Assembly (NCBI RefSeq): GCF_014174215.1
Contig: NZ_JABEQL010000004.1
Span: 124,001 to 188,000, forward strand
Source of the DNA: Gluconacetobacter tumulicola
Lineage (GTDB): Bacteria; Pseudomonadota; Alphaproteobacteria; Acetobacterales; Acetobacteraceae
DNA length: 64,000 nt
Reading direction: 5' to 3'
Shown: positions 1 through 64,000 of the stretch, in pieces
Numbering within the stretch: the stretch's first letter is position 1
How the letters are laid out: each line of letters opens with the position of its first letter
Translations under genes and position numbers: made by a program
Notes under the pieces: generated by a model
The model's database searches: none
Seen by the model: only the letters and a program-made list of their open reading frames with translations
Told to the model about the DNA's origin: nothing

Positions 1-610
1 CCTGGATCTCGACGATGCCGCCGGCCTCGGTCAGGACGAAATTGGCGTCGGCGGCGGCCGCGCTGTCCTCGTCGTAATCAAGGTCCAGCACTGCCCCGGC
101 CCCGGTCAGGCCGCAGGAGATCGCGGCGACCTGCGCCGTCAGCGGCACGCGGGCCAGGACGCGGTTGCGCACCAGCTTTTCCAGCGCCAGCCGCAGGGCG
201 ACCCAGGCGCCGGTGATCGAGGCGCAGCGGGTGCCGCCATCGGCATTCAGCACGTCGCAATCGACGGTGATCGAGATTTCGCCCAGCGCGCTGAGGTCGG
301 TCACGGCGCGCAGCGAGCGGCCGATCAGGCGCTGGATTTCCTGCGTGCGGCCCGACTGCTTGCCCTTTGCGGCCTCGCGCGCGCCGCGCGTGTGGGTGGC
401 GCGGGGCAGCATGCCGTATTCCGCCGTCACCCAGCCCTTGCCCTGGCCGCGCAGGAAGGGCGGCACGCGCGGTTCGACACTGGCGGCGCACAGCACCTCG
501 GTCCCGCCCATGCGGATCAGGGCCGATCCCTCGGCGTGGCGGGCAAAGCCCGTTTCGATGGAGACGGGGCGCAGCGCGTCGGGGGCGCGGCCCGAGGGGC
601 GGGTGGTCAT
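1..610 (-). CDS. rph: Ribonuclease PH, 3' part beyond the left edge
   Basis: RNase PH is a phosphorolytic 3'-5' exoribonuclease that trims tRNA 3' ends. Reading the complement from the ATG at 608-610 gives a protein beginning [16 protein letters not shown]. It continues through the family's conserved blocks: [30 protein letters not shown] with the downstream [17 protein letters not shown] phosphate/RNA-binding region, and [15 protein letters not shown]. About 203 residues are visible of the usual ~237, so only the C-terminal helix and the stop lie outside the window. The gene is divergent from hrcA, an arrangement common in alphaproteobacteria, which supports both calls. No frameshift is seen. 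Confidence 0.96.
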
Positions 611-858
611 GGGCAAATGATACTCCGCATCGACAGGCAGGGTATTCCGGGGCGGGCCGCCGAAAAGGCGGGCATAGCCCGAGCCGGGGGATAAAGGCCA
701 GCCCGACGCTTGTCATCGCCTGCCGGCGCCTCCAGATTCCGTTGCAGCGGTTGCCCGCGCGCCACCTGTTCAGGGGGCATCGAAACTTTGGCGGCGACCT
801 CGTATAATGCTCAATACGGCCGGTATTTCCGGCTGCGAACGTGGAGGCTTCAAGCAGG

Positions 859-1926
859 ATGAATCCCGGCACGCTGTCTTCCCGTCCGGCCCTGCCGCCG
901 GGGCTGGATGCCCGTTCGGCGGCGATCCTGCGCGAGATCGTCGAACAATATGTCGAAACCGGCGAGCCGGTCGGCTCGCGCACCCTGTCGCGGCGCCTGC
1001 CGCTGCCGCTCTCGCCCGCCACCATCCGCAATGTGATGGCGGACCTGACCGAGGCCGGTCTGCTGTTCTCGCCCCACGCGTCGGCGGGCCGGCTGCCGAC
1101 GGAAAAGGGGGTGCGGCTGTTCGTCGATGGCCTGCTGCAATTCGGCAGCCTGAGCGAGGATGAGCGCGAGACCATCACCAACTCGCTGGAGATGCGCGGG
1201 CGCTCGTTGCAGGACACGCTGGCCGAGGCGTCGTCGATGCTGTCGGGCCTGTCCTCGGCCGCCGGGCTGGTGCTGGCGCCCAAGGGCGACGGGGCGGTGA
1301 AGCATATCGAATTCGTGGCCCTGGGCCCCCGGCGCGCCCTGGTGATCCTGGTGGGCGCGGACGGGCAGGTGGAAAACCGGGTGATCGAGATCCCGATCGG
1401 CCTGCCGCCCTCGGCGCTGGTCGAGGCGGGGAACTACCTCAACGCCCAGCTGGCGGGCCGTTCGCTGGAGGATCTGCGCGCGCATGTCAGCGCGGATATG
1501 AGTGCCAATCGCAGCGAGCTGCACCATCTGACGGCCGAGATCGTGGCCAGCGGGCTGGCGACGTGGAGCGATGTGGACCGTGGCGGCACGCTGTTCGTGC
1601 GCGGCCAGGCGCGCCTGCTGGCCGACGTGACGGAGATCGAGCGCCTGTCCACCATTCAGATGCTGTTCGAGCGGCTGGAAACGCAGGAGACGATGCTGCG
1701 CCTGCTGGAACTGGCCCAGGAATCGGACGGCGTACGGATCTTCATCGGGGCCGAAAGTGGCCTGTTCGGCCTGTCCGGCACCTCGGTGGTGGTGGCGCCG
1801 GCGCGGACCGAGAGCAATCGCATCGTAGGCGCGATCGGCGTGATCGGCCCCACGCGGCTCAATTACGGGCGTATCATACCGGTGGTGGACTACACGGCGC
1901 GGGTTATCGGCAGAATGCTCGGCTGA
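859..1926 (+). CDS. hrcA: Heat-inducible transcription repressor HrcA
   Basis: HrcA represses class I heat-shock operons (groESL, sometimes dnaK) by binding CIRCE and needs GroEL to stay active. The 355-residue protein has an N-terminal winged helix ([19 protein letters not shown], then [13 protein letters not shown]), the conserved [12 protein letters not shown] block, and a GAF-like C-terminal domain ending in a family-typical [19 protein letters not shown] stretch. I chose the ATG at 859 because a GGAGG lies about 11 bases upstream. A GTG at 841 is also in frame. A TATAAT at 803-808 could be the -10 box, but its -35 is poor. No CIRCE palindrome is visible between rph and hrcA, so autoregulation is not evident. 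Unusually, grpE does not follow. Confidence 0.96.
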
Positions 1927-2068
1927 ATCTCCGCCCGGACACGCGCGCTGGTGGCGATCCGGCGCGGGCGTGAAAGGCCGGACGGCCTTGGTGCCGCCAT
2001 CTTCCTGCCCTAGCTACCGGGACGGTGCGTTCGTTTCCGCCCGGCGCGCATGTTCGAGGAGAGCCTTA

Positions 2069-2956
2069 ATGCCCCGTCCCGATGCACGCCAGGCCGGCAC
2101 GTTCCTGATCGGTGGCGACCTGCCGGTCGCGCGCCTGGGGTTCGGCGCCATGCGCATTACCGGGCGCGGAATCTGGGGCGACCCGCCCGACCGCGGTCAT
2201 GCGCTGGAAACCCTGCGCCGCGCGGTGGCCTGCGGGGTTACCCTGATCGACACCGCCGACGCCTACGGCCCTTATGTCAGCGAGGATCTGATCCGCGCTG
2301 CCCTGCACCCTTATGCCGGGCTGCATATCGCGACCAAGGGCGGCCACACCCGCCATGGACCGGACATCTGGCGCCCGGTGGGCAATCCGAACTATCTGCG
2401 CCAGTGCGTGCTGATGAGCATGCGCCGCCTGGGCGTGGAGCGGGTCGACCTGTGGCAGTTGCATCGCGTGGGGCCGGACTGCCCGCCGGAGGTGCAGTTC
2501 GAGGTCATCGCCGCGATGCGCGCGGAAGGGCTGATCCGTCATGTCGGCCTGTCCGAAGTGTCGGTGGAGATGATCGAGCGGGCCCAGCGCTTCTTCCCGG
2601 TCGTGACGGTGCAGAACCGCTATAATCTGGTCAATCGCGCGTCCGAGGACGTGCTGGATTATTGCGCCGCGCGCGGGATCGGCTTCATTCCCTGGGCGCC
2701 GCTGGCGGCGGGCTCGCTGGCGCGGGAAGGCGGTGTGCTGGATCGGACGGCGCGCGCGCTGGGGGCTACGCCGGGACAGGTGGCGCTGGCCTGGCTGCTG
2801 CGCCGCGCCCCGGTGATGCTGCCGATCCCCGGCACCGGCAGCCCCGCGCATGTCGAAGAGAATGTGGCCGCCGCCGGACTGGTGCTGGACGATGCGACCT
2901 TCACCCGGCTGGAGCAGGAGGGGCGCGTGGAATGGCGCCGTCAGGCGGATGGTTGA
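2069..2956 (+). CDS. Aldo/keto reductase family oxidoreductase
   Basis: A 295-residue NADPH-dependent aldo/keto reductase, predicted to be a cytosolic TIM barrel that reduces aldehydes or ketones. The catalytic tetrad can be read directly: Asp61 and Tyr66 in DTADAYGPY, Lys90 in ATKGG, His132 in LHRVG. A C-terminal [13 protein letters not shown] stretch matches the cofactor-binding region. An in-frame ATG lies 99 bases further upstream, but the start at 2069 has a good ribosome site (GAGGAGAG, 2055-2062) and begins the conserved part of the family. It lies 142 bases after hrcA on the same strand, and the two could be co-transcribed. It resembles the YdbC/pyridoxal-reductase-like branch. The substrate cannot be assigned. 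Confidence 0.9.
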
Positions 2957-3008
2957 CGCCCCGCCCGGGGGGCGACGCCGCGGCCCGAGAATGCTAGGAG
3001 AGGCGTCC

Positions 3009-3074
3009 TTGCCCGTCGTGACGGATCTCGTTCCCTTGCCCTTCGCCCATTGGACCCTGGATGATTTTTCGTAA
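3009..3074 (+). other. Possible short upstream ORF overlapping the mrcA start
   Basis: A strong Shine-Dalgarno run (AGGAGAGG, 2996-3003) precedes a TTG at 3009, not the mrcA ATG. The frame runs 21 codons and stops at 3072-3074, overlapping the mrcA start at 3061 by 14 bases. The same frame also has an ATG at 2991. It could couple translation into mrcA, whose own ribosome site is weak. This may equally be chance. Confidence 0.2.
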
Positions 3075-5814
3075 CGGATCAGGCCGTGACGGCCGGCTGC
3101 TTGTCACCTCGCGCGTTGGGGGCGATGTCGTCGAAGGCGCGGCCCCGGGCCAGCCCCGGCGTGGCTTCGGCCTGACCGGGCCGGGCGGCGGCCCGCGCCG
3201 GCCGCGCTTCCGGCTGGTCCGCCGCCTGCTGGGTGGCGGGGCGGCCGTGGTGCTGCTGGTGACGCTGGCTGGCGGGCTGGTGGCCTGGACGAAATATGAG
3301 CAGCTGGTGGCCGACCTGCCGACGGTGGACGGGCTGCGCACCTATCAGCCGCCGGTCATGAGCCGCCTCTATTCCGGCGATGACAAGGTGATGGCGGAGC
3401 TGGCGGCCGAACGGCGCATCTTCGTGCCTTATTCGGCCATTCCGGCCCGGGTGAAGAATGCCGTCATCGCGGCCGAGGACCAGAAATTCTATACCCATGG
3501 CGGCGTCGACCCGTTCGCGATCATCCGCGCGGGGCTGAGCGACCTGACCGTGCATAGGGGCCACCGCCCGATGGGGGCCTCGACGATCACCCAGCAGGTG
3601 GCGCGCATCATGCTGCTGGGATCGAAGCAGACCCTGTCGCTGGAACGCAAGGCAAGGGAAGCCCTGCTGGCGATCCGGATCGAGCAGACGCTGCCCAAGG
3701 AGAAGATCCTCGAGATCTACCTGAACGAAATCTATCTCGGCGCGGGTGCCTATGGCGTGGGGGCTGCGGCCCAGACCTATTTCAACAAGCCGCTGGACCA
3801 GGTGGACGATGCCGAGGCCGCGTTCCTGGGCGCGCTGCCGAAATCGCCCACCAACTACAACCCCTATCGCTTCCCTGACGCCGCCAAGGGAAGGCGCGAC
3901 TGGGTGCTGCAACGCATGGCCGAGACCGGCGCCATTTCCGATAGCGATGCCCGCGCCGCGCAGAATGAGCCGCTGGTGCCGCAATCCTTTACACGCCCGG
4001 GCCCGGTCCCCGGTTCGGAATGGTTCGGCGAGGAAGTCCGCCGCCAGCTGATCGAGCGGTACGGGCAGGACACCACCATGCAGGGTGGCCTTCTGGTCCA
4101 TACCAGCATGGACCCGCAGCTGCAGCAGATCGCCACCGCGGCGGTGCGTGACGGGCTGATGGCCTATGACCATGATCATGGCGGCTGGCGCGGGCCGGTG
4201 GGGCATCTGGACGGTGTGGCGAACGCCGGCCAGTGGGTCCCCGCCCTGGCTGGTACGGCGCGGCTGCCCGGCATGCTGGACCCCTGGCGCCTTGGGGTCC
4301 TGCTGTCGCCGTCGACGGGCGAGATCGGCTGGCTGGAAGGGCCGGCGGCGCGTGCCGAACCGCGCACCGGCCGGTTGCTGGCGCGCGACATGGCCTGGAT
4401 GCGCCGCATGCGGGCCCCGCATGCGGGTGACCTGCTGATGGTCGAGCCGCAGGCCGAGGGCGGCGGGGTCGCGCTGCGCCAGGTGCCGAAGGTCGAAGGC
4501 GCGCTGGTGACGATGGACGTGCGGACGGGCCGGGTGCTGGCGATGGTGGGCGGTTGGTCGTTCGGCCAGTCGCAGTTCAACCGCGCCACCCAGGCGCTGC
4601 GCCAGCCCGGATCGTCCTTCAAGCCGTTCGTCTATCTGACGGCGATGGAGCAGGGGATTTCGCCGTCGCAGAAATTCGACGATTCCCCAGTCTCGTACGG
4701 CACATGGCACCCGAACAATTACGAGAAGGATTTCTGGGGCCCCACCACCCTGCATGACGCGCTGCGGGAATCGCGCAATCTGGTGACCATTCGCCTGGCG
4801 GCCCATATCGGCATGAAATCGGTGGCGAACATGGCCATGTCGCTGCAACTGGTCGATGCCATGCCCCATGTCCTGCCCGCCGCCCTGGGCGCGGTGGAGA
4901 CGACCGTGCTGCGTGAGGCCGGGGCCTATGCCACCATCGCGGCGGGCGGACGGCTGGTGACGCCGACCCTGATCGACAATGTGCAGGACCGCGACGGCCA
5001 TGTGCTGTGGCAGCCGCCGGGCCTGGGCTTGCAGGCGGCGGCCACGCCCGGTCCCGCCACGCCCGCATCTGGCGCCCCCGCGTCTGCCGTTGCGGCGCCG
5101 CAATCGGCCTCCGCGAGCGGCCAGACGCCGGCATTGGCACAGGCGGCGATTGTGGCGGCGATGGCCGCGCCGGCCGATGGGCCGGTGCTGGTCGATACGC
5201 GGCCGCAGGTGGCCTCGCCGGCCAGCGCGTTCCAGATCGTGACGATGATGCGCGACGTGATCCTGCGCGGCACCGGGACCCGGGCGGGGCAGGGGATCGA
5301 CCGCCCCATCGCCGGCAAGACGGGCACCAGCCAGAATTTCAACGATGCGTGGTTCGCCGGTTTCTCGCCTGATATCGTGACGATCGTCTGGGTCGGGTTC
5401 GACACGCCGCAGACCCTGGGCAAGAACGAGACCGGCGGCACGATCGCCGGCCCGATCTGGAACCGGGTGATGAAGGCGGTACTGGCCGACCGGCCGAAGC
5501 TGGATTTCCCCGTTCCGCAGGGGCTGACGCTGACGCGTTACGATACCGGGATGGGCATGGCGATGGATGCCTTCAAGCCCGACCAGGTGCCGGGCATCAG
5601 TGCCGACCTGAACGCCACCGCGACCGGCGCGCTGACCGCCGAGGACACCGGCGCCGAGACGATGCCGGATTCCGAGAGCGACATGGCGGCATCGCCCTCC
5701 GCCGCGCCGGCAGGCGGCCCCGCGACCGGCCCCGGCGCCGTGCCGGGCCAGCCCGCGCCGTCGGCCGCCGCCCCGGCCGCCGGGGGTGACATCGGCATGG
5801 GCGGCCTGTATTGA
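3061..5814 (+). CDS. mrcA: Penicillin-binding protein 1A (bifunctional class A PBP)
   Basis: This enzyme polymerises and cross-links peptidoglycan in the periplasm. The 917-residue protein has a short cytoplasmic arm and one membrane span at about residues 56-77. A GT51 glycosyltransferase domain follows, with catalytic Glu139 in AAEDQKFYTHGG, the GASTITQQVAR motif and the EIYLNEIYLGAGAYGV block. The C-terminal transpeptidase has Ser518-x-x-Lys521 (SSFK), SRN near 571-573 and KTG at 753-755. An Ala/Pro/Gly-rich linker interrupts the transpeptidase region near residues 660-710, and another low-complexity tail closes the protein. Such linkers are common in acetic acid bacteria. The ATG at 3061 has no clear ribosome site, so the start is uncertain. 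It lies 70 bases ahead of prfB, a frequent alphaproteobacterial neighbour. Confidence 0.96.
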   Translation: MIFRNGSGRDGRLLVTSRVGGDVVEGAAPGQPRRGFGLTGPGGGPRRPRFRLVRRLLGGGAAVVLLVTLAGGLVAWTKYEQLVADLPTVDGLRTYQPPVMSRLYSGDDKVMAELAAERRIFVPYSAIPARVKNAVIAAEDQKFYTHGGVDPFAIIRAGLSDLTVHRGHRPMGASTITQQVARIMLLGSKQTLSLERKAREALLAIRIEQTLPKEKILEIYLNEIYLGAGAYGVGAAAQTYFNKPLDQVDDAEAAFLGALPKSPTNYNPYRFPDAAKGRRDWVLQRMAETGAISDSDARAAQNEPLVPQSFTRPGPVPGSEWFGEEVRRQLIERYGQDTTMQGGLLVHTSMDPQLQQIATAAVRDGLMAYDHDHGGWRGPVGHLDGVANAGQWVPALAGTARLPGMLDPWRLGVLLSPSTGEIGWLEGPAARAEPRTGRLLARDMAWMRRMRAPHAGDLLMVEPQAEGGGVALRQVPKVEGALVTMDVRTGRVLAMVGGWSFGQSQFNRATQALRQPGSSFKPFVYLTAMEQGISPSQKFDDSPVSYGTWHPNNYEKDFWGPTTLHDALRESRNLVTIRLAAHIGMKSVANMAMSLQLVDAMPHVLPAALGAVETTVLREAGAYATIAAGGRLVTPTLIDNVQDRDGHVLWQPPGLGLQAAATPGPATPASGAPASAVAAPQSASASGQTPALAQAAIVAAMAAPADGPVLVDTRPQVASPASAFQIVTMMRDVILRGTGTRAGQGIDRPIAGKTGTSQNFNDAWFAGFSPDIVTIVWVGFDTPQTLGKNETGGTIAGPIWNRVMKAVLADRPKLDFPVPQGLTLTRYDTGMGMAMDAFKPDQVPGISADLNATATGALTAEDTGAETMPDSESDMAASPSAAPAGGPATGPGAVPGQPAPSAAAPAAGGDIGMGGLY

Positions 5815-5884
5815 CCCCGTTTGCATTTCCTGTCGGGTAGGCCGCCGGTCGGCTGCCCCTCTTGACCGATGGAGTTCCTGTTCC

Positions 5885-7016
5885 ATGTCCGCCGAGACCG
5901 AGGCTCTCAACGACCAGATCAAGCAGTCGGTGGCACTGCTGAGGAGGCATCTTTGACTGGGATGTCGCACTTGGCCGCCTGGCCGAACTGAACAACCGGG
6001 CGGAGGACCCGGATCTGTGGAACGATCCGGATGCCGCCCAGAAGCTGATGCGCGAGCGCACCCTCCTGGCCGGGCAGGTCGAGGGGGTGCAGCGGCTGGA
6101 AGCCGATGTCCGCGATACGCTGGATCTGGTCGAACTGGCCGAGATGGAAGGCGACGAGGCCGTCCTGAAGGACGCCACGCGGATGCTGCGCGACCTGGCC
6201 GACGAGGCCAAGCGCCGCGAGACCGAGAGCCTGCTGTCCGGCGAGGCCGACAGCAATGACTGCTACATGGAAGTCAATGCCGGCGCGGGCGGTACCGAGG
6301 CCCAGGACTGGGCCGAGATGCTGCTGCGCATGTACACGCGCTGGGCCGAACAGCATGGCTACAAGGTCACGTTGATGGAAAGCTCGGAGGGCGAGCAGGC
6401 GGGGCTGAAATCGGCGACGATCCAGGTGTCCGGCCCCAACGCCTATGGCTGGCTGAAGACCGAGGCCGGCGTGCATCGGCTGGTGCGGATTTCGCCCTTC
6501 GACGCCGCCGCGCGGCGGCAGACCTCCTTCGCCTCGGTGTGGGTCTATCCGGTGGTCGATGATTCGATCGAGATCGAGATCAACGAAGCCGACCTGAAGG
6601 TCGATACGTTCCGTGCTTCGGGCGCGGGCGGACAGCACGTCAACAAGACGGAATCCGCGATTCGCATCACCCATATTCCCACGGGCATCATCGTGGCCTG
6701 CCAGACCGACCGGTCGCAGCACCGCAACCGGGCCACGGCGATGACGATGCTGAAGGCCCGCATGTACGAGCAGGAACTGCAGCGGCGCGAAGCCGCCGCA
6801 GCCCAGACCGAGGCGGCAAAGACCGATATCGGCTGGGGGCACCAGATCCGTTCCTACGTGCTGGCGCCCTACCAACTGGTGAAGGACCTGCGGACCAATG
6901 TCGAGCGGGGCAATCCCGGCGCCGTGCTGGACGGCGACCTGGACGATTTCATGGCGGCGGCCCTGGCTGCCCGGGTGGGAGCCACCCGGTCCGAGGCCAG
7001 CGCCTCCGCGCAGTGA
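5885..7016 (+). CDS. prfB: Peptide chain release factor 2, expressed by programmed +1 frameshift
   Basis: RF2 terminates translation at UGA and UAA. Translation starts at the ATG at 5885, reads 23 codons and meets an in-frame TGA at 5954-5956. After a +1 shift at CTT-TGA-C the frame resumes at 5955 ([14 protein letters not shown]...) and runs to the stop at 7014-7016. The coding sequence is therefore 5885-5953 joined to 5955-7016, 376 residues. The RF2 recognition tripeptide SPF ([10 protein letters not shown]) and the GGQ peptidyl-hydrolysis motif ([14 protein letters not shown]) are both intact. If the shift is ignored, the gene looks N-terminally truncated, with a false start at 6048. An intrinsic terminator follows at 7043. 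Confidence 0.97.
5942..5957 (+). promoter_or_regulatory. prfB programmed +1 frameshift site
   Basis: The layout is the classical autoregulatory one. An internal Shine-Dalgarno AGGAGG (5942-5947) sits three bases upstream of the slippery CTT (5951-5953). The in-frame stop TGA (5954-5956) is followed by C, the weak termination context. Low RF2 favours the shift into the +1 frame and restores RF2. The spacing is the same as in the E. coli site. Only the SD-like bases and the CAT triplet differ. Confidence 0.95.
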
Positions 7017-7042
7017 TCGCGGGATATCCCCGGCGGCAGGAA

Positions 7043-7068
7043 AGGGTGGCTTCGGCCGCCCTTTTTTT
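7043..7068 (+). terminator. Rho-independent terminator after prfB
   Basis: An 8-bp stem, AGGGTGGC (7043-7050) with GCCGCCCT (7055-7062) and one G:T pair, is closed by a TTCG tetraloop. It runs straight into seven T residues. It starts 27 bases after the prfB stop, so it most likely ends the mrcA-prfB transcript. Confidence 0.85.
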
Positions 7069-7603
7069 GGCCGTCTCCATGGTGCGGTTCGGTGCCGCGC
7101 GATGGATTCGAACCCGGTCCCGGCCTCCTGCGTTGAGGTTTCGTCAGCGCGGTGAACGAGGCCGCGTGGGGCCGGTCAGCCATTGTGTCGGATTCGCAAC
7201 GAAATCGGACTCGGCGCGAAAAATGGCAGAAAAACGGGCACGATCTCAAAAATCGCCAGTTTTTGGCCATTTATGACAGGTTGTTAATATGGCCATTTTT
7301 TGGGCCACTGATGACAAATTACTCGTTTCAAATTCGATAAATATCTTGCTTGACATCGGATGGGCGCAATAGCCCAATTCGACGGCTTGGCGGCATTTCG
7401 ATGTCTGTCCGGTCAGGTCGGAACGCAGGGGATGCACGATCCCGATGTAGTCTGTTACGCCCTTTCGCACGTGTGCGTGGTTCGTGCCACGGCATGACCC
7501 GGGTTTACCCGGGGTGAGGGTCGGACGCTGCGCAGTGGTCCTGATTTGTTGTGGTTTTGAGTGCCGAAACCGGCGTGGACGAGAGGGTTAAGGAGGTTTC
7601 GAC
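7069..7603 (+). promoter_or_regulatory. Long upstream region of the tonB operon with an AT-rich repeat cluster
   Basis: No credible gene is seen here. About 7217-7345 is strikingly AT-rich for this chromosome. It holds repeated GGCCATT-type motifs: AAATGGC near 7221, TTGGCCATTTA near 7263, TATGGCCATTTTT near 7288 and TTGGGCCA near 7301. It also holds a near-direct repeat of about 23 bases (7260-7282 and 7296-7320) centred on TTTTTGG..CCA..ATGACA. A TTGACA at 7350-7355 could be a -35 box, but no good -10 lies at the right distance. The arrangement looks like an operator region. The regulator is unknown. Confidence 0.4.
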
Positions 7604-8263
7604 ATGAACTACGCGGAACAACAACGCAGTCCGACGAAGCATATCATCGGCATAACTGTCGTTGTTCTCCTGCACGTGGTTCTGATCTGGGCGTTGATGA
7701 ACGGGCTCGGGGCGAAGATCGTCCAGGAGCTGCATCCGCCCATCCAGACCAAGATTATTACGGAGCCAAAGCCGCCGCCGCCGCCGCCACCACCGCCGCC
7801 GCCGCCGGTGATGACGCAGCCGCCGCCGCCGTACATTCCGCCGCCGAAGATCCAGATTCAGCCGCCGCCGCAGCAGGTGATCAGGCAGGTGACGCATACA
7901 CCACCGCCGAAGCCTGTGCCGCCTTCGCCGCCTGTGCCGCCGTCGGCGCAGAACGCGCCGGTCGGGCCGCCGGTTCCGGATCATCTGGCGGGTGCGCGTC
8001 CGGTCAACAACGTCAAGCTCGAATATCCCGAGGAAATGCTCGAGGAGAATCGGGAAGGCCGCGTGACCGTGGTGTGCGACGTGGAGCAGGACGGGGCGAC
8101 CAGCAACTGCGCCGTGACGAGCGTGCAGGGTGGGCAGGCTTTCTCCCAGGCCGCGTTGGATTACGTCCGCCGCGCCCGGTATCAGCCGGCGGTGAAGAAT
8201 GGCGTGCCCATCAAGGAGTTCCGCCATCCGTATACGATTACCTTCAGGCTCAGCAACGACTGA
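7604..8263 (+). CDS. tonB: Energy transducer TonB
   Basis: TonB spans the periplasm and passes proton-motive force from ExbB-ExbD to outer-membrane receptors. The 219-residue protein has an N-terminal signal anchor (about residues 13-32, HIIGITVVVLLHVVLIWALM, including the conserved His). A long Pro/Lys-rich rod follows with runs of up to twelve prolines near residues 51-68. The C-terminal domain contains the family's YP motif (LEYPEEMLEENREGRV) and ends near FRHPYTITFRL. A strong ribosome site (AAGGAGG, 7590-7596) fixes the start at 7604. It heads the operon with exbB, two exbD genes and an exported repeat protein. Probable clients are the receptors at 42832 and 62503. Confidence 0.95.
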   Translation: MNYAEQQRSPTKHIIGITVVVLLHVVLIWALMNGLGAKIVQELHPPIQTKIITEPKPPPPPPPPPPPPVMTQPPPPYIPPPKIQIQPPPQQVIRQVTHTPPPKPVPPSPPVPPSAQNAPVGPPVPDHLAGARPVNNVKLEYPEEMLEENREGRVTVVCDVEQDGATSNCAVTSVQGGQAFSQAALDYVRRARYQPAVKNGVPIKEFRHPYTITFRLSND

Positions 8264-8277
8264 GGGTCACCTAACGA

Positions 8278-8312
8278 CCGGGGCCGGCCGGATGTAAGTC
8301 CGACGGCTCCGG
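8278..8312 (+). other. Intercistronic stem-loop between tonB and exbB
   Basis: CCGGGGCCG (8278-8286) pairs with CGGCTCCGG (8304-8312) apart from one G:T pair, with a second small CGGA/TCCG pairing inside the loop. No T-run follows. It is better read as an mRNA-stability or partial-attenuation element than as a full terminator. Confidence 0.5.
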
Positions 8313-8355
8313 GGTTCCGGTAAACGGGCCATTTACCACAGAGGATTTGGAGTAC

Positions 8356-9390
8356 ATGACCAGACTGCACCGTGTTCCTGTCGTTGCCGCGTCGGCCCTG
8401 GCTGCCATTCTGAGCGTCTCATCGCCCGTGATCGCGGTGGCTCAGGACGCACAGTCCACCGCTCCGGCCGCCGCTCCCGCTCCTGACGCGTCGGCTCCCG
8501 CCGCCACGGCGCCGGCCGCTCCGGCGCCCGATGCATCGGCTCCGGCCGCCGCTCCGGCCGCGCCGACCGATGGTTCGGCCCCTGCCGCTCCGGCCGCCGA
8601 CGCATCCGCCCCGGCTCCCGTGACGCCGCCGGCGGAAGATGCCGCCCCGGCCAAGCCGGCGGGCAACCCGTATGGCCTGGATGCGCTGTGGCGCAATGGT
8701 GACATCATCGCCCGCGGCGTCCTGCTGATCATGGTCGTCATGTCGCTGGGCACGTGGTACATCATGATCACGAAGTTCTTCGAACAGATGCGTATGTTCT
8801 CGGCCGCCAAGGAAGCCGCGACGACCTTCTGGACCAAGTCCTCGATCCAGGAAGGCGCCGCCGCGCTGAAGCCGTCCTCGCCGTTCCGCTACATCGCCGA
8901 TACCGGCATCGTCGCGGCCGAGCACCATGAGGGCACGATGCAGGAATCGATCGACCTGCATACCTGGACCTCGATGTCGATCCAGCGCGCCGTCGATACC
9001 ATCCAGGCGCGTATGCAGGGTGGCCTGGCCTTCCTCGGCACCGTGGGTTCCACCTCGCCGTTCGTCGGCCTGTTCGGCACCGTCTGGGGTATCTATCACG
9101 CCCTGACCGCCATCGGCATCGCCGGCCAGGCGTCGATCGACAAGGTTGCCGGCCCGGTCGGTGAATCGCTGATCATGACCGCGATCGGTCTGGGCACCGC
9201 CGTTCCGGCCGTGCTGGGCTACAACCTGCTGGTCCGCCGCAACAAGGGCGCCATGGACAAGGTCCGCAACTTCGCCGCCGACCTGCAGTCGATCCTGCTG
9301 GGTGGCTTCCGTCATGGTGTTGCGCCGGAAATCGTGGTTCATCCCGATAGCTCGCCGACCACCACCACCACCTCCAACCGGGTTGCCTGA
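8356..9390 (+). CDS. exbB: ExbB proton-channel protein with Ala/Pro-rich N-terminal extension
   Basis: ExbB is the MotA/TolQ/ExbB-family inner-membrane subunit that, with ExbD, powers TonB. The 344-residue protein starts with a signal peptide (cleavage expected near VIAVAQD). A periplasmic Ala/Pro segment of about 75 residues with repeated APDASAPAA-like units follows. The first transmembrane helix (ARGVLLIMVVMSLGTWYIMI), a large cytoplasmic loop, and the TM2-TM3 region with GTVGSTSPFVGLFGTVWGI complete it. I chose the ATG at 8356 (GGAG just upstream) rather than a TTG nine bases earlier. Many alphaproteobacterial ExbB proteins have such an extended, secreted N-terminus, whose function is unclear. 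Confidence 0.95.
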   Translation: MTRLHRVPVVAASALAAILSVSSPVIAVAQDAQSTAPAAAPAPDASAPAATAPAAPAPDASAPAAAPAAPTDGSAPAAPAADASAPAPVTPPAEDAAPAKPAGNPYGLDALWRNGDIIARGVLLIMVVMSLGTWYIMITKFFEQMRMFSAAKEAATTFWTKSSIQEGAAALKPSSPFRYIADTGIVAAEHHEGTMQESIDLHTWTSMSIQRAVDTIQARMQGGLAFLGTVGSTSPFVGLFGTVWGIYHALTAIGIAGQASIDKVAGPVGESLIMTAIGLGTAVPAVLGYNLLVRRNKGAMDKVRNFAADLQSILLGGFRHGVAPEIVVHPDSSPTTTTTSNRVA

Positions 9391-9392
9391 AC

Positions 9393-9818
9393 ATGGCGAT
9401 GCAAGTCGGAGGCGGCGGCGATGAAGACGAGGTGGTGTCCGCCATCAACACCACTCCACTTGTCGACGTCATGCTGGTGCTGCTGATCATCTTCCTGATC
9501 ACCATCCCAGTCGCAACACACACGATCAAGGTGACCCTGCCGAAGGACGCCAACCAGCCCACTCAGACCAAGCCCGGCAACGTGGTGCTGGCGGTGACGG
9601 AGAACGGGCAGATCTACTGGAATGAAATCGCGATCAAAAGTCGCGCCGACCTTCTGGACAGGCTTGAAAAGGTGGCGGTGATCAAGCCGCAGCCCCAGAT
9701 CCAGATCCGTGGCGATGCCAAGTCGCGCTACGAATCGGTGGGGCGGGTGATCGCCACCTGTCAGGAAGCCGGGATCTACCACGTCGACTTCATCACCGAG
9801 CAGCCGCACTCGGACTGA
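9393..9818 (+). CDS. exbD: ExbD biopolymer transport protein, first copy
   Basis: A 141-residue single-span inner-membrane partner of ExbB. A short cytoplasmic N-terminus leads to the transmembrane helix containing the essential proton-carrying Asp (INTTPLVDVMLVLLIIFLI, Asp at about residue 26). A periplasmic domain follows. It starts two bases after the exbB stop, so the two are translationally coupled. A second, divergent ExbD follows at 9965. The two could form a mixed dimer in the channel or serve different clients. Confidence 0.95.
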   Translation: MAMQVGGGGDEDEVVSAINTTPLVDVMLVLLIIFLITIPVATHTIKVTLPKDANQPTQTKPGNVVLAVTENGQIYWNEIAIKSRADLLDRLEKVAVIKPQPQIQIRGDAKSRYESVGRVIATCQEAGIYHVDFITEQPHSD

Positions 9819-9832
9819 ACGACGGGGAACAA

Positions 9833-9949
9833 GGGGCCGGCCCGCGCCGGCCCCGGACTTCCGGGAATCTCACATCAGGGCGCCGCGTTCGCCCGTCCGC
9901 ACCGGTTCAGGGGTGGGCGGCCTGAACGGTCCGGCATCCGCGTTTTTTT
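9833..9949 (+). other. Structured gap between exbD1 and exbD2
   Basis: The 146-base gap holds two inverted repeats. The first is a perfect 9-bp stem GGGGCCGGC/GCCGGCCCC (9833-9841 and 9846-9854). The second is ACCGGTTCAGG/CCTGAACGGT (9901-9911 and 9921-9930, one bulge), followed 12 bases later by seven T residues (9943-9949). This looks like an attenuator that could lower expression of the downstream genes. The distance from stem to T-run is too long for a textbook terminator. Confidence 0.45.
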
Positions 9950-9964
9950 AGAGAGTACACCGCC

Positions 9965-10399
9965 ATGGGCATGAGTGTCGGCTCCGAGAGTACCCACGAA
10001 GACGAAGGTATGGTCGATATCAACACGACGCCGTTGATCGACGTCATGTTGGTGCTGCTGATCATGCTGATCATTACCATTCCGCTGCAGACCCATTCGG
10101 TCGCGCTGGACCTGCCCCAGGGCAACCCGCCGCCCTCGACCGACGTGCCGAAGGTCGTGACGGTCGCAATCGATTTCGACAACAGCATTTCCTGGAATGG
10201 CGAACCCATCGGGGACGAGGGATCGCTGCTGGCTCATTTCCAGCAGGCCGCCGCACTGCCCGACCAGCCCGAAATGCATATCCATCCCAATCGTCTGGCC
10301 GACTACAAGACGGTGGCGCATGTCCTTGCGGATGCCCAGAGGCTTGGCATTACCAAGCTGGGTATCGTAGGTCAGGATCAGTTCATGGAAGGACAATGA
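9965..10399 (+). CDS. exbD: ExbD biopolymer transport protein, second copy
   Basis: A 144-residue ExbD paralog with the same architecture as the gene upstream. A short acidic cytoplasmic arm (HEDEGMVDINTTPLIDVML) includes the essential transmembrane Asp, and a periplasmic domain follows. Sequence similarity to the first copy is high around the membrane span and low in the periplasmic part, so the duplication looks old. Either ATG (9965 or 9971) could be the start. Two tandem exbD genes occur in several alphaproteobacterial TonB operons. Their division of labour is not settled. Confidence 0.93.
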   Translation: MGMSVGSESTHEDEGMVDINTTPLIDVMLVLLIMLIITIPLQTHSVALDLPQGNPPPSTDVPKVVTVAIDFDNSISWNGEPIGDEGSLLAHFQQAAALPDQPEMHIHPNRLADYKTVAHVLADAQRLGITKLGIVGQDQFMEGQ

Positions 10400-10403
10400 G
10401 CTG

Positions 10404-11651
10404 ATGTCATTACGTCTGTTCCGCGCCGGCCTGCTTGCCGGCGTGATCGCCGCCGTTCCGTTTTCCGTCTCGCCGGTCGGGTCCGCCCTGGCGGCCGATG
10501 CCCTGAGTGCCAAGGTCGGCAAGCCCTTGCAGCAGGCGCAGGCCGCCCTGGCCGCGCACAGCTACGCCAAGGCGATGGCCGCCGTCGACGCGGCCGAGGC
10601 CGTGCCGGGCAAATCGGACTATGAAGAATATACCATCACCCAGATGCGCGCCGCCATCGCGGCGCAGTCGGGCGATGTGGCGGCGGCGACGGCCGCCTAT
10701 GACAAGCTGATCGCGTCCAGCCGCACTCCCAAGGATGCCAAGCTGCAGATGATGATGGCGGAGGCCACGATGGCCTACACCGCCAAGGACTATCCCCGGG
10801 CCGTCGCCGGGACCGAGCAGTATCTGAAAGCCGCCGGCAACAACCCGGCGATGGAAACGCTGCTGATCCAGTCCTATTACCTGCAGCAGGATTACAAGAA
10901 CGCGGCGCGCGTCCAGCAGGCGCAGATCGATGCCGCGCTCAAGGCCGGCAAGGTGCCCGCCGAGTCCCAACTGCAGCTTCTGGCGGCCTGCCAGACGCAG
11001 CTCAAGGACCAGTCGGGGCTGAACCACACCTATGTGACGCTGGTGTCCTATTATCCCAAGCCGGAATATTGGGCGCTGATCCTGCATGGGCTGATCACCA
11101 ACCCCAAGGTGGCGCCCGGCCTGCAGCTTGATGTCTATCGCATCCGGCTGGCGGCGGGCGTGCTGACGGCGCCGTCCGATTTCATGGACATGACCGAACT
11201 GGCCATGCAGGCGGGCCTGCCGCAACTGGCGCTGGACCTGATGAATGCAGGTTACGCCAGCGGTGCCCTGGGCAAGGATGCGGGGGCCGCACGCGAGGCC
11301 AAGCTGAAAGCCATGGTCGTGAAGGCGGTGGCCGACAAGAAGGCCACCATCGCGGCGGACGAAGCGGCTGCGGCCAATGCGCCGACGGGCAATGCGCTGC
11401 TGACCGTGGGTTACAATTACGTGACCTTCGGCCAGGCGGACAAGGGCCTTGCGGTCATGCAGCAGGGGCTGACGAAGGGGCCGCTGGACCCCAATATCGG
11501 CAAGCTGCATTACGGGCTGGCGCAGGCGGCGGCCGGGCATACCGCCGACGCCATCGCGACGCTCAAGACCGTCGCGGGCGAGAATGGCGCCCGGGATATC
11601 GCCCAGCTCTGGGTTCTCAAGCTGACCCCGGCAGCCGCCGCCCATCACTGA
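10404..11651 (+). CDS. Exported TPR-like repeat protein of the tonB operon
   Basis: A 415-residue protein with a clear signal peptide (cleavage expected after PVGSALA, near residue 30). The rest is a long array of Ala-rich amphipathic helical hairpins reminiscent of tetratricopeptide repeats, for example AQAALAAHSYAKAMAAVD, AEATMAYTAKDYPRAVAG and LHYGLAQAAAGHTADAIATL. It is predicted to be periplasmic. It starts four bases after the exbD2 stop and is followed by a terminator, so it is the last gene of the operon. That places it with TonB energy transfer, perhaps as a periplasmic scaffold, but no function is established from sequence. Confidence 0.75.
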   Translation: MSLRLFRAGLLAGVIAAVPFSVSPVGSALAADALSAKVGKPLQQAQAALAAHSYAKAMAAVDAAEAVPGKSDYEEYTITQMRAAIAAQSGDVAAATAAYDKLIASSRTPKDAKLQMMMAEATMAYTAKDYPRAVAGTEQYLKAAGNNPAMETLLIQSYYLQQDYKNAARVQQAQIDAALKAGKVPAESQLQLLAACQTQLKDQSGLNHTYVTLVSYYPKPEYWALILHGLITNPKVAPGLQLDVYRIRLAAGVLTAPSDFMDMTELAMQAGLPQLALDLMNAGYASGALGKDAGAAREAKLKAMVVKAVADKKATIAADEAAAANAPTGNALLTVGYNYVTFGQADKGLAVMQQGLTKGPLDPNIGKLHYGLAQAAAGHTADAIATLKTVAGENGARDIAQLWVLKLTPAAAAHH

Positions 11652-11700
11652 GCGGTGGCCGGGCATGAACGGCCCGGCATGATGACCCGGCATACGGCGA

Positions 11701-11729
11701 GGCCGGGCGGATCGTTCCGCCCGGCCTTT
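11701..11729 (+). terminator. Terminator of the tonB operon
   Basis: A perfect 11-bp stem, GGCCGGGCGGA (11701-11711) with TCCGCCCGGCC (11716-11726), has a TCGT loop and only three following T residues. It lies 50 bases after the last gene of the operon. The hairpin is very stable but the U-tract is short. Confidence 0.7.
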
Positions 11730-11817
11730 GCTGATTGATGGGGTTCTTTTCGCCGATGCCGATTTTGCGGTATCCTTCCGTCATCCCGGCCCGATCCGGC
11801 GGCCAGTGCTTTCAGGA

Positions 11818-12612
11818 ATGACGATTCACCTCGTGACGATGTCCCAGACCGCCCCAGATTCCGACCTGCCTGCCCGCATTCTGGTCGTCGAGGACGATCC
11901 CGGCATGCGCACCCTGCTGGTAAGGGCCTTGCAGGCCGATGGCTATCGCGTGCGGGGCGTGCAGGATGGGCGCGAGATGTGGGCCGCGCTGGCGGCATCA
12001 CCCGCCGACCTGATCGTGCTGGACGTGATGCTGCCGGGGACCAACGGGCTGGATCTCTGCCGCTCGCTGCGGCGGGGCGGCACGCCGGGTAGCGAGGCCA
12101 TCCAGCCTGATCGGCACACGCCCGTCATCATGGTTTCGGCCCGGGGCGAAGAACTGGACCGCGTGCTCGGCCTCGAACTCGGGGCTGACGATTACGTGGC
12201 CAAGCCCTTCAGCCAGAAGGAATTGCTGGCACGGGTCCGCGCGGTGCTGCGGCGCGGCAGCGGTGGCGTGACCGGGGTTCAGCCCAGCACCCCGCGCCGT
12301 GAAACGCTGAAATTCGCCGGCTGGACGCTGGATCTGCGCCGGCGCGAACTGATCGACCCCTCGGGGGCGGTGGTGGATATTTCCGGCGCCGAGCATGATC
12401 TGCTGGCCAGCTTCCTAGACAATCCGCAACGGGTGATCGGGCGCGATCGGCTGCTGGAACTGTCGCGCACGCGTCTGGGTGATGTGTCCGATCGCAGTGT
12501 GGACGTTCTGGTCAGTCGCCTCCGCCGCAAGCTGGGCAACGACTCCGAAGCCCTGATCCGGACCGTCCGGGGGTTGGGGTATATCTTCACCGCCCCCGTA
12601 GAACGCCTCTAG
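11818..12612 (+). CDS. OmpR/PhoB-family response regulator
   Basis: A 264-residue DNA-binding response regulator. The receiver domain (residues ~20-140) has the acidic pair in VVEDDPGM, the phospho-acceptor Asp in LIVLDVMLPG and Lys in DDYVAKPF. The C-terminal winged helix (residues ~165-260) ends in the usual RTVRGLGYIF. Start choice is uncertain: ATG at 11818 or 11839, neither with a clear ribosome site. The receiver starts only after either one. Its partner kinase lies downstream at 13004, but the two are unusually separated by about 390 bases of tandem repeats. It resembles the PetR/OmpR group. The target genes are unknown. Confidence 0.92.
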   Translation: MTIHLVTMSQTAPDSDLPARILVVEDDPGMRTLLVRALQADGYRVRGVQDGREMWAALAASPADLIVLDVMLPGTNGLDLCRSLRRGGTPGSEAIQPDRHTPVIMVSARGEELDRVLGLELGADDYVAKPFSQKELLARVRAVLRRGSGGVTGVQPSTPRRETLKFAGWTLDLRRRELIDPSGAVVDISGAEHDLLASFLDNPQRVIGRDRLLELSRTRLGDVSDRSVDVLVSRLRRKLGNDSEALIRTVRGLGYIFTAPVERL

Positions 12613-12958
12613 TGTGTGCGCGGAAACGCGCGCTGGTGGCGATCCGACGCGCGTTTCCTGCGCGCCGGTGCTCACGGCCATATAGGCCGCTCCGCTCCGG
12701 TGCTCGGAAACGCACGCCGGGCGCGGCCCTGTGGGCCGCTCTCGCTCACCAGCCCACGTTTCCGCGCACACACTCCCGGCCATATGCGCTGGCGGCGATC
12801 CGACGCGCGTTTCCTGCACTCCGGTGCTTACGGCAATATATGCCGCTCCGCTCCGGTGCTCGGAAATACGCGCCGGGCGCGGCCCTGTGGGCCGCTCTTG
12901 CTCACCAGCCCACGTTTCCGCGCACACACTCCCGGCCATATGCGCTGGCGGCGATCTG
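12613..12958. repeat. 156-bp tandem duplication between regulator and kinase genes
   Basis: Two nearly complete copies (12631-12786 and 12787-12942) and the first ~16 bases of a third (from 12943) repeat with an exact period of 156. This was read from the recurring block that begins CGCTGG and contains GCGATCCGACGCGCGTTTCC. The copies differ at scattered positions. The 16 bases at 12613-12628 are the reverse complement of segments inside each copy (12757-12772 and 12913-12928). The array can therefore fold into large alternative hairpins. The segment has no gene of its own that I can support. It fills the gap between the response regulator stop and the kinase start. Confidence 0.88.
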
Positions 12959-13003
12959 GCGTGCGTCCCGGGTCGGGCGTTGACTGTCGGGTCTTCGCCT
13001 GGG

Positions 13004-14398
13004 GTGCGGCGGATCACGCTCTGGCCGCGGGGGTTGGTCGGGCGGGTGACGTTTGTGCTGCTGGCGGCGGTGGCGCTGGTGTTCCTGGGCAGTTCGGCGT
13101 TTTACGAAGAGGCCGAGACCTATACGGTCGATGATGCGCAGTTGGACGCCATCGGCGAGCGGCTGGCGGTCGATGCGCGGGTGCTGGCGGCCACGCCGCT
13201 GTCCCAGCGGCCGATCCTGGCGGCCATGCTTTCGACCGGCGACCTGACGCTCGACTGGCGGCCGCCTGTGGCGGGCCGGCCCATGAAACCGGAGCCGGCG
13301 GCGCTGCGCGACCTGCATGACAGGCTGGTGGCGAACCGCGAAGCCCTGCGAGGGGCGGTTCTCAACCTGTCTCCGACCCAGATCGGCACCTCCGACGTGC
13401 GCGGCATCGTGCGGCTGCCCGATGGCAGCCGGCTGGGCTTCGTGGCGCCGGATATCCTCCAGCCGCACCATATGACGCGGGGCCTGGCCTCGGCCGCCAT
13501 TCTGGCCGGGGCGGTGCTGCTGGCGGCGGCGATGCTGGTGCATACGCTCAGCATGCCGCTTCGGGCCCTGGCGGATCTGGCGGATGGGGTCGGTTCAGGC
13601 CGCTGGGTGCCGGTCGAGGAGAAGGGACCGCGGGAGGTTCGTCACCTGGCGCGGGCGATCAATGCCATGCAGGATCGCATCCGCCGGCTGATCGCCGACC
13701 GGACCGAGGCGCTGGCCGCCGTGTCGCACGATTTGCGCACGCCCCTGGCACGCCTGCGCCTGCGCGCCGGCTTTCTGAACGATCCGGAAGCGCAGAGCGC
13801 GATCGAAAGCGATGTCGCGGAGATGGAGGCGATGGTCGGCGGCGTGCTGGCCTATCTGTCCGGCGAGAATGACCCCGAAACCGTGCGATCGGTGGATCTG
13901 GTCTCGATCCTGAGGACATTGGTCGACGATGCGGCCGATCAGGGGCGGGACGTCATGTATGACGGCGTGGAGCACTGCCTGGTGAAAGTCCGGCCGCTGG
14001 CGATGAAGCGCGTCTTCGGCAATCTGATCGACAATGCGGTCAATTATGGCGGCGCGGCGCGGGTGGGCCTGTCGGTTGCGCCCGACGGACTGCGGATACG
14101 GGTCGATGATGATGGGCCGGGCCTGCCCGAAGCCGAACTGACGCGGGTGCTGGCGCCCTTCTATCGCGTGGAGGGGTCGCGGTCGCGGTCCACGGGCGGT
14201 CTGGGGCTGGGGCTGGCGATCGTGAACCGCGAGGTGACGCGTGAAGGGGGCCGGTTCACCCTGGCGAACCGGCCCGAAGGCGGATTGCGGGCCGAGATCC
14301 TGCTGCCCCGCTCGCGGGTCCAGAATGGGGGCAAGGCTCAGGGCGCGGGCAAGACTCAGGGTGTCGGCAGGGCGGGGCGGTCGGCCAGCGACAGGTGA
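13004..14398 (+). CDS. Sensor histidine kinase, partner of the upstream OmpR-type regulator
   Basis: A membrane histidine kinase of about 464 residues. It has a first transmembrane helix (GRVTFVLLAAVALVFLGSS), a short periplasmic sensor, a second helix (AAILAGAVLLAAAMLVHTLS) leading into HAMP, a HisKA domain with the phospho-accepting His in AVSHDLRTPLARLR, and a HATPase domain with NLIDNAVNYG, DDDGPGLP and GLGLGLAIV boxes. The frame stays open upstream through the 156-bp repeats. That extension is low-complexity and repeat-derived, so I place the start at GTG 13004, with TTG 12980 as the alternative. Its last 43 bases overlap the convergent gene ending at 14356. The stimulus is unknown. Confidence 0.88.
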   Translation: MRRITLWPRGLVGRVTFVLLAAVALVFLGSSAFYEEAETYTVDDAQLDAIGERLAVDARVLAATPLSQRPILAAMLSTGDLTLDWRPPVAGRPMKPEPAALRDLHDRLVANREALRGAVLNLSPTQIGTSDVRGIVRLPDGSRLGFVAPDILQPHHMTRGLASAAILAGAVLLAAAMLVHTLSMPLRALADLADGVGSGRWVPVEEKGPREVRHLARAINAMQDRIRRLIADRTEALAAVSHDLRTPLARLRLRAGFLNDPEAQSAIESDVAEMEAMVGGVLAYLSGENDPETVRSVDLVSILRTLVDDAADQGRDVMYDGVEHCLVKVRPLAMKRVFGNLIDNAVNYGGAARVGLSVAPDGLRIRVDDDGPGLPEAELTRVLAPFYRVEGSRSRSTGGLGLGLAIVNREVTREGGRFTLANRPEGGLRAEILLPRSRVQNGGKAQGAGKTQGVGRAGRSASDR

Positions 14399-15384
14399 AG
14401 CAGGGGCTGGTTGGTGTTCAGCCAGATCCCGTGCGGCGAACGGCCGGTGCGGATGGTATCGGTGACCTCGCCGCTCGTGGGGTCGATGATCGCGACATGC
14501 TGCCGCCAGCGCAGCGTCGCCCACATCTTGCCGTCGGGCGCGAAGACGATGTCATCCGGGCCGCCCGCCACGTGGTAGGACTGCACGACGTTCAGCGTAT
14601 CCCAGTCCAGCCGTTCGATGATGCCTGAGGCGCGGCAGGTCACATACAGGCGCTTCTGGTCGGGCGAGACGAACAGATTGTGCGGGCCCGGCGCCATTTC
14701 GATCTTGCGCGCGATATGGCCGTCCGTCGGGTCCAGGGCCGCGACATAGCTGGTGCCCATCACGCCGACCAGGATCTGCCCGTTATGCCACAGCACGCCG
14801 GCGGGCGTGGACCCGACATCGGATGTCCACAGCACGTTGCCGGTCGCCGTTTCGATGGCCGTCAGCTTTCCGGTATCCTGCAGGCTGACATACACCACCG
14901 AGGAATCCGGCGCGTAGTTCATGTGGCTCGGCATCGCGTCGACATGGATGCGGTGCAGCAGGTGATAGTCGGCGGCGTCGTAGATATCGACCTGGTTGCG
15001 GGCCAGTCCGGCGACGGTGAAGAAGCGGCCGTCGGGGCTGAACTGAAGCTGGTAGGGATCGGCAACGGGAATCTGCTTCACCCGCTCGCCGGTGACCGCA
15101 TCGAGAAAGAACAGCATGTTGCCGGCCGTATCGCCGACCAGCAGATATTTGCCATCGGGCGTCGGCGCAGTGTGGTGCGGCTCGCGCAGGACGGAGACGC
15201 GGCGGATTTCCTGATGGGTGTCGATATCGAATTCGCTGATCGTGGCATCGGCGGAATTCAGCACGAAGGCCAGGCGCTCGGCTCGCGCGGCCCCGGCGGA
15301 GAGAACGGCCAGCGACGCGCATGCCATCATCAGCATGCTGGCGCGGCGGACAAGGCGGGTAGGGCGGAGCGGGACGGAACGCAT
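14356..15384 (-). CDS. Secreted YVTN-type beta-propeller protein
   Basis: A 342-residue protein with a signal peptide (cleavage near LSAGAARA). Repeating blades contain motifs such as TPDGKYLLVGD, SPDGRFFTVAG, SPDQKRLYVTC and APDGKMWATL, typical of seven-bladed YVTN/lactonase-like propellers found in the periplasm. I start it at the ATG at 15382-15384. A longer frame upstream lacks a signal-like start. The reading frame is on the opposite strand to the two-component pair and converges with the kinase gene. Such proteins are often linked to redox-enzyme or surface functions, but no catalytic residue is recognised here. A second, unrelated-looking YVTN protein lies at 61312. Confidence 0.82.
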   Translation of the reverse strand: MRSVPLRPTRLVRRASMLMMACASLAVLSAGAARAERLAFVLNSADATISEFDIDTHQEIRRVSVLREPHHTAPTPDGKYLLVGDTAGNMLFFLDAVTGERVKQIPVADPYQLQFSPDGRFFTVAGLARNQVDIYDAADYHLLHRIHVDAMPSHMNYAPDSSVVYVSLQDTGKLTAIETATGNVLWTSDVGSTPAGVLWHNGQILVGVMGTSYVAALDPTDGHIARKIEMAPGPHNLFVSPDQKRLYVTCRASGIIERLDWDTLNVVQSYHVAGGPDDIVFAPDGKMWATLRWRQHVAIIDPTSGEVTDTIRTGRSPHGIWLNTNQPLLHLSLADRPALPTP

Positions 15385-15751
15385 GGTGGATTCGGTGCCT
15401 CGGCTGGTCAGAACAGGCCCTAGCCGTGGATCGCACGTCCCTCGCCGGGCCCGGGAACCTGACCGAAAATGCGGGCCGGCTCCCACATCATGCAAGGCCA
15501 GAGCCCTTTCTGTGTGTCAATGCATTTCGGACATCGGGTGCTGCTTTCGCCATGACTTCGCGCAAGGACAGATTGCGTTTCCGTCATCTCCGGCGGGACA
15601 GACGCATTTCCGGCGGCTCGTCCACAGGCGGCGGCATGCCTCCATTCCGCCATCAGGGGCTTGTTTCGCCGCGCGTCTTGGCACATCTGGACAGTAACCG
15701 GACCGCCACGGTCCGCCTTGCGCTGCCCCCAGCCGGATAAGGCCCATATCG
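15385..15751. other. Divergent intergenic region, no gene seen
   Basis: This 367-base gap separates the divergent propeller and nfuA genes and should contain both promoters. I see no good sigma-70 pair, hairpin with T-run, tRNA or conserved small ORF in it. Confidence 0.5.
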
Positions 15752-16315
15752 ATGTTCATCGAAACCGAAGATACCCCCAATCCCGCGACCCTGAAATTCC
15801 TGCCGGGCCGCACGGTCATGCCCGGGCGCAGCACCGCGGATTTCGTCAGTCCCGACGCGGTTGCCGGCCGGTCCGCGCTGGCGGAAACCCTGTTCGACCA
15901 GCCCGGCGTGGCGCGGGTCTTCCTGGGTGGCGATTTCGTGGCCGTGACCAAGGACGAGACGGTCGAATGGTCGGCGCTGAAGCCGCAGATCCTGTCGGTC
16001 CTGGTCGATTTCTTCGTCTCCGGCCGCCCGGTGGTCGAGGAGGATACGGCGGTCGAGGAAGAGCTGATCGCGCCGGAGGATGAGGAAATCGTCCGCCAGA
16101 TCAAGGAGCTGCTGGACACGCGCGTCCGTCCGGCCGTGGCCGGCGATGGCGGGGACATCGTGTTCCGCGGCTATCGCGACGGCGTGGTGCGCCTGACGAT
16201 GCAGGGCGCCTGCTCGGGCTGTCCGTCCTCGCGGGCGACGCTGAAGCATGGCGTCGAGAACATGTTGCGGCACTATGTGCCGGAAGTGGTGTCGGTCGAG
16301 CAGGTGGACGCCTGA
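15752..16315 (+). CDS. nfuA: NfuA/NifU-like iron-sulfur scaffold-carrier protein
   Basis: A 187-residue protein with an N-terminal Nfu domain (MFIETEDTPNPATLKFLPGR). The C-terminal NifU domain carries the [4Fe-4S]-binding pair Cys154-x-x-Cys157 in GACSGCPSS, preceded by RPAVAGDGGDI. It accepts or delivers Fe-S clusters to apo-enzymes such as aconitase-type targets. Length and domain order match alphaproteobacterial Nfu proteins. It is 35 bases upstream of the nitroreductase gene and is probably co-transcribed with it and tsaB-rimI. Succinate dehydrogenase (23-27 kb) is one obvious Fe-S client in this window. Confidence 0.94.
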   Translation: MFIETEDTPNPATLKFLPGRTVMPGRSTADFVSPDAVAGRSALAETLFDQPGVARVFLGGDFVAVTKDETVEWSALKPQILSVLVDFFVSGRPVVEEDTAVEEELIAPEDEEIVRQIKELLDTRVRPAVAGDGGDIVFRGYRDGVVRLTMQGACSGCPSSRATLKHGVENMLRHYVPEVVSVEQVDA

Positions 16316-16350
16316 CCTTTCGGTCACCGTTACGCAAGGTGGGAGACGAC

Positions 16351-16935
16351 ATGGTTCTGGACGAAGCCGGGCTGGACCTGCTGTTCCGTACGGCGCGCAC
16401 GCCCGAGCGCTGGCGCGACGAACCGGTGACGGACGATGTGCTGCATCGCCTGTACGACCTGGTGCGGCTGGGGCCGACCTCGGGCAATTGCTCGCCCGCT
16501 CGTTTCGTGTTCCTGCGCTCCGCCGACAATCGCGAAAGGCTGCGTGCCACCCTGTCCGAGGGCAATGTCGACAAGGTGCTGTCCGCGCCGGTCACGGTGA
16601 TCGTGGCACACGATCCGCTGTTCTTCGACCGTTTCGCGACCCTGAACCCCGAGCCAGGCCTGCGGGCCTGGTTCGCCGCCGATGTCGGGCTGGCCGAGGA
16701 AACGGCCTTTCGCAACGGCACCCTGCAAGGGGGGTACCTGATCATGGCCGCGCGGGCGCTGGGGCTGGATGTGCTGCCGATTTCCGGCTTCGACGCCTAT
16801 GCGGTCGAGGATGCGTTCCTGGCCGCGCAGGGCTGGCGGGTCAATTTCCTGGTCAGCCTGGGCTATGCCGATGGACAGCCCGAGCGGCCGCGCGCGCCGC
16901 GCCTGTCCTTCGACGATGCCTGCCTGATGCTCTGA
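16351..16935 (+). CDS. Nitroreductase-family protein (RutE-like)
   Basis: A 194-residue FMN-dependent oxidoreductase of the nitroreductase fold. Visible family features are an N-terminal RTARTPERWRDEPV segment, the LGPTSGNCSPARFVF cofactor-binding block, and an ETAFRNGTLQGGYLIMAARALGLDV helix region near residues 110-135. Overall it most resembles 3-hydroxypropanoate dehydrogenase/malonic semialdehyde reductase (RutE, HadB). No other pyrimidine-catabolism (rut) gene is nearby, so the substrate is open. The ATG at 16351 has GGGAG six bases upstream. A GTG twelve bases earlier is less likely. Confidence 0.85.
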   Translation: MVLDEAGLDLLFRTARTPERWRDEPVTDDVLHRLYDLVRLGPTSGNCSPARFVFLRSADNRERLRATLSEGNVDKVLSAPVTVIVAHDPLFFDRFATLNPEPGLRAWFAADVGLAEETAFRNGTLQGGYLIMAARALGLDVLPISGFDAYAVEDAFLAAQGWRVNFLVSLGYADGQPERPRAPRLSFDDACLML

Positions 16936-16941
16936 CCCCAC

Positions 16942-17631
16942 GTGCGGATTCTGGTGATCAACGCCGCCCCGGCCGGAGCGGAGGCGACTGCCCTGCTGGG
17001 CTGTGTCCAGGAGGAAGAGGGCGCGCTGCATCCCGTGCGGATGCTCGACCTGCCCGGACGCGGGGGCGCGGAAGCGATGCCTGCCCATTGCAGCGCGCTG
17101 CTGGCGGCATGCGGATGGCGGCCGGCGGATCTTGATCTGATCGCGGTGGTCGTCGGGCCAGGCTCGTTCACCGGATTGCGGGCGTCGCTGGCCCTGGCGC
17201 ACGGTCTGGCGCTGGGGACGGGCTGCGCCCTGGCGGGTATCACGAGCGGCGAGGCCATGGCCCGTGCCCTGCGGGAAGAGGCCGGGCCCGGGCGGGCGGT
17301 GCTGTGCCTGTCCTTTGCGCGGCGTGGCCGCATCTTCGTCGAGCAGGATGGCGTGGTGCGGGCCGCGATGTGTGACGATTTCGTCTTTCCGCCCGGCAGG
17401 CTGCTGCTGGCGGGCGACGCGGCGGCCGGCATGCTGGCGGCACGCGGCGCGGGGCGGGACGATATCGCCCTGTCGTCGCGGACCGTGCCCGATGGGGTGA
17501 TGATCGCGCAGGCGGCCCTGGACCGCCGGGCAGCCGGGCTGGCGGCGCGCGAGATCCTGCCGCTTTACGTCGATCCGCCCGAGGCGAAACTGCCTGCGGC
17601 GGGGCTGCGCCCGGCCCCCGGCGCGTTGTGA
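16942..17631 (+). CDS. tsaB: tRNA threonylcarbamoyladenosine biosynthesis protein TsaB
   Basis: TsaB is the dimerisation partner of TsaD in making the t6A37 modification of ANN-decoding tRNAs. The 229-residue protein has an ASKHA-fold N-terminus (MRILVINAAPAGAEA) and the diagnostic GPGSFTGLRASLALAHGLALG block. It starts with GTG at 16942, six bases after the nitroreductase stop. Its stop overlaps the rimI start (GTGA at 17628-17631), the usual tsaB-rimI coupling. The N-terminal 'DT.' signature is degenerate here (NAAP), as in several alphaproteobacteria. Confidence 0.92.
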   Translation: MRILVINAAPAGAEATALLGCVQEEEGALHPVRMLDLPGRGGAEAMPAHCSALLAACGWRPADLDLIAVVVGPGSFTGLRASLALAHGLALGTGCALAGITSGEAMARALREEAGPGRAVLCLSFARRGRIFVEQDGVVRAAMCDDFVFPPGRLLLAGDAAAGMLAARGAGRDDIALSSRTVPDGVMIAQAALDRRAAGLAAREILPLYVDPPEAKLPAAGLRPAPGAL

Positions 17632-18113
17632 CCGGCGCAACGGGACCCGTCATCGGTCCGGGTGGCGCGCATATGGGGGCGCTGCTCGCCGCCCTGCACC
17701 GCACCGCTTTTCCGCCCGCCGAATGTTGGGACGCCGCCGCGATGGACGCGGTGCTGGCGATGCCCGGCGTGCTGGTCGGGCTGGGGCGGATGGGGGACGA
17801 GCCGGTGCCCGACGGGTTCATCATCGGCCGGGTCGCGGCCGACGAGGCCGAGATCCTGACCCTGGCCGTTGCGGGCCCGGCGCGCCGGCGGGGGATGGGG
17901 GGCGCGCTGCTGGACTGGATGGAAGGGCAGGTGGTGGCCCAGGGGGCGGCCCGGCTGATCCTGGAAGTCTCGGCGGCCAACGTGGCCGCCCAGGCGCTGT
18001 ATCGGGGGGCGGGATTCAGCGAAATCGGTCGGCGCCGCGCTTATTATCCCGATGGTGCCGATGCGCTGGTGCTTGAGCGGGCATTGACGGACGGAACGCC
18101 TCCGGCGCCGTGA
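17628..18113 (+). CDS. rimI: Ribosomal-protein-alanine acetyltransferase RimI
   Basis: A 161-residue GNAT acetyltransferase. The acetyl-CoA-binding loop is VAGPARRRGMGGALLDWM (R-x-x-G-x-G/A type). It is followed by LEVSAANVAAQALYRGAGFSEIGRRRAYY, which is the characteristic RimI ending, including the conserved Asn and the Tyr pair. It acetylates the N-terminal Ala of S18, or other proteins. The GTG start overlaps the tsaB stop by one reading step, which shows translational coupling. Confidence 0.92.
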   Translation: MTGATGPVIGPGGAHMGALLAALHRTAFPPAECWDAAAMDAVLAMPGVLVGLGRMGDEPVPDGFIIGRVAADEAEILTLAVAGPARRRGMGGALLDWMEGQVVAQGAARLILEVSAANVAAQALYRGAGFSEIGRRRAYYPDGADALVLERALTDGTPPAP

Positions 18114-18128
18114 CGGCCCATGAAATTT

Positions 18129-18386
18129 TCATGACGGGCCGGGGTCGGCAGATGCCTTGACGATCAGGATTTCGTGGATCTCGTTACCGTGATCGGTCTG
18201 TGCCGTGATCGCGTGACCCAACTGCCGGACGCTGCGGCTGACATTGTCGAGCGGCACCGCGCCCCGTAGCCGAACCCGCAGGCAACCGCCGTTCGGCAGT
18301 CGATCGAGCGCCAGGCGCGTGCGCACGAAAGTCATGGGACAGGTCTCGCCAGTAATGTCGAGTGCCGCGCTTTCCAGATCGTTCAT
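18129..18386 (-). CDS. TusA-family sulfurtransferase-like protein
   Basis: An 85-residue protein of the TusA/SirA fold. It has the active-site-like Cys in DITGETCPMTFVRTRLALD followed by a beta-alpha-beta domain. The canonical motif is CPxP. Here the second Pro is Thr (CPMT), a variant typical of a separate clade whose sulfur-transfer role is less sure. The start is the ATG at 18384-18386 with AAGGAG six bases upstream. A GTG one codon earlier is in frame. It is divergent from the mucR-like gene. Confidence 0.82.
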   Translation of the reverse strand: MNDLESAALDITGETCPMTFVRTRLALDRLPNGGCLRVRLRGAVPLDNVSRSVRQLGHAITAQTDHGNEIHEILIVKASADPGPS

Positions 18387-18475
18387 CACTATCTCCTTCT
18401 GTCCGAGTATGGTTGCGATGGCGTCGGGTTCAATTATATAGAGATGCGTTTATTTTGACTGGCAGGATCTTGGAC

Positions 18476-18880
18476 ATGGCCACTGAAATGGCAAACAACA
18501 CTCTGCGGGACCTGACCGCGCAGATCGCGGCGGCTTATGTCTCGGGCAATGCTGTCGAGGCCGCTGCCCTGCCGGACCTGATCCGGCAGATCTATGGCAC
18601 GTTGGACGGGCTGGGCCGCGTGGCGCCGGAGCCCGAGCGCCCGGTGCCGGCGGTTTCGCCCAAGCGGTCGGTCTTTCCGGACTATATCGTCTGCCTGGAA
18701 GACGGCAAGAAGCTGAAAATGTTGAAACGGCACCTGAAAACGGCCTATAACCTGACCCCGGACCAGTATCGGGAGCGGTGGGGCCTGCCGCATGATTACC
18801 CGATGGTGGCACCGAACTATGCGAGCCACCGGTCGTCCCTCGCGCGGAAAATCGGACTGGGTACGAAGCGCGGGGAATGA
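18476..18880 (+). CDS. mucR: MucR/Ros-family zinc-finger transcriptional regulator
   Basis: A 134-residue regulator of the alphaproteobacterial Ros/MucR family, H-NS-like repressors of exopolysaccharide, motility and cell-cycle genes. The C-terminal zinc-finger region begins at VFPDYIVCLEDGKKLKMLKRHL, with Cys73 and His86 as likely ligands and His106 near GLPHDYPMVAP. It ends in the conserved SSLARKIGLG. The N-terminus (residues 10-45) is the oligomerisation segment. AGGA upstream supports the ATG at 18476. The promoter region shared with the TusA-like gene contains an AT-rich ATTATATA near 18433. Confidence 0.9.
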   Translation: MATEMANNTLRDLTAQIAAAYVSGNAVEAAALPDLIRQIYGTLDGLGRVAPEPERPVPAVSPKRSVFPDYIVCLEDGKKLKMLKRHLKTAYNLTPDQYRERWGLPHDYPMVAPNYASHRSSLARKIGLGTKRGE

Positions 18881-18971
18881 ATATGGGGCGCCCGGCGACG
18901 GGTCGGCCCTTGTCGGAGGAGGCGGTAGCTTCGTTGGACCAAACGTCTGAGGTTCGGGCCGGACTGCCGAC

Positions 18972-19463
18972 ATGGTAGCGTCGGGCGATGCCATGGAATC
19001 GCGCATCGGCCGGATGTGCATAGAGCGGGGCCTGAAAATGACGGGCCAGCGCCGCGTGATCGCGCGCGTACTGTCCGAGGCCGAGGATCATCCGGATGTC
19101 GAGGAGCTGTACCGCCGCGCGGTCAGCCTCGATGCCCGGATCTCGGTCGCGACCGTCTATCGGACGGTGCGCCTGCTGGAAGAAAAGGGTATCCTTGAGC
19201 GTCGGGATTTCGGCGGCGGGCGCGCGCGCTATGAGGCGACCGAGGAAGGCGACCATTATCATCTGATCGATGTCGACACCGGCAAGGTCGTCGAGTTTGA
19301 AGATGCGGAACATACGGCCCTGATGCATCGGATTGCCGAGCGGCTGGGCTTCGACCTCGTTTCCCATCGTCTGGAACTGTTCGCGCGTCGCAGGCCGGCA
19401 TCGCCGGATGACAAGCCGGCCCGGGCCGCCCGTGCGGCAAGCAAGGATGGATCACGTCGTTGA
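18972..19463 (+). CDS. fur: Fur-family metal-responsive regulator
   Basis: A 163-residue Fur-superfamily repressor. The N-terminal winged helix contains RGLKMTGQRRVIARVL and the recognition helix in ISVATVYRTVRLLEEKGI. The dimerisation domain carries metal-ligand candidates (His in DHYHLID, Glu and His in EFEDAEHTALMH). It lacks the CxxC structural zinc site, as is usual in alphaproteobacterial Fur/Mur, so iron versus manganese sensing is open. The start is ATG 18972 or 18993, with no strong ribosome site at either. Its stop overlaps the next gene's TTG start, giving translational coupling to the ornithine-lipid acyltransferase. Confidence 0.9.
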   Translation: MVASGDAMESRIGRMCIERGLKMTGQRRVIARVLSEAEDHPDVEELYRRAVSLDARISVATVYRTVRLLEEKGILERRDFGGGRARYEATEEGDHYHLIDVDTGKVVEFEDAEHTALMHRIAERLGFDLVSHRLELFARRRPASPDDKPARAARAASKDGSRR

Positions 19464-20305
19464 GCCTCGAAAAACCGATCCGGTCGCTGTCGACCCTGGA
19501 ATTTGAACGGGACGGGTTTCCCGAACTGCGCGGCGGCAATCTGGGTGTGCGCATCGCCGCCAACGATGCCGAACGCGATGCCGCCCAGGCGCTGCGCTAT
19601 CGCGTGTTCTACGAGGAGATGGGCGCGCGGCCGGATGAGCGGACCTTGCGCACCCGCCGCGATGTCGATGAATTCGACGAATATGCCGATCATCTGCTGG
19701 TGATCGACCACGCGATTTCCTCGGGCGCCAAGGGCGTGGTCGGCACCTACCGGCTGTTGCAGGGCGACAATGCGCGCAAGGTCGGGCGTTTCTACAGCTC
19801 GGGCGAATACGATCTGTCGCCGCTGACCGATTTTCCGGGACGGCTGCTGGAAGTCGGGCGTTCCTGCGTCGATCCGAACTATCGCGGCCGGGCGGCGATG
19901 CAGTTGCTGTGGCGCGGCATCGCCTCGTACATCTTCCTGCACCGGATCGATGTGCTGTTCGGCTGCGCCAGCCTGCCGGGAACCGATCCGGCCCCGCTGG
20001 CCGACGAACTGACCTATCTCTATCACAATCATCTGGCCCCGCCCGCGCTCAGGCTGCGCGCGCTGCCGCATCGGCGGGTCGAGATGCTGCGGGCCGATCC
20101 GAACCTGCTGGATCATCGCCGCTGCCTCGCCCGGCTGCCGCCCCTGATCAAGGGGTATCTGCGGCTGGGCGGCTATATCGGCGACGGGGCCGTGGTGGAC
20201 GATCAGTTCAACACCACCGATGTGGCCGTGATCGTGAAGAGCGAATTGCTGGCCGACAAATATTACCGTCATTACGAACGACGGCTGCGTGACGCTCTCG
20301 ACTAG
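19460..20305 (+). CDS. olsB: Ornithine lipid synthesis N-acyltransferase (OlsB-like)
   Basis: A 281-residue GNAT-like acyltransferase that transfers a 3-hydroxyacyl group from acyl carrier protein to L-ornithine, the first step of ornithine-lipid formation. Typical blocks are ALRYRVFYEEMGA, RDVDEFDEYADHLLV, GTYRLLQ, LEVGRSCVDPNYRGRAAMQLLW and a C-terminal DDQFNTTDVAVIV. It starts with TTG at 19460, overlapping the fur stop, and runs 17 bases into lnt. I see no olsA in the window. Hemolysin-like GNAT proteins share this fold, so the assignment rests on length and the conserved blocks. Confidence 0.88.
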   Translation: MSLEKPIRSLSTLEFERDGFPELRGGNLGVRIAANDAERDAAQALRYRVFYEEMGARPDERTLRTRRDVDEFDEYADHLLVIDHAISSGAKGVVGTYRLLQGDNARKVGRFYSSGEYDLSPLTDFPGRLLEVGRSCVDPNYRGRAAMQLLWRGIASYIFLHRIDVLFGCASLPGTDPAPLADELTYLYHNHLAPPALRLRALPHRRVEMLRADPNLLDHRRCLARLPPLIKGYLRLGGYIGDGAVVDDQFNTTDVAVIVKSELLADKYYRHYERRLRDALD

Positions 20306-21917
20306 GGCTCTTGCGGGGGGATCTGCGCCGAATGCGGCTCTGCCCGTTGCGCCGGTTCCGCCCTTCTGGCTGGGGAGTGGGCTCGCACGCGTGATCGGGG
20401 CCGGCGGATGGCGGGCCGACCTGCTGATGCTGCTGGCCGGCGCGCTGGCCGCGCTGGCCTTTCCGCCGGTCGATCTGTTTCCGATCCTGATACCCTGCTT
20501 CGCCGTGCTGACGGCGGCGATCGACGCCGCCGGCTCGTGGCGGGGTGCCGCGCGGCGCGGCTTCCTGTTCGGGCTGGGGCTTCACACGGCCGGACTGTAC
20601 TGGCTGACCGATGCGATTCTGGTCCGTGCGGATACGTTCTGGTGGCTGGTGCCGCTGGCCTCTCCCGGCTGTGCGCTGATCCTCGCCCCCATTGCGGCAT
20701 TGCCGGCCGCGCTGTGCCGCCTGGCCCCCGTAGGCTGGCGGCGCCTGCTGGCGTTCGCCGGCTTGTGGACCCTGTTCGACATGGCCCGCGTCTTTATCTT
20801 CAGCGGCTTTCCGTGGAATCCACTGGGAACGACCTGGGAATTGCCGGGCCGGCTGGGCGACGTGATGATCCAGCCGGCGGCCTGGATCGGCGTCGATGGG
20901 CTGACCCTGTGTACCGTCCTGCTGGCGCTGCTGCCGCAGGCGGGGCGTCGCGGCGTGCTGGCGGCCCTGGCCGGGCTGACGGTCTGGGGGCTGGCAGGCT
21001 GGAGCCGGCTGGCCCTGACGCCGCTGCCCCCCACCCGCAACCCGACCGTGGTACTGGTGCAGGGCAACGTGCCGGAAACCGAGAAGATCGACGGCAGTGA
21101 CAATGTGGCGATCTTCCGCCGCTATCTGGCGCTGACCCGCTCCGGCGTCGCCCGTGCGCTGCCCGTGGCCGGCGAGCGGCCGGTGGTGTTCGTCTGGCCC
21201 GAATCGGCGTTTCCGGGCCTGTTGCAGCAGGACGATATCGCGCGACAGATGATTGCCCGCGCCGGCGAAGGGGCTGCCGCAGGGCTGATCGGCGCCATGC
21301 GTGCCGATTCCGAAGGCAGATGGCGCAACAGCGTGATGGCGGTCACCGGTCCCGAGGGACAGGTGGCCGATGTCTACGATAAATCCCATCTGGTGCCGTT
21401 CGGCGAATATCAGCCCCGTTTTCTGCCGTTCCATGTCGTCCCCGGCGAAGGCATGGCGGCGGGGAATGGTGTCCAGACCTGGCATCTGCCCGATGTGGCG
21501 CCTGTCGGCCCGCTGATCTGTTACGAGGTGATCTTCTCGGGCCAGGTCGTGGATGCGAAGGATCGGCCGGACTGGCTGGTCAATGTCACCAACGACGCCT
21601 GGTACGGCGACAGTGCCGGCCCGCGCCAGCATCTGGCGGCGGTGCGCATGCGTGCGGTCGAGGAAGGGCTGCCGGTGGCGCGCGCCGCCAATACCGGCAT
21701 TTCCGCCGCGTTCGACGCCCATGGGCATGAACTGGCGCGACTGGGCTGGGACCGGCAGGGGGCGCTGGTCGTTTCCCTGGGGGCCCCCCTGCCCGAGACG
21801 TTCTTCGGTCGCTGGGGGCGCTGGGTCCCGATCCTGCTGGCAGCGGCAATGCTGCTGCCCGCGCTGGGGGCGTGGGTGCCCGGAATTGGCAGAAGGCCGG
21901 TCGCGCGCCGCTTGTAG
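20289..21917 (+). CDS. lnt: Apolipoprotein N-acyltransferase
   Basis: Lnt adds the third acyl chain to lipoproteins in the inner membrane. The 542-residue protein begins with six or so hydrophobic spans (from about residue 42), followed by a periplasmic nitrilase domain with the catalytic triad Glu305 (WPESAFPG), Lys365 (YDKSHLVPFGEY) and Cys411 (LICYEVIF). A final helix lies near the C-terminus (ILLAAAMLLPALGAW). It starts with GTG inside the end of olsB. The fur-olsB-lnt run is one transcription unit by overlap and links metal regulation to envelope lipid modification. The lipoprotein at 48715 is a possible client. Confidence 0.95.
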   Translation: MTLSTRALAGGSAPNAALPVAPVPPFWLGSGLARVIGAGGWRADLLMLLAGALAALAFPPVDLFPILIPCFAVLTAAIDAAGSWRGAARRGFLFGLGLHTAGLYWLTDAILVRADTFWWLVPLASPGCALILAPIAALPAALCRLAPVGWRRLLAFAGLWTLFDMARVFIFSGFPWNPLGTTWELPGRLGDVMIQPAAWIGVDGLTLCTVLLALLPQAGRRGVLAALAGLTVWGLAGWSRLALTPLPPTRNPTVVLVQGNVPETEKIDGSDNVAIFRRYLALTRSGVARALPVAGERPVVFVWPESAFPGLLQQDDIARQMIARAGEGAAAGLIGAMRADSEGRWRNSVMAVTGPEGQVADVYDKSHLVPFGEYQPRFLPFHVVPGEGMAAGNGVQTWHLPDVAPVGPLICYEVIFSGQVVDAKDRPDWLVNVTNDAWYGDSAGPRQHLAAVRMRAVEEGLPVARAANTGISAAFDAHGHELARLGWDRQGALVVSLGAPLPETFFGRWGRWVPILLAAAMLLPALGAWVPGIGRRPVARRL

Positions 21918-22083
21918 CTGGATCCCGCACGATTCCGTGGCGATATATGACCATTTCTGGTATCAGATATGCGCCCGCCGTATGGCACAGCCAAGTGCCG
22001 ATGCCGAGTCGATGCCGAGCGGATCGTCTGCCCCGTCCATCTTACAGATTGATTGTTGAATTGTCAGTTAGCGGCCTGACAGG

Positions 22084-22632
22084 ATGATGGTAAATGAAAT
22101 GTTAATGTCGCATTATTCGACCCGTCGCATGCCGGACCACGCTGATGCCAAGGGGCAAGAAGATCTGTTGACCGATAAGCTGAGCGCTGGTCCAAAACCT
22201 GTGGATGTTCATGTCGGCGGTCGTATCCGGCTTCGCCGTACATTGTTGGGCATGTCGCAGGAGCGCCTTGGCGAGGCGCTGGGCCTCACCTTCCAGCAAG
22301 TCCAGAAATACGAGCGCGGAACCAACCGGGTCAGCGCCTCGCGGCTCTATGAACTGTCGGACGTGCTGGACGTGCCGGTCAGTTTCTTTTTCGACGGGCT
22401 GGAGCATGGTCGCCGGCCGGTCGGCCGGGGCAGTGCCGAAGCGCTCGGCTTTGCCCAGGCTCAGGAAGCCTTCGGCGGTTCGTCCGATGGCCCGGTGGCG
22501 TCGGCCAGCGAAATGGCCCTGCTGTCGCGCCGCGAGACGATCGAACTGGTGCGCACCTATTACCGGATCGAGGATGCGGCGACCCGCCGGCGGGTGCTGG
22601 ATCTGATCCGGATGATGATTCCGCCTGAATAA
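22084..22632 (+). CDS. XRE-family helix-turn-helix regulator
   Basis: A regulator of up to 182 residues with a Cro/C1-type HTH at about residues 45-105 (IRLRRTLLGMSQERLGEALGLTFQQVQKYERG, with NRVSASRLYELSDVLDVPVSFFFDGL). The C-terminal helix ends in RRVLDLIRMM. This matches the conserved alphaproteobacterial regulator that often follows lnt (phrR/SinR-like). Several ATGs (22084, 22087, 22099, 22105) compete for the start, and the ribosome site is unclear. The residues before the HTH are poorly conserved in composition. The 166-base gap after lnt is AT-richer than its surroundings and probably holds its promoter. Confidence 0.88.
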   Translation: MMVNEMLMSHYSTRRMPDHADAKGQEDLLTDKLSAGPKPVDVHVGGRIRLRRTLLGMSQERLGEALGLTFQQVQKYERGTNRVSASRLYELSDVLDVPVSFFFDGLEHGRRPVGRGSAEALGFAQAQEAFGGSSDGPVASASEMALLSRRETIELVRTYYRIEDAATRRRVLDLIRMMIPPE

Positions 22633-22644
22633 GGGGGCTTTCGC

Positions 22645-22717
22645 GGGGCTCTGCCCCGCACTCCGCCAAAGGCGGCGCCTTTGGAAACCGGTCGTTTGGG
22701 GACAAGGGCGAGAGCCC
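22645..22717. repeat. Palindromic intergenic element, copy A
   Basis: This copy lies between the convergent XRE regulator and phosphatase genes. It contains GGGGCTCTGCCCC (22645-22657), the hairpin CCAAAGGC-GGC-GCCTTTGG (22666-22684), then GAAACC. It closes with GGGCGAGAGCCC (22706-22717), which is nearly complementary to the opening motif. The same order of motifs occurs at 30222-30329. It is probably a dispersed REP-like family that also serves as a bidirectional terminator. Confidence 0.7.
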
Positions 22718-22722
22718 TCGTC

Positions 22723-23439
22723 TCATTCGCGGCGCAGTACCTGGTCGTTGACGAAGGATGCCAGCCTGCCGGCGACGAAATCCTGGCGCAGTTGTTTTTC
22801 GTCATACTCGTCGCGCACCCAGTCCAGGAAAGGGATGCGGCCTTCGGCCTGCTGCTGGTAGCGCAGGAAGAACGCGTCGAGGATGCCGGTGCGCGAGCGG
22901 TTGAAATGGCCGAACCGCCATGAAAGCTGGCGCAGCGCCTGTGCGGCGCTACCCCCTTCGAACAGGATGACCAGTCCCGAGGCCAGGCCTGCCCGGTCGG
23001 CGCCGGATTTGCAGTGCATCAGCATCGGGAAATCGAGCGTCCGATACATCGCGGCAAAACGCAGGATACGGTCGCGATGCGGCGCGCCCCGGCTTTCGAA
23101 GGCCATGTCCAGATGGGTCAGCCCCAGCCGGGCCGCGGCCGCGCGCGACAGGGCGTCCGATCCGCATTTGCGGTGCCCGCGCAGATTGACCAGCGTCCGC
23201 AGGTTATGGCGGCGCATGGCAGCCGCCAGCCGGGCCGGGGTCGGGTGATTGCAGCGATAGACCTTGCCCGGGATGACGGGGGCGAGATTGGTCCAGGGGA
23301 TGCGGAAGATGGCGTGATCGACGAACAGGCTGTCGATCCACGCCCGCCTTCTGCCGCCGGGCGCGGCCAGAGATCCTTCGAACACGGCGGGCGGCTTCCT
23401 CGGTCGGGGCAAAAAGAAAGGGCGCCGGATGTGTCTCAT
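22723..23439 (-). CDS. Dual-specificity/tyrosine phosphatase-like protein
   Basis: A protein of up to 238 residues with a cysteine-phosphatase P-loop MHCKSGADRAG (C-x5-R) and an upstream Asp-bearing segment. It follows the bacterial dual-specificity phosphatase pattern (VYRCNHPTPARL, LRTLVNLRGHR). The start is uncertain. The ATG at 23437-23439 has GAGGGG upstream but lies inside the sdhB terminator stem, whereas a GTG at 23383-23385 with GAGGAAG upstream gives 220 residues. It may dephosphorylate proteins, inositol phosphates or polyphosphates. The substrate is unknown. It is on the same strand as sdhB but separated from it by the terminator. Confidence 0.8.
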   Translation of the reverse strand: MRHIRRPFFLPRPRKPPAVFEGSLAAPGGRRRAWIDSLFVDHAIFRIPWTNLAPVIPGKVYRCNHPTPARLAAAMRRHNLRTLVNLRGHRKCGSDALSRAAAARLGLTHLDMAFESRGAPHRDRILRFAAMYRTLDFPMLMHCKSGADRAGLASGLVILFEGGSAAQALRQLSWRFGHFNRSRTGILDAFFLRYQQQAEGRIPFLDWVRDEYDEKQLRQDFVAGRLASFVNDQVLRRE

Positions 23440-23448
23440 CCGGCGCCC
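23411..23448 (-). terminator. Terminator of the sdhCDAB operon
   Basis: On the complement, GGGCGCCGGATG pairs with CATCCGGCGCCC (23437-23448 and 23420-23431), a perfect 12-bp stem with a 5-base loop. It is followed by TTTCTTTTT (23419 down to 23411). It lies about 60 bases after the sdhB stop. Confidence 0.9.
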
Positions 23449-23511
23449 CCTCAGTCAATCTCTTCCCGCCTGGCAATCTCTTCCCGGCAGGCGGGATGGG
23501 GATATCGACGA

Positions 23512-24294
23512 TCAGACCTTGCGTTCCAGCTGCAGTTCCTTGATCCGGGCGATCGCCTTCGCCGGGTTCAGGCCCTTGGGGCAGGTCTGGGTGCAGTTCA
23601 TGATCGTGCGGCAGGCATAGAGCTTCAGCGGATCTTCCAGCGCATCCAGCCGGTCGCCCGTATGTTCGTCACGGCTGTCGGCAATCCAGCGATAGGCTGC
23701 CAGCAGGGTGGCCGGGCCCAGATACCGGTCACCGTTCCACCAGTAGGACGGGCACGAGGTCGTGCAGCAGAAGCACAGGATGCATTCCCACATCCCGTCC
23801 AGCTTTTCGCGTTCCTCGATGCTCTGGCGGCGCTCGGAATCCGGCGGCGGCGCGGTGTCGGCCTTCAGCCAGGGTTCGATCGAGCGGAGCTGGGCATAGG
23901 CGCCGTTCAGGTCGGGGACCAGGTCCTTGACCACGGGCATGTGCGGCAGCGGATAGATCGAAACCGCGTCCTTCACGTCCTTGATCGGCTTGAGGCACGC
24001 CAGCGTATTCTCGCCGTCGATATTCATCGCGCACGAGCCGCAGATGCCCTCGCGGCACGAACGCCGGAAGGTCAGCGTCGTGTCGACGTTGTTCTTGATG
24101 TGGATCAGCGCGTCCAGCACCATCGGGCCGATCGCGTCGAGATCGAGCTCGTAGGTGTCGACCACCGGGTTGGCGCCATCGTCCGGATTCCAGCGATAGA
24201 TCCGGAACGGCTTGACGTTCTTGGCACCGGGCGCGGCCGGGAAGGTGCGGCCCTTCCCGATCGTGCTGTTCTTTGGCAGGCTGAATTCGACCAT
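23512..24294 (-). CDS. sdhB: Succinate dehydrogenase iron-sulfur subunit
   Basis: SdhB carries electrons from the flavin to ubiquinone through three Fe-S clusters. The 260-residue protein shows all ligands: Cys80, 85, 88 and 100 for [2Fe-2S] ([10 protein letters not shown] ... LAC), [11 protein letters not shown] for the [4Fe-4S] centre and [14 protein letters not shown] for the remaining cluster contacts. It is the last gene of sdhCDAB, 27 bases after sdhA. Length and ligand spacing are standard for alphaproteobacteria. Confidence 0.97.
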
Positions 24295-24321
24295 CGTCTC
24301 GTTCCTTTTCCGCCGCTTCGC

Positions 24322-26133
24322 TCAGTAGACGCGCTTCTTGGGGGGGAAGACCTGGACCTCGTCGGTCAGCGTCTTCATATGCACCGGGCGGTAGGTCAGG
24401 GTGACGCCGCCCTTGTCGTCCAGATGGGCGACAGTGTGCTTCATCCATTCCTTGTCGTCGCGGTCGGGATAGTCGTCGTGCGCCTGGGCGCCGCGGCTTT
24501 CGTGCCGGGCTTCGGCGCCCGCCATCGTGACCGTGGCGTTGGCCAGCAGGTTCTCGAACTCCAACGCTTCCATCAGGTCGGTGTTCCAGATCAGCGAACG
24601 ATCCGAGATTTCCAGATCGGGCAGGCCGGTCCAGATGTCCTTGATCTTCTCGACACCTTCCGCAAGGCTCTTGGAATTGCGGAACACCGCGGCGTGCTTC
24701 TGCATCGTGCGCTGCAGCGTGTCGCGCATGGCCGACACATGGGTGCCGCCGCGGGCGTTGCGCAGCCTGTCCAGACGGTCCAGCGCGGCCTCGCCGGCCT
24801 TGGGCGGCAGCGGCGCGATGGTCTCCAGCGGCTTGATGATCTCGGCGGCGCGCTTGGCGGCGGCGCGGCCGAACACGACCAGATCCAGCAGCGAGTTGGT
24901 GCCCAGGCGGTTGGCGCCATGCACCGACACGCACGCGGCCTCGCCCACCGCCATCAGGCCGGGGACGACGGCATCGGGATTGTCGGCGGTGGGGCGGATG
25001 ACCTCGCCATGATAGTTCGTGGGAATGCCGCCCATATTGTAATGCACGGTCGGCAGGACGGGCACCGGCTCCTTGGTCACGTCGACACCGGCGAAGATGC
25101 GCGCGGTTTCGGAGATGCCGGGCAGGCGCTCATGCAGCAGGTCCGCGCCCAGATGCTCCAGATGCATCATGATGTAGTCCTTGTTCGGACCACAGCCACG
25201 GCCTTCGTTGATCTCGATGGTCATGGAGCGCGAGACCACGTCGCGCGACGCCAGATCCTTGGCGGTCGGCGCGTAGCGTTCCATGAAGCGCTCGCCTTCG
25301 GAGTTCGTCAGGTATCCGCCTTCGCCACGGCAGCCTTCGGTCAGCAGGCAGCCGGCCGGGTAGATGCCCGTGGGGTGGAACTGGACGAATTCCATGTCCT
25401 GCGTCGGCACACCGGCGCGCATCGCCATGCCGCCGCCATCGCCGGTGCAGGTATGGGCCGAGGTGCAGGACTGGTACGCGCGGCCATAGCCGCCGGTTGC
25501 CAGCACCACCGTCTGCGCGCGGAAGCGATGGATCGTGCCGTCTTCCAGGCACCAGGCGACCACGCCACGGCAGGCGCCTTCGTCGTCCATGATCAGGTCG
25601 ATGGCAAAATATTCGACGAAGAATTCGACGTTATGCTTCAGGCACTGCTGGTACAGCGTGTGCAGGATGGCATGGCCGGTGCGGTCGGCGGCGGCGCAGG
25701 CGCGGGGCACCGGGGCCTCGCCGTAATTGCGCATGTGGCCGCCGAACGGGCGCTGATAGATCTTGCCATCTTCGGTGCGCGAGAAGGGAACACCCAGATG
25801 TTCTAGTTCCTGCACCGCCGGCACGGCCTCGCGGCACATATATTCGATGGCGTCCTGGTCGCCCAGCCAGTCCGACCCCTTGACGGTGTCGTACATGTGC
25901 CAGCGCCAATTGTCCTCGGCCATGTTGCCCAGCGACGCGCCGATGCCGCCCTGGGCGGCGACGGTGTGGCTGCGGGTGGGGAAGACCTTGGTGACGCAGG
26001 CGGTCTTCAGACCGGCGGCGCCCATGCCCAGCGTCGCGCGCAGGCCCGAGCCACCGGCACCGACGACGACGACGTCGTACGCATGGTCGATGATGCGGTA
26101 GGCATTCGATGATGGAAGAGTGATCGCATTCAT
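24322..26133 (-). CDS. sdhA: Succinate dehydrogenase flavoprotein subunit
   Basis: SdhA oxidises succinate to fumarate in the TCA cycle. The 603-residue protein has the Rossmann FAD motif [13 protein letters not shown] and the covalent-FAD His56 in [11 protein letters not shown]. It also has the substrate-site [11 protein letters not shown], and the C-terminal TYRPVHM-containing domain. It forms the peripheral dimer with SdhB. Upstream, between sdhD and sdhA, is a strong hairpin that may tune subunit ratios. No irregularity is seen. Confidence 0.98.
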
Positions 26134-26228
26134 TGTTTGGACGTGTCCCGATGCTCGTCCGGCCCGATGGGCGCCTTAGGCGGCTGCTCCGGGGCCGGAA
26201 CTGTCCTCTGTGTCACTTGCTTCGCGGC

Positions 26229-26249
26229 CCCCCGGACACCGTCCGGGGG
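26229..26249 (-). other. Hairpin between sdhD and sdhA
   Basis: A perfect 9-bp inverted repeat, CCCCCGGAC and GTCCGGGGG with a 3-base loop, lies in the 123-base gap between sdhD and sdhA. There is no T-run on the transcribed strand. A role in mRNA processing or stability, giving unequal anchor and catalytic subunit levels, is inferred. Confidence 0.5.
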
Positions 26250-26256
26250 TGCCCGA

Positions 26257-26679
26257 TCAGGCACCCGCCTTGGTCGACGGAGCCAGCGCCAGCTTCAGGA
26301 CGGCGATCACCGCGAACAGCCCGATCAGAAGGGCGGCGCCCTTCAGCAACAGGCTGGCCGGCAGGTGCGCCTTGCCATGCACATAGTCATCGATGATGAC
26401 CTGCAGGCCCAGCTGCATGTGGTAGAAGGTCAGGACCATCAGGGCCAGCAGCATCGAGGCATTGGCGGGCTTGCCGCCCCATTCCACGACGTCCTGCTGT
26501 TCGGCGCCGGCCAGGCGCAGGACCTGCAGCACGAACCAGCCCGAGAGGGGGACCAGCGCCACGGCGGACATCCGCTCCAGCCACCAATGGTCGACACCGG
26601 TCTTGGCCGAGCCGAGGCCACGGGCCCGAGCCAGCTGGGAGCGCATGACATCGATGCGCGGCGTATGGGACGCGTTCAT
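26257..26679 (-). CDS. sdhD: Succinate dehydrogenase membrane anchor subunit SdhD
   Basis: A 140-residue hydrophobic anchor with three spans (VALVPLSGWFVLQVL, ASMLLALMVLTFYHMQLGL, LLIGLFAVIAVLKLAL). It has the haem/quinone-site region FYHMQLGLQVIIDDYVHG, with its His, Asp and Tyr, as in alphaproteobacterial SdhD. The stop lies one base upstream of the next reading frame in transcription order (sdhC ends at 26681), so the two anchors are translationally coupled. Confidence 0.94.
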   Translation of the reverse strand: MNASHTPRIDVMRSQLARARGLGSAKTGVDHWWLERMSAVALVPLSGWFVLQVLRLAGAEQQDVVEWGGKPANASMLLALMVLTFYHMQLGLQVIIDDYVHGKAHLPASLLLKGAALLIGLFAVIAVLKLALAPSTKAGA

Positions 26680-26680
26680 G

Positions 26681-27145
26681 TCAGGATGCCTTCTTCTTCT
26701 TTCTGGAACGACAGGCGGCGACGCCGAAGATGCTGGCCAGCAGCACCAGCGTGGCGCCCACCGTCACACCCACGGCCACCGGGCCGTCCTCGTTGATCTC
26801 CTTCTTTTCGAAGCGGTAGCCGGCATCCCATGCGAGATGCCGCAGTCCCGCGACGAAATGATAGACCAGCGCCAGCGTCCACCCCGCCAGGGCCAGCTTG
26901 CCCAGCGGATTGCGGGTGACCTTCTGAACCTTCTTGAAGGATTCTGGCCCTTTCGACGCAGCGTTCAGCCAGCAGACGCCCAGCGCGGACCCTGCCGCCG
27001 CCGCGACGCCGGCTGCCCGGTTCGCAATCGAAAGAAACATGGAGAGGCGGAAGCGATAGACCTGGAGATGCGGGGACATGGGTCGCCGGGTCAGTGTTCC
27101 GTCGCTTCGGTGCCCTATATAGAGCGCATCACGGACATCCTGCAT
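26681..27145 (-). CDS. sdhC: Succinate dehydrogenase cytochrome b556 subunit SdhC
   Basis: A membrane anchor of up to 154 residues with PMSPHLQVYRFRLSMFLSIANRAAGV at the first span. The haem-ligand His lies in the second (ALVYHFVAGLRHLAWDAG), and there is a third C-terminal helix ending in a Lys-rich tail. The usual family signature S-x-x-H-R-x-T/S-G appears as SIANRAAG: the His is Asn and the Thr/Ser is Ala, while the quinone-site Ser and Arg are kept. The start may be the ATG at 27145 or, more like other SdhC proteins, the ATG at 27079 just before SPHLQVYR. A TATATA lies between the two. It heads sdhCDAB. Confidence 0.92.
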   Translation of the reverse strand: MQDVRDALYIGHRSDGTLTRRPMSPHLQVYRFRLSMFLSIANRAAGVAAAAGSALGVCWLNAASKGPESFKKVQKVTRNPLGKLALAGWTLALVYHFVAGLRHLAWDAGYRFEKKEINEDGPVAVGVTVGATLVLLASIFGVAACRSRKKKKAS

Positions 27146-27287
27146 GGTCGTCTCGTCGATTTCCCTGATTATGGCTCCGGTTTGTTCCGTCGCCTTGTGC
27201 CTGTTCGGTCCTACGCCGGGGAAAGGGCGCGGTCAACGCAGGGGGGAACACGAGGTCGCGAGACGCCTTGTCGGGGTCCGGCTCGCG

Positions 27288-27320
27288 GAAACCGGAACGG
27301 AGTCGAACCGTTCCGGTTTC
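27288..27320 (-). terminator. Stem-loop after asd
   Basis: A perfect 13-bp stem, GAAACCGGAACGG (27288-27300) with CCGTTCCGGTTTC (27308-27320), has a 7-base loop. It begins 13 bases past the asd stop. There is no clear T-run on either strand, so it is a probable but weak intrinsic terminator. Confidence 0.6.
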
Positions 27321-27333
27321 GCGGCATTTGGGG

Positions 27334-28362
<1,029 letters not shown>

Positions 28363-28670
28363 CGAACACAATCCCTGATCTGTGCCCCCGGCCTATCCGG
28401 TGGACCTGTTGGAAACTCCGGAACGGAGACGCTGAGAGGTAGTGCGTGACCGGGCCTGACGCAAGCGAGAGCCGCCGTCAGGCCCGGTTTTTCCCCATTC
28501 CGGGCCCCGGGGAGCGCCCCGGGTCTCACGCTTGTGTGCGCGGATGGCGCCGCCGCGCGTTGTCACGACGACCATGCGGGTGTCAGATGGTGCAGGTCGA
28601 TCCGGCGCAATGCGTCCGTTTCCGCCGCCGGTCCATGCGGTGGCGGCCTGTCCAGGAGGGATGTCCCGTC
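28363..28670 (+). promoter_or_regulatory. Divergent asd-zwf upstream region
   Basis: This 308-base gap should carry both divergent promoters. I see no clear -35/-10 pair on the plus strand. Its main visible content is the terminator-like hairpin at 28450-28492, the second hairpin at 28506-28523, and the AGGAGGG ribosome site at 28653-28659 for zwf. Confidence 0.45.
28450..28492 (+). terminator. Intrinsic terminator inside the zwf upstream region
   Basis: CCGGGCCTGACG (28450-28461) pairs perfectly with CGTCAGGCCCGG (28476-28487), and five T residues follow (28488-28492). No gene ends before it on this strand, because asd points the other way. It should therefore act on a transcript that starts in the asd-zwf gap. 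It may be an attenuator in the zwf leader or the end of a small RNA. A second GC hairpin, CCCGGGG/CCCCGGG, lies at 28506-28523 without a T-run. Confidence 0.7.
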
Positions 28671-30215
28671 ATGTCGTTCTTTCGCGATATTTCGTCGCCG
28701 GCGCGCAGCGCACACGCCATTCCGCCATCGGGCAGCCGGCCGGCGCCGGCCTGCACGCTGGTCATTTTCGGTGCGCGCGGCGACCTGACCAAGCGGCTGC
28801 TGATTCCGGCACTGTACAATCTGGCCGGCAGCTTGTTGCTGGATGCCGATTTCCGCGTGCTGGGCGTCGATCGCGTGGCGGGCACCGACGCCGACTGGCG
28901 GGACGGGCTGGCCGCCACGATGCAGGACTTCACGAAGGACCCGGACGGCGAGTTCTATACGCCCACCATCGACCAGGATGCCTGGAACTGGGTTGCCGAC
29001 CGACTGGATTATATGCAGGCCGATTTTGCGGATCTGGAGCAGATGCGGGCGCTGGCGGAGCGGGTGAAGGGCAATGCCGTCTTCTACCTGGCGGTGCCGT
29101 CGCGCTTCTTCGGCCCGCTGGTCGAGATGCTGGGGCAGGCGGGGCTGGTCGCCCAGCAGGAGGGGACCTTCCGCCGCGTGGTGATCGAGAAGCCGTTCGG
29201 CTCCGACCTGGCGACCGCGCGGGCACTGAACCGGCAGGTCCTGAGCGTGCTGGACGAACAGCAGATCTACCGGATCGATCATTTCCTGGGCAAGGAGACG
29301 GTCCAGAACATCCTGGCCATGCGGTTCGGCAATCTGATCTTCGAGCCGCTCTGGCGGAACGAATATATCGACCATGTGCAGATCACGGCGGCCGAGACCA
29401 TCGGGGTGGAACAGCGCGGCGCCTTCTACGAGCCTACGGGCGCGTTGCGTGACATGGTGCCGAACCATCTGTTCCAGCTCTTCGCCATGGTGGCGATGGA
29501 GCCGCCAGCCTCGTTCTCGGCCGAGACGGTGCGCACGGCGAAGGAGCAATTGTTCGAGTCCGTCCGCCCTGTTCGGCCCGAGGACGCGGTGCGCGGCCAG
29601 TATCGCGCCGGCACCGTGGAGGGAAAGCCGGTCGTCGCCTATCGCGCGGCGCCCGGTGTCGCCCCCGACAGCGTGACGGAGACCTATGTGGCACTGAAGC
29701 TGTGTGTCGATAACTGGCGCTGGTCGGGCGTGCCCTTCTACCTGCGGACGGGCAAATCGCTGGGCGGGCGGCGGACCGAGGTGGTGGTGCAGTTCAAGAA
29801 GCCGCCGGTGGCGATCTTTCGCGGCACGGCCACCGACAGCCTGCCGCCCAACCGCATGATCCTGAACGTGCAGCCGGCCCAGGGCCTGACGATCGAGATG
29901 GCCGCCAAACATCCGGGCCCGGCGATGGACCTGGCCGGGGTGCAGGTCAAATTCCGTTATGAAGACGCGTTCGACCTGCAACCCAATGTGGGGTACGAAA
30001 CGCTGCTGTATGATTGCCTGACCGGCGATGCCACGCTGTTCCAGCGGGCCGACAATATCGACGCGGCCTGGACGGCGGTCGATCCGGTGCTGCAATCCTG
30101 GGGGCATGTGGCCGAGGGGCTGGAATTCTACGATGCCGGGGCCACCGGCCCGGCGGGCGCCGACGCGCTGCTGGCCCGCGACGGGCGGGCCTGGTACCCG
30201 CTGAACGGCACATAA
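28671..30215 (+). CDS. zwf: Glucose-6-phosphate 1-dehydrogenase
   Basis: Zwf oxidises glucose 6-phosphate to 6-phosphogluconolactone, the entry to the pentose phosphate pathway, the main sugar route in many acetic acid bacteria. The 514-residue protein has the cofactor loop VIFGARGDLTKRLLIPAL and the active-site peptide YRIDHFLGKE, where Phe replaces the usual Tyr of DHYLGKE. It ends in the conserved WESALEFY-like zone (here LEFYDAGATGP). The ATG at 28671 with AGGAGGG upstream is chosen. The frame is open further upstream, but that segment is not conserved in character. It is convergent with the spy-like gene, with repeat copy B between them. Confidence 0.96.
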   Translation: MSFFRDISSPARSAHAIPPSGSRPAPACTLVIFGARGDLTKRLLIPALYNLAGSLLLDADFRVLGVDRVAGTDADWRDGLAATMQDFTKDPDGEFYTPTIDQDAWNWVADRLDYMQADFADLEQMRALAERVKGNAVFYLAVPSRFFGPLVEMLGQAGLVAQQEGTFRRVVIEKPFGSDLATARALNRQVLSVLDEQQIYRIDHFLGKETVQNILAMRFGNLIFEPLWRNEYIDHVQITAAETIGVEQRGAFYEPTGALRDMVPNHLFQLFAMVAMEPPASFSAETVRTAKEQLFESVRPVRPEDAVRGQYRAGTVEGKPVVAYRAAPGVAPDSVTETYVALKLCVDNWRWSGVPFYLRTGKSLGGRRTEVVVQFKKPPVAIFRGTATDSLPPNRMILNVQPAQGLTIEMAAKHPGPAMDLAGVQVKFRYEDAFDLQPNVGYETLLYDCLTGDATLFQRADNIDAAWTAVDPVLQSWGHVAEGLEFYDAGATGPAGADALLARDGRAWYPLNGT

Positions 30216-30221
30216 AGGGAC

Positions 30222-30329
30222 GGGCTCTGCCCGAACCCGAGAGGGGTCGCGGACCCCTGCATCCCAATGCGTTGATATCGAATGGTTTCCAAAGGGCAAT
30301 GCCCTTTGGCGGGTTTCAGGGCAGAGCCC
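30222..30329. repeat. Palindromic intergenic element, copy B (full length)
   Basis: The 108-base element is bounded by GGGCTCTGCCC (30222-30232) and its exact complement GGGCAGAGCCC (30319-30329). Inside are the hairpins AGGGGTC-GCG-GACCCCT (30242-30258) and CCAAAGGGC-AAT-GCCCTTTGG (30289-30309), with GGTTTC next to the latter. It sits between the convergent zwf and spy-like genes. Copy A at 22645 shares the outer motif and the CCAAAGG hairpin, in the opposite relative orientation of the GGTTTCC/GGAAACC flank. Confidence 0.8.
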
Positions 30330-30336
30330 TGAACGC

Positions 30337-30816
30337 TTAGTGCGTGGCAGCCTGTTTCGGGTGGTTGTCCGACTGGCGGAACAGGGCATCGGCCGCTTTC
30401 TTCTGTGCGTCGCTCAGTCCGTTGTACAGCGTGCGGAACGCCATGTTCAGCGATTGCAGGTCCTGTGCGCGCTGGGTGATCAGGTCGGCGTAGGATTGCA
30501 TGTTGTCGGGCGCGCTCAGGGTCGCCAGCTTGGCGCGGCGCTGCTCGATCGTGTCATGGAAGCGTGCCGCATTGTCGCGCATCACCTGCGCGAAGGCATT
30601 CCACGCGCCGTCCTGCGCCGGGGTGATGCCCAATTGCTGATGCAGCGTTGCGATATGGGCTTCAAGCTGGTCCGGCGAGGGATCGCGCGGCGTGTGGACG
30701 GGGACGGCCGAGCCCGGGGCGGCGGTGGCGGTCGGGGCCGTGGTGTCGGGCGCCGCCAGCGCGGGCGTGGTCAGCAGGGCGAGGGCGGCGATGAGGGGTA
30801 ACCGGCGGACGGTCAT
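30337..30816 (-). CDS. Spy/CpxP-like periplasmic protein
   Basis: A 159-residue exported protein with a signal peptide (cleavage near TTPALAAPD), a short Pro/Thr/Ala linker, then a helical domain. The domain has two LTxxQ-type motifs (LGITPAQDGAWNAF and LSDAQKKAADALF), as in Spy/CpxP periplasmic chaperones. Start ATG 30814-30816 with GGAGA eight bases upstream. A Cpx/Spy-like role in envelope stress is inferred from the fold only. No two-component partner is adjacent. Confidence 0.8.
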   Translation of the reverse strand: MTVRRLPLIAALALLTTPALAAPDTTAPTATAAPGSAVPVHTPRDPSPDQLEAHIATLHQQLGITPAQDGAWNAFAQVMRDNAARFHDTIEQRRAKLATLSAPDNMQSYADLITQRAQDLQSLNMAFRTLYNGLSDAQKKAADALFRQSDNHPKQAATH

Positions 30817-30876
30817 GGACGGAGGTCTCCGGGAAATCATGGGGCTGAACGGGCCGGGCGTGTCAGGCGGGCGGGT

Positions 30877-31263
30877 TCAGTAAGGCGGCGCGCCATAGGA
30901 CGCCTGCGGATAATAAGCCGGCGGGGGCGGCGGCGGTTCCGGCTGAGGCGGATAATAGGCGGCCGGCGGTGGCGCGGCCTGCGAGGCCAGCGCCCCGCCG
31001 ATCAGCGCGCCCACCGCCAGGCCGGCGACACCGGCGCCGATGGCGGCACCGACGCCGGGGCCACGACGATAGCCGCGGTCATCGCCGCGCCAGCCGGGGC
31101 CGCCACCCCGGTTCCAGCCACGGTCCGGCCCGTGATCGTGCCAGCCATGGTCGTGGCGGCCACGATCCCAGTGCTCCGCCAGGGCGGGCACCGAGGCCGC
31201 GATCGGCGTGGCGCCGGCCAGCAGGATGCCGGCCATCAGAAGGGGGAGTGTGCGGACCCGCAT
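30877..31263 (-). CDS. Secreted glycine-zipper protein with His/Gly and Pro/Tyr-rich segments
   Basis: A 128-residue protein with a signal peptide (cleavage near VPALAEH) and a His/Trp/Gly/Arg segment (HWDRGRHDHGWHDHGPDRG). It also has a glycine-zipper helix (GVGAAIGAGVAGLAVGALIGG) and a Pro/Tyr-rich tail. Glycine-zipper proteins of this type often associate with the outer membrane. The His-rich part might bind metal, but nothing more can be said. It is adjacent to the Spy-like gene on the same strand, 60 bases upstream of it. Confidence 0.7.
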   Translation of the reverse strand: MRVRTLPLLMAGILLAGATPIAASVPALAEHWDRGRHDHGWHDHGPDRGWNRGGGPGWRGDDRGYRRGPGVGAAIGAGVAGLAVGALIGGALASQAAPPPAAYYPPQPEPPPPPPAYYPQASYGAPPY

Positions 31264-31390
31264 GACGGGACTCCTATAATCTAAAAGTCAGTTCGGCCAT
31301 GGCGGGCCGAATCCTGTTTCATGTCAGGATGATCGGCGCAGATCATGTCAGAATCAGGGCCGAGGCCCGGCGCGGATCGGGCGGCGCGGA

Positions 31391-32038
31391 TCAGGCGGCG
31401 GGCGACAGGCGCTTTGCCAGGGCCGACAGGCGGTGGCGGCGCAGTTCGCTCCGCGCCTTGGCGTCGTTTTCCATATAGTTGAGCTGGATCGTGTAGCGCC
31501 GGCCGACATATTGCCGGTGGCCGTGCCAAGTCGTCGGGCCGTTGGGGAAGATCAGCAGCGTGCCGTCGACGGGCGGGATCTCGGCTGCATAATCCTCGAC
31601 ATCGTCCGGACCGCGCAGCAGGCGCAGGCAGCCCTCCTGCCGGGCCCAGGCCTCGCTGGCCGGGTTGAGATACAGCAGCACCGTCACGCGCTTGGCCACG
31701 GAATCACAATGAATGCGCCCGTCCTTGGCCCGCGTGCGGCCACGCAGGGTCAGCATGGTCGGCGCGTCGTCCAGGTCCAGGGCGAATTTGCGGGCGATCG
31801 CCTGGCGCAGCACGGGCCCTTCCAGCTCCGCGATCAGGCCCTGCGCCAGCGGCGACAGGGTGAGCGCCGAGGGCGGGAACGATCCACCGGACGACAATTC
31901 GGGCAGCGAGGCCACCAGCGCCGCCAGATCGTCCGGCCGGATGAAGTTCCGGACCACGACATGGGCAAACGGCGTGTCGGAAACCTGGGCGGCTTCCAGG
32001 GCGGCGTAATCGGGACGGATGGGCGTGGTGACGGTCAT
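31391..32038 (-). CDS. 2-oxoglutarate/Fe(II)-dependent oxygenase-like protein
   Basis: A 215-residue double-stranded beta-helix protein. The iron triad is visible as His-x-Asp in GRIHCDSVAK and a distal His in TTWHGHRQYVG. The 2OG-binding Arg follows in GRRYTIQLNY, and hydrophobic strands (VTVLLYLNP, GTLLIFPNG) lie between them. It is of the prolyl-hydroxylase-like P4Hc type. The substrate is unknown. I use ATG 32036-32038. An upstream in-frame start would add twelve Ser/Arg-rich residues. Confidence 0.82.
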   Translation of the reverse strand: MTVTTPIRPDYAALEAAQVSDTPFAHVVVRNFIRPDDLAALVASLPELSSGGSFPPSALTLSPLAQGLIAELEGPVLRQAIARKFALDLDDAPTMLTLRGRTRAKDGRIHCDSVAKRVTVLLYLNPASEAWARQEGCLRLLRGPDDVEDYAAEIPPVDGTLLIFPNGPTTWHGHRQYVGRRYTIQLNYMENDAKARSELRRHRLSALAKRLSPAA

Positions 32039-32144
32039 GGAACCTGCGCGGGATCGGGATGAGGAAGACCACATCCCGATTCCTAGTGCCGGAGCCGGCG
32101 GGAAATCAAGGTGGGGCGGAACGGTGCGCCCCGCCGCGCGGGTG

Positions 32145-32489
32145 TCAGGCCGCGCCGGCAGCCTTTTCGGCCGCGTCCAGCGCCCGGGTGGAATAGACCG
32201 CGGCCGCGCCGGCGTTCAGCGCCACGGCAACGCCCAGGGCCTCGGCGATATCCTCTTTCGTCGCGCCGGCCTGCACGGCGGCCTTGGAATGGACGGCGAT
32301 GCATCCGTCGCAGCGGGTGGTGACGGCGACGGCCAGCGCGATCAGTTCGCGTGTCTTGGCATCCAGCCGGTTGGTGGTCTTGGCGGCATTGTCCAGCGTC
32401 GTAAGCCCTTCGACCGTTCCCGGCGAGAGGGCGGCGAAGGCGGGCACGGCACGGCCGAGGAAATGGCGGTAGGCGGACCAGTCGATCAT
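32145..32489 (-). CDS. AhpD-like carboxymuconolactone decarboxylase-family protein
   Basis: A 114-residue all-helical protein with the redox pair and following His of AhpD-type peroxidases (TTRCDGCIAVHSKAAV), plus a conserved upstream KTRELIALAVAV helix. It may act as an alkylhydroperoxidase or disulfide reductase. The lack of an ahpC neighbour leaves the partner open. The ATG at 32487-32489 has AGGA about ten bases upstream. A start nine codons further upstream is also in frame. Confidence 0.85.
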   Translation of the reverse strand: MIDWSAYRHFLGRAVPAFAALSPGTVEGLTTLDNAAKTTNRLDAKTRELIALAVAVTTRCDGCIAVHSKAAVQAGATKEDIAEALGVAVALNAGAAAVYSTRALDAAEKAAGAA

Positions 32490-32621
32490 CGTGAAACATC
32501 CTTGATGTGTGGTCATGGACCGCGACGGAGTTCACCAGATGGAGAGCAGGCCTGTCACGACACGGTTTGGCGAGTGGATGCTCTTGCTGAGAGGCGTTGC
32601 CGGCGCTATCGGCGATAGATC

Positions 32622-33809
32622 ATGGAATCCGCGCTGACAGCCTTCGCATCCGATCTGAATCTGCCCCCTGGCTCGGGGCCCCTGGCTGCGTACGAGGCGC
32701 GGGTTGCCGCCGGACTGCTGTCCCGCGACCCCGAGCAGGCCAAGGCGGCCGCCCGGCTGGACCGGCTGTGGCGCGAACTGCCCGGTTATCACCCCGTGGT
32801 GCGGCGCCCGCCGCCGAAGGGGCTGCTGGGCGGGCTGAAGGCCCGGCTGGGCCTGAATGGCGGCGCGGCGGAGGCGCCGCGTCCGCGCGGGGTCTACATG
32901 GTCGGGCAGGTCGGGCGCGGCAAGACCATGCTGATGGACCTGTTCTTCGAACTGGCGCCGGTCGAACACAAGATGCGGGTGCATTTCCACCGCTTCATGC
33001 AGGATGTTCACAAGCGGCTGCACGACATGAAGCGTCGGAACCCGGACCTGACCGATCCGATTCCGCCGCTGGCCCGCGCCATCGCGCAGGAAGCCTGGCT
33101 GCTCTGTTTCGATGAATTCCAGGTGAACGATATCGCTGACGCGATGGTGCTGGGGCGGCTGTTCGAATATCTGTTCGCCGATGGCGTGGTCGTGGTCGCG
33201 ACCTCGAACACCGAACCGCAGGATCTGTTCCAGAACCGGCCGGGGGCCGATGCCTTCCGGCCTTTCATCGCGATCATCCAGCGCGAGGTCGATACGGTGG
33301 TCCTGGACTCGCCGCGCGATTATCGTCGCGGCGGCATGCGCGGCATGACGACCTGGATCGTGCCGCCAGGCCCCGATGCGACGCAGGAGCTGGATTCGCT
33401 CTTCATGCGTCTGGCCGATGGCGCCCCGATCCGCCCCGTGACGCTGGAGGTGATGGGCCGCAAGCTCGCGGTGACGGTCGCGGCCGGCCCGGTGGCGCAC
33501 TTTACCTTCTCCGACCTGTGCGGCCGGGCGCTGGGCGCGGGCGACTATCTGGCCCTGGCCACGCGCTTCCCGGCCCTGGTGCTTGACGATATTCCCCGTC
33601 TGGGACCCGATAATTTCGATGTTGCCCGCCGTTTCATCGTTCTGGTCGATACGCTGTACGAACAGAAGGTGAAGCTGTTCGCCTCGGCCGAAGATCAGCC
33701 GGATGCGATCTACCAGAAGGGCGAAGGCGCGCAGGCCTTCGAGCGGACCGCCTCGCGGCTCGAGGAGATGCAGAGTGCCGCCTATCTGGACCTGCCGCAT
33801 CTGTCCTGA
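32622..33809 (+). CDS. zapE: Cell division protein ZapE (AFG1-family ATPase)
   Basis: A 395-residue AFG1-type P-loop ATPase. Walker A is GQVGRGKTMLMD, Walker B is LLCFDEFQVNDI, followed by sensor ATSNTEPQDLF and the family's HFHRFMQDVH block. ZapE modulates Z-ring dynamics under low oxygen or at high temperature in E. coli. The mitochondrial homologue handles membrane-protein quality control. It often sits upstream of TCA-cycle genes in alphaproteobacteria, as here before sucA. Confidence 0.93.
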   Translation: MESALTAFASDLNLPPGSGPLAAYEARVAAGLLSRDPEQAKAAARLDRLWRELPGYHPVVRRPPPKGLLGGLKARLGLNGGAAEAPRPRGVYMVGQVGRGKTMLMDLFFELAPVEHKMRVHFHRFMQDVHKRLHDMKRRNPDLTDPIPPLARAIAQEAWLLCFDEFQVNDIADAMVLGRLFEYLFADGVVVVATSNTEPQDLFQNRPGADAFRPFIAIIQREVDTVVLDSPRDYRRGGMRGMTTWIVPPGPDATQELDSLFMRLADGAPIRPVTLEVMGRKLAVTVAAGPVAHFTFSDLCGRALGAGDYLALATRFPALVLDDIPRLGPDNFDVARRFIVLVDTLYEQKVKLFASAEDQPDAIYQKGEGAQAFERTASRLEEMQSAAYLDLPHLS

Positions 33810-34333
33810 TCATGCCCGGCAGGCTCAGCCAAAATCCATGCAGGGTCTGCCTTTCTTTTCAGCATTTCCAATGCGGCGGCGCCTCGCCCTGCCAGTGTGT
33901 TCCGGCGGCGTGCGCCCGGATGCGCCAGCGACGGTCGGGGCGGTTTGGGCTCGGGGGCGGTCGTTCCCTGCTGTCACGGTATCGTGACGCATATGGCGGT
34001 GGTGTGAGCGGCGCGGCGGTAGGCAAGTGGTTCGCTCTTTGCTTGGGTATGGACGGCCCTTCGGGTCATCTGCCGGTTCCGTCGCTGTTCGGTGTGCCGC
34101 GCGCCTGATGCCGGTTTCGTGACACCGTTGCGTGAGCAGGTGGAAACGGAAAGGTGAGTATGCGTGCGAAGCAATCCTGCCCGTGGCGAAAGATGGCGGC
34201 GGATGGCCAAAGGTGGCGCTAGGGTTGGGACGATAAAGGGTGAGGATCGTCTTTTCGCCGTGATCGGCGGAGAGGGTCCGGGTCCGGATAATGACGTGGC
34301 CGATCAGGCCATGAACGAGGAGATGTCTTCAAG
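33810..34333 (+). promoter_or_regulatory. sucA upstream region, no gene seen
   Basis: This 524-base gap presumably contains the promoter of sucA-sucB-lpdA. It holds a perfect inverted repeat GTCACG-GTAT-CGTGAC (33973-33988), an attractive operator-like site, and GAGGAG at 34317-34322 as the sucA ribosome site. A short stem before CTTTCTTTTC near 33852-33861 could be a weak zapE terminator. No convincing -35/-10 pair or protein gene is seen. Confidence 0.4.
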
Positions 34334-37207
34334 ATGGCGGGCGTAGATATCCTGTCGACCGCGTTCAGCGGAGCCAACACGGCCTATCTGGCCGACCTGT
34401 ATGCTCGCTGGGCGTCGGACCCCGGCAGCGTCGATCCTTCTTTCGCATCGCTGTTCTCGGCGATGGACGAGGAAGGCGCTGCGATTTTGCATGACGCGGA
34501 AGGTGCCTCGTGGGCGCCGCGCCCGTCCAGAATCGATGGCGGCGACGTTGTGGCGGCCCCGGCGAAGGCCGCGCCCGTGTCGACGGCCAGCCTGAATGCG
34601 GCGGCCGACGACAGCCTGCGTGCGACGCAGCTGATCCGCGCCTATCGCGTGCGCGGCCACCTGGAAGCACGGCTGGACCCGCTGGGCCTGCAGGTGCCCA
34701 AACCCCATGCCGATCTGGACCCCGCGACCTACGGGTTCGGCCCGCAGGATTTCGACCGTCCGATCTATCTGGGCAAGATCGTCGCCAGCCTGATCGGCCC
34801 GCAGACGCAGTCGGCGACGGTCAACCAGGTGCTGGACGCGCTGCGCGCCGTCTATTGCGGGCCGATCGGCTCGGAATACATGCATGTCCAGGACCCCGAG
34901 CAGCGCAACTGGCTGCAGCAGCGGCTGGAAGGCGACAACTGGCGCGCCGGGGCCTCGGCCGAGCAGAAGAAGGTCATCCTGGAGCACCTGACGGAGGCCG
35001 AGGGCTTCGAGGCGTTCTGCCAGAAGCGCTATGTCGGCACCAAGCGTTTCGGACTGGAGGGCGAGGACGTCACCATTCCGGCGCTGCATGCGCTGATCGA
35101 CCAGGTGGCCAAGGACGGCGTGCGCACGGTTGCGATCGGCATGCCGCATCGCGGCCGCCTGAACACGCTGGTCAACGTGGTGCGCAAGCCCTACACGGCC
35201 ATCTTCAGCGAATTCGCCGGCGCCTCGTTCAAGCCGGACGACGTGCAGGGCTCGGGCGACGTCAAATACCATCTCGGCACCTCGACCGACGTGGATATCG
35301 ACGGCAATTCCGTCCACATCTCGCTGCAGCCCAACCCGTCTCATCTGGAAGCCGTCGATCCGGTGGTGATCGGCAAGGTGCGCGCAGCCCAGGATGATGA
35401 CGACCCGCATGTGCGCAGCCGCCACATGGCGGTGCTGATGCATGGCGATGCCGCCTTCGCCGGCCAGGGCCTGGTCTACGAGACCATGGCGATGTCGCAA
35501 CTGATCGGCTATCGCACCGGCGGCACGGTCCATATCGTGGTGAACAACCAGATCGGCTTCACCACCGTGTCGGCGCATGCGTTCTCCGGCCTCTATTGCA
35601 CCGACGTCGCCAAGGCGGTGCAGGCGCCGATCCTGCACGTCAATGGCGACGAGCCCGAGGCCGTGATCTATTGCGCGCGTCTGGCGGCCGATTTCCGCCA
35701 GAAATTCGCCACCGACATCGTGCTGGACATCGTCGGCTATCGCCGCCACGGCCATAACGAATCCGACGAGCCGTCCTTCACCCAGCCGACGATGTACAAG
35801 GCCATCGCCGCCCGTCCGACGATCCGCACGCTGTATGCCGACCGTCTGGTGCGCGAAGGCGTGGTGACCGAGGCCGAGGCCACCGGGCAGTGGGATGCGT
35901 TCCAGAACCGTCTGGAAGAGGCCTATCAGGCCGCGCAGACCTACAAGCCCAACAAGGCCGACTGGCTGGAAGGGGCCTGGACCGGCCTGAAGCCGCCGCC
36001 GGTCGGCACGGTGGACCCCGAACCCGCCACCGGTATCTCGGTCGAGACGCTGCGCAAGATCGGTGCCGCGATCAGCACCGCGCCGGCCGATTTCAACGTC
36101 AACACGAAGATCGTGCGCCAGCTCAAGGCCAAGGCGACGATGTTCCAGACCGGCGAAGGCATCGACTGGGCGACGGGCGAGGCCCTGGGCTTCGGTTCGC
36201 TGCTGCTGGAGAAGCATCGCGTCCGCCTGTCGGGCGAGGACTGCCAGCGCGGCACGTTCAGCCAGCGCCATGCGGTGCTGACCGACCAGGTCAACCAGAA
36301 CACCTATGCGCCGCTGAACAATATCGACCCGGCGCAGGGCGTGTTCGAGGTCTTTAACTCGCTGCTGTCCGAATTCGGCGTGCTGGGCTTCGAATATGGC
36401 TACTCGCTGGCCGATCCGAACGCGCTGGTGCTGTGGGAAGGCCAGTTCGGCGATTTCGCCAACGGTGCGCAGGTCATCATCGACCAGTTCATCGCCTCGG
36501 GCGAGACCAAGTGGCTGCGCATGGCGGGCCTGGTGCTGCTGCTGCCGCATGGGTACGAAGGCCAGGGTCCGGAACATTCCTCGGCCCGTCTGGAGCGTTA
36601 CCTCCAGCTCTGCGCCGAGAACAACATGCGGGTGTGCAACATCACCACGCCGGCGAACTATTTCCACGCCCTGCGCCGCCAGCTCAAGCTGGGCTATCGC
36701 AAGCCGCTGGTCATCATGACGCCGAAATCGCTGCTGCGTCATCGTCTCGCGGTGTCCAACCTCGAGGAGTTCGCATCGGGCACCACCTTCCGTCCGGTGA
36801 TCGGCGAGATCGATCCGATCGCGTCGGGCGACAAGGTGGAGCGGGTCGTGATCTGCTCGGGCAAGGTCTATTACGACCTGCTGGCCGAGCGGCGGGAGCG
36901 TGCGCTGGACAAGGTCGCGATCCTGCGGCTGGAACAGTTCTATCCCTTCCCGGAAAAGCTGCTGGCCGAACAGCTGGCGCTGTATCCCAAGGCCCAGGTG
37001 ATCTGGTGCCAGGAAGAACCCGAGAACATGGGGGGATGGACCTTCGTCGATCGCCTGATCGAGGGCGTGATGACCAAGGCAGGCCGCAAGGGCGGGCGTC
37101 CGACCTATGTCGGCCGCGTCGCGGCCGCCAGCCCGGCCACGGGTCTGGCCCGAATCCATGCCAGCGAACAGGCGGCCCTGGTCGCCGGCGCGTTGGGCGT
37201 GGCCTGA
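34334..37207 (+). CDS. sucA: 2-oxoglutarate dehydrogenase E1 component
   Basis: The thiamine-diphosphate E1 subunit decarboxylates 2-oxoglutarate. The 957-residue protein has an N-terminal MAGVDILSTAFSGANTAYL lead, then LIRAYRVRGHLEARLDPLG and the conserved GMPHRGRLNTLVNV. The cofactor-domain blocks MHGDAAFAGQGLVYE and IGYRRHGHNESDEPSFTQP follow, and the pyrimidine-binding domain ends in EEPENMGGW. GAGGAG is about ten bases upstream. It is followed by sucB and lpdA in one operon, with hairpins in both gaps. Together with Sdh it shows a working oxidative TCA segment. Confidence 0.98.
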   Translation: MAGVDILSTAFSGANTAYLADLYARWASDPGSVDPSFASLFSAMDEEGAAILHDAEGASWAPRPSRIDGGDVVAAPAKAAPVSTASLNAAADDSLRATQLIRAYRVRGHLEARLDPLGLQVPKPHADLDPATYGFGPQDFDRPIYLGKIVASLIGPQTQSATVNQVLDALRAVYCGPIGSEYMHVQDPEQRNWLQQRLEGDNWRAGASAEQKKVILEHLTEAEGFEAFCQKRYVGTKRFGLEGEDVTIPALHALIDQVAKDGVRTVAIGMPHRGRLNTLVNVVRKPYTAIFSEFAGASFKPDDVQGSGDVKYHLGTSTDVDIDGNSVHISLQPNPSHLEAVDPVVIGKVRAAQDDDDPHVRSRHMAVLMHGDAAFAGQGLVYETMAMSQLIGYRTGGTVHIVVNNQIGFTTVSAHAFSGLYCTDVAKAVQAPILHVNGDEPEAVIYCARLAADFRQKFATDIVLDIVGYRRHGHNESDEPSFTQPTMYKAIAARPTIRTLYADRLVREGVVTEAEATGQWDAFQNRLEEAYQAAQTYKPNKADWLEGAWTGLKPPPVGTVDPEPATGISVETLRKIGAAISTAPADFNVNTKIVRQLKAKATMFQTGEGIDWATGEALGFGSLLLEKHRVRLSGEDCQRGTFSQRHAVLTDQVNQNTYAPLNNIDPAQGVFEVFNSLLSEFGVLGFEYGYSLADPNALVLWEGQFGDFANGAQVIIDQFIASGETKWLRMAGLVLLLPHGYEGQGPEHSSARLERYLQLCAENNMRVCNITTPANYFHALRRQLKLGYRKPLVIMTPKSLLRHRLAVSNLEEFASGTTFRPVIGEIDPIASGDKVERVVICSGKVYYDLLAERRERALDKVAILRLEQFYPFPEKLLAEQLALYPKAQVIWCQEEPENMGGWTFVDRLIEGVMTKAGRKGGRPTYVGRVAAASPATGLARIHASEQAALVAGALGVA

Positions 37208-37212
37208 GGTTG

Positions 37213-37236
37213 CGTCCCGGCCGGCGGGCCGGGACG
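37213..37236 (+). other. Hairpin between sucA and sucB
   Basis: A perfect 10-bp inverted repeat, CGTCCCGGCC (37213-37222) with GGCCGGGACG (37227-37236), starts five bases after the sucA stop and has no T-run. It is probably an mRNA-stabilising or processing structure inside the operon. Confidence 0.6.
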
Positions 37237-37384
37237 TCGAAGGTCGGCCGGTGCGGTATTCCCGCGCCGGCTTCAGTCTGGTTATGTTGAGAATGCACAA
37301 GCCGGCAGACGACGGGTGGGGGCGCGGACGATCGTGCCCCGGTCCAGCACGCGGATCTGACCGGCAGAGGGAATGGAAAGAAAG

Positions 37385-38644
37385 ATGTCTGCCGAGATCA
37401 AGGTTCCGACGCTGGGCGAGAGCGTGACGACCGCCACCATTGCCAAGTGGCTGAAGAATCCGGGTGACAGCGTCGCCGCCGACGAGCCGGTGGTGGAGCT
37501 GGAGACCGACAAGGTCAGCGTCGAGGTCGCGGCGCCGGAAGCCGGCGTGCTGGGTCCGCAGCTCGTCGCCGAAGGCGCCGAGGTCGAGGTCGGGACCATT
37601 CTGGCGTCGGTCGACGCCGGCAGCGGCGCCCCCAAGGGGGCGGCGCCCGCCAAGGCCCCCGAGGCCCCGAAGGCCCCCGCCGGCGTTCAGGCCCAGCCGG
37701 TCGCGGCCGGCCCGGTCGCGCGTCCCGCCACCCCGCCGTCCGATGTCGCGGCCCAGGGTGCGGCCCATGCCCCGATGCCGTCGGCGCAGAAGATCATGGC
37801 CGAGAAGGGCATCTCGACCGCCGAGATCGGCACCGGCACGGGCAAGGACGGAAGGGTGACCAAGGGTGACGTGCTGTCGTTCCTGGCGCAGCCGCCGGTG
37901 GCCAAGGCGGCCGCCGCCCCCGCCACGCCGCGCACCGACGACCCGCGCGAGGAACGGGTGAAGATGACCCGCCTGCGCCGGACCATCGCCCGCCGCCTGA
38001 AGGACGCCCAGAACACCGCCGCCCTGCTGACCACCTTCAACGAGGTGGACATGACGGCGGCGAAGGAACTGCGCGCCGAATATCGTGACATCTTCGAGAA
38101 GAAGCATGGCGGCACCAAGCTGGGCTTCATGTCGATCTTCGCGAAGGCGGTGATGGCGGCGCTGAAGGAATTCCCGGCGGTCAATGCCGAAATCGACGGC
38201 GACGACATCATCTATCGCGAGTTCGTCAATCTCGGCATCGCGGTCGGCGGCCCGAACGGGCTGGTCGTGCCGGTGATCCGCGATGCGGAGAAGCTCGGCT
38301 TCGCCGGGATCGAGAGCGCGATCGCCGGTTTCGGCAAGCGCGCGCGTGACGGGTCGCTGAAGCTGGACGAACTGTCGGGCGGCACGTTCTCGATCACCAA
38401 TGGCGGTATCTACGGCTCGCTGATGTCGACGCCGATCATCAACGCGCCGCAGTCGGCCATCCTGGGCATGCATGCCATCCAGGATCGTCCGATCGCCCTG
38501 AACGGCCAGGTCGTGATCCGGCCGATGATGTATATCGCCCTGACCTACGATCACCGCATCGTTGACGGCAAGGAAGCCGTCAGCTTCCTGGTGCGCGTGA
38601 AGCAGAACGTGGAAGACCCGCGCCGTCTGCTGCTCGAGGTCTGA
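37385..38644 (+). CDS. sucB: Dihydrolipoyl succinyltransferase (2-oxoglutarate dehydrogenase E2)
   Basis: A 419-residue E2 core. The N-terminal lipoyl domain (residues 1-78) has the lipoylated Lys in [11 protein letters not shown]. An Ala/Pro linker leads to a peripheral subunit-binding domain ([32 protein letters not shown]). The catalytic domain carries His and Asp in the active-site [12 protein letters not shown] near the C-terminus. I place the start at ATG 37385 as in homologues. ATG 37373 is four codons earlier with a closer AGAGGGA. The lipoyl domain is almost identical to the one fused to the downstream Lpd. Confidence 0.97.
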
Positions 38645-38652
38645 TGCGCCGG

Positions 38653-38681
38653 GGCGGACCGGGTCTTCGGCCCGGTCCGCC
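38653..38681 (+). other. Hairpin between sucB and lpdA
   Basis: A perfect 11-bp inverted repeat, GGCGGACCGGG (38653-38663) with CCCGGTCCGCC (38671-38681), has a TCTTCGG loop and no T-run. It lies just after the sucB stop and parallels the hairpin in the sucA-sucB gap. Confidence 0.6.
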
Positions 38682-38716
38682 GATTCATTCCGACGCAGCG
38701 AACGCAGGACAAGAAT

Positions 38717-40456
38717 ATGACCATTGAAATCAAGGTGCCGACTCTCGGCGAGAGCGTGACGACGGCCACGATCGGCAAATGGCTGAAGCAGCCGGGCGAC
38801 AGCGTCGCCGCCGACGAGCCGGTGGTGGAACTGGAGACCGACAAGGTCAGCGTCGAGGTCGCCGCCCCGGCGGCCGGCCGTCTGGGCGCGCATGCCGTGG
38901 CCGAGGGCGACGAAGTCGCGGTCGGCGCCGTGCTGACGACCGTCGAGGAAGGCGCCGCCGGTGCCGCTCCGGCCGCCAAGCCCGCGCCAGCACCGGCCGC
39001 GGCGAAGCCTGCCGAAGCCAAGGCCGCGCCTGCTCCGGCCCCGGCTCCGGCGGCGGTGCCCCCGGCCGAGACCGATTACGACGTCATCGTCATCGGCGCC
39101 GGCCCCGGCGGCTATGTCTGCGCCATCCGCGCGGCCCAGCTCGGCTTCAAGGTCGCCTGCGTCGAGAAGCGCGCGACCCTGGGCGGCACCTGCCTGAATG
39201 TCGGCTGCATTCCCTCCAAGGCGCTGCTGCAATCGTCCGAAAACTTCCATGCCGCCGGCCATGATTATGCGGGCCATGGCATCCTGATCGACAGCGTCAA
39301 GCTGGATCTGAAGCGGATGATGGCGCGCAAGGCCGAAGTGGTCGATGCCAACGTCAAGGGCGTCGAGTTCCTGTTCAAGAAGAACAAGGTCACCTGGCTG
39401 AAGGGCTTCGGCAAGCTGGAAGGCACCGGCCGCATCACGGTCGACGGCAAGCCGGTAACGGCGAAGCACATCGTGATTGCCAGCGGCAGCGACAGCGCCG
39501 GCCTGCCGGGCGTCGAAGTCGACGAGAAGGTCATCGTCACCTCGACCGGCGCGCTGGAACTGTCGGCCGTGCCGAAGAAGCTGGTCGTCATCGGCGGCGG
39601 CGTGATCGGGCTGGAACTGGGCAGCGTGTGGCACCGTCTGGGCGCCGAGGTCACGGTGGTCGAATATCTCGACCGTCTGGTGCCGGGCACGGATGGCGAA
39701 ATCGCCAAGCAGTTCCAGCGTATCCTGACCAGGCAGGGTCTGCAGTTCAAGCTGGGCCACAAGGTCACCAAGGCCGAGAAGACCGGCAAGGGCGTGACGC
39801 TGACCGTCGAGCCGGCCGCCGGTGGCACCGCCGAGACGCTGGAAGCCGACATCGTCCTGCTGTCGATCGGTCGCACCGCCGCCAGCAAGGGCATGGGCCT
39901 GGAAGAGGCCGGCGTGGCGCTGGACAAGCGCGGCCGCGTCGTGACCGATGCCCATTATGCGACCAGCGTGCCGGGCGTCTACGCGATCGGCGACGTCATC
40001 GCCGGCCCGATGCTGGCGCACAAGGCCGAGGACGAAGGCGTCGCCATCGCCGAGATCCTGGCCGGCCAGGCGGGGCATGTGAATTACGATGCCATCCCCG
40101 GCGTCGTCTACACCTGGCCCGAGGTCGCGACCGTCGGCCGCACCGAGGAAGAGCTGAAGGATTCCGGCGTTACCTACAAGACCGGCAAGTTCCCCTTCAC
40201 CGCCAACGGCCGCGCCCGCGCCATGGGCATGACCGACGGCTTCGTGAAGGTGCTGGCGGATGCCACGACCGACAAGGTGCTGGGCGTGCACATCATCGGC
40301 CCCGGCGCCGGCGAAATGATCGCCGAAGCCACGCTGGCGATGGAATTCGGCGCCTCGTCGGAAGATATCGCCCGCACCTGCCACGCGCATCCGACGCTGA
40401 GCGAAGCGGTCAAGGAAGCGGCGCTGGATGTGGAAAAGCGGGCGATCCATATCTGA
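38717..40456 (+). CDS. lpdA: Dihydrolipoamide dehydrogenase with N-terminal lipoyl domain
   Basis: E3 reoxidises lipoyl groups with NAD+. The 579-residue protein is about 110 residues longer than a plain Lpd. Residues 1-80 are a complete lipoyl domain (lipoyl Lys in [11 protein letters not shown]), followed by an Ala/Pro linker (~80-115). The flavoprotein follows with FAD loop [15 protein letters not shown], the redox disulfide [15 protein letters not shown], an NAD loop [13 protein letters not shown] and the C-terminal His-x4-Glu in [13 protein letters not shown]. Lipoyl-bearing Lpd forms are known from some bacteria. The near-identity of this domain to that of SucB is notable. An intrinsic terminator follows. 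Confidence 0.97.
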
Positions 40457-40483
40457 TCGCACGCTCCGGTCCGATGTTCATTG

Positions 40484-40515
40484 CGCCCGGTCATTTCGGT
40501 GGCCGGGCGTTTTTT
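40484..40515 (+). terminator. Terminator of the suc-lpd operon
   Basis: CGCCCGGTCA (40484-40493) pairs with TGGCCGGGCG (40500-40509, one G:T pair), with a six-base loop and six T residues following (40510-40515). It lies 27 bases after the lpdA stop. Confidence 0.88.
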
Positions 40516-40551
40516 ATCCGGGGTATCGTCGGGATGTGGCCCCCGACTCCG

Positions 40552-40878
40552 CTACGCCTTGCGCAGAAATTCGGCCTTCAGCATGTAGCCGCCGGCTTCC
40601 ACCGCGTGGTCGCCACCGCGAAGACGGATGTTCTTGATCTTGGTGCCGACTTTCAGCGTCGTCGAAGACCCCTTCACCTTCAGGTCCTTGATCACGACGA
40701 CCGTGTCGCCATCGGCGAGCGTCGCGCCGTTGGCATCGCGCACCACCTCGTCGGCCGATGCCGCTTCGGCAAGATCGGCGGGCCATTCATAGCCGCAGGT
40801 GTCGCAGACATAATGCGTCCCTTCGATATGGACATCGTCCAGGGTGCATTGCGGGCAGGCGGGGAGGGTGGTGCTCAT
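40552..40878 (-). CDS. phnA: PhnA/YjdM zinc-ribbon protein
   Basis: A 108-residue protein with an N-terminal zinc ribbon (CPQC ... YVCDTCGYEW) and the PhnA C-terminal beta domain (LADGDTVVVIKDLKVKGSSTTLKVGTKI-type strand pattern). Despite the name, this widespread protein is not known to act in phosphonate use, and no phn genes are near. It is convergent with lpdA. The start ATG at 40876-40878 has no competing start. Confidence 0.9.
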   Translation of the reverse strand: MSTTLPACPQCTLDDVHIEGTHYVCDTCGYEWPADLAEAASADEVVRDANGATLADGDTVVVIKDLKVKGSSTTLKVGTKIKNIRLRGGDHAVEAGGYMLKAEFLRKA

Positions 40879-40934
40879 AAACGGGAATTAACGCCACGGA
40901 GAGCGCTCGACAATCCCGTCCCCTCCGCTGCCGA

Positions 40935-41918
40935 TCAGGCCAGCACGATCCTGTCGCCGGTTTCCGACAGCCGGCAGCGCAGCAGCTTCTGGACCGAGCG
41001 GGCGAATTCCACAGGCCGCAGCAGGTCGAAACTGCCGGTCACGCGGCTGCGGGCAATGCGGTCGCTCTCGATCATGATCCGGGTGCGCGAATAGCGGTTG
41101 AACTGCGCCGCGGCGTCCGCCAGCCGCGTGTCGTTCAGCACCGCCTGCGCATCGCGCCACGCCCGGTCGGACAGGATATCGGCCGGCGAAAGCGGGCGCA
41201 GGGCGGTGTTCATGGCCAGGCTGGGGGCCGGGGGCAGATGGTAGAAGGCGGGCCCCTTCAGCAGCATGTTCGTGCTGCCGACTGAAACCGCGATGGTGCC
41301 GGCATAGGCGATCAGCGCCGCCCGGCCGTCATCGATGGCCAGATCGAAATCGGCATGGGTCGCCTGCATCAGCAGCGGCCCGGCCGATAGATGAATGGGC
41401 CTATCGGTGGCCTGTACCCCGATCCGGCCGGACAGAAAACGGATGGCATGGCCGACACGCCCCGTATCGGGCACATAGGCAGCGGACAGGGCGTCGAGCG
41501 TGAGCGTGGCGCCACGCCAGCGATAGCGGCGCGGCGCCTCATGGTCGCGGCGCAGCAGAAAGACCTGGTCCGGCGGAACGGACTGCCCCGTCAGGCCGAC
41601 GGCGCACGCCGCCGCAGCCCCGACAAGCACGCGTCGCCGACCATGGATCCGGGCGGCTTTCCGGTCGGGATCCGTCATCAAGGCGGGGGCTGCGGCAACG
41701 GGTGCCGTGTAGTTCAATGTTCTATAGATCGCCTGCGCGCGGACATAGGCGCCGAGATTGCGGCTGTCCGCCTGCAACCACCGGTCGAAGCGGGCCTGCT
41801 CGTCGGGCATCAGCGTCCTCCGGTCCCGCATCGCGACCCACTGACTGGCCTGATCGGTCCGGGAATGTCGCCCCCCGCCGAAACGTGGAAAGAGGACCGG
41901 CCGGCCGATATCGGTCAT
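40935..41918 (-). CDS. FecR-type anti-sigma/signal-transducing membrane protein
   Basis: A 327-residue FecR/PupR-family protein. The N-terminal cytoplasmic sigma-binding region includes SQWVAMRDRRTLMPDEQARFDRWLQADSRN. A hydrophobic span lies near residues 95-110 (VLVGAAAACAVGLTG), then a FecR beta domain (LTLDALSAAYVPDTG). A C-terminal STN-like segment ends in RCRLSETGDRIVLA. It relays the liganded state of the TonB receptor to the ECF sigma factor. Its start overlaps the sigma gene by four bases (ATGA), so the pair is co-translated. Confidence 0.9.
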   Translation of the reverse strand: MTDIGRPVLFPRFGGGRHSRTDQASQWVAMRDRRTLMPDEQARFDRWLQADSRNLGAYVRAQAIYRTLNYTAPVAAAPALMTDPDRKAARIHGRRRVLVGAAAACAVGLTGQSVPPDQVFLLRRDHEAPRRYRWRGATLTLDALSAAYVPDTGRVGHAIRFLSGRIGVQATDRPIHLSAGPLLMQATHADFDLAIDDGRAALIAYAGTIAVSVGSTNMLLKGPAFYHLPPAPSLAMNTALRPLSPADILSDRAWRDAQAVLNDTRLADAAAQFNRYSRTRIMIESDRIARSRVTGSFDLLRPVEFARSVQKLLRCRLSETGDRIVLA

Positions 41919-42547
41919 GACCGCTTCTCCGCCCGGATCTGGCGGCCGGACTGCGGCCGGTCTTCCAGATCGCTGTCGGCAGGCATGTGCGTGGGCTGCG
42001 CGGTCTCATCGTGCGTGGCCAGCCATGACAGGCCGTTGGAGACCTGCCGTTCGACCGACCGTTCCGAGATGCGCAGCTTCTGGGAGATCTGTGCGTAGCT
42101 CAGGCCGTAGACTTTGCGCATGACGAAGACATCGCGACACAGGGCAGGCAGTTTCAGCATCCGCGCTTTCAGATGGTCGATTTCCTGTCGCCCGGCGGCA
42201 ATCCGTTCAGGAGACGGGGCGGAATCGGCGATTTCATCATCCCAGTCAAGGTTGCGGTCCAGATAGTGAATATTCGCCTTGCGGGCCGCCTCGATCACCA
42301 GGTTGCGGGCACAGCGAAAGAACAGGGCGCGGCCGTTGCGAATGTCGCCCGGCTGGGCTGCGCATAGCCGGGCGTAACATTCCTGCACGATATCCTCTGC
42401 GCTGACATCCACCAAAGGGAAACGCCGCAGCCACTTCCGAACGGCATGTTCGTGGGGCAGAATCTCGTCCACGATCCAGGACAGGCGCCTGTCGTCCGGG
42501 ACGGTGGTCGCGGGTTTCGCCGGACGGGCTTCACTGTCTCCATTCAC
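41915..42547 (-). CDS. ECF-family RNA polymerase sigma factor (FecI-like)
   Basis: A 210-residue extracytoplasmic-function sigma factor. The sigma-2 region contains DVSAEDIVQECYARL and RALFFRCARNLVIEAARK. The sigma-4 region contains LPALCRDVFVMRKVYGLSYAQISQKLRISERSVERQV with its helix-turn-helix. A charged tail follows. Gene order (sigma, FecR, divergent receptor) is the FecI/FecR/FecA surface-signalling pattern. The receptor gene at 42832 is the probable main target. No other iron-transport gene is adjacent. Confidence 0.92.
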   Translation of the reverse strand: MNGDSEARPAKPATTVPDDRRLSWIVDEILPHEHAVRKWLRRFPLVDVSAEDIVQECYARLCAAQPGDIRNGRALFFRCARNLVIEAARKANIHYLDRNLDWDDEIADSAPSPERIAAGRQEIDHLKARMLKLPALCRDVFVMRKVYGLSYAQISQKLRISERSVERQVSNGLSWLATHDETAQPTHMPADSDLEDRPQSGRQIRAEKRS

Positions 42548-42831
42548 GTCGGTACGGACTTTCCCCTGCTGGCGGCGCGACGGTTCCTGACAGCATCATC
42601 GGGCATCGTAAAGAGAGGGCGCGGGGCGCGCATGTCGGGCGGCGACCATGCCCGGTATGGTGGAAAGGCGCTGTTTGGCGGCTTTCCGCGTCCCATGGAT
42701 CGACTGTAACAATATTGAAACAATTCTGACGCAAACTCTTAACCCCTTTCCGCTCCCGCAAGGGGAGGGGGAGCAGGTCCGGCGCACGTCTTCTCTCATG
42801 CACGCCCTTCTGCATTAGAGGTTTCTGGACA
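42548..42831 (+). promoter_or_regulatory. Divergent region between the ECF sigma and receptor genes
   Basis: The 284-base gap includes a 10-bp imperfect inverted repeat, GGAAAGGCGC and GCGGCTTTCC (42662-42671 and 42678-42687). An AT-rich stretch with TTGAAA (42715-42720) and TCTTAA (42737-42742) is spaced 16 bases apart, a possible sigma-70 promoter for the receptor. I cannot tell which, if any, is used by the ECF sigma factor. Confidence 0.35.
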
Positions 42832-45714
42832 ATGCGTCGTTCAAGCGCCCTGGTTTCTGCGCTGTTTGTTGGAACAGTCATGTCGTCGCACCGGGTTATG
42901 GCCGCGACGCATTATTTCGATATCTCGACGCCCAGTCTGCCGGCGGCTCTGGCCCAGTATGAGAAGATTACCGGGATCGGTGTTATCGCGTCCGCGAAAA
43001 GTTCCGAGAATATCAGGATTCATGCCATCAAGGGGATGATGGATGATCGGGCTGCCTTGTCCGCGCTTCTGGCAGGCACCCGCCTGACGGTTGGCGAGTT
43101 CAACGGCCGCAGTGCCGTCATCCGCAGGAAGCCCGATTCAGATATCGAAAAGAAGAAGCGGCATGCGGACGACGATGAAAAGCTCGACGTCATCGGGCAT
43201 CGTTCGGTCGTGACCACGAAGCGGAACTCCGATGCCCTGGTCGACAGTATTGCCTATAATGATACATCCAGCCTTGGGGGCGGCGCATCCTCGGTTGCGG
43301 ATCTTCTGGTCCTGCTGCCGGGTGTGACGGGTATTCAGGACGGGGATCAGCCGCGATATGTCAGCGTGCGCGGCATTTCGCCGGACCTGAACCAGACGAC
43401 GCTGGACGGCATTACGCTGGCGACGATCGGCGATAACGGCGGCGGCACGCGGCGCGTCAATCTTCAGAATATTCCAGGAGAATTGACGGGTGAAGACAAT
43501 GTTTACAAGACGTTCACGGCCGAGCAGGACGGCGGCGCCATCGGCGCGGTGATCGACATGGTTCCGCGCAGCGCCTTCGATTACAAGGGGCTGTATAAAT
43601 ATTTTACCGCCTATGGTGTCTATTCGACCTACAAGGGCGCGGCGGGATCGAACCACGTCTCCGGACAGTCGCCGCATCTTGCGCAGGGCGCAAAGGCCGT
43701 TCTTGCCGACCGGTTCGGAAAAAACAAGGAATTCGGGGCAATCGTCTCGATCCGATATCAGAACCGCGTCCGCAATTCCTACAAGAACTGGCAGACCGAC
43801 AGCTATTTCTACGATGACAAGGGCCTGCCGGTCGGTGGCATGAGCAACAACATCCCAAGCCGGGCACAGGGCTGGAATGGATGGGAGGCACCGCAGGATA
43901 TCGAATACGGAAACTATTCGAATTCGATCACGAATCTCGGTGGTTCCGGCCGGTTGGAATGGCGCCCGACCGATTCGGGATGGAATGCGTCGCTGATGGG
44001 ATATTCCTATGAACGATGGGAACATTCCATGATGGATCATACCTATCTTCTGCTGGACAACCCCCAGATCTGGAACCAGACGCCCACCAGCGGCCGGGAG
44101 CTGATCTACCGTTCATCCAGTTATGTCCGGCAGGATCGCTGGCAGAGCAGCAGCAATGGTGTTCTGGGAAATGTCGGCTGGCACGACAATATCTCGGCCC
44201 TGAAGCTGCGCGTCGGTTACACGTGGGAAGCCTATCACAATTACCAGCCTCGCCTGACGGCATATGCCTATCCGAAAAAGCAGGGTCTCTATCCGCTTTA
44301 TGCCGATTATAACGTCAGCGACGATTTTGCCTCGATGGTCGGGGTCAGCGACCCCCACAAGCTGCGGGCCATGAAATACAGCCTGAGCCAGATCCAGCGC
44401 TATCATGACGATGCGCGGGAAGGGGTAACGAACGTCCGCCTGGATTATACCCGCAATATCGGACCGCAGGCCCACGGTTTCGGTCTGGCGACCGGGTTCG
44501 AATGGCGTTCGCTCAACGTGACCGACCAGATGAATTACGAGGATTACGTCACGGGTGGGGATGCGTCGAGCTACATGTATTTCCCCAACTTCGCGCCGCC
44601 GGGCGCACCTTATACCCTGCCCTGGATCGACATGGGAAAATTCCCCTGGTCCAAACAGAAACTCGATGTCGCGACCAGCCGAAACGACACGCTGGAATCG
44701 TTCTATCGCTATCGCGAGGAACTGATCGACGGGTATCTGTCGCTTCATTACAAATGGAAGGACACGTTGCTGATCGCGGGTGTGCGCGCCGATGGCGTCA
44801 GCTTCAACAGCCTGCTGCCTCAGGTGCAGAACGGCAACGCGACCGGCAGTCTGGGCACCAATCGAGGCGGCTATCTGCATCCGCTTCCGTCGGTGACCTT
44901 CCTGCATGATTTTCCCTATGATGTGCGCCTGCGCGCGTCGTTCAGCCAGTCCGTCGGGCGTCCCATGCCCTCGCAGATTGCGCAGGTGCAGAAACTGACA
45001 TGCGGCGACGACATGCGGGGTGGAACCGATTGTACGCTGTCACGCGGCAATCCCAATCTACAGCCTCGCCGTGCCAATAACTTCGATGCGTCGGTCGAGA
45101 AATATTTCAACCATAACCATGGCGTAGTCAGCGTCGCCTATTTCGACAAGATGATAAAGCACGACATCTACACGTTGCTGGATCATCAGATGATCAACGG
45201 CATGCCGACATCGGTGACCGAGCCGTTGAACGCCACCAACTCCTCGCTGATGGGGGTCGAAGGCTCGCTGGTCGAAGAAGGGCTGCGGGGGCCGTTCAGG
45301 CAGCGTTTCGATATTTCGGTCAACGGGACCTGGATGCACGGATCGATGATGTATGCATCGTCGAGCGGGTCGTACAAGCTCAATCAGCTGCCCGACCAGC
45401 CCAACTATATCTTCAACGGTGCCGCGACGTGGCATATTCCGCAGATGCGCGGCGCCGTCCGGGCAACCTTGTCCTACACTCCGAAATATCTGACCGACCC
45501 GGCGTCACAGCCGTGGGAGAATGTCGGGTATGGCGAACTGCTCAGCCTGGACCTGGCGGCGTGGAACGACATTACCGACCATATTCGTCTGAAATACGAG
45601 GTCGACAATCTCGTGGGCGCGCATCGTACCTACGTGCAGGGGACGAACCTGCAACGCATCAACGAGAAAGATTATTACGGCCGCAGCATCTATTTCCAGG
45701 TTGTCGTCGACTGA
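42832..45714 (+). CDS. TonB-dependent outer-membrane receptor with signalling (STN) domain
   Basis: A 960-residue receptor. A signal peptide (cleavage near SSHRVMAATH) precedes an STN signalling domain (residues ~25-100, FDISTPSLPAALAQYEKITG and a second beta-alpha unit). A plug domain (SVADLLVLLPGVTGIQ, YVSVRGISPDLNQTTLDGI) and a large beta-barrel follow. The STN domain shows that it signals to FecR/ECF sigma next door. The C-terminus ends FQVVVD rather than in the terminal aromatic residue that barrels usually need, an oddity. The substrate is unknown; a siderophore or other iron chelate is likely from the regulator type. It is followed by a strong hairpin. Confidence 0.92.
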   Translation: MRRSSALVSALFVGTVMSSHRVMAATHYFDISTPSLPAALAQYEKITGIGVIASAKSSENIRIHAIKGMMDDRAALSALLAGTRLTVGEFNGRSAVIRRKPDSDIEKKKRHADDDEKLDVIGHRSVVTTKRNSDALVDSIAYNDTSSLGGGASSVADLLVLLPGVTGIQDGDQPRYVSVRGISPDLNQTTLDGITLATIGDNGGGTRRVNLQNIPGELTGEDNVYKTFTAEQDGGAIGAVIDMVPRSAFDYKGLYKYFTAYGVYSTYKGAAGSNHVSGQSPHLAQGAKAVLADRFGKNKEFGAIVSIRYQNRVRNSYKNWQTDSYFYDDKGLPVGGMSNNIPSRAQGWNGWEAPQDIEYGNYSNSITNLGGSGRLEWRPTDSGWNASLMGYSYERWEHSMMDHTYLLLDNPQIWNQTPTSGRELIYRSSSYVRQDRWQSSSNGVLGNVGWHDNISALKLRVGYTWEAYHNYQPRLTAYAYPKKQGLYPLYADYNVSDDFASMVGVSDPHKLRAMKYSLSQIQRYHDDAREGVTNVRLDYTRNIGPQAHGFGLATGFEWRSLNVTDQMNYEDYVTGGDASSYMYFPNFAPPGAPYTLPWIDMGKFPWSKQKLDVATSRNDTLESFYRYREELIDGYLSLHYKWKDTLLIAGVRADGVSFNSLLPQVQNGNATGSLGTNRGGYLHPLPSVTFLHDFPYDVRLRASFSQSVGRPMPSQIAQVQKLTCGDDMRGGTDCTLSRGNPNLQPRRANNFDASVEKYFNHNHGVVSVAYFDKMIKHDIYTLLDHQMINGMPTSVTEPLNATNSSLMGVEGSLVEEGLRGPFRQRFDISVNGTWMHGSMMYASSSGSYKLNQLPDQPNYIFNGAATWHIPQMRGAVRATLSYTPKYLTDPASQPWENVGYGELLSLDLAAWNDITDHIRLKYEVDNLVGAHRTYVQGTNLQRINEKDYYGRSIYFQVVVD

Positions 45715-45724
45715 AATCCTCGTT

Positions 45725-45760
45725 GGAAAGCATGCCGGCCAAGGGGCCGGCATGCTTTCC
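45725..45760. terminator. Strong hairpin between convergent receptor and purD
   Basis: A perfect 16-bp stem, GGAAAGCATGCCGGCC (45725-45740) with its complement at 45745-45760, has an AAGG loop. It starts ten bases after the receptor stop and 33 bases from the purD stop. No T-run is present on either side. It is probably a bidirectional transcript end. Confidence 0.65.
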
Positions 45761-45792
45761 GGAGCGTCGTCTGACAGGCCGGTAGGCGGCGA

Positions 45793-47076
45793 TCAGCCCG
45801 ATGCGGCGCGCAGGGCCCGGTCGCCGATGTCGCGGCGCCATACCGCATCATCCCAGGTGATGGCTTCGACGGCGTGATAGGCGCGGCTGCGGGCTTCGCC
45901 CAGCGTCGCGCCGGTTGCGCAGATCGTCAGCACACGGCCGCCGGCCGCAACGATCTGTCCCTGGTCATTGCGTCTGGTACCGGCATGAAAGATGTGCACG
46001 CCGGGTTCGGCGGCGGCGTCTTCCAGTCCGGTGATCACGCCGCCGGCGGCGGGTTTGCCGGGATAGCCGCGCGCGGCCAGCACGATGCTGATGGAGTGGT
46101 CGTCGGAAAAGCGGATGTCCGCCGCGTCCAGCGTGCCGGCGGCGACGGAGGCCAGGGCGGGCAGCAGGTCGGATTGCAGGCGGATCAGCAGGGCCTGGGC
46201 CTCGGGGTCGCCGAAGCGGACGTTATATTCGATCAGCTTCGGGCCCTCGGCCGTCAGCATCAGGCCGGCGAAGATGATTCCGCGGAAGGGGGTGCCGCGG
46301 CGGACCATTTCGGCCAGCATCGGGCGGACCAGCAGGTCGAGCGCTGCTTCCTGCCGCGCGCGGTCGAAGCCGGTGGGGGGCGAGACCGCGCCCATGCCGC
46401 CGGTATTGGGGCCGGTATCGCCCTCGCCGATGCGCTTGTGGTCCTGCGCCGCGCCGATCAGCACGGCGGTCTCGTCGGCGCAGAAGGCGAACAGCGACAC
46501 TTCGTCGCCGATCAGGCATTCCTCGATCACCACCGACTGTCCGGCGGCCCCCAGCGTGGCGTCGTCCATCATGGACCGGATGGCGTCCTCGGCCTCGGTG
46601 ACGGTCATGGCTACCACCACGCCCTTGCCGGCGGCCAGGCCATCGGCCTTGATCACGATCGGCGCGCCACGGCGGCGGACGAAATCCAGCGCCGGGGCGG
46701 CTGAGTCGAACCGCTCCCACCGGGCGGTGGGGATATGAGCGGCGTCGCAGACTTCCTTGGTGAAGCTCTTGCTGCCTTCCAGTTCGGCGGCAGCGCGGCT
46801 GGGGCCGGCGCAGGGGATGCCGCCATCGCGGCAGGCATCGGCCAGGCCCGCGACCAGCGGCGCCTCGGGGCCGGGCACCACCAGGTCGATCCGCTCGGCC
46901 CTGGCGAAGGCCACCAGGGCGGGTACGTCGTCGACGGCGATGGCGACATTGGTGCCCAGGGCGGCGGTGCCCGGATTGCCCGGTGCAATGAACAGGGCCT
47001 CAAGCGCGGGCGAGCGCGCGATCGCCGCCGCCATCGCATGTTCCCGTCCACCAGATCCGACCAGAAGCACCCGCAT
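45793..47076 (-). CDS. purD: Phosphoribosylamine-glycine ligase
   Basis: GAR synthetase, the second step of de novo purine synthesis. The 427-residue protein begins MRVLLVGSGGREHAM. It has the ATP-grasp domain with PIVIKADGLAAGKGV and later YNVRFGDPEAQALL, and a C-terminal family ending. The ATG at 47074-47076 has AGGGA ten bases upstream. A longer open frame reaching past 47147 is excluded because it would overlap the divergent xseA start. The two gene starts are only 70 bases apart and share a promoter region. Confidence 0.96.
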   Translation of the reverse strand: MRVLLVGSGGREHAMAAAIARSPALEALFIAPGNPGTAALGTNVAIAVDDVPALVAFARAERIDLVVPGPEAPLVAGLADACRDGGIPCAGPSRAAAELEGSKSFTKEVCDAAHIPTARWERFDSAAPALDFVRRRGAPIVIKADGLAAGKGVVVAMTVTEAEDAIRSMMDDATLGAAGQSVVIEECLIGDEVSLFAFCADETAVLIGAAQDHKRIGEGDTGPNTGGMGAVSPPTGFDRARQEAALDLLVRPMLAEMVRRGTPFRGIIFAGLMLTAEGPKLIEYNVRFGDPEAQALLIRLQSDLLPALASVAAGTLDAADIRFSDDHSISIVLAARGYPGKPAAGGVITGLEDAAAEPGVHIFHAGTRRNDQGQIVAAGGRVLTICATGATLGEARSRAYHAVEAITWDDAVWRRDIGDRALRAASG

Positions 47077-47146
47077 CAATTCGTTTCCCTGTTCCTCGCA
47101 CGCCCCGGGCCTTCCGGGGAGGCCGTCTCTATCATACCCTGTGCCG

Positions 47147-48616
47147 ATGGACGAAACTCTTCGCACTTCCGGCGGCGCCGGACCGGGCCCCATGGCGGGT
47201 AATGTGCCCGAATATTCGGTCTCCGAGATTTCGGGGGCGATCCGCCGCACGCTGGAGGGCAATTTCGGCCGCGTGCGCGTGCGCGGCGAGATCACGGAAT
47301 TCAAACGCTACCCGTCCGGTCATCTCTATTTCTCGCTGAAGGACGAAGGCGGGAAGATTTCGGGCGTGGTCTGGCGCGGGTCGGTGTCGCGGCTGGGGCT
47401 GGTGCCGGAAAACGGGCTGGAGGTCATCGCGACGGGCAAGGTGTCGTCGTACGGCGAGCGCTCGTCCTACCAGCTGATCGTCGAGCGGATGGAATATGCC
47501 GGCGAGGGCGCGCTGCTGGCGCGTATCGAGCGGCTGCGCCTGAAGCTGGCGGAAGAGGGGCTGTTCGACGCTGCGCGCAAGCGGGCGCTGCCGTTCCTGC
47601 CCGGTGTGATCGGCATCGTCACCTCGGCGCAGGGGGCGGTGCTGCATGATATCCGCACCACCGTCGCCCGGCGTTTTCCCCGCCGGCTGCTGGTCTGGCC
47701 GGTCGCCGTGCAGGGCGAAGGTGCCGCGGCGCAGATCGCCGCCGCCATCGCGGGGTTCGACGCGATCGACGGGCGGGGGCCGGTGCCGCGCCCCGATGTG
47801 CTGATCGTCGCGCGCGGCGGCGGGTCGCTGGAAGATCTGATGGCCTTCAACGACGAAGCCGTGCTGCGGGCGGTGGACGCCTGCCGCATTCCGCTGATTT
47901 CGGCCGTCGGGCACGAGACCGACACCACGCTGATCGATTTCGTGTCCGACCGGCGCGCACCCACCCCCACGGCGGCGGCCGAGATGGCGGTGCCGGCACG
48001 GGCCGAACTGGTGGCCGATCTGGCGCATCGCGCCGCGCGCCTGACCAGCGGACTGGCCCGCCTGACGCAGACGGCGCGGCTGCGGCTGGACCGGACGGCG
48101 GCGCGGATGCCCGACCTGCCGTCGCTGCTGGGCACGGCGCGGATGCGGGTGGACGATCGGGGCGCGCGGCTGGACCGCGCGCTGCCGGGGCTGATCGAAC
48201 GGCGGCGCGCCGCCCTGCTGGCGACCGGGCGCATGATGCCCTCGCCCCTGCTGCTGACCGGCCCGGGCCGCGCCCGGCTGGACCTCGTGGCCAGTCATCT
48301 GCTGTCGGGCCTGCGGCAGGCGCTGCGCGACCGCCGGGCGCGCACCGACCGGGCCCGCCTGTCGGCCGCCCCGCTGGCGGCGATGGTGCGCGAGCGGCGT
48401 GCCCACCTGAACGGGCTGGGGGGGCGGCTGGAATCGCTCTCGCCCATGGCGGTGCTGGAACGCGGCTATGTGCTGGTGCGCGATCCGTCGGGCATGGCGG
48501 TGACCCGTGCGGCCGACGTGCGGCCGGGCGGGCGGCTGGAACTGACTTTCGCCGACGGCGTGGCGGAGGTCCGCGCCCTGCGGCCCGACGCATCGCAGGG
48601 GCAGCTCGATCTTTGA
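47147..48616 (+). CDS. xseA: Exodeoxyribonuclease VII large subunit
   Basis: XseA is the catalytic/structural large subunit of ExoVII, which degrades single-stranded DNA. The 489-residue protein has an N-terminal OB fold (EYSVSEISGAIRRTLEGNFGRVRVRGEI), the core with FLPGVIGIVTSAQGAVLHDI and VARGGGSLEDLMAFNDE, and RISAVGHETDTTLIDFVSD with the catalytic residues. A coiled C-terminus carries VLERGYVLVRDPSG. The small subunit gene xseB is not in this window. The ATG at 47147 matches the usual N-terminus. Confidence 0.95.
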   Translation: MDETLRTSGGAGPGPMAGNVPEYSVSEISGAIRRTLEGNFGRVRVRGEITEFKRYPSGHLYFSLKDEGGKISGVVWRGSVSRLGLVPENGLEVIATGKVSSYGERSSYQLIVERMEYAGEGALLARIERLRLKLAEEGLFDAARKRALPFLPGVIGIVTSAQGAVLHDIRTTVARRFPRRLLVWPVAVQGEGAAAQIAAAIAGFDAIDGRGPVPRPDVLIVARGGGSLEDLMAFNDEAVLRAVDACRIPLISAVGHETDTTLIDFVSDRRAPTPTAAAEMAVPARAELVADLAHRAARLTSGLARLTQTARLRLDRTAARMPDLPSLLGTARMRVDDRGARLDRALPGLIERRRAALLATGRMMPSPLLLTGPGRARLDLVASHLLSGLRQALRDRRARTDRARLSAAPLAAMVRERRAHLNGLGGRLESLSPMAVLERGYVLVRDPSGMAVTRAADVRPGGRLELTFADGVAEVRALRPDASQGQLDL

Positions 48617-48714
48617 CCGTACCAACGAGAAGGCAGATGATGGCGATAAGGTGGATGATGGATGGGACGGGAATGGCTTGCCCGATGGTTGGCCGGAGCG
48701 CACAGGACAGAGCC

Positions 48715-49092
48715 ATGAACGAACGTCCCCGGTCTTCTTTCACGCGGCTCACCGGCCTGTCGGCGCTGTGCGTCATGGCGCTGCTGGCCGGCTGCGCCAC
48801 GCCCCCCGCGCCCCTAGCCCCCAAGCCGGCGCGGCGCCCGCCCCTGCAGTTCGCGCCCGGAACGGCGGTGGAAGCCCCGCCGCCCGCCAACGAGGCGCAA
48901 TTGGTGAACGACCCTTCCGCCCCGCTCGACACGCCGCTCTGCGGCGCCGCCGCGCATATGACGCAGGGCATGGCGGCCCGGCTGAATCCGGCCCCGCTGG
49001 TATCGGGCAATGCCTGCACGGCCAATGCCTGCTTCGACCCGCTGACGGGCACCTATATCGGCGCAGATGGCGAACGGCATATCTGCCGCTAA
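48715..49092 (+). CDS. Small outer-membrane-type lipoprotein of unknown function
   Basis: A 125-residue protein with a lipoprotein signal peptide and lipobox (ALLAGC, Cys about residue 24). A Pro/Ala-rich spacer follows, then a short mature domain with four Cys (LCGAAAHMTQG ... NACTANACFDPLTG ... HICR), which may form disulfides. AGGA nine bases upstream supports ATG 48715. The open frame extends back to overlap the xseA stop, but that part is not signal-like. The family is not recognised. Location at the membrane is the only firm inference. Confidence 0.7.
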   Translation: MNERPRSSFTRLTGLSALCVMALLAGCATPPAPLAPKPARRPPLQFAPGTAVEAPPPANEAQLVNDPSAPLDTPLCGAAAHMTQGMAARLNPAPLVSGNACTANACFDPLTGTYIGADGERHICR

Positions 49093-49197
49093 CGGACTGT
49101 GACCCGCAATCCGGCATAAGCGTTATCCGGAAACGGTCCCGCAGTCGGGACAGGTTATGATTGACAGCCGGAGCCGTGGGGCAACATCGTCGAGGGG

Positions 49198-49683
49198 ATG
49201 AGCGGCCTCACTCCTCCGGATGGCGCCAATGACGGTTTGGCGACCGTTCATGTCTTTCCCCTGCGGCGCATGCTGCCCCTGGCCGATGCTGCCGTCTATC
49301 TGGGCATTCCATCGCGACGGCTGCGCATGCTGGGCCTGCTGCATGCGGGGCCGCGCCCGGCGGCGCGGAACGGGCGGACGCCGATGTATCGGGTCGAGGA
49401 TCTGGATCGTTATGTGACCCTGCTCTACGGGCGGGTGCGGATTTCGGCGGTCGAAGAAGCGCGGCAGCGGCAGGAATGGCGGGCACGGATCGCGGCACCG
49501 GCGGTGTGTGACGCACGGGGGCGGCCGGTACGGCCGATCGACCCGTGCATGCAGGCCCTGACACTGGATGCGCTGGTGTCGGCGGGTGGCCCGCTGGGGC
49601 TGAAACTGCTGTTCGCCTCGGGGCTGGGGCTGATCTTCCTCTCCCATACACCCGTGATGTGGCGATTGTACGGAATGCTGTGA
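49198..49683 (+). CDS. Predicted helix-turn-helix protein with C-terminal membrane anchor
   Basis: A 161-residue protein not recognised as a named family. Residues ~25-75 (LPLADAAVYLGIPSRRLRMLGLLHAG ... RTPMYRVEDLDRYV) look like an excisionase/MerR-type winged HTH used to read DNA. The C-terminus has one hydrophobic span (LGLKLLFASGLGLIFLS). A membrane-tethered regulator is possible but unproven. The ATG at 49198 follows GAGGGG directly, so the spacing is not ideal and the true start could be slightly downstream. Confidence 0.55.
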   Translation: MSGLTPPDGANDGLATVHVFPLRRMLPLADAAVYLGIPSRRLRMLGLLHAGPRPAARNGRTPMYRVEDLDRYVTLLYGRVRISAVEEARQRQEWRARIAAPAVCDARGRPVRPIDPCMQALTLDALVSAGGPLGLKLLFASGLGLIFLSHTPVMWRLYGML

Positions 49684-49780
49684 CCAGCGGTGTGACGCCG
49701 GGAACATTTGCATCACGCACCGACGTCACACAACCAGTTTGGCCTGGAATTGCAGCGGAATTATGGCACGGCCCGCTCCC

Positions 49781-50176
49781 TCAGCAGGCACCGGCGCAAG
49801 GGGGCTCCGGCGGCGGCAGGGTGCTGCCGGTCAGGCCGGGCGGCCGCATGGAGGGCTCGGGCGCGCGGGCGCCGGGCGGCGGTGGGGGCACGATCTGCGG
49901 CACGTTCGGGGGCAGGGTCTGCACATCCAGCGGCTGGGCCGGGGGAATGGGCTGGCCCTGATAATAGAGCGGCCCGTGATAGCTCTGCGGCAACTGGGCC
50001 GCGTTCAGCCGGTCGACCAGCGAATCGCCGGTTCCATCGGGATAGGCGGAATGCGGCGCCGGCGCGGCAGGCCCCCGTGCGGCAGGGCCTGGTGCGGCAT
50101 GAGCCAAGGGCAGCGCCGGCGGCAGGCACAGGGCGGCGAGGGTGAGGCACCCGGCAAGGTGGCAACGCGGTCTCAT
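49781..50176 (-). CDS. Exported proline-rich protein, function unknown
   Basis: A 131-residue protein with a signal peptide (cleavage near PLAHAAPG) and a Pro/Ala-rich mature part (PPNVPQIVPPPPPGARAPEP) around a short central block, SLVDRLNAAQLPQSYHG. The C-terminus ends in a Cys-bearing tail. GAAAGG eight bases upstream supports ATG 50174-50176. It is divergent from the OmpH-like gene. No known domain is seen; it may be a low-complexity envelope protein. Confidence 0.55.
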   Translation of the reverse strand: MRPRCHLAGCLTLAALCLPPALPLAHAAPGPAARGPAAPAPHSAYPDGTGDSLVDRLNAAQLPQSYHGPLYYQGQPIPPAQPLDVQTLPPNVPQIVPPPPPGARAPEPSMRPPGLTGSTLPPPEPPCAGAC

Positions 50177-50365
50177 GGCGAAGGGCCTTTCGGAGAGGGG
50201 CGTGGAAGGGCGAGTATAGGCCCGATCCTCGCGCGCATGCATGTGTTTGAACGGCCGAGGACTGGTCATGCTCCCGGTGATCGGCTAGGCAGGGCAGCAT
50301 TGCTCTTTTTGCCGTCTCCGGCCCTCGCGCCGTCGCGTTTGCTCCCTGCCTTACGGATTGCGATC

Positions 50366-51100
50366 ATGACCGATATTTCCCGGACCTCGTGCCGCCGGCT
50401 TCTGGCCGGATTCTTCGTTGTGACCGGGATGGGCGCCGTCCTGACCCCTGCCGTCGCGGCCCCCGCGCCGGCTGAAGCACCCGCCGCCGCCGCCCAGCAG
50501 CCCCTGCTGCCGGCGCCGCCGGTGCCCGATTTCGGGCCGCTGCCGGCCGGTGCCAAGCCGCCCGCCCCGATCGTCGGTGTGTTCGACACCGATGCGATCA
50601 TGCGGCAATCCGTCGCGATCCAGGAGGTCGAGAAGGAAATGGGCACGCGGCGCGACGCCCTGATCCGCGACGTGCGGGCCGAGGAGGGGCAGATCCAGGC
50701 CCTGCGCCAGCAGATGATGAACGCGCCCCGGCCCGAGGCCGAAGCCCAGCAGCGCAGCCTGCAGCAGCGCGTGGCGGCCGATCAGCGCAAGTTCGGCAAC
50801 CGTAACCGGATCCTGGAGGAAGATATCCAGATCGCGCTGAACCAGGTCCAGCGCGAAATCGGCCAGGTGGTGAACAGTGTGGCGAAAGCGCGCGGGCTGA
50901 CCCTGGTGGTGCAGTCGGGCCTGACCGTGCTGCATGGGCCGCAGGTCGATATCAGCGACCAGGTGGCCAGCCGGCTGAATGCCATCCTGCCCCATGTCTA
51001 TCTGCCGGCAGCGAACGAGGACCCGGAAGTAATCGCGAAATCGGGCAAGTTCCCGACCGCGCCGGTCCAGATGACCGATCCCTCGCAGCAGCAGGGGTAA
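50366..51100 (+). CDS. OmpH/Skp-family periplasmic chaperone-like protein
   Basis: A 244-residue exported protein. A signal peptide (cleavage near PAVAAPAP) and an Ala/Pro linker precede an OmpH domain. The domain has the typical VGVFDTDAIMRQSVAIQEVEKEMG beta-helix start, a long coiled-coil arm rich in Gln/Arg/Glu (EEGQIQALRQQM to QRKFGNRNRILEEDIQIALNQV), and a closing beta unit (KARGLTLVVQSGLTVLHG). It would help outer-membrane proteins, including TonB receptors, cross the periplasm. In many genomes skp follows bamA, which is not here, so this may be a second copy. Confidence 0.85.
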   Translation: MTDISRTSCRRLLAGFFVVTGMGAVLTPAVAAPAPAEAPAAAAQQPLLPAPPVPDFGPLPAGAKPPAPIVGVFDTDAIMRQSVAIQEVEKEMGTRRDALIRDVRAEEGQIQALRQQMMNAPRPEAEAQQRSLQQRVAADQRKFGNRNRILEEDIQIALNQVQREIGQVVNSVAKARGLTLVVQSGLTVLHGPQVDISDQVASRLNAILPHVYLPAANEDPEVIAKSGKFPTAPVQMTDPSQQQG

Positions 51101-51112
51101 GAAGGGAAGACG

Positions 51113-51134
51113 TTCTTTTTCTTCAGAAAAAGAA
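51113..51134 (+). terminator. AT-rich hairpin between the OmpH-like gene and ybaK
   Basis: TTCTTTTTC (51113-51121) pairs with GAAAAAGAA (51126-51134) across a TTCA loop, placed between the convergent OmpH-like and ybaK genes. Because each arm is A- or T-rich it could end transcription from either side. Confidence 0.55.
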
Positions 51135-51136
51135 GA

Positions 51137-51628
51137 TCACTCCGCCGTCAGATCCGCCAGCATGGCCTGGCTGGCACGTAGCGCGTCGGCCGGGGCAAGG
51201 CGCACCTGCAAGCCCCGCTGCCCGCCATTGGTATAGAGATAGGGCAGATCGGCTGCCTGCCGGGCGAAAGCCGTGGGCACCCGCTTTTTCTGCCCGAACG
51301 GGCTGATGCCGCCGACACGGAAGCCGGTGATGCGCTCGGCATCGGCTGGCTTCATCATCTTCGCGCTCTTGCCGCCGAAGGCGGCGGCCAGTTTCTTCAT
51401 GCTGACCTCGTGGTCCGATGGCACGACGACGCAGACCGCGCGGCCGTCGATTTCCGCCATCAATGTCTTGAACACGCGGGCCGGCGGTTCGCCGATCGCT
51501 TCCGCGGCCTGCACGCCCAGCCGGTCGGCATCGGGATCGTATGTGTAGGTCACGGGGGTGAAGGCGATCCCTGCACGGGTCAGCGCCAGCGTCGCCGGGG
51601 TGCCGGGTATCTGGGGTTTCTTGGCCAT
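51137..51628 (-). CDS. ybaK: YbaK/EbsC-type aminoacyl-tRNA deacylase
   Basis: YbaK hydrolyses Cys-tRNA(Pro), an editing step in translation. The 163-residue protein begins MAKKPQIPGTPATLAL. It contains the conserved VFKTLMAEIDGR, VPSDHEVSMKKLAAAFGGKSAKMM and GFRVGGISPFGQKKRVPT blocks, with the catalytic Lys in the KTL position. Upstream in-frame codons exist, but the first conserved residues fix the start at 51626-51628. Domain and length are standard. Confidence 0.92.
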   Translation of the reverse strand: MAKKPQIPGTPATLALTRAGIAFTPVTYTYDPDADRLGVQAAEAIGEPPARVFKTLMAEIDGRAVCVVVPSDHEVSMKKLAAAFGGKSAKMMKPADAERITGFRVGGISPFGQKKRVPTAFARQAADLPYLYTNGGQRGLQVRLAPADALRASQAMLADLTAE

Positions 51629-51659
51629 GTCGGTGTCATAACAGGATCGGGCGCGCGCG

Positions 51660-52370
51660 TCAGGCTCCCGCGGCCACGATCCTCTGCCCATGAAGCTGCG
51701 CGTCAGGACGGCACAGGGCGGCGATGGTGACGGCGGCGTCTTCGGGCCGGGGCAGGGCGGACAGGTCGGCGGCGGGCATGGCCTGCACCCGCAGCCGGGT
51801 GGCCACCGGGCCGGGATCGTACAGATTGACCCGCAATGCCGAATCCGGACCGATTTCATCGGCCCAGGCCAGCACCGCGGCCTCCATCGCCGCTTTCGAG
51901 GCCGCCATCATGCCCCAGAAGCTGGCGGGGCGGGCGGCATGCCCGTCGGTCAGGAACAGGGCGCGGCCGGCCGGTGCGCGCTCCAGCAGCGGGGCCGTGG
52001 TGCGGATCAGCCGCCAGGCGGCGGTGGCGTTGACCGCCAGCGTGGTGTCCCAGTCGATGTCGCGCATATGGGTGACGGGCGTGAGCACGCCCAGCATGGC
52101 GGCACAATGGACCAGCACGTCCAGCCGGCCGAAGCGCGCCGCGATCGAGGGGCCCAGCGCGTCGATCGCCGCCCCGTCCCGCAGGTCCATGGGCAGCAGG
52201 GTCGCGTGCCGGCCGGTGCGCCGTGCGATCAAATCGTCGGTTTCCTCCAGCCCGCCCGGTGTGCGGGCGGTGAGGATGCAATGGGCTCCGGCGTCGGCCA
52301 GGGCCAGGGCGGTGGCACGGCCGATGCCGCGGCTGGCACCGGTCACCAGCGCCACGCTGCCCGTCAGCAT
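51660..52370 (-). CDS. Short-chain dehydrogenase/reductase-like protein lacking the catalytic Tyr
   Basis: A 236-residue SDR-fold protein with the cofactor loop VTGASRGIGRATALAL and the NAA-type region (VHCAAMLG). At the catalytic position the usual Ser and Tyr-x-x-x-Lys are replaced. The segment reads FLTDGHAARPASFWGMMAASKAAM, so the Lys is kept but Met stands where Tyr should be and Asp follows Thr where Ser is expected. It may be inactive or a binding protein. It lies just after purF on the same strand, a conserved place for SDR genes in alphaproteobacteria. Confidence 0.82.
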   Translation of the reverse strand: MLTGSVALVTGASRGIGRATALALADAGAHCILTARTPGGLEETDDLIARRTGRHATLLPMDLRDGAAIDALGPSIAARFGRLDVLVHCAAMLGVLTPVTHMRDIDWDTTLAVNATAAWRLIRTTAPLLERAPAGRALFLTDGHAARPASFWGMMAASKAAMEAAVLAWADEIGPDSALRVNLYDPGPVATRLRVQAMPAADLSALPRPEDAAVTIAALCRPDAQLHGQRIVAAGA

Positions 52371-52409
52371 GGTGGGTGGCCGCCCTGCCGCCTCATGCCC
52401 GGCAGGCGG

Positions 52410-53945
52410 TCACGCGCAGTGCGGGTCGCCGCCGGCGGCCTCGTAATCGACCAGGGCGATCGGGTAGTCACCGGTGAAGCAGGCATCGCAGTAGCGGCCC
52501 GCCGCCGCCTCGCGGCCCTCATGGCCCAGGGCGCGGTACAGCCCGTCGAACGAGATGAAGGCCAGGCTGTCGACGCCGATCAGCTCGGCCATTTCCTTCA
52601 AATCGTGCTGGGCGGCCAGCAGCTTGCTGCGCTCGGGCGTGTCGATGCCGTAGAAGCAGGAATGCGTCGTCGGCGGCGAGGAGATGCGCATATGCACCTC
52701 GCGCGCGCCGGCGGCGCGGACCATGTCCACGATCTTGCGTGAGGTGGTGCCGCGCACGATCGAATCATCGACCAGCACCACGCGCTTGCCGTCCAGCACC
52801 GGGCGGTTGGTCGAATGTTTCAGCTTCACGCCCAGATGGCGGATCTGGTCGGTCGGCTCGATGAAGGTGCGGCCGACATAATGGTTGCGGATAATGCCCA
52901 GCTCGAAGGGAATGCCGCTGGCCATGGCATAGCCCATGGCCGAGGGCACGCCGGAATCCGGCACCGGGACGATCACGTCGGCCTCGACCCCGCTTTCGCG
53001 GGCCAGTTCGACGCCGATGCGCTTGCGCGCCTCATAGACCGGCACGCCGTCCAGCACCGAGTCCGGGCGCGCGAAATAGATATATTCGAACACGCAGAAC
53101 CGGCCCTTCTGCTCGCCGAAGGGCTTGACCGAGCGCACGCCGTCATTGTCGATGATCACGACCTCGCCCGGCTCCACGTCGCGGACGAATTCCGCGCCCA
53201 CGATGTCCAGCGCGCAGGTCTCGCTGGCCAGCACCCACGAGGCGGGGTCGGATTCGGTTTCGCCGGGGATGCGGCCCAGGATCAGCGGCCGCACGCCCAG
53301 CGGGTCGCGCACGCCGATCAGTGCGTCACGCGACAGCACCACCAGCGAATAGGCGCCCAGCACCTGCTTCAGCGCGTCGATCAGCCGGTCGATCACCGAG
53401 GCGTAGAGCGAGATGGCGATCAGGTGGATGAACACCTCGCTGTCGGTCGTGGACTGGAAGATGCAGCCACGGCGCACCAGCGCGCGCTTCAGGGTTTCGG
53501 CGTTCGTCAGGTTGCCGTTATGCGCCACCGCCAGGCCGCCGAACTCGAAATCGGCGAACAGCGGCTGCACGTTGCGGATCAGCGTGGCGCCCGTGGTGGC
53601 ATAGCGGTTGTGGCCCACCGCCCGGTGGCCGGGCAGGGTGGCCATGACCCGCGCATCGCCGAACACGTCGCCGACCAGCCCGAGGCCCTTGTGGGTGTGG
53701 AAACGCTCGCCGTCATAGGACACGATGCCGGTGGCTTCCTGCCCGCGATGCTGGAGCGCGTGCAGCCCCAGCGCCGTCAGGGCCGAGGCGTCCTTGACGT
53801 TCCAGACGCCGAAGACGCCGCATTCCTCATGCGGCTTGTCGTCGTCGTGCCACTGCGGCGGCACGTCGTCGCGGTGGCCCGACGGACACGCGGCGGCCGG
53901 GCTGCATGAGGTGGCGGCCTGCGGGACGGTGGGGCGGATCGGCAT
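52410..53945 (-). CDS. purF: Amidophosphoribosyltransferase
   Basis: PurF makes 5-phosphoribosylamine, the first committed step of purine synthesis. The 511-residue precursor has a propeptide of about 41 residues, cleaved before the N-terminal nucleophile Cys42 in [12 protein letters not shown] glutaminase domain follows ([19 protein letters not shown]). The phosphoribosyl domain has the PRPP loop [17 protein letters not shown] and an [14 protein letters not shown] block. Cys residues in the 'FYGID' region and near [10 protein letters not shown] resemble the Fe-S ligands of the B. subtilis-type enzyme. The ATG at 53943-53945 has GAGGAAAGAG upstream. It follows cvpA, as in many bacteria. Confidence 0.96.
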
Positions 53946-54018
53946 GATCAGTTCTCTTTCCTCGGCGGGTGACCGGGCGGAGACCCCGGGCTGGCACTGG
54001 GGAGGCCCCGCTAAGGGG

Positions 54019-54549
54019 TCATATCGGGGCGTCATGGCGCGTCTGCGGCGGTTGCGCAAGGCGTGCCTGCATGGAAATGGGCAGGAACCCGCTCAGAAAG
54101 AAGGCCCCCCGGGCAACGAAAGCCGTTGCCCGCGCATCCTGCACCGGCTGGGGCCATTCCGCCGGAGCCACTTCCGTCCCCACGGCAAGGTAGAACACGG
54201 CCAGGAGAACATAGCCGCGCAGCCCGCCGAACAGCAGGCCCAGCATGCCGTTCAGCCCGCCCAGCGCCGAGTCGCGGACGATCCGGCCGAGAAGCTGGGC
54301 CACCAGCGTGAAGACGATCAGCAGTCCGATAAAGGGCAGGACGAAGCCGGCGGCGGACGCGACCAGCGGGTTGTCGATCCACGGCGTGAGCGCCTGCCGC
54401 ACCGGCTCCATCCAGCGCATGGCCAGGACCAGCGCGCCGGCCCAGGTTGCCAGGCCCAGGATTTCGCGGACCAGGCCGCGCCCCCACCCGAACAGGGCCG
54501 AAGCCACCACCACCAGCGCGGCCGCCAGATCCACCCAGGCTCCGTTCAT
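54019..54549 (-). CDS. cvpA: CvpA-family inner-membrane protein
   Basis: A 176-residue protein with four hydrophobic spans (ALVVVASALFGWGRG, GALVLAM, AGFVLPFIGLLIVFTLVAQL, GLLFGGLRGYVLLAVFYLAV). It contains the CvpA signatures FGWGRGLVREI and GGLNGMLGLLFG. CvpA family members are linked to colicin V production and bile or stress resistance. The biochemical role is unclear. It lies 73 bases upstream of purF in the usual cvpA-purF order and is probably co-transcribed. Confidence 0.92.
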   Translation of the reverse strand: MNGAWVDLAAALVVVASALFGWGRGLVREILGLATWAGALVLAMRWMEPVRQALTPWIDNPLVASAAGFVLPFIGLLIVFTLVAQLLGRIVRDSALGGLNGMLGLLFGGLRGYVLLAVFYLAVGTEVAPAEWPQPVQDARATAFVARGAFFLSGFLPISMQARLAQPPQTRHDAPI

Positions 54550-54731
54550 GGACCAGGATCGGCCGCCCGGCCGGACGCTGGGAAAAAAGGGACCCGAGAC
54601 ATGGGGGGCGGGACTGTCCTTGTGTTGCGGCGGGCCTGCATGGCCCAGAGGGCATTATTGAGGGGCGCTATCCACGGGCGCTTATGCCACCCGGCTCCCG
54701 TGGTGCCAAAGGAAAGATCGCACCCGCCCCA

Positions 54732-55160
54732 TCAGGGCAGCTTGGTGGACTGGATCTTCCACGGGCGGCCCAGGGACCGTCCGGCGGGCTGGCCGACGCG
54801 GCGGCGCTGCGTATTGTTCAGCATCACCAGCAATTCGCCGACCTGGGTGCGGCGGTCCAGCTCGGTCCATACGGCGCCGGCCGAGAGGTCGCGCGCGGCC
54901 CAGATCCGCATCAGGCAGGTCAGCACATGGGCGCTCTCGCGGATGAGCTGGCCCTTGTCCTCGGCGATCAGCCCCACCACGCAATGGTCGCCATGCAGGC
55001 CGAATGCCCGGGCCAGGCGGCGGATATCCCGCTCGGTGGGGGGCGGGGCCTGGGCGGCATCCTGCGACAGGGCCTGCCACAGCGCCTCGACCGCCCGCCG
55101 CGCGTCGGGCGGCGGGGCGGCGCTGTCGTCACCCGGCGGTGGAGGGGGGATAGATGCCAT
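54732..55160 (-). CDS. HisE/MazG-like protein, divergent
   Basis: A 142-residue protein. Residues ~20-110 resemble the all-alpha phosphoribosyl-ATP pyrophosphatase (HisE) fold: a helix with LWQALSQDAAQ, then VGLIAEDKGQLIRESAHVLTCLMRIWAARDLSAGAVWTELDRRTQ. The spacing of Glu, Ser-Ala and His matches the HisE 'E-x-A-D-x-x-x-H' helix loosely. The EE-rich metal site of true HisE is not clear. The N-terminus is Pro-rich and the C-terminus has a basic tail. No his operon is nearby, so function is uncertain; it may be a paralog with another substrate. Confidence 0.5.
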   Translation of the reverse strand: MASIPPPPPGDDSAAPPPDARRAVEALWQALSQDAAQAPPPTERDIRRLARAFGLHGDHCVVGLIAEDKGQLIRESAHVLTCLMRIWAARDLSAGAVWTELDRRTQVGELLVMLNNTQRRRVGQPAGRSLGRPWKIQSTKLP

Positions 55161-55229
55161 ACCGCGATGATGCCGGGGGGCGGTTCATGCGGTCAACATC
55201 GCGCGCGGTCCACGCATGGCGGTCTGCCG

Positions 55230-58200
55230 TCAGATCGAAAAATATTTCGCCTGCGGATTGAGGACCACCAGGGCCGAGGTCGATTGCTCCGGGTGCAACT
55301 GGTAGCCGTCGGTCAGCGACACGCCGATCCGCTCGGCATCCAGCAGCTTCAGGATCGGTTCCTGGTCCTCCAGCCTCGGGCAGGCGGGATAGCCGAAGGA
55401 ATAGCGCGATCCGCGATAGCCCTGCTGCAGCAGCTTCGCCATGTCGCGGTCGTCCTCGGCGGCGAAGCCCAGCTCGGCACGGATGCGCTTGTGGGTGTAT
55501 TCGGCCATCGCTTCGGCCATTTCGACCGAAAGCCCGTGCAGGTAGAGGTAATCCTTGTAGCGGTTGGCTTCGAACCATTCGCGGGCCATGTCCGATGCCT
55601 TCTGGCCCACGGTGACGACCTGCAGCCCGATCACGTCGCGGGCCTCGTCATCCACGTCGCGCACGAAATCGGCGATGCAGGCGCCGTCCTCGCGCGGCTG
55701 GCGGGGCAGAGCGAAGCGCGCGACCTCGGTGGTGCCGTCCTCGGCGAACAGGATCAGGTCGTTGCCCTGGCCCGCCGCCTTCCAGTAGCCGTAGGAGGCC
55801 TGGGGACGCAGGATGTCCTGCTCGGCCGCTAGTGCGAGCATGCGGCGCAGGACGGGGCGCAGTTCCTGTCTGGCCCAGCCCATGAAATCGTCCAGCGAGC
55901 GGCCCTGTTTGCGGAAGCCCCACTGGAATTGATAGAGCGACCGCTCATTGAGGAACGGCAGCACGGCATCCGGCGTGGCTTCCAGCACCTTCGGCCCCCA
56001 GAAGGGTGGGGTGACGACCGGTTCGCCCTGCGTCAGGCGGTGGCGGCGGGCGCGGGCGGCGGCGACATCGACCGGGGCGAAGCCGCGCTGTTCCTGCTGT
56101 TCCATGTCGCGCGGGCGCGAGCGGGTGGCCTTGCCGGCGCGGCGGGAGCGCACGGCGGCCAGGTAATTGTCGAACTCGCCCTTGGCCACCTGGTCCATCA
56201 GCGACAGGCCGTCGAACGCATCGCGGGCATAGGCCACGCGCCCGTCGGTGCCGTAGGCGGCGGCGCAATCTTCCTCGACATAATTGCGGGTCAGTGCGGC
56301 ACCCCCCAGCAGCACGGGCAGGTCGACCCCCTGGCGGGCCATCTCTTCGAGGTTCTCGCGCATGATCACCGTCGATTTGACCAGCAGGCCCGACATGCCC
56401 ACCGCGTGGGCATTATGCTCGCGCGCGGCGGTGATCATGTCGGCGACCGGCACCTTGATGCCCAGATTGATCACCCGGTAGCCGTTATTGGTCAGGATGA
56501 TATCGACCAGGTTCTTGCCGATGTCATGCACGTCGCCCTTGACGGTCGCCAGCACGATGATGCCGCGCGCCTGGCCCTCGACGCGCTCCATGTGCGGTTC
56601 CAGATGGGCGACGGCGGCCTTCATCGTCTCGGCCGATTGCAGCACGAAGGGGAGCTGCATCTTGCCGGCGCCGAACAGCTCGCCCACCACCTTCATGCCG
56701 TCCAGCAGGATGGTGTTGATGATCTCCAGCGGCGGGATGGTGGCCATCGCCTCGTCGAGATCGGCTTCCAGACCCTTGCGGTCGCCGTCCACGATGCGGT
56801 CCTTCAGGCGGCCTTCGACCGTCTCGGCGCGCACCTTCTTCACCGCGTCGCTGGCCTTGCGGTCGGCGAACAGTTCCAGCAGCTTCTGCAGCGGGTCGTA
56901 GCCCTCGGCACGGCGGTCGAAGATCAGGTCTTCGGCCACCTTCACCTCTTCCTCGGGGATCAGGTGCAGCGGGCGGATCTTCGAGACATGGACGATCGCC
57001 GCCGTCATGCCCGCGCGCACCGCGTGATCGAGGAACACGGAATTCAGCACCGCGCGCGCCGCCGGGTTGAGGCCGAACGAGATGTTCGACAGGCCCAGCA
57101 CGATCTGGATGTCGGGGAAGCGTTCATGGATCTGGCGGATGCCCTCCAGCGTCCACAGGCCCAGCTTGCGGTCGTCCTCGACGCCGGTGCCGATGGTGAA
57201 GGTCAGCGGGTCGATCATCAGGTCCGATTGCGGCAGGCCGTGCCGGTCGCAGGCGAATTCCACCAGGCGGGTGGCGATGCGTAGCTTGTCCTCGGCCGTC
57301 TTGGCCATGCCGACTTCGTCGATCGTCAGCGCCACCACGGCGGCGCCGAACTTGCGGGCCAGGAGCATGCGATCGTTGGCATGGCCCTCGCCATCCTCGA
57401 AATTGATCGAATTGATGATCGCCTTGCCGCCATACAGTTTCAGCGCGGCCTCGATGACCGGGGTTTCGGTGGAATCGATCACCAGCGGCGCGTTGACCGA
57501 GGCGGTGAAGCGGGTCACCACCTCGTTCATCTCGCGCATCTCGTCGCGCCCGACGAAGGCGGTGCAGATATCCAGCGCGTTGGAGCCCTCGCCCACCTGC
57601 TCGCGGCCCACGGCCACGCAGCCGTCCCAGTCGCCCTCTTCCTGCAGGGTGCGCCATTTCTTGGACCCGTTGGCGTTGCAGCGCTCGCCGATCGAGAAAT
57701 AGCTGTTTTCCTGCCGCAGCGGGACCTGGGTGTAGAGGCTGGCGACCGAGGGAATCCACACCGGGCGGCGGACGATCGGAGCGGGGCGGTGGCGGCCGGT
57801 GCCTTCGGCGCGGCGGCGCAGCATGGCGTCCAGCGCCGCGATATGCGGGGTGGAGGTGCCGCAGCAGCCGCCGACCAGGTTCAGCCCGTCCTCGGTAATG
57901 AAACGTTCCACCCAACTTGCCATGTCGGCGGGCGAGAGCGGGTAGTGGGTCTGGCCGTTCACCAGTTCGGGCAGGCCGGCATTGGGCTGGATGGAGACCA
58001 GGCCCGGCCAGTTGGTGGCCAGCCAGCGCACATGCTCGGCCATTTCCTGCGGGCCGGTGGCGCAGTTCAGCCCCATCAGCGGCACGTCCAGCGCGTGGAT
58101 GGCCGTGGCCGCCGCCGCGATGTCGGGCCCGACCAGCAGCGTGCCGGTGGTCTCGACCGTCACCTGCACGAAGATCGGGGTGTCGGTGCCCTGTTCGGCG

Positions 58201-58736
58201 CGGGCGATCTTGGCACCGTTCACCGCCGCCTTGATCTGGAGCGTGTCCTGGCAGGTCTCGATCAGCAGCGCGTCGACGCCGCCTTCGATCAGGCCCCGGC
58301 ATTGCTCGGCGATGCCGGCTTCCAGCGTGTCGTAATCAATATTGCCCAGCGAGGGCAGCTTGGTGCCCGGCCCGATCGAACCGACGACATAGCGGTGGCG
58401 GCCGTCGGCGAAGCTCTCGGCGGCCTCGCGCGCCAGGTGGGCGGCGGTGCGGTTGATCTCGCGCGCCCGGTCGGTCAGGCCGAATTCGCCCAGCGTGATG
58501 GGCGAACCGCCGAAAGAGTTGGTCTCGACCATGTCCGCGCCGGCTTCGAAATAGCCGCGATGGATTTCGCGCACCAGTTCGGGGCGGGACAGGTTCAGGA
58601 TCTCGGTGCAGTTCTCCTGCCCCCAATAATCGCGCTCGACATCGAGGTCGAGCACCTGCACGCGCGAGCCCATGCCGCCATCGCAGAGCAGCACCTGGTC
58701 ACGGAGGGCGTCGAGAAGATGGGGGCGAGCGGTCAT
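55230..58736 (-). CDS. metH: Cobalamin-dependent methionine synthase
   Basis: MetH remethylates homocysteine using methyltetrahydrofolate and B12. The 1168-residue protein carries all four modules. They are the homocysteine domain (CDGGMGSRVQ, GGCCGTSTPHIAAL with zinc Cys residues), the folate domain (SIGERCNANGSKKW), and the cobalamin domain with His737 in GDVHDIGKNLVDIIL. The C-terminal reactivation domain carries the SAM-site RYSFGYPACPRLEDQ and ends ALVVLNPQAKYF. It is full length and intact. The upstream gap to the divergent regulator gene has an inverted repeat but no recognisable cobalamin or SAM riboswitch. Confidence 0.98.
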   Translation of the reverse strand: MTARPHLLDALRDQVLLCDGGMGSRVQVLDLDVERDYWGQENCTEILNLSRPELVREIHRGYFEAGADMVETNSFGGSPITLGEFGLTDRAREINRTAAHLAREAAESFADGRHRYVVGSIGPGTKLPSLGNIDYDTLEAGIAEQCRGLIEGGVDALLIETCQDTLQIKAAVNGAKIARAEQGTDTPIFVQVTVETTGTLLVGPDIAAAATAIHALDVPLMGLNCATGPQEMAEHVRWLATNWPGLVSIQPNAGLPELVNGQTHYPLSPADMASWVERFITEDGLNLVGGCCGTSTPHIAALDAMLRRRAEGTGRHRPAPIVRRPVWIPSVASLYTQVPLRQENSYFSIGERCNANGSKKWRTLQEEGDWDGCVAVGREQVGEGSNALDICTAFVGRDEMREMNEVVTRFTASVNAPLVIDSTETPVIEAALKLYGGKAIINSINFEDGEGHANDRMLLARKFGAAVVALTIDEVGMAKTAEDKLRIATRLVEFACDRHGLPQSDLMIDPLTFTIGTGVEDDRKLGLWTLEGIRQIHERFPDIQIVLGLSNISFGLNPAARAVLNSVFLDHAVRAGMTAAIVHVSKIRPLHLIPEEEVKVAEDLIFDRRAEGYDPLQKLLELFADRKASDAVKKVRAETVEGRLKDRIVDGDRKGLEADLDEAMATIPPLEIINTILLDGMKVVGELFGAGKMQLPFVLQSAETMKAAVAHLEPHMERVEGQARGIIVLATVKGDVHDIGKNLVDIILTNNGYRVINLGIKVPVADMITAAREHNAHAVGMSGLLVKSTVIMRENLEEMARQGVDLPVLLGGAALTRNYVEEDCAAAYGTDGRVAYARDAFDGLSLMDQVAKGEFDNYLAAVRSRRAGKATRSRPRDMEQQEQRGFAPVDVAAARARRHRLTQGEPVVTPPFWGPKVLEATPDAVLPFLNERSLYQFQWGFRKQGRSLDDFMGWARQELRPVLRRMLALAAEQDILRPQASYGYWKAAGQGNDLILFAEDGTTEVARFALPRQPREDGACIADFVRDVDDEARDVIGLQVVTVGQKASDMAREWFEANRYKDYLYLHGLSVEMAEAMAEYTHKRIRAELGFAAEDDRDMAKLLQQGYRGSRYSFGYPACPRLEDQEPILKLLDAERIGVSLTDGYQLHPEQSTSALVVLNPQAKYFSI

Positions 58737-58919
58737 CGTGTATAGTGATCCGGCATGGAGGGCAGGGTAAAGGCTGGAGTTATTCCCATGGCGTCCCCCC
58801 CTGTCCAGCCCGTTGTGAGCCGACGGGACAGGTCGGTAGGGAAGAATGGGTAAAAAATCCCCATATCGCCGATGTCCTGCTTACGTTCGGGGGGCGGCTG
58901 CCGCTATTGTCGCGCCGGC
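58737..58919. promoter_or_regulatory. Divergent region between metH and the response regulator
   Basis: This 183-base gap holds an inverted repeat, CCTGTCC (58800-58806) with GGACAGG (58826-58832), extended by imperfect inner pairing. On the metH side it would form a leader hairpin. I do not see the conserved elements of cobalamin (B12-box), SAM or SAH riboswitches. Promoters cannot be placed firmly. Confidence 0.35.
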
Positions 58920-59648
58920 ATGAGCAAAAAATATTCCCCGATACGATTGCTGCTGGTCGAGGACGACGCGGACATGGCGGCCTATATCCGCGAAGGTCTG
59001 GCGCAGTACGACATTGCGGTGACATGCGCCTTCGACGGGATGGAAGGGCTGATCCATATCCTGCGCGAGCCCTGGGACGTCGTCGTGCTGGACCGGATGC
59101 TCCCGGGCATGGACGGCATGCAGGTGCTGACCCGACTGCGCAAGGAGGAGATCCGCACGCCTGTACTGGTCCTGACGACGATGGACGGCGTGTCCAGTCG
59201 GGTGGAGGGGCTGCGCGGCGGGGCGGACGATTATCTGGTCAAGCCTTTCGCCATGCGCGAACTGGCGGCGCGGGTTGTCGTGCTGGTGCGTCGCGCGGGC
59301 CCGGCGCGCGCTGCGACGGCTCTGCGGATCGCCGGCATCACGCTGGATCTGCTGTCACGAGACGTGACGCGTTTCGGCGTGAAACTGCAGCTGCAACCCC
59401 AGGAGATCAAGGTCCTGGAATATTTCATGCACAATCCCGGTGTCATTCTGTCGCGGAAGATGCTGCTGCATTATGCCTGGAACGTCGATTTTCCCGTTCA
59501 TACCAATCTGGTCGAAAACCATATCAGCCGCCTGCGTGACAAGCTGGGGCCCGACGGGCGGCAGTTGATCCGCACCGTTCGTGGCGCCGGCTACATCATG
59601 GTGTCCCATGATTGTCCCTCCTTCGATCAAGCGGATACGGCCCCGTGA
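58920..59648 (+). CDS. OmpR/PhoB-family response regulator
   Basis: A 242-residue regulator. The receiver has VEDDADMAAYI (acidic site), phospho-Asp in VVVLDRMLPGMDG, Thr in VLTTMDG and Lys in DDYLVKPF. The winged-helix domain has LQPQEIKVLEYFMHNPGVILSRKMLL and ends RTVRGAGYIM. The start is ATG 58920. An upstream frame is Cys/Arg-rich and unlikely. It overlaps the kinase gene that follows (GTGA, 59645-59648). The target is unknown, but the propeller and receptor genes downstream are the obvious candidates. Confidence 0.93.
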   Translation: MSKKYSPIRLLLVEDDADMAAYIREGLAQYDIAVTCAFDGMEGLIHILREPWDVVVLDRMLPGMDGMQVLTRLRKEEIRTPVLVLTTMDGVSSRVEGLRGGADDYLVKPFAMRELAARVVVLVRRAGPARAATALRIAGITLDLLSRDVTRFGVKLQLQPQEIKVLEYFMHNPGVILSRKMLLHYAWNVDFPVHTNLVENHISRLRDKLGPDGRQLIRTVRGAGYIMVSHDCPSFDQADTAP

Positions 59649-61015
59649 AACACCGGCTGGACAGGCTGTACCGGATCGCGTCCAGCCTCTCCTTCCGGAT
59701 CGTGCTGCTGTTTGCCGGGCTGCTGATCGTGTCCGGCCTGTTTGTTGTTCTTCTGGCCGCCCTGCATAGCCAGCATTCCATGGAGCAGCAGATCCGCCGG
59801 GCGGTGACTGCGGAAGTGGCTGAGATCCTGTCATCCGCCGGGGGGCGCAACCTGGCGGATATCCAGCCGGTCATCCAGGGCCTGGTGCGGCATGAACCCG
59901 AATTCTTCTATCTTCTGCAGGACGATTCGCAGCGCGTGGTCGCCGGTAACATGCTGCATCTGCATCCATGGCCCGGTCTGCGCTGGCTGTCGCGCGAACA
60001 CCGGCGGCCGTCCGGTGAGCGGACCCAGATGATCTTCGGCGAAGGGGTACTGCTGGAGGACGGCTATCTGTTTGTCGGCCTCAATGCGCGTTCCCTGACC
60101 GAATTGCGGCGTGATGTCTGGATGCTGCTCGGGTGGGGCGTCATCGGCTTCGCTGTCCTGGGCGTGGGCGGCGGCATGCTGCTCAGCGCGGTCATCCTGG
60201 GGCGGATCGAGACGATCAGCGTCACCGCGCGGCAGATCATGAATGGCGATATGTCCCGGCGCATTCCCTATCAGGGGGGTGATGACGAATTCGACCATCT
60301 GTCGCACAGCCTGAACGCGATGCTGGAGAAAAACGAGCAACTGATCGCCAGCCTGCGGCAGGTATCGAACGATATCGCGCACGACATGCGCCGCCCCCTG
60401 TCGCGCCTGCGCCAGAGGCTGGAGACGGCGGCGGCGTTCCAGAAAGTGCCAGCCGAAGGGCGGGACATGATCGAAGACGCGCTGGAAGATCTGGACGCGG
60501 CGCTGGAAATCTTTTCCTCTCTTCTCCGTCTCTCCCAGATCGAGGCCCGGATCGCCACCGATGCGCTGTCGCCTGTCCCGCTGGACGTGCTGGTCTGCCA
60601 GATCGTGGAAATGTATCGCCCTCTGGCCGAGGACCGGGGGCAGTCCCTGGCGGCTGGCGATGCCGCGCCGATCACTGTGCTGGGGGATATCGTCCTGCTG
60701 TCGCAGATGCTGTCCAACCTGGTGGAAAACGCGATCAACCACACGCCGGCCGGTAGCATGATCATGGTCACGCGGCAGGTGCGCGACGATTGCGCGATCC
60801 TGATCGTTGCCGATAATGGCGCCGGTATTCCACCGGAGAGTCGCGAGAAGGTCTTCGACCGGTTCGTGCGGCTGGATGCCAGCCGGTCGGTGCCGGGCAG
60901 CGGCCTGGGGCTGAGCATGGCGCGGGCGATCGTGCGGCTGCATGGCGGCACCATCGTCCTGTCGGACAACGATCCTGGCCTGCGCTGCACCATTGCGATA
61001 CCCTGCGGTTCGTGA
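59645..61015 (+). CDS. Sensor histidine kinase
   Basis: A 456-residue membrane kinase. Two spans (RIVLLFAGLLIVSGLFVVLLAAL and the region VWMLLGWGVIGFAVLGVGGGMLLSAVIL) flank a periplasmic sensor of about 105 residues. A HAMP domain follows, then HisKA with the phospho-His in NDIAHDMRRPLSRLR and HATPase with NLVENAINHT, DNGAGIP and GSGLGLSMA boxes. The GTG start overlaps the regulator stop, so the two are translationally coupled. The stimulus is unknown. Confidence 0.92.
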   Translation: MKHRLDRLYRIASSLSFRIVLLFAGLLIVSGLFVVLLAALHSQHSMEQQIRRAVTAEVAEILSSAGGRNLADIQPVIQGLVRHEPEFFYLLQDDSQRVVAGNMLHLHPWPGLRWLSREHRRPSGERTQMIFGEGVLLEDGYLFVGLNARSLTELRRDVWMLLGWGVIGFAVLGVGGGMLLSAVILGRIETISVTARQIMNGDMSRRIPYQGGDDEFDHLSHSLNAMLEKNEQLIASLRQVSNDIAHDMRRPLSRLRQRLETAAAFQKVPAEGRDMIEDALEDLDAALEIFSSLLRLSQIEARIATDALSPVPLDVLVCQIVEMYRPLAEDRGQSLAAGDAAPITVLGDIVLLSQMLSNLVENAINHTPAGSMIMVTRQVRDDCAILIVADNGAGIPPESREKVFDRFVRLDASRSVPGSGLGLSMARAIVRLHGGTIVLSDNDPGLRCTIAIPCGS

Positions 61016-61311
61016 CGGAACGAAGTTTGGGAATTATGTAAACGCGCTGACCCTGTTCATCATGCCCGTCGTCTATCCGTGCGTGGAACATATGCGCCAG
61101 CGCGCACCTGGCTGGCGTCGGCGATTGCGGGCAGTCTAAACAATTGCCAATGTTTTAAAAATTCAGCCGCAATTGTTCTTCATAACCTTCACGCAGGTTT
61201 CCAATACGCTCGACTATAACACCGCCATTCATTTCGCAGTTGATCCGCCGTTGTCGCGGAGACCGCCTTTCCGGTGGTCCATGACTGCCGAACGGATGGG
61301 ATGTTGTAGAA
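61016..61311 (+). promoter_or_regulatory. Upstream region of the propeller-receptor pair
   Basis: The gap contains an AT-rich stretch (61137-61220) with two CAATTG palindromes (61141-61146 and 61170-61175), 29 bases apart. A TATAAC at 61215-61220 could be a -10 box, but its -35 is poor. The paired CAATTG sites could be an operator for the adjacent response regulator; this is an inference from position only. Confidence 0.35.
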
Positions 61312-62385
61312 ATGAGAAAATTTTTTCTTCTTGTGGGCACGGTTCTGGTCGGTTGCGGAACGGCGATGGCCGCGCCATTGAATGCCGATAGCGGCCCGGT
61401 GCAATTCCTGCGCAGTACGCCGTTGCCCGAAATCACCGAAGGCGGTTTCGATCATTTCGCCGTGGACAAGAAGGATGATCGCCTTCTGATCATGGCGGAA
61501 AAACATGCGACGGTTGAAATGTTCCGCCTCAGCGACGGGGCGCACCTGGCCTCGGCCGGCGGGTTCGGTTTGCCGCATACGCCCGCTTATGTCGCCGGCC
61601 AGCATCAGATGTTCGTTTCGGACGACAAGCTGGGCTGCGTCGTGGTCGACGTGCCGTCGCTGAAGATCGCCAGGATCATCCCGCTGCGTCAGGGCGCCGA
61701 TGAAGCCGTCTTCGACAAGAAGGCGGGTCTCTTCTATATCGGCAACGGCGGCAAGAAGGATAAGTCCGACAACTCGTCGATCAGCGTGATCGACGTCAAG
61801 ACGTACAAGGAAGTCGCGCGGATCGCGATTCCGTCGTCCAATATCGAGATGATGGCCATCGATCACGCGCGCGGCCTGATGTTCGCCAACCTGCGCGACA
61901 AGAACCAGATCGCCGTCATCGATCTGGCGACGCGGACGCTGAAGACGATCTGGACCGTTCCCGGCCTGAATCTGATCACGCCGATGGCTTATGACGGCAA
62001 GACCCAGCGCCTGTTCGTCATCGGCCGCAAGCCGGGCAAGCTGTCGGTGATCGATGCGACCAACGGCACGCTGCTCTCCACCGCCGGTTCGGTGGATACG
62101 GCCGACGGCATCACCTGGGACGGCGGAAATGCCCGTCTGTATGTCAGCGGCAGCGAAGGGCTGAGCGTCTTTCACCGCGACGATGCCGATCATTTCACCG
62201 AAATCCAGCGCATCGACACCAAGACAGGCAAGGTCTCCGTCTATGTCGACAAGCTGAAGCAGCTTTATATCGCCCACGCCAAGACGCCGGACGGTCCGGC
62301 GGCGCTGGACATCTACACCGTGGCGCCCGATCCGGTCGCCCAAGCCGCCGCGAAGGCGGCCGCCGACGCCAGGAAGAAGCCCTGA
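61312..62385 (+). CDS. Exported YncE-like beta-propeller protein
   Basis: A 357-residue protein with a hydrophobic N-terminal signal (MRKFFLLVGTVLVGCGTAMA). It either has a type I cleavage site near Ala20 or is a lipoprotein by an LVGC lipobox with Cys15. Blades repeat as FDHFAVDKKDDRLLIMAEK, FDKKAGLFYIGNGG, MMAIDHARGLMFANLR and MAYDGKTQRLFVIGR, the YVTN/YncE pattern of seven-bladed propellers. The C-terminus ends in an Ala/Lys tail. It precedes a TonB receptor in the same direction and follows the kinase. YncE in E. coli is iron-regulated and beside the receptor yncD. Function is otherwise unknown. Confidence 0.82.
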   Translation: MRKFFLLVGTVLVGCGTAMAAPLNADSGPVQFLRSTPLPEITEGGFDHFAVDKKDDRLLIMAEKHATVEMFRLSDGAHLASAGGFGLPHTPAYVAGQHQMFVSDDKLGCVVVDVPSLKIARIIPLRQGADEAVFDKKAGLFYIGNGGKKDKSDNSSISVIDVKTYKEVARIAIPSSNIEMMAIDHARGLMFANLRDKNQIAVIDLATRTLKTIWTVPGLNLITPMAYDGKTQRLFVIGRKPGKLSVIDATNGTLLSTAGSVDTADGITWDGGNARLYVSGSEGLSVFHRDDADHFTEIQRIDTKTGKVSVYVDKLKQLYIAHAKTPDGPAALDIYTVAPDPVAQAAAKAAADARKKP

Positions 62386-62502
62386 CGTCCCGCTCGCCGC
62401 GCCCCGTCTCCGGGGTGCGGCGGCCCCGATATCCCTATCTTTCCCCGTCAAATCCAGCGAGGCCGCCCAGCGTGCCCGCACCGCCTGGAGTCGTCATTTT
62501 CG

Positions 62503-64000
62503 ATGCGTATCCATCCGATGCTATGCCGCAGCACGCTTCTATGCCTGGCGACCGCGCTGGCCCCCGTCGGGGCGCCTCTTCTGTATGCCCAGGATGTACA
62601 GAAGGTGGAAAAATCTCATCATGACGGGAAGAGGCACAAGGAAAACAAGAAGCACCATCGTGAGCGGGCGTCGCATGCCGATGTCGGGCGATCTCATGGC
62701 AGTGACGCCGGACGTGGTGCGCGGCACGCGGACGCGGCGCGCTCCTCCGCCCCCGAGCATCTTCAGGTCGTGGGGTTCAAGCGCCCGCCCAAGGCCAATG
62801 CCCTCGGCACCATCGAGGAAGCGCGCCTGGTCCAGAAAAACGCGCCCAACATCGTCGTGCTGATGCCGCAGTCGGAAATCGAGAAAATTCCGAACTTCGT
62901 TCTGGGTGATGCGATGCGCCGGATGCCCGGAGCCTCGATCATCTTCAAAAGCGGCGAATCGCGGGCTCTTCAGGTACGTGGCCTGGATTCCAGCCTCAAC
63001 GGCGTGATGTTCGAGGACGTTCTGCTGCCCGCCGGCTCGATGAGCGGCTCGGGCCGCGCCATGCCGCTGGATGCCATGCCGGCATCGCTGGCCGGCGCGC
63101 TGGAGCTTACCAAGACCAATCGCCCCGAGCAGGACGCCATCGCGCTGGGCGGCCAGATGAACATCCTGTCGCGCGATATTGGCGAAAATCAGGACCCGTT
63201 CCTGAAATTCCACCTTGCGGGCGGCTACCGCGATCCCAGCGCGACACCGGTTTTTCAGGGCACTCTGGCGGGCGGCATGCGGTTTGGCCTGCATGGCGAC
63301 CCCTTCAATCCCCATGCATCGGGCGACAGGCCGTTCAGCGTATCGTTCTTCCTCAACGGTCTGACCGATTGGTTGAACATGGGGGACCTGCAACAGAAAT
63401 TCGCGTCGGGCGATCCGGTCGGCAGCCAGGCGAACAAGGTCACGCAGGCATCGCAGGTGATGTATGCGGGGCACAAGGTGCGTTATTCCTACGGCGGCAC
63501 GCTGGGCTGGGATATCGACCATAATAACAAGATCTATCTGAAAATGTTCGAATCGGCGATCTATGCGCCGGTCGTCAGGAATCAGCTGATCTATGCGTTC
63601 AGCCCCAAGACCGGGCTGGGCGATCCGGGGCAGGATGGTACCGCAAGCCTGACGCAGGGCGTGACCAATACCAAGACAACGGATCTGGAGCGGGTTTACA
63701 AATTCGGCGGCGACAGCAGGATCGGGCGCTTCAAGCTGGATTATTTCGGTGCCTGGGCCGCCAACAATGTCGATCAGACCTCATCCTATGTCTCCAATTT
63801 CACGGGCCCGACAAATGTTCCAGTCAGTTATGACAATGTGACCAATCCCCTGCGCCCGACGGTTACCGTGCTGAATGGGGTCAACCCGCTGAACTATAAT
63901 GCGTACAAACTATCGTCGTTGAGCAACCAGATCCAGCACGACAAGGATTACGAATGGACCGGCCATGTCGGGGCGTCGACGGAGCTGAACCTGTTCCGCG
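62503..64000 (+). CDS. TonB-dependent outer-membrane receptor with His-rich N-terminal segment, 3' end beyond the window
   Basis: The frame runs from the ATG at 62503 (GGAG 11 bases upstream) to the right edge, 499 codons. A signal peptide (cleavage near PLLYAQD) is followed by a highly charged, His/Lys/Arg-rich stretch of about 45 residues (SHHDGKRHKENKKHHRER, then SHADVGRSHGSDAG). A TonB-box-like EHLQVVGFKRP comes next. The plug then begins (IPNFVLGDAMRRMPGASI, LQVRGLDSSLNGVMFEDVLL), and the barrel follows to the window end. No STN signalling domain is present, so control is probably by the two-component pair upstream. The His-rich segment could bind metal ions. The substrate cannot be assigned. 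Confidence 0.88.
   Translation, partial: MRIHPMLCRSTLLCLATALAPVGAPLLYAQDVQKVEKSHHDGKRHKENKKHHRERASHADVGRSHGSDAGRGARHADAARSSAPEHLQVVGFKRPPKANALGTIEEARLVQKNAPNIVVLMPQSEIEKIPNFVLGDAMRRMPGASIIFKSGESRALQVRGLDSSLNGVMFEDVLLPAGSMSGSGRAMPLDAMPASLAGALELTKTNRPEQDAIALGGQMNILSRDIGENQDPFLKFHLAGGYRDPSATPVFQGTLAGGMRFGLHGDPFNPHASGDRPFSVSFFLNGLTDWLNMGDLQQKFASGDPVGSQANKVTQASQVMYAGHKVRYSYGGTLGWDIDHNNKIYLKMFESAIYAPVVRNQLIYAFSPKTGLGDPGQDGTASLTQGVTNTKTTDLERVYKFGGDSRIGRFKLDYFGAWAANNVDQTSSYVSNFTGPTNVPVSYDNVTNPLRPTVTVLNGVNPLNYNAYKLSSLSNQIQHDKDYEWTGHVGASTELNLFR

Follow-up and report, generated by a model that had tools for sequence, protein, structure and literature searches.

The question raised by the last genes of the window, by which we mean the whole analysed stretch of 64,000 nucleotides from Gluconacetobacter tumulicola, is which compound is handled by a TonB-dependent receptor and an exported propeller that follow a two-component pair. 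A sequence-only reading had seen here a four-gene uptake locus, for PQQ or else for a metal. The four open reading frames are indeed found at the positions given below, all on the + strand, and neither these genes nor their features are in doubt. The window, however, holds only part of a larger unit whose telling genes lie outside it: on the contig, the receptor gene extends 1244 bases beyond the window end and is followed by three more co-directional genes. The features are as follows (window positions; C4 marks contig positions).

58920..59648, + strand: OmpR-type response regulator, 242 aa (ORF; PF00072 and PF00486)
59612..61015, + strand: HAMP sensor histidine kinase, 467 aa from a TTG start (PF00672, PF00512, PF02518)
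61017..61139, + strand: frame with the 3' remnant of an RND permease gene, from about 61044 (blastn, tblastn)
61147..61194, + strand: block conserved upstream of the propeller gene (alignment of seven genomes)
61312..62385, + strand: exported seven-bladed propeller, 357 aa, YncE-like fold (ORF, model, Foldseek; signal peptide by eye)
62503..64000, + strand, cut by the window end (full gene C4:186503-189244): TonB-dependent receptor, 913 aa (ORF, TIGR01782)
62587..62754, + strand: code for the His/Lys/Arg-rich tail, from signal peptide to likely TonB box (translation)
C4:189344-190651, + strand, beyond the window: phosphoesterase (PF04185)
C4:190648-191919, + strand, beyond the window: BthA-like diheme enzyme
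C4:191916-192458, + strand, beyond the window: cytochrome b561
C4:192469-192900, - strand, convergent, beyond the window: cytochrome c
C4:193283-193762, + strand, beyond the window: exported GAF/PAS-like protein

The kinase gene overlaps the regulator gene, and the phosphatase, diheme and b561 genes overlap one another. Scans for promoters (5 matches vs 4.2 expected) and terminators (12 vs 7.0 expected) stayed near expectation and therefore do not fix the ends of the transcripts. Directly behind the RND remnant there is one hairpin resembling a terminator.

Acetic acid bacteria use PQQ enzymes, and E. coli too has a receptor and a seven-bladed propeller encoded side by side (pqqU, or yncD, and yncE), which would speak for uptake of PQQ by a PqqU-like receptor together with YncE. 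The predicted fold of the exported propeller (pLDDT 84, 7 sequences) bears out this part of the comparison, as its first PDB match is E. coli YncE (TM 0.72/0.81), with many WD40 propellers close behind in Foldseek. By sequence, however, the propeller reaches 31 bits against E. coli YncE and 34.6 bits with the YncE model NF052280, far below the curated cut-off of 400, and the genes in E. coli are divergent. The receptor scores 25 bits against E. coli PqqU (E 0.011), which does not amount to a clear relationship, and their pairwise alignment is too short and weak to carry over the PQQ-binding residues (R304, R365, R536). A search with PqqU retrieved 37 of the genome's 63 receptors at E<=1, the studied one not among them, and three others show a much stronger similarity to PqqU (E 1e-28 to 8e-21). 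In addition, PqqU is reported in one alphaproteobacterium only in the available text of PMC12124388. Equivalence to PqqU and YncE is ruled out by these scores, and the probability of the PQQ explanation is practically negligible.

The receptor itself contains a TonB plug and barrel (Pfam, NCBIfam) and belongs to TIGR01782 (TonB-Xanth-Caul; 332.7 bits, cut-off 310). The Pfam search confirmed that it lacks an STN domain (no PF07660 match) and hence does not qualify as an ECF-coupled transducer. This absence had been read as a sign of control by the kinase pair, for which it is uninformative, since 62 of the 63 own receptors are without a PF07660 match. The count of one receptor with STN may be low, because a receptor on contig C15 looks STN-like by eye and gives no PF07660 match even at 0.05.

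The pre-plug tail had been called unusually rich in His and Lys and was linked to metals. With 9 His in 86 residues it has the highest His fraction of the 62 own receptors scored (next 9.1%; one of the 63 was omitted as it has no plug match), the tails being delimited under a rule of our own making for choosing start and signal peptide. The His+Lys+Arg fraction is the highest as well (31% vs 24%), the median His count is 4, and five Gluconacetobacter orthologues retain 8-9 His. The tail is nevertheless not unique but the extreme of a continuum; by bare count, one own receptor has 10 His and another 9, both in longer tails. It precedes a likely TonB box, EHLQVVG, recognised by eye, and would thus be periplasmic, so that capture of metals by the tail is unlikely from topology. 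Among the matches listed in a search of PDB chains at E<=0.1, the receptor retrieved CirA entries only, with no zinc receptor ZnuD among them.

Uptake of a metal or metallophore by this receptor, under a heavy-metal-like regulator pair once accompanied by an RND pump, would account for further features. The best NCBIfam models of the pair are those of heavy-metal subfamilies, with both scores below cut-off, so that membership does not follow (regulator, TIGR01387, 190 of 279.2 bits; kinase, TIGR01386, 180 of 292.6 bits). In G. liquefaciens an intact RND permease gene lies beside the pair, separating kinase from propeller. The 3' end of this gene and the following intergenic region match window positions 61044-61296 (72% over 253 columns, E 2e-35 in blastn), and the RND protein also matches the window (E 3e-4 in tblastn), indicating that the scar seen here is what is left of an RND permease gene that formerly separated kinase and propeller. 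However, the RND gene scores higher with the multidrug models MdtC/MdtB than with CusA/CzcA, all below cut-off, and the phosphatase would not be expected in a metal locus, which together with the topology of the tail and the PDB listing of CirA alone makes the metal explanation improbable.

The former RND gene also marks the regulator pair as the loosest part of the unit. A contiguous regulator-kinase-propeller-receptor order was found in three genomes, which are near-identical. At the loci of G. azotocaptans and G. johannae the pair is missing, and together with the separation in G. liquefaciens this leaves control by the kinase pair weakly supported. Kinase homologues (64%) occur elsewhere in G. 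azotocaptans and G. johannae, with no homologue of propeller, receptor or phosphatase in the fetched stretches around them. The block at 61147..61194 is also present in G. azotocaptans, which has no regulator pair there, and is a candidate promoter or operator. A search for a motif common to this locus and the paralogous locus on C35 gave nothing beyond shuffles.

The genes behind the receptor point in another direction. The phosphoesterase belongs to PF04185 (117.4 bits, cut-off 23) and falls short of both the acid phosphatase model TIGR03397 (55.6 bits, cut-off 362.75) and the phospholipase C model TIGR03396 (38.2 bits, cut-off 580.25). Its residues E65, N66, S103, D329, E330 and H385, which may correspond to those of the AcpA active site, are invariant in an alignment of 13 relatives. 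The best PDB match of the diheme enzyme is BthA (6nx0, E 7e-60). In detail, it possesses two CxxCH hemes (H72, H249), the Tyr ligand (Y347 at the position of Tyr463), the acid-base Glu (E153 at the position of Glu277) and the C-terminal Cys pair of BthA, as counted by hand on the alignment to 6nx0 with residue numbers from the available text of PMC6405878. Between the hemes it has W133, as in MauG, in place of Ser257 of BthA.

The arrangement is also that of BthA, as the gene of the exported phosphatase lies directly upstream of the diheme gene and overlaps it. According to the accessible parts of PMC6405878, a putative phosphatase gene always precedes bthA in Burkholderia, the BthA protein is structurally solved, and its discoverers left its role open with the phosphatase neighbour as a main clue. 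Here, in contrast, the pair is flanked by propeller and receptor upstream and by b561 and cytochrome c downstream. In B. multivorans a 24.8% homologue of our phosphatase precedes a BthA relative, and in Rhizobium etli a PF04185 gene is divergent from another such relative. A comparable case is known from Flavobacterium, where phoX, which encodes an exported phosphatase, and a MauG-like gene form one operon and are both strongly induced by phosphate depletion, as are TonB receptors of the Pus clusters; in P. putida, PhoX by itself was without detectable activity, for which the authors name lack of a cofactor or poor expression as possible causes (PMC8812569 and PMC8115612, as far as their available text goes). 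PhoX, however, is of another phosphatase family (PF05787), and the receptors there lie in separate clusters, with no propeller described in those parts of the papers.

A phosphatase search gave eleven genomes that carry a close phosphatase. The diheme gene adjoins the phosphatase gene in ten of them and lies on another contig in the remaining one, Ameyamaea; a close diheme orthologue (E<1e-140) is present in 7/7 tested genomes with a close phosphatase and in 0/3 tested without. The propeller is at the phosphatase locus in seven of the eleven, and the whole order propeller-receptor-phosphatase-diheme-b561 is kept in six. That propeller and receptor belong together, as had been suggested, is upheld by the same order in our genome and five Gluconacetobacter relatives from this search, a conservation that may partly reflect close kinship; a sixth genome of the genus (G042) has neither gene. 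Tanticharoenia and G025 possess the phosphatase-diheme pair without propeller or receptor. At the Nguyenibacter locus a 45-base match to the receptor 3' end is left as a scar (78%, E 2e-5), and loss of the receptor is ruled out there by a full 63% copy on another contig.

These genomes also bear on the possibility of a peroxide or respiratory module, in which the diheme enzyme would be a periplasmic peroxidase fed by quinol (b561 to cytochrome c to diheme enzyme), with phosphatase and receptor as passengers. BthA is reported as a very good peroxidase (PMC6405878, available part), the catalytic Glu and both CxxCH motifs are retained, and in seven of the eleven genomes the diheme gene has b561 and cytochrome c behind it. 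The constant partner, however, is the phosphatase, four of the eleven loci showed no homologue of b561, and the Tyr ligand is of the MauG/BthA type instead of the Met of classical peroxidases. We regard this explanation as rather unlikely, though worth keeping in mind.

Wider searches yielded little. At E<=1e-60 the receptor was found in one genome besides our own among 80 of the family, and a search of 289 genomes of the class gave three others at E<=1e-90; in the fetched stretches one of these three carries a homologue of the propeller, while homologues of phosphatase and diheme enzyme are missing from all three. The propeller was retrieved at E<=1e-30 from our own genome only among 398 of the phylum. 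None of eight weaker relatives in seven other Acetobacteraceae genomes has a homologue of receptor, phosphatase or diheme enzyme in its vicinity; one of the eight (G108) has a regulator homologue. G146 and G081, both of one genus, carry a distant propeller after a distant phosphatase. Plasmid records were examined for propeller relatives (6/7, H59 left out), diheme enzymes (2/108) and phosphatases (2/4); the Hymenobacter and Methylobacterium records with a propeller relative have no receptor in their annotation.

Our own genome repeats parts of the theme. A propeller adjoins 4 of the 63 receptors, there is a second PF04185-diheme pair, and on C15 a propeller-PF04185 fusion of 869 aa adjoins the STN-like receptor with an ECF sigma gene. 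The C15 locus thus likewise unites receptor, propeller and PF04185, but in a fused polypeptide; an ECF sigma gene takes the place of the kinase pair there, and the fetched stretch has no diheme homologue. Of the five own PF04185 genes, three have a receptor gene no more than 2 kb away (P about 0.012 under uniform placement), a test that includes the gene that prompted it; the other genes alone give 2/4, about 0.07.

The GAF/PAS-like protein suggests sensing and uptake of an organic acid or other small ligand, which the exported protein would bind for receptor or kinase. Its predicted fold resembles a GAF domain (Z 12.3), with CitA, DcuS and DctB domains among the weaker Foldseek matches; homologues occur beside propeller loci, two copies form the receptor N-terminus in Paraburkholderia sp. 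PGU19, and two Polymorphobacter loci have genes annotated as 2-hydroxycarboxylate transporter and citrate-lyase-like. By sequence, however, it was not found at the G. asukensis, G. johannae and Nguyenibacter loci and only partly at that of G. azotocaptans, a fold held in common indicates no ligand, and no such metabolic gene was recognised adjoining the studied locus. Small-ligand sensing is therefore quite improbable.

Since receptor and propeller are joined to a phosphatase and a MauG-like enzyme, a phosphorus-compound system is likelier than vitamin or metal uptake. Our preferred reading, to which we give somewhat less than an even chance, is an envelope unit of five co-directional genes and a convergent cytochrome c that handles phosphorylated compounds. 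The receptor would import such a compound into the periplasm, where the PF04185 enzyme would cleave its phosphoester, possibly with the propeller as periplasmic partner. The diheme enzyme, judging from gene position, may obtain electrons from quinol via cytochrome b561 and the neighbouring cytochrome c and might act on the phosphatase, either by maturing it oxidatively, in the way MauG treats its own partner, or by shielding it from peroxide. The regulator pair would be a loosely attached neighbour, once beside an RND efflux gene. A search for Pho boxes near the unit gave 2 hits with 3 mismatches vs 1.0 expected, a number reached by 48 of 200 shuffles; this null result counts against the phosphorus-compound reading, as do the pairs without propeller or receptor, the Nguyenibacter receptor away from the locus and the rarity of the receptor.

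A more specific version is a long shot. In it the BthA/MauG-like enzyme, with electron partners b561 and cytochrome c, would oxidise the phosphatase (or the propeller) after translation and so create a protein-derived cofactor or a cross-link that a TonB-fed phosphoester enzyme requires. W124 of the phosphatase is a candidate modification site: all 10 aligned sequences whose genomes hold a close diheme gene have Trp there, and the remaining three have Tyr (twice) or Phe (two from genomes tested and without a close diheme gene, the third from Polymorphobacter). The pattern is shared by 12 columns in all, and kinship confounds it.

Among the matches listed in the open-access literature, none describes this set of genes. 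The unit is a new version assembled from known parts, and it also illustrates how an operon cut by a window leads to a wrong substrate guess. With this locus the partners of a BthA-type enzyme extend, in acetic acid bacteria, to a propeller, a TonB receptor and candidate electron carriers, and the effect of such an enzyme on a phosphatase becomes testable.

Both the positions and the families of the four ORFs recognised in the sequence-only reading (response regulator, histidine kinase, exported YncE-like propeller and TonB-dependent receptor) were borne out by ORF calling and by Pfam and NCBIfam profiles. The window covers C4:124001-188000; its genome comprises 4.29 Mb in 90 contigs and can be placed in Gluconacetobacter from its PF04185 phosphatase, which is 94–98% identical to those of G. 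aggeris, G. asukensis and G. azotocaptans. The window end cuts the receptor gene, of which 1244 bases remain outside. The gene layout of the unit, as well as its conservation, was observed directly.

Features following the receptor gene on contig C4 (from the contig read beyond the window)
PF04185 phosphoesterase (the phosphatase): 99 bases downstream of the receptor, on the receptor's strand
CCP_MauG diheme enzyme: overlaps the phosphoesterase gene, same strand as the receptor
Cytochrome b561: overlaps the diheme gene, same strand as the receptor
Small cytochrome c: convergent, next after b561
159-aa exported protein: after the cytochrome c, no Pfam match
287-aa exported protein: L009:12817-13680, opposite strand, after the 159-aa protein, no Pfam match

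The proposal of a PQQ receptor did not hold, as the C4 receptor is not PqqU and this identity was rejected. It passes TIGR01782, a broad group with no one substrate. Its tail tops 62 receptors of the same genome in both His fraction and His+Lys+Arg fraction; five Gluconacetobacter orthologues carry 8–9 His there, the Neokomagataea one 4. This basic tail sits ahead of the likely TonB box (EHLQVVG, recognised by eye) and should therefore be periplasmic.

A phosphatase-alignment scan of one genome per species (84,980 species), using two peptide patterns and thus limited to close relatives, yielded nine named loci, every one in Acetobacteraceae, and a 200-genome sample of the family gave nine matches, two of them distant. 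Both searches merged, the close phosphatase occurs in 11 genomes: our own, G. aggeris, G. asukensis, G. azotocaptans, G. liquefaciens, G. johannae, Nguyenibacter vanlangensis, Neokomagataea anthophila, Tanticharoenia sakaeratensis, Ameyamaea chiangmaiensis and genome G025. By tblastn, the diheme gene is found at the phosphatase locus in 10 of the 11, and the propeller, the receptor, and b561 with cytochrome c in seven each. The regulator pair is present in five (own, aggeris, asukensis, liquefaciens and Neokomagataea), split from the propeller by one gene in liquefaciens and otherwise arranged in Neokomagataea; Nguyenibacter stands outside this count, its contig stopping ~1.1 kb before the propeller. 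An uninterrupted regulator-kinase-propeller-receptor order exists in 3/11 genomes, which are 96–100% alike in these four genes. A search of 12 whole genomes (E<=1e-60) placed the Nguyenibacter receptor on a separate contig and found none in Tanticharoenia, Ameyamaea, G025, G146 or G042; the last, of the same genus, is also without propeller, close phosphatase and close diheme enzyme. In Neokomagataea anthophila the phosphatase gene (L064:5983-7220) is split over two frames, by mutation or sequencing error.

Kinase and propeller are separated in G. liquefaciens by an intact 1083-aa RND permease gene (MdtC and MdtB models fit best, with scores below their cut-offs), and in Nguyenibacter the 3' part of such a gene directly precedes the propeller. 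In the window, the kinase-propeller gap holds a frame with an RND-gene-like end, inside a 72% match (253 columns, E 2e-35). Upstream of the propeller, G. azotocaptans and G. johannae have neither regulator pair nor RND gene; an ORF of 844 aa or 774 aa, respectively, precedes it. The pair therefore seems to have been gained or lost together with the RND permease gene, and a deletion seems to have brought it as close to the propeller as it now is. Against a purely accidental position, however, stand relatives of the pair adjoining receptor-propeller or receptor-phosphatase sets elsewhere: on contig C35 of our genome, in Neokomagataea and at four of seven plasmid loci tested (L069-L072; not L068, L127, L128). 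Near receptors with a propeller neighbour, pair homologues occur on C4 and C35 only (flanks ~5 kb, shorter at contig ends). RND efflux genes also lie near YncE-like propeller genes at L060:2546-5797, L061:3-905, L071:7926-16867 and L127:1-6912, the genera being Gluconacetobacter/Nguyenibacter, Polymorphobacter and Hymenobacter.

A propeller follows the phosphatase in two further genomes, both of one genus, and Polymorphobacter has regulator pair, receptor, propeller and phosphatase in a single locus. On contig C15 of our genome, an 869-aa protein combines propeller and PF04185 parts and is encoded next to a receptor and an ECF sigma factor; this locus (L075:5813-13269) also carries a FecR-like DUF4880 gene scoring just below cut-off, and its receptor has an STN-like N-terminus by eye, missed by PF07660. 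Propeller neighbours were found for 4/63 receptors of this genome (C4, C35, C15, C39); the C35 (L013:5782-12989) and C39 (L105:2347-7408) loci both contain a relative of the 287-aa protein. Three of its five PF04185 genes lie <=2 kb from a receptor (P ~0.012, assuming uniform placement and approximate gene ends; one of the three had prompted the test). Among the three is a gene for a phosphocholine phospholipase C, scoring above cut-off, so a common substrate need not be expected among the receptors that accompany PF04185 enzymes. At the end of C1 (L074:4482-13999) a phosphocholine phospholipase C gene starts eight bases after a receptor gene, with a second receptor ~2.5 kb further.

The 159-aa protein was modelled from three sequences (pLDDT 78) and resembles GAF/PAS-type sensor domains in the model (GAF domain: Z 12.3, rmsd 2.5 over 116 residues). 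Two tandem homologues form the N-terminus of a TonB receptor encoded on a plasmid of Paraburkholderia sp. PGU19 (L070:4043-6958), perhaps a sensing domain in the place of STN. The protein is encoded at the locus in our genome, aggeris and liquefaciens; azotocaptans has part of it, and in Neokomagataea it lies beside the receptor. It was not found at the locus in asukensis, johannae or Nguyenibacter.

The closest solved structure to the diheme enzyme is BthA (6nx0, E 7e-60), followed by MauG. Residues were assigned by hand from the printed alignment and residue numbers in PMC6405878. By alignment, H72 and H249 are heme ligands, Y347 falls in the column of the Tyr463 ligand (Met in 6v59, presumably the Y463M variant), E153 in that of Glu277, and both disulfide cysteines are retained. 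Where BthA has Ser257, it carries W133, matching Trp93 of MauG. By these residues it is thus a BthA-type enzyme carrying the MauG inter-heme tryptophan. Contig C1 has a second PF04185-diheme pair (L073:4612-7920), its diheme protein ~42% identical to the C4 enzyme.

No Pho box beyond chance was found near the unit, which speaks against simple PhoB control. For Flavobacterium, PMC8812569 and PMC8115612 describe an operon in which a MauG-like gene accompanies that of a different phosphatase, PhoX. Phosphate depletion strongly induces both genes; PhoX alone was found inactive, and the authors suggest that it may need a cofactor or was poorly expressed. BthA relatives in Burkholderia multivorans and Rhizobium etli likewise adjoin phosphatases of the PF04185 superfamily. 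However, bthA and the phosphatase gene paired with it are reported to be more highly expressed in anaerobic growth (PMC6405878), which counts against a phosphate link. In the proposed mechanism we infer the substrate of the unit, the order in which uptake and cleavage occur, the electron path and a redox action of the diheme enzyme upon the phosphatase. The main argument that such a redox step may take place is that two phosphatase families are each paired with MauG-like enzymes.
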